DNA from: Flavobacteriaceae bacterium
GTDB taxonomy: Bacteria > Bacteroidota > Bacteroidia > Flavobacteriales > Flavobacteriaceae
Direction: 5' to 3'
NCBI GenBank assembly: GCA_016763715.1
Contig: JAESTG010000110.1
Location: 1-7,255, forward strand
DNA: 7,255 nt
Shown: positions 1-7,255 of the stretch, piece by piece
How positions within the stretch are numbered: the first letter of the stretch is position 1
How the letters are laid out: every line of letters begins with the position of its first letter
The notes under the pieces: model-generated
The model's database searches: none
Seen by the model: only the letters and a program-made list of their open reading frames with translations
Told to the model about the DNA's origin: nothing
Position numbers and translations under genes: made by a program

Positions 1-1
1 T

Positions 2-1576
2 CGTGGCCCAGACTGGAGTGGTATTTATGATAATTCCAAAGCCATTCTTGCACATGAACGTCTTGCAATTGTAGATCCAACATCGGGTAAGCAGCCTTTG
101 TTTTCGGAAGATAAAAACTTGGTCTTAGCGGCCAATGGTGAAATTTACAACTATTTGGAATTGAGATCACAGTTGAAACAGGACTACCAATTCCAAACAA
201 AAAGTGATTGTGAAGTTATTCTGGCTCTCTATAAAGAAAAAGGAACTGCTTTTCTAGACGATTTAAATGGAATCTTCGGTTTTGCCATTTACGATATTGA
301 AAAAGATGAATATTTGATTGCTCGTGATCATATGGGAATCATCCCCCTATATATTGGATGGGATCAAAATGGAACTTTTTATGTGGCTTCAGAATTAAAG
401 GCACTTGAAGGCGTCTGCACTAAAATAGAGCTCTTTCCACCTGGCCATTTTATGCATAGTAGTAATGGAGAATTAAAACGTTGGTGGACTCGTGATTGGA
501 TGGAATACGACGCGGTAAAAGAGAACGAAACTAAGATTGAAGAACTACGAGAAGCACTCGATGCTGCTGTGCACCGTCAACTAATGAGTGATGTTCCTTA
601 TGGCGTATTACTATCTGGTGGTTTGGATTCGTCTATCATCTCGGCGTTAGCTAAAAAATATGCCGACAAGCGAATTGAAAGTGGCGACAAAGACAATGCT
701 TGGTGGCCACAACTCCACTCTTTCGCTATCGGTCTAGAAGGTTCCCCTGATTTGGCCGCTGCCAAGAAAATGGCAGGTCATTTGGATACGGTACATCATG
801 AAATTAAATTTACAATTCAAGAGGGGATTGACGCTCTTCAGGATGTGATTTATCATGTTGAAACTTATGATATAACTACCATTAGAGCCTCTACTCCTAT
901 GTTTTTGCTAGCTAGAGCAATAAAAGCAATGGGTATTAAAATGGTGTTCTCTGGAGAAGGCGCCGACGAGATTTTTGGAGGTTATTTGTATTTTCATAAA
1001 GCCCCAACAGCGAAAGATTTTCATGAAGAAAACGTACGGAAATTGGACAAGCTTCACATGTACGACTGCTTGCGTGCCAATAAATCTTTAGCTTCCTGGG
1101 GAATAGAAGGACGAGTTCCATTTTTGGATAAAGAGTTTATGGATGTAGCTATGCGGTTGAATCCACAAGACAAAATGATAAACGGTGAACGCATGGAAAA
1201 ATGGGTTTTACGAAAGGCTTTTGAAGATATGCTACCAGAAAGCATAGTTTGGAGACAAAAAGAACAATTTAGTGACGGTGTTGGGTATAGCTGGATTGAC
1301 ACTTTAAAAGAAATGGTAGAAAAGGAAGTTAGCGATGAACAAATGGCGAATGCACAACGTCGTTTCCCTCTTCAAACGCCAGCCAGTAAAGAGGAATTCT
1401 ATTACCGTTCTATTTTTGAAGCACATTTCCCAAGCGACACCGCTGCTTTAAGTGTTCCATCTGTACCAAGTATAGCCTGTAGTAGTCCAGTAGCTTTGGC
1501 TTGGGATGAAAGTTTTAAGAACATGAATGATCCCAGTGGACGAGCCATCAAGAATGTTCATGATGATGCTTATTAG
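2..1576 (+). CDS. asnB: Asparagine synthase B (glutamine-hydrolysing), 5'-truncated by window edge
   Basis: Cytosolic enzyme converting aspartate, glutamine and ATP to asparagine, glutamate, AMP and PPi. The frame is open from base 2, giving 524 residues that align from 'RGPDWSG' to the C-terminus with E. coli AsnB (554 aa), so only about 30 codons are missing, including the catalytic N-terminal Cys of the class II glutaminase domain. Visible motifs are RGPDWSG and NGEIYN (glutamine pocket), SDCEVILALY, the ATP-pyrophosphatase loop SGGLDSS (614-634), SGEGADEIFGGY, and the family-typical RQKEQFSDGVGYSWIDTLKE region. The tail ends with DPSGRA as in E. coli. The TTG at 98 is an internal Leu codon, not the start. 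A strong hairpin follows the stop, so this gene ends its transcript. The identification is near certain; only the 5' end is unseen. Confidence 0.97.
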   Translation, partial: RGPDWSGIYDNSKAILAHERLAIVDPTSGKQPLFSEDKNLVLAANGEIYNYLELRSQLKQDYQFQTKSDCEVILALYKEKGTAFLDDLNGIFGFAIYDIEKDEYLIARDHMGIIPLYIGWDQNGTFYVASELKALEGVCTKIELFPPGHFMHSSNGELKRWWTRDWMEYDAVKENETKIEELREALDAAVHRQLMSDVPYGVLLSGGLDSSIISALAKKYADKRIESGDKDNAWWPQLHSFAIGLEGSPDLAAAKKMAGHLDTVHHEIKFTIQEGIDALQDVIYHVETYDITTIRASTPMFLLARAIKAMGIKMVFSGEGADEIFGGYLYFHKAPTAKDFHEENVRKLDKLHMYDCLRANKSLASWGIEGRVPFLDKEFMDVAMRLNPQDKMINGERMEKWVLRKAFEDMLPESIVWRQKEQFSDGVGYSWIDTLKEMVEKEVSDEQMANAQRRFPLQTPASKEEFYYRSIFEAHFPSDTAALSVPSVPSIACSSPVALAWDESFKNMNDPSGRAIKNVHDDAY

Positions 1577-1604
1577 GCTATTTACATTTGTTAAATACCT
1601 ACTA

Positions 1605-1640
1605 ATTAAAGGCATCGAAAATTAACTCGATGCCTTTAAT
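1605..1640 (+). terminator. Perfect 14-bp hairpin downstream of asnB
   Basis: ATTAAAGGCATCGA (1605-1618) is exactly complementary to TCGATGCCTTTAAT (1627-1640) around an 8-nt loop. It lies 28 nt after the asnB stop. The T-rich element is inside the right arm (CCTTTAAT) rather than a long run after it, as is common in AT-rich Bacteroidota. It is placed to end asnB transcription before the promoter of the next gene. Confidence 0.8.
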
Positions 1641-1658
1641 GCTTCTAGGTTGTTGATG

Positions 1659-1688
1659 TTGTTAATTACAAACAATCAACTATCTTTA
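1659..1688 (+). promoter_or_regulatory. Bacteroidota-type promoter for the choice-of-anchor B gene
   Basis: TTG (1659-1661), a 19-nt spacer, then TATCTTTA (1681-1688) match the TTG-N(17-23)-TAnnTTTG promoter of Flavobacterium and Bacteroides with one mismatch, in the final base of the -7 box. Transcription would start near 1694, after the asnB hairpin, giving a leader of about 28 nt before the ATG at 1722. Confidence 0.5.
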
Positions 1689-1721
1689 ACAACATCACCT
1701 ACAAACATTAAAATAGTTGTT

Positions 1722-3143
1722 ATGAAAAAATTCGGCTTAATTCTATTTATATTTTCAACTATTGCATCTGCACAGACACCCTGTACCAACGGGTTTGCTG
1801 GTGCTTATCCTTGCGATGGATACGACTTACTAGCGCATGTAACAGCAACAGAAATGGATGCAACTGGTGGAAATGATTCTTGGGGTTGGACAGACCCTCA
1901 AGATGGAAAAGAGTACGCCATTATTGGCTTAAACAATGGTACAGCTTTTATTGACATTTCAAATCCAACGAATCCCATTTATTTGGGGAAATTACCAACG
2001 GCGACGGGATCTGCCACCGCTCGAGATATAAAAACTTATAATAATTTTGCCTTTGTCGTAAGCGACAATAATGGGAATCATGGAATGCAAATATTCGATT
2101 TAACTCGCCTTCGGAATGTCGCAAATCCACCTGAAATTTTTACGGAAGACGCACATTACTCCGATTTTACAAACGCACACAACCTAGCAATAAATGAGGA
2201 TACAGGATATGCTTATGCCTTAAGAACCAACCTTTTTGGAGGAGGAGTTCATTTCATAAACATTCAAGACCCATTAAATCCAATAAATGCTGGAGGGTTT
2301 AGTGGTGTTTTTACACATGATGCTCAAATAATTATCTATAATGGACCAGATACAGACTATACTGGGAGAGAAATTCTTTTTAGCTACAACGGCTTTGATC
2401 AAGATGTATCGATTATTGATGTTACCAATAAGGCAAACCCAACGGTCATTTCAAGTTTCACCTATAGTAATAATGAGCACGCCCACCAAGGGTGGGTCAC
2501 AGAAGACCACCAATATATAATCATGGGAGACGAATCTGATGAGTTAAACCTAGGTATTGATACCCGAACCATCATTTTTGACATTACCGATTTGGACAAT
2601 CCCACAGAGTCCTTTGTGTATACGGGCCCCACAGCTGCTACAGATCACAATGGGTATGTTCTTGGCAATACCTATTATTTAGCCAACTACAATGCGGGAC
2701 TGCGAGTAATCGATATCTCTGAAATAGGTAGTGGAACTCTAACTGAGACTGGGTATTTTGACGTCTACCCTTCTAATAATGCCTCAGGATTTAATGGAGC
2801 TTGGAGCGTATATCCTTATTTTGAAAGTGGGAATCTAATCATTTCTGTGCGAGGTAGCGAGGGTGGCCTCTTTTTGGTTACTGAAAATATTCTAGGAATT
2901 TCTACTTTTAAAGATTCAAATCAAGTTATACTTACTCCCAATCCAGTTAATGATATTGTTTCACTCGTCCTAAATGACAGTAAAATTCTTGTTTCTATTG
3001 ATATTTATGATAGTATTGGAAGACTTGTCTTAAAAGATGTGGACTCGACAATCATTGACGTCTCAACATTTGATAGTGGAATCTATTTGGTCAAAGTCGA
3101 AACAGATCAAGGAATTCTAATCAAACGACTTATCAAAGAATAA
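1722..3143 (+). CDS. Secreted choice-of-anchor B family protein (LVIVP repeats) with T9SS type A sorting domain
   Basis: Protein of 473 aa, probably released or surface-attached through the type IX secretion system. Residues 1-17 form a Sec signal peptide (MKKFGLILFIF...ASA, then Q). The body (about 20-390) has repeated beta-propeller-like units of the form 'fIDISNPTNPiYLG', 'FINIQDPLNPINAG', 'IIDVTNKANPTVIS', 'IIFDITDLDNPTES' and 'RVIDISEIG', with the conserved His-rich blocks AHNLAI, HDAQIIIYNGPD and HAHQGWVTEDHQYI typical of the choice-of-anchor B family. The last 75 residues (from about 399) are a Por/T9SS sorting tail: LTPNPV, SIDIYDSIGRLV and SGIYLVKV. The start at 1722 is preferred over the open frame from a TTG at 1650 because only it gives a signal peptide and follows the predicted promoter. 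The biochemical role of the family is not established. It stands alone, with its own promoter. Confidence 0.9.
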   Translation: MKKFGLILFIFSTIASAQTPCTNGFAGAYPCDGYDLLAHVTATEMDATGGNDSWGWTDPQDGKEYAIIGLNNGTAFIDISNPTNPIYLGKLPTATGSATARDIKTYNNFAFVVSDNNGNHGMQIFDLTRLRNVANPPEIFTEDAHYSDFTNAHNLAINEDTGYAYALRTNLFGGGVHFINIQDPLNPINAGGFSGVFTHDAQIIIYNGPDTDYTGREILFSYNGFDQDVSIIDVTNKANPTVISSFTYSNNEHAHQGWVTEDHQYIIMGDESDELNLGIDTRTIIFDITDLDNPTESFVYTGPTAATDHNGYVLGNTYYLANYNAGLRVIDISEIGSGTLTETGYFDVYPSNNASGFNGAWSVYPYFESGNLIISVRGSEGGLFLVTENILGISTFKDSNQVILTPNPVNDIVSLVLNDSKILVSIDIYDSIGRLVLKDVDSTIIDVSTFDSGIYLVKVETDQGILIKRLIKE

Positions 3144-3172
3144 GTAGTCTTCCATAATTTAATTGATTACAA

Positions 3173-3181
3173 GTTATGTGT
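3173..3181 (+). repeat. Left flank of 9-bp inverted repeat bounding the TAC module
   Basis: GTTATGTGT is the exact reverse complement of ACACATAAC at 4632-4640. Its first seven bases, GTTATGT, differ at one position from the integron core GTTRRRY. It lies 29 nt after the stop of the upstream gene and 132 nt before the toxin start. A 9-bp match could be chance in AT-rich DNA, so a boundary role is an inference. Confidence 0.35.
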
Positions 3182-3201
3182 AATTGCTCTGAAAACAACT
3201 A

Positions 3202-3299
3202 TTTTTAGGTTAATAACAATGTTAACTAAAAATAAAATTAAACGAATTTATTCTAATTTAGGTTCGCTACTTTTATAAAATTCTATTAAAGTTTAGTTA
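3202..3299. promoter_or_regulatory. Candidate operator region of the toxin-antitoxin-chaperone operon
   Basis: TTTTTAGGTTAA (3202-3213) and TTAACTAAAAA (3222-3232) form an inverted repeat with one bulged base around an 8-nt loop. Related copies follow in the same leader: TTTAGGTT (3257-3264) and TTTAGTTA (3292-3299), the last ending 13 nt before the toxin ATG. XRE-type antitoxins usually repress their own operon through such repeats, so these are the best operator candidates. The first hairpin could instead, or also, terminate the upstream gene. No convincing TTG/TAnnTTTG promoter pair was found here; TACTTTTA at 3268-3275 is only a partial -7 match. Confidence 0.4.
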
Positions 3300-3312
3300 G
3301 AGCTTAACAAAA

Positions 3313-3699
3313 ATGTCTAAATTTGCATTAAAGAAAATAAAAACAATTAAAGGAAATCAATCTTTCTATGACCTAGAAATAAATGGAGTTGGTCAGTTTG
3401 ATTCTTTTTCTAAAGAGGCTGCAGTTCAATATGAGTCTGAACTATTGACTCTAAATGCAAGGATGGATTTAGTTGCAAATCTCGTACGTTTACCAAAACA
3501 AAAATTTAAGGATATAACCCCTGTTAAAGAACAAGTAAAGGAATATGAGTTTAAAACAAGGCACTTAAGACTATATGTCACTCATATTGAAAAAACAGGC
3601 AAAGTCGTTATTTTAGGAGGATATAAGAATACCCAGAAAAAAGATTTTCGTAGGTTTCGAAGTTTAAAAAAGCAATATCTAAAGACGTTAAAAAAATGA
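3313..3699 (+). CDS. RelE/HigB-like toxin of a toxin-antitoxin-chaperone module
   Basis: Small, very basic protein of 128 aa, probably a ribosome-dependent mRNA endonuclease of the RelE/ParE/HigB (Gp49-like) fold. The recognisable part is residues 76-124: 'KEYEFKTRHLRLYVTHIEK' followed by 'GKVVILGGYKNTQKKDFRR', which matches the family pattern of an ELR-like strand, a strand around a Tyr, a 'g.ivlL.gf.KkTqk' strand and a C-terminal helix rich in Lys/Arg. Candidate active-site residues are R83, R86, K105, K109-K110 and R113-R116. Residues 1-60 are less typical and hold a predicted helix (about 34-58). The gene is first in its operon and its TGA overlaps the ATG of the HTH gene (ATGA), the toxin-first order of HigBA systems. 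The fold call rests on remembered family patterns. A non-toxic RelE relative is the main alternative. Confidence 0.7.
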   Translation: MSKFALKKIKTIKGNQSFYDLEINGVGQFDSFSKEAAVQYESELLTLNARMDLVANLVRLPKQKFKDITPVKEQVKEYEFKTRHLRLYVTHIEKTGKVVILGGYKNTQKKDFRRFRSLKKQYLKTLKK

Positions 3700-4148
3700 A
3701 AACAAGGGAAGAGTTATTAAGGAGTAAAGAATATTGGTTAGAAAAAATCCAAAATACTTTATTTAATGAGCTCGAAGATTACATCGAGAACAAAGGGATA
3801 AATAAAACGGCATTTGCAAAAGAACTTGGTGTTTCTAAAAGCTATTTATCTCAAATTCTTAATGGAAATTTTGACCATAAGCTTAGTAAACTTATTGAAT
3901 TGAGTCTTGCGATTAATAAAATTCCTATGATTAATTTCATTGAGGTAAACAAGTGTCTAACTTTAGACAAACTTGATAGATTAGCATTAATTGAGACATA
4001 TGACATTAATATAAATATTAAGTTTAATTATTCTTATAAAAAGATAATTGAGAAATCTCCTAAAAAAAGCTCATTTGATAAAATTATTCAGGAGTATGGA
4101 ATTTTGAAAACGAAAAATGTAAGCACTAAAAGCCTATATCTAGCATAA
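3696..4148 (+). CDS. XRE-family HTH antitoxin with C-terminal tail (putative chaperone-addicted)
   Basis: Protein of 150 aa, the probable DNA-binding antitoxin and autorepressor. Residues 1-30 are a helical lead-in (SKEYWLEKIQNTLFNELEDYI) common in Bacteroidota XRE proteins. Residues 34-80 are a Cro/C1-type helix-turn-helix: 'NKTAFAKELGVSKSYLSQIL' is helix 2-turn-helix 3, followed by 'NFDHKLSKLIELSLAINKIP'. The remaining ~65 residues have no recognised domain. They are Lys/Ile/Asn-rich and end in hydrophobic 'SLYLA'. A tail after the HTH is where chaperone-addiction (ChAD) sequences lie in TAC antitoxins. Translation is probably coupled to the toxin by the ATGA overlap and to the next gene by a 2-nt gap. 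The HTH call is firm; the antitoxin role is inferred from the context. Confidence 0.82.
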   Translation: MKTREELLRSKEYWLEKIQNTLFNELEDYIENKGINKTAFAKELGVSKSYLSQILNGNFDHKLSKLIELSLAINKIPMINFIEVNKCLTLDKLDRLALIETYDININIKFNYSYKKIIEKSPKKSSFDKIIQEYGILKTKNVSTKSLYLA

Positions 4149-4150
4149 TT

Positions 4151-4621
4151 ATGGATTTTGAAATTCAAATTAAAAATATTAAAGAAAAAGAATTCAGATA
4201 CTCTGCACACAATCTCAATTCTATAAACGATAAACATCTTTCGTTGGGATTTAAATTAGGTTTTAAAGTAAACCCTAAAAAGAATTGTTTTACAATAAAA
4301 CTTGTGGTAATTTATAACTATGATAATCCTTCAGAGGAAGGAGAACAATTAGAGTTATTGTATTTCAGTATAGCGACTAAATTTAAAATAAAGAACCTAA
4401 AAAAGATTATTAGAAAAGAAGAGAACGATGACAATAAATTTGAAATGCCAGACGCAATTATGATTACCATGGTTGGTGCGGCAATTTCAACAATCCGAGG
4501 AATGATGGTTTACAAATTATCAGGAACTCTATTATCTGAGTACTATTTACCATTGATTAATATTCCAGATTTTCTTGATATAAAAAGTAGTCAAAATGTT
4601 AATGAAGATTCTGCTAACTAA
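4151..4621 (+). CDS. SecB-like chaperone, third component of the TAC module
   Basis: Protein of 156 aa with the layout of the SecB superfamily. Residues 2-85 are alternating beta-strands ('SLGFKLGFKVN', 'CFTIKLVVIYNY', 'LLYFSIATKFKIKNL'), with an acidic loop at 58-67. A segment beginning 'MPDAIMITMVGAAISTIRGMMVYKL' (99-123) corresponds to the SecB helix region, and 'YYLPLINIPDFL' (131-142) to the conserved 'fP.ln...l' segment, which in E. coli SecB is FPQLNLAPVNF. The length is close to E. coli SecB (155 aa). In TAC systems such as M. tuberculosis Rv1957 the SecB-like protein binds the antitoxin, prevents its aggregation and degradation, and allows it to neutralise the toxin. Its position 2 nt after the HTH gene supports that role. 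A general export SecB is the alternative, less likely next to a toxin-antitoxin pair. The assignment is by pattern, not database search. Confidence 0.75.
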   Translation: MDFEIQIKNIKEKEFRYSAHNLNSINDKHLSLGFKLGFKVNPKKNCFTIKLVVIYNYDNPSEEGEQLELLYFSIATKFKIKNLKKIIRKEENDDNKFEMPDAIMITMVGAAISTIRGMMVYKLSGTLLSEYYLPLINIPDFLDIKSSQNVNEDSAN

Positions 4622-4631
4622 AATTCGCAAA

Positions 4632-4640
4632 ACACATAAC
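4632..4640 (-). repeat. Right flank of 9-bp inverted repeat bounding the TAC module
   Basis: ACACATAAC is the reverse complement of GTTATGTGT at 3173-3181. It starts 11 nt after the stop of the SecB-like gene, and ACATAAC is one mismatch from the integron core RYYYAAC. It is followed by GGATATGTATACGAAGCC, which contains further short palindromes (GTATAC at 4647-4652 and CCATTATGG at 4657-4665). No terminator with a T-run is evident between the convergent SecB-like and menB genes. Confidence 0.35.
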
Positions 4641-4677
4641 GGATATGTATACGAAGCCATTATGGTTTAAGAGTTTC

Positions 4678-5516
4678 CTACGGCAACCACTTCTTCTCAA
4701 AATTTGGTTTCCGTTTTTCTAAGAAAGCATCTCTCCCCTCTTTGGCTTCGTCGGTCATATATGCCAATCGGGTAGCTTCACCAGCAAAAATCTGCTGACC
4801 AACCATGCCATCGTCGGTAAGGTTCATGGCGAATTTTAGCATTTTTATGGAAGTTGGTGATTTGGCCAATATTTCATGGGCCCATTCGTAAGCCGTTTGC
4901 TCTAAATCTTCGTGTGGTACTACCGCATTGACCATTCCCATTTCGAAAGCTTCTTGTGCGCTGTAATTTCTTCCGAGGAAAAAAATCTCACGAGCCTTTT
5001 TCTGGCCAACCATTTTAGCGAGATATGCACTTCCGTAGCCTCATCAAAGCTAGTCACATCGGCATCAGTTTGTTTAAAAATGGCGTGTTCCTTACTCGCC
5101 AGCGTCATATCACAAACCACATGCAAACTATGTCCACCACCAACAGCCCAACCTGGCACCACGCAAATAACAGCCTTTGGCATAAAACGAATCATGCGCT
5201 GTAAATCAAGAATGTTCAATCGATGATACCCGTCTTCGCCTACATAGCCTTGGTGACCTCTTACTTTTTGATCTCCACCACTGCAAAAACTATAAACACC
5301 GTCCTTGGATGAAGGGCCTTCAGCAGAAAGCAAGATAACCCCAATACTTGTATCTTCCTGCGCATCATGAAAGGCATCCAAAAGTTCGGATGTCGTTTTT
5401 GGACGAAAGGCATTGCGAACATCTGGTCTATTAAAAGCCACTCTAGCTACTCCGTTACTCTTTTTATAGGTGATATCGGTATATTCTTTGGCAGTTTTCC
5501 AGTTAGGTGTGTTCAT
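4678..5516 (-). pseudogene. menB: 1,4-dihydroxy-2-naphthoyl-CoA synthase (MenB), interrupted by a single-base frameshift
   Basis: Crotonase-fold enzyme that closes the second ring of the menaquinone precursor, turning o-succinylbenzoyl-CoA into DHNA-CoA. The N-terminal part (5516 down to about 5043) shows NRPDVRNAFRP (29-39), CSGGDQKVRG (78-87), GWAVGGGHSLHVVCD (122-136) and QTDADVTSFD (149-158). The next codons should read GGYGSAYLAKMVGQKKARE, but this continues only in another frame (about 5042 down to 4678), ending RKPNFEKKWLP. The coding strand has GATGAGGCTACGG where GATGGAGGCTACGG is expected, so one G is missing (a C on the plus strand near 5042). With it restored the protein is 279 aa, a normal MenB length. 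Asp151 sits where E. coli MenB has Gly156, so this is the bicarbonate-independent form. Because menaquinone is usually the only respiratory quinone in this group, a sequencing error is more likely than a true pseudogene. Confidence 0.93.
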
Positions 5517-5530
5517 ATTTTATATTTTAG

Positions 5531-5538
5531 CAAAGATA
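5531..5538 (-). promoter_or_regulatory. -7 box (TAnnTTTG) upstream of menB
   Basis: On the minus strand the sequence reads TATCTTTG, a full match to the Bacteroidota -7 consensus TAnnTTTG, 14 nt before the menB ATG. No TTG lies 17-23 nt upstream, so the -33 element is missing or degenerate. The implied leader is only about 10 nt. The box lies in the 92-bp gap shared with the divergent C1 peptidase gene. Confidence 0.45.
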
Positions 5539-5608
5539 TAAGTTGTTTGTGGTTTAAGATTTGTTGCAGTCGCACAAACCTACAAGTACAAACTATAAAT
5601 TTTACAAC

Positions 5609-6730
5609 ATGCGTAGCCTTCTTTTCCTCTTCGGAATTTTATTCATTTCATCTTCAGTTTTTGCTCAAGAACCTTATAAGTTTACAGAACTAATTGACCT
5701 GGAAGCCACCCCAGTGATAAGCCAGGGTCGAACTGGGACCTGCTGGAGTTTTTCAAGTACTTCATTTTTAGAATCGGAGGTAATTCGATTAACTGGAAAG
5801 CAGATTAATCTTTCTGAAATGTACACCGTTCGAAACACGTACCCTAAAAAAGCAGAGAACTATGTGATGCGTCAGGGAAAGGCTCAATTTAGTGAAGGTG
5901 GGTTGGCACATGATGTGATTAATTCGGTTGCTGAATACGGCTTAGTACCTCAAGATGCATATAGTGGACTATTTGCTGATGAAAGTGGACATAACCATGC
6001 CGAAATGGTAGCGGTAATTGACGCTATGGTCAAAACCTATGTGGATAATCCAGGTCGGAAATTGAGTAAGAAATGGAGAAGTGCAGTAGATGCGGTATTA
6101 ACAACTTATATTGGAGCAAACCCAAATAGCTTCACTTACGAAGGGAAATCTTATACACCAGCTTCCTTTAGAGACGAACTTAAAATTGTTGCGGCAGATT
6201 ATGTGACAATTACTTCTTTCTCTCATGCCCCATTCTATTCTGAATTTATTCTGAATATACCTGACAACTGGAGCTACGGAACATTTTATAATGTACCCTT
6301 GGATGAAATGATTTCTTCCATTGATAATGCACTAGAGAACGGTTATACCGTAGAATTGGATTGTGATGTGAGTGAACGTACTTTTTCTTCTAAAGATGGT
6401 GTCGCAGTTATTCCGAAGAATTCAGCAAATAATAAATTAGCGTTACAAGGAGTATATCCTGAAAAGAATGTGACACAGCAATATCGGCAAGATGAATTTG
6501 AAAATTTCACTACAACAGGTGACCATTTGATGCATATTACGGGTACTTTAAAAGACCAGAACGGAACTAAGTACTATAAAGTTAAAAATAGTTGGGGGTC
6601 TGATGCCTCTAGAAATGCAAATGGTGGTTATGTATACTTTAGTGAAGCCTATATGCGCTTAAAAGCTATTAGTATTACGGTGCACAAAGAGGCGGTTCCA
6701 AAGACTACTTCAAAAAAGTTAAACTTATAA
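5609..6730 (+). CDS. Secreted C1 family cysteine peptidase (PepC/bleomycin hydrolase-like)
   Basis: Papain-superfamily cysteine peptidase of 373 aa, probably exported to the periplasm or envelope. Residues 1-19 are a signal peptide (MRSLLFLFGILFISSSVFA, then Q). The catalytic set is complete: oxyanion Gln39 and nucleophile Cys45 in SQGRTGTCWSFSS, His306 in GDHLMHITG (aligned with the HAM.ITG of PepC) and Asn327 in VKNSWG, with the usual following Trp. The middle section (about 100-250) is the long insertion typical of the C1B/bleomycin hydrolase branch rather than of papain. Cytosolic PepC is about 440-450 aa, so this is a shorter secreted form of the kind found in Bacteroidota. The start at 5609 is preferred to the TTG at 5561 because it places the signal peptide at the N-terminus. 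The gene is divergent from menB. Substrate is unknown. Confidence 0.9.
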   Translation: MRSLLFLFGILFISSSVFAQEPYKFTELIDLEATPVISQGRTGTCWSFSSTSFLESEVIRLTGKQINLSEMYTVRNTYPKKAENYVMRQGKAQFSEGGLAHDVINSVAEYGLVPQDAYSGLFADESGHNHAEMVAVIDAMVKTYVDNPGRKLSKKWRSAVDAVLTTYIGANPNSFTYEGKSYTPASFRDELKIVAADYVTITSFSHAPFYSEFILNIPDNWSYGTFYNVPLDEMISSIDNALENGYTVELDCDVSERTFSSKDGVAVIPKNSANNKLALQGVYPEKNVTQQYRQDEFENFTTTGDHLMHITGTLKDQNGTKYYKVKNSWGSDASRNANGGYVYFSEAYMRLKAISITVHKEAVPKTTSKKLNL

Positions 6731-6760
6731 GAAGAAATCCCTACGTGGCCTGAATTTTGA

Positions 6761-6768
6761 TATATTTG
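6761..6768 (+). promoter_or_regulatory. Possible -7 box ahead of the small exported protein gene
   Basis: TATATTTG matches TAnnTTTG but no -33 TTG lies at the right distance. It ends only 5 nt before the ATG at 6774, so a transcript from it would be essentially leaderless. The gene may instead be read through from the peptidase gene 43 nt upstream; no hairpin terminator was seen in that gap. Confidence 0.25.
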
Positions 6769-6773
6769 AATAT

Positions 6774-7214
6774 ATGAAACGCATATTATTCATATTGCTA
6801 TTACTCCCCGCTCTCGTAATGGGGCAATACGATTTTGAAACTCGTTACTTCACCATGACCGATGAAAGCTTGCCTGAAATAAGCTCGTTTGACATCAATT
6901 TTGGTGAAAATCTGACTTTTGAAAAAGTGAGTTTCTATAATTATAGTAAGGTCACTGTTAAAAATTACTACCAACCCGTAGACATGATGTCGGCATTAGA
7001 GACGCAAACTTCGTTATTGGAAGCTCCAAATGTTAATATTCCAAAACTCAATCAAAAGGAATTTGGATTCTCATTTTCAGTAAACGGAAACAACTCCCGA
7101 GAGGGAACTTTAAATTATGGTATCCGAAATAACGTTTACAAAGAGTCTAGAAGTGTTTTCTTCTGTGCTCCATCCTCAAATTATTACCCAACCAAAAGAA
7201 GGTCGAGATATTAG
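6774..7214 (+). CDS. Small exported protein of unknown function
   Basis: Protein of 146 aa that I do not recognise. Residues 1-17 are a clear signal peptide (MKRILFILLLLPALVMG, then Q). The mature part is rich in Phe, Tyr, Asn and Ser, with short alternating strands ('FDINFGENLTFEKVSFYNYSKVTV', 'KEFGFSFSVNG'), suggesting a beta-rich periplasmic or outer-membrane-associated protein. The last ~22 residues change character, with a lone Cys and a basic 'TKRRSRY' end. The downstream +1 frame is also open from 7117 to 7239 with a protein-like composition, so the 3' end could be frameshifted. The gene lies 43 nt after the C1 peptidase on the same strand and may be co-transcribed with it. The reading frame is well supported up to about residue 112; the true C-terminus is uncertain. 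Confidence 0.65.
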   Translation: MKRILFILLLLPALVMGQYDFETRYFTMTDESLPEISSFDINFGENLTFEKVSFYNYSKVTVKNYYQPVDMMSALETQTSLLEAPNVNIPKLNQKEFGFSFSVNGNNSREGTLNYGIRNNVYKESRSVFFCAPSSNYYPTKRRSRY

Positions 7215-7255
7215 TGAAATCCAAATCATGATTTTCTGATCTAGGCGGTTCAAAA

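What the first reader, a model, noticed from the sequence alone, without database searches (positions are those of the whole stretch)
3313..4621. Toxin-antitoxin-chaperone (TAC) module in a Bacteroidota chromosome
Three coupled genes encode a RelE/HigB-like toxin (128 aa), an XRE HTH antitoxin with a long tail (150 aa) and a SecB-like chaperone (156 aa), in the same order as M. tuberculosis HigB1-HigA1-Rv1957. Seen directly: the ATGA overlap, the 2-nt gap, the HTH motif, the RelE-like 'GKVVILGGYKNTQKK' strand and the SecB-like 'ISTIRGMMV...YYLPLIN' segment. TAC systems are described mainly in actinobacteria and proteobacteria, so a divergent Bacteroidota version would be a little-described, chaperone-controlled growth or phage-defence switch.
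Basis: partly seen in the sequence, partly recalled or inferred. Interest (0 to 1): 0.82.

Follow-up and report, generated by a model that had tools for sequence, protein, structure and literature searches.

The report
Chaperone-guarded toxin switch in Bacteroidota
Three adjacent genes look like a toxin that would cut mRNA, its antitoxin, and a SecB-like chaperone that probably keeps the antitoxin working: a good new example of a known kind of bacterial self-arrest or anti-phage switch, which seems common in this group of bacteria.

The parts
3313..3699 (+). Toxin gene, 128 aa, RelE/HigB fold; K81, R86, K105, Q108 are the catalytic-type residues
   Evidence: (sub-threshold family matches)
3696..4148 (+). 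Antitoxin gene, 150 aa; overlaps the toxin by ATGA
3774..3917 (+). HTH_3 domain, antitoxin residues 27-74
3948..4145 (+). Antitoxin C-terminal tail, residues 85-150, proposed chaperone-addiction (ChAD-like) region
   Evidence: Boundary set by alignment; role inferred
4151..4621 (+). SecB-like chaperone gene, 156 aa
   Evidence: (PDC-M64C, E 5.6e-16)
3144..3312 (.). Leader, 21.9% GC; expected to hold promoter and operator, none convincingly identified

Best explanation
A HigBA-type toxin-antitoxin-chaperone (TAC) module. At rest the SecB-like chaperone, probably a tetramer, binds the antitoxin's C-terminal tail, helps the antitoxin fold and shields it from proteolysis; the antitoxin then neutralises the RelE-fold toxin and probably represses the operon through its HTH. 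When the chaperone is drawn away, most plausibly by a newly made phage structural protein and possibly by other folding stress, the antitoxin is lost and the toxin cleaves mRNA in the ribosomal A site, stopping translation and growth. Shown here: gene order and coupling, predicted folds, conserved catalytic-type residues, recurrence of the triplet, and a tail/chaperone association on few cases. Inferred from characterised TACs: chaperone dependence, proteolysis, mRNA cleavage, phage trigger. My odds: TAC module as such about 0.9; phage defence as its main role about 0.6.
Against: No sequence match to Pfam SecB or to any PDB chain. The chaperone model rests on 7 sequences, TM about 0.5, and the other four models score lower. 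Foldseek gives the toxin no match at E 0.001 or better. The tail test has only two chaperone-less cases, and the census has a TAC antitoxin of only 111 aa. No visible copy of the M. tuberculosis ChAD motif. No other defence gene in the window. No experiment.
Confidence: 0.85

Rival explanations
1. A two-component HigBA pair followed by a SecB-like chaperone that acts on its own (general or export chaperone), with no chaperone control of the antitoxin.
For: Related solitary chaperones without TA genes exist: 31 of the 84 classified places have no antitoxin-type HTH upstream. Relatives of the toxin-antitoxin pair live without a chaperone (L113, L115).
Against: The chaperone follows T and A with the same tight spacing in at least 48 places (A-C gap 20 nt or less, overlaps included, in 45 of 48). 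The window's chaperone groups with TAC chaperones (5 rows, 98/83). The two chaperone-less antitoxins have the shortest tails.
Confidence: 0.08
2. It is a TAC, but mainly a stress-response or gene-maintenance (addiction) module rather than an anti-phage system.
For: Low-GC, apparently acquired insertion among ordinary genes with no other PADLOC match in the window; a related module lies between a hemC-hemD fusion and hemB; another lies on a mobilizable Hymenobacter plasmid; the M. tuberculosis TAC is called stress-responsive in paper titles.
Against: CmdTAC and MqsRAC of E. coli protect against phages (PMC9519451, PMC11618068, passages), HigBAC is triggered by a lambda tail protein (PMC11980606, passage), and PADLOC files the relatives of this module as a candidate defence system.
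Confidence: 0.35
3. A decayed or inactive module in this genome.
For: A neighbouring gene is split between two frames (4678-5516), so either the region decays or the sequence has an error.
Against: All three frames are open and full length, and the toxin keeps the residues invariant in its family.
Confidence: 0.05

Closest known systems
M. tuberculosis TAC (HigB1-HigA1-Rv1957)
   Different: About 15% identity in the structural alignments; the ChAD residues W108, R110, Y114 (PMC6377645 passages) have no evident counterpart and the window's tail has no tryptophan. ChAD sequences are said to be variable and dissimilar between TACs (PMC5105189 passages).
PADLOC candidate defence system PDC-M64
   Same: Window chaperone matches PDC-M64C at 5.6e-16; toxin and HTH match PDC-M64 models weakly (6e-4 and 4e-4); relatives match strongly.
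   Different: The window's toxin belongs to a smaller subfamily. No paper on PDC-M64 by name was found.
S. pneumoniae HigBA (6af3/6af4)
   Different: Deposited as a toxin-antitoxin module; that it has no chaperone partner is recalled.
CmdTAC (PD-T4-9) of E. coli
   Same: TAC logic; 1 of 29 relatives of the chaperone matches the PD-T4-9_C model (9.3e-6).
   Different: The CmdT toxin is an mRNA ADP-ribosyltransferase (PMC11618068 passages), not a RelE-fold protein.

Membership tests
Toxin-antitoxin-chaperone (TAC) systems | Toxin, antitoxin and chaperone genes adjacent, in one operon-like unit | tested here: met
   ATGA overlap and 2-nt gap; recurring triplet in related genomes
Toxin-antitoxin-chaperone (TAC) systems | Chaperone of SecB fold | tested here: met
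Toxin-antitoxin-chaperone (TAC) systems | Antitoxin with a C-terminal chaperone-addiction extension | tested here: inconclusive
   66-residue tail present; 13 of 13 modules with chaperone have tails of 49-84, two without have 32 and 41; binding not tested
Toxin-antitoxin-chaperone (TAC) systems | Neutralisation of the toxin depends on the chaperone | not testable with these tools
   Needs an expression experiment
RelE/HigB toxins | RelE (BECR) fold | tested here: met
RelE/HigB toxins | Catalytic basic residues equivalent to RelE K54, R61, R81 | tested here: met
   K81 (K in 111, R in 9 of 120), R86 (119 of 120), K105 (120 of 120); equivalence inferred from spacing
NCBIfam TIGR02683 (RelE/ParE family toxin) | Score above the curated cut-off | tested here: not met
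   28.9 bits against 62.85; so not filed under this model
Canonical export SecB (Pfam PF02556) | Match to the Pfam profile | tested here: not met
   No match for the window's protein at E 1 nor for any of 29 relatives at E 0.1. 33 TAC chaperones are reported as absent from PF02556 (PMC4257090 section 12), so this does not bear on TAC membership
PADLOC PDC-M64 | All three components match the models | tested here: inconclusive
   Chaperone clear, toxin and HTH weak; PADLOC's own system rules were not run

The most novel reading that the evidence does not exclude
Bacteroidota hold a large, largely uncharted radiation of chaperone-guarded switches (PDC-M64 and kin) in which a slowly changing toxin/HTH half is coupled to a fast-changing sensor half (antitoxin tail plus SecB-like chaperone), the part that would meet phage proteins; and in one lineage the chaperone left the switch and became a solitary, vertically kept gene beside murB, the opposite direction to the published view that TAC chaperones diverged from solitary SecB.
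Probability: 0.25. Interest if true: 0.6.

Novelty: new member of a known kind. Interest (0 to 1): 0.36.

Why it matters
It adds a complete HigB-type TAC from Bacteroidota and shows that related triplets are common in sampled genomes of the phylum (at least 45 of 395), although searches of the held library showed no paper describing a TAC in this phylum. It also gives the PADLOC candidate PDC-M64 a likely mechanism. Related modules with and without the chaperone, and with dissimilar tails, are natural material to test how an antitoxin becomes dependent on a chaperone and which phage proteins release it.

Tried and rejected
No whole genome is held for the window, so its own genome could not be searched. 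Chaperone: no relative confirmed in viral contigs (pattern-based scans) or phage records, one in plasmid records. Toxin: none in plasmid records. Chaperone against PDB by sequence: nothing, also as a profile. Toxin against PDB by sequence: one irrelevant hit at E 2. No Rfam family at the gathering score and no tRNA in the window. No terminator-like site, and promoter-like sites about as many as in shuffles (13 against 9.3, sd 2.9); inverted repeats in the leader are short and AT-rich, none singled out as an operator. The chaperone's sub-threshold Pfam match to a Ski2 beta-barrel (E 0.025, below cut-off) was rejected in favour of SecB. A formal test of tail-chaperone co-evolution was not run: 13 modules are too few. 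The direction of change for the solitary clade was not settled: the tree is unrooted. The name PDC-M64 was not found in papers; a broader search for it was mostly noise.

Rows dropped or mislabelled: 2 of 86 census places (L104, L106) had no in-frame ORF, leaving 84 classified. L072, L086 and L094 were first counted, and are labelled in the tree, as solitary; a check found an antitoxin-type HTH overlapping their over-extended chaperone ORF, so the strict count of 48 triplets becomes 51. L094 and L100 are very long branches in the tree and may be misplaced or not kin. The toxin alignment uses the 120 listed of 161 proteins, the window's own included; A5 uses 29 chaperones, not all that were fetched. 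In the genome searches some genomes had more first-look candidates than were scored, so counts may be low.

Full report
WHAT IS THERE. The window holds three + strand ORFs at 3313-3699, 3696-4148 and 4151-4621, coding for 128, 150 and 156 residues. The first two overlap by ATGA and the last two are 2 nt apart, so they read as one operon. 2000 single-base shuffles of 3144-4677 gave no + strand ORF of 128 aa (longest 121). The genes have 26.3-29.7% GC and the leader 21.9%, against 36.3-44.0% for the other genes measured, which suggests horizontal acquisition. By Pfam the neighbours are an asparagine synthase, an LVIVD-repeat protein with a Por secretion tail, an enoyl-CoA hydratase-family gene on the other strand and a papain-like peptidase; the last ORF has no match. 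None of six flanking ORFs matches a PADLOC model at 0.001. No whole genome is held.

ANTITOXIN. It has an HTH_3 domain above cut-off, weak sub-threshold similarity to HigA (TIGR02607, 6.6e-4) and 66 residues after the HTH part as I delimit it. Among 85 proteins found, itself included, the tails differ in length and sequence. To see whether the tail goes with the chaperone I took the toxin-family hits at 1e-10 or better in 400 genomes of one order and 399 of one family, 11 genomes in all. Nine have toxin, antitoxin and chaperone side by side (two of these toxins lie at contig ends); L113 and L115 have toxin and antitoxin but no chaperone by profile or by reading the ORFs after them. With the window and three metagenome triples (joined by equal contig length), tails are 49-84 residues in 13 of 13 modules with chaperone and 32 and 41 in the two without. 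This is what chaperone addiction predicts, but two cases are few, L115's start is unsure, and in the wider census one TAC antitoxin has only 111 aa. The ChAD residues of M. tuberculosis HigA1 (W108, R110, Y114; PMC6377645 passages) have no evident counterpart; ChADs are reported as variable, without significant similarity (PMC5105189 passages).

HOW COMMON. With PDC-M64C as query, 77 of 395 genomes drawn from the phylum of a Hymenobacter genome, hence Bacteroidota, match at 0.001, at 86 places; none of 14 control genomes does. With the window's chaperone itself 37 of 395 match. I fetched all 86 places; 84 have an in-frame ORF. 50 have an antitoxin-type HTH directly upstream, and 48 of them (45 genomes) a gene of 90 aa or more before it. 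Three more have an HTH that overlaps an over-extended chaperone ORF, each with an ORF of 121-168 aa upstream, making 51 places and 48 genomes. A-C gaps are 20 nt or less, overlaps included, in 45 of 48, and T-A gaps 30 nt or less in 47 of 48. Of the 48 first genes, 38 match PDC-M64 model PDLC04756 and 29 PDLC04752, 2 match Pfam HigB_toxin, none an NCBIfam model at 0.001; some are thus unclassified. PDC-M64 models therefore cover all three positions of the triplet: PDC-M64 is recognisable as a TAC. Named examples are the Hymenobacter swuensis plasmid pHsw1 and Hymenobacter cyanobacteriorum. The window's own toxin subfamily is rarer: 8 of 395 genomes at 1e-5, one clearly close.

EVOLUTION. Over 78 pairs of 13 related modules mean identity is 43.9% for toxin, 50.1% for HTH, 26.1% for tail and 29.7% for chaperone. 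Tail and chaperone look faster-changing; the tail value is close to what unrelated short sequences may give, and I ran no such control. In a tree of 96 chaperones the window groups with three metagenome TACs and L112 (98/83), all TAC. Solitary rows are clustered (7 changes against a shuffled mean of 28.1); 28 form one clade (100/100) inside a 40-row clade (100/100) whose other 12 rows are TAC. The bootstrap had not settled, and three solitary labels outside the 28 were wrong. 26 of the 28 share a divergent upstream gene; the one checked is MurB (MurB_C 2.1e-25). Five of the 28 were scanned and match no Pfam family at 0.1. So this is a vertically kept locus; whether a TAC chaperone was domesticated or a solitary one recruited is open.

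HOW IT WORKS. By analogy with characterised TACs the chaperone holds the antitoxin's tail, the antitoxin silences the toxin, and loss of the chaperone frees it. In CmdTAC new T4 capsid protein draws the chaperone away and the antitoxin is degraded by ClpP (PMC11618068 passages); HigBAC of E. coli is activated by the lambda major tail protein (PMC11980606 passage). This is my best model for the window, with phage defence more likely than not (about 0.6), untested.

KNOWN OR NEW. The kind is known. Searches listed no paper that, from what I saw (listings, abstract starts, passages), describes a Bacteroidota TAC. PMC4257090 (section 12 read) says that SecB outside alpha-, beta- and gamma-proteobacteria is mostly TA-associated (44 of 70) and that TAC chaperones seem to have diverged from solitary SecB; its distribution figure is not held and may include the phylum. 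PMC4361572 (passages) places nine Bacteroidetes SecBs in a tree. PMC9519451 (passage) says more than half of its systems also occur in phyla including Bacteroidetes. Two relevant papers are not held. Verdict: new member of a known kind, modest interest.

Noticed in passing
28 solitary loci of the census (for example L024, L052, L076, L099, L103): Solitary SecB-like chaperones of the PDC-M64C family form one 100/100 clade next to TAC chaperones, and 26 of 28 share a divergent upstream gene, MurB in the one checked: a possible domesticated TAC chaperone or an unrecognised SecB; 5 sampled have no Pfam match.
   Followed up: partly
window 4678-5516 (-): An enoyl-CoA hydratase-family gene is split between two overlapping frames (4678-5013 and 4920-5516), either a frameshift or a sequence error.
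   Followed up: no
L108 2372-8078: A related TAC lies between a hemC-hemD fusion and hemB in genome G100, as if dropped singly into a heme gene cluster.
   Followed up: no
L029 / L107 4989-5471: The closest match to the window's chaperone among the 395 genomes (34% identity) has no toxin or antitoxin beside it; it follows an alanine dehydrogenase-like gene (gene name by eye).
   Followed up: partly
L011, L073 and other census triplets: The chaperone is joined to different first genes: 2 of 48 are Pfam HigB_toxin, 38 match one PDC-M64 model, 2 match PD-Lambda-2_A.
   Followed up: partly
window 6774-7214 (+): 146-aa ORF with a signal-peptide-like start (by eye) and no Pfam match.
   Followed up: no
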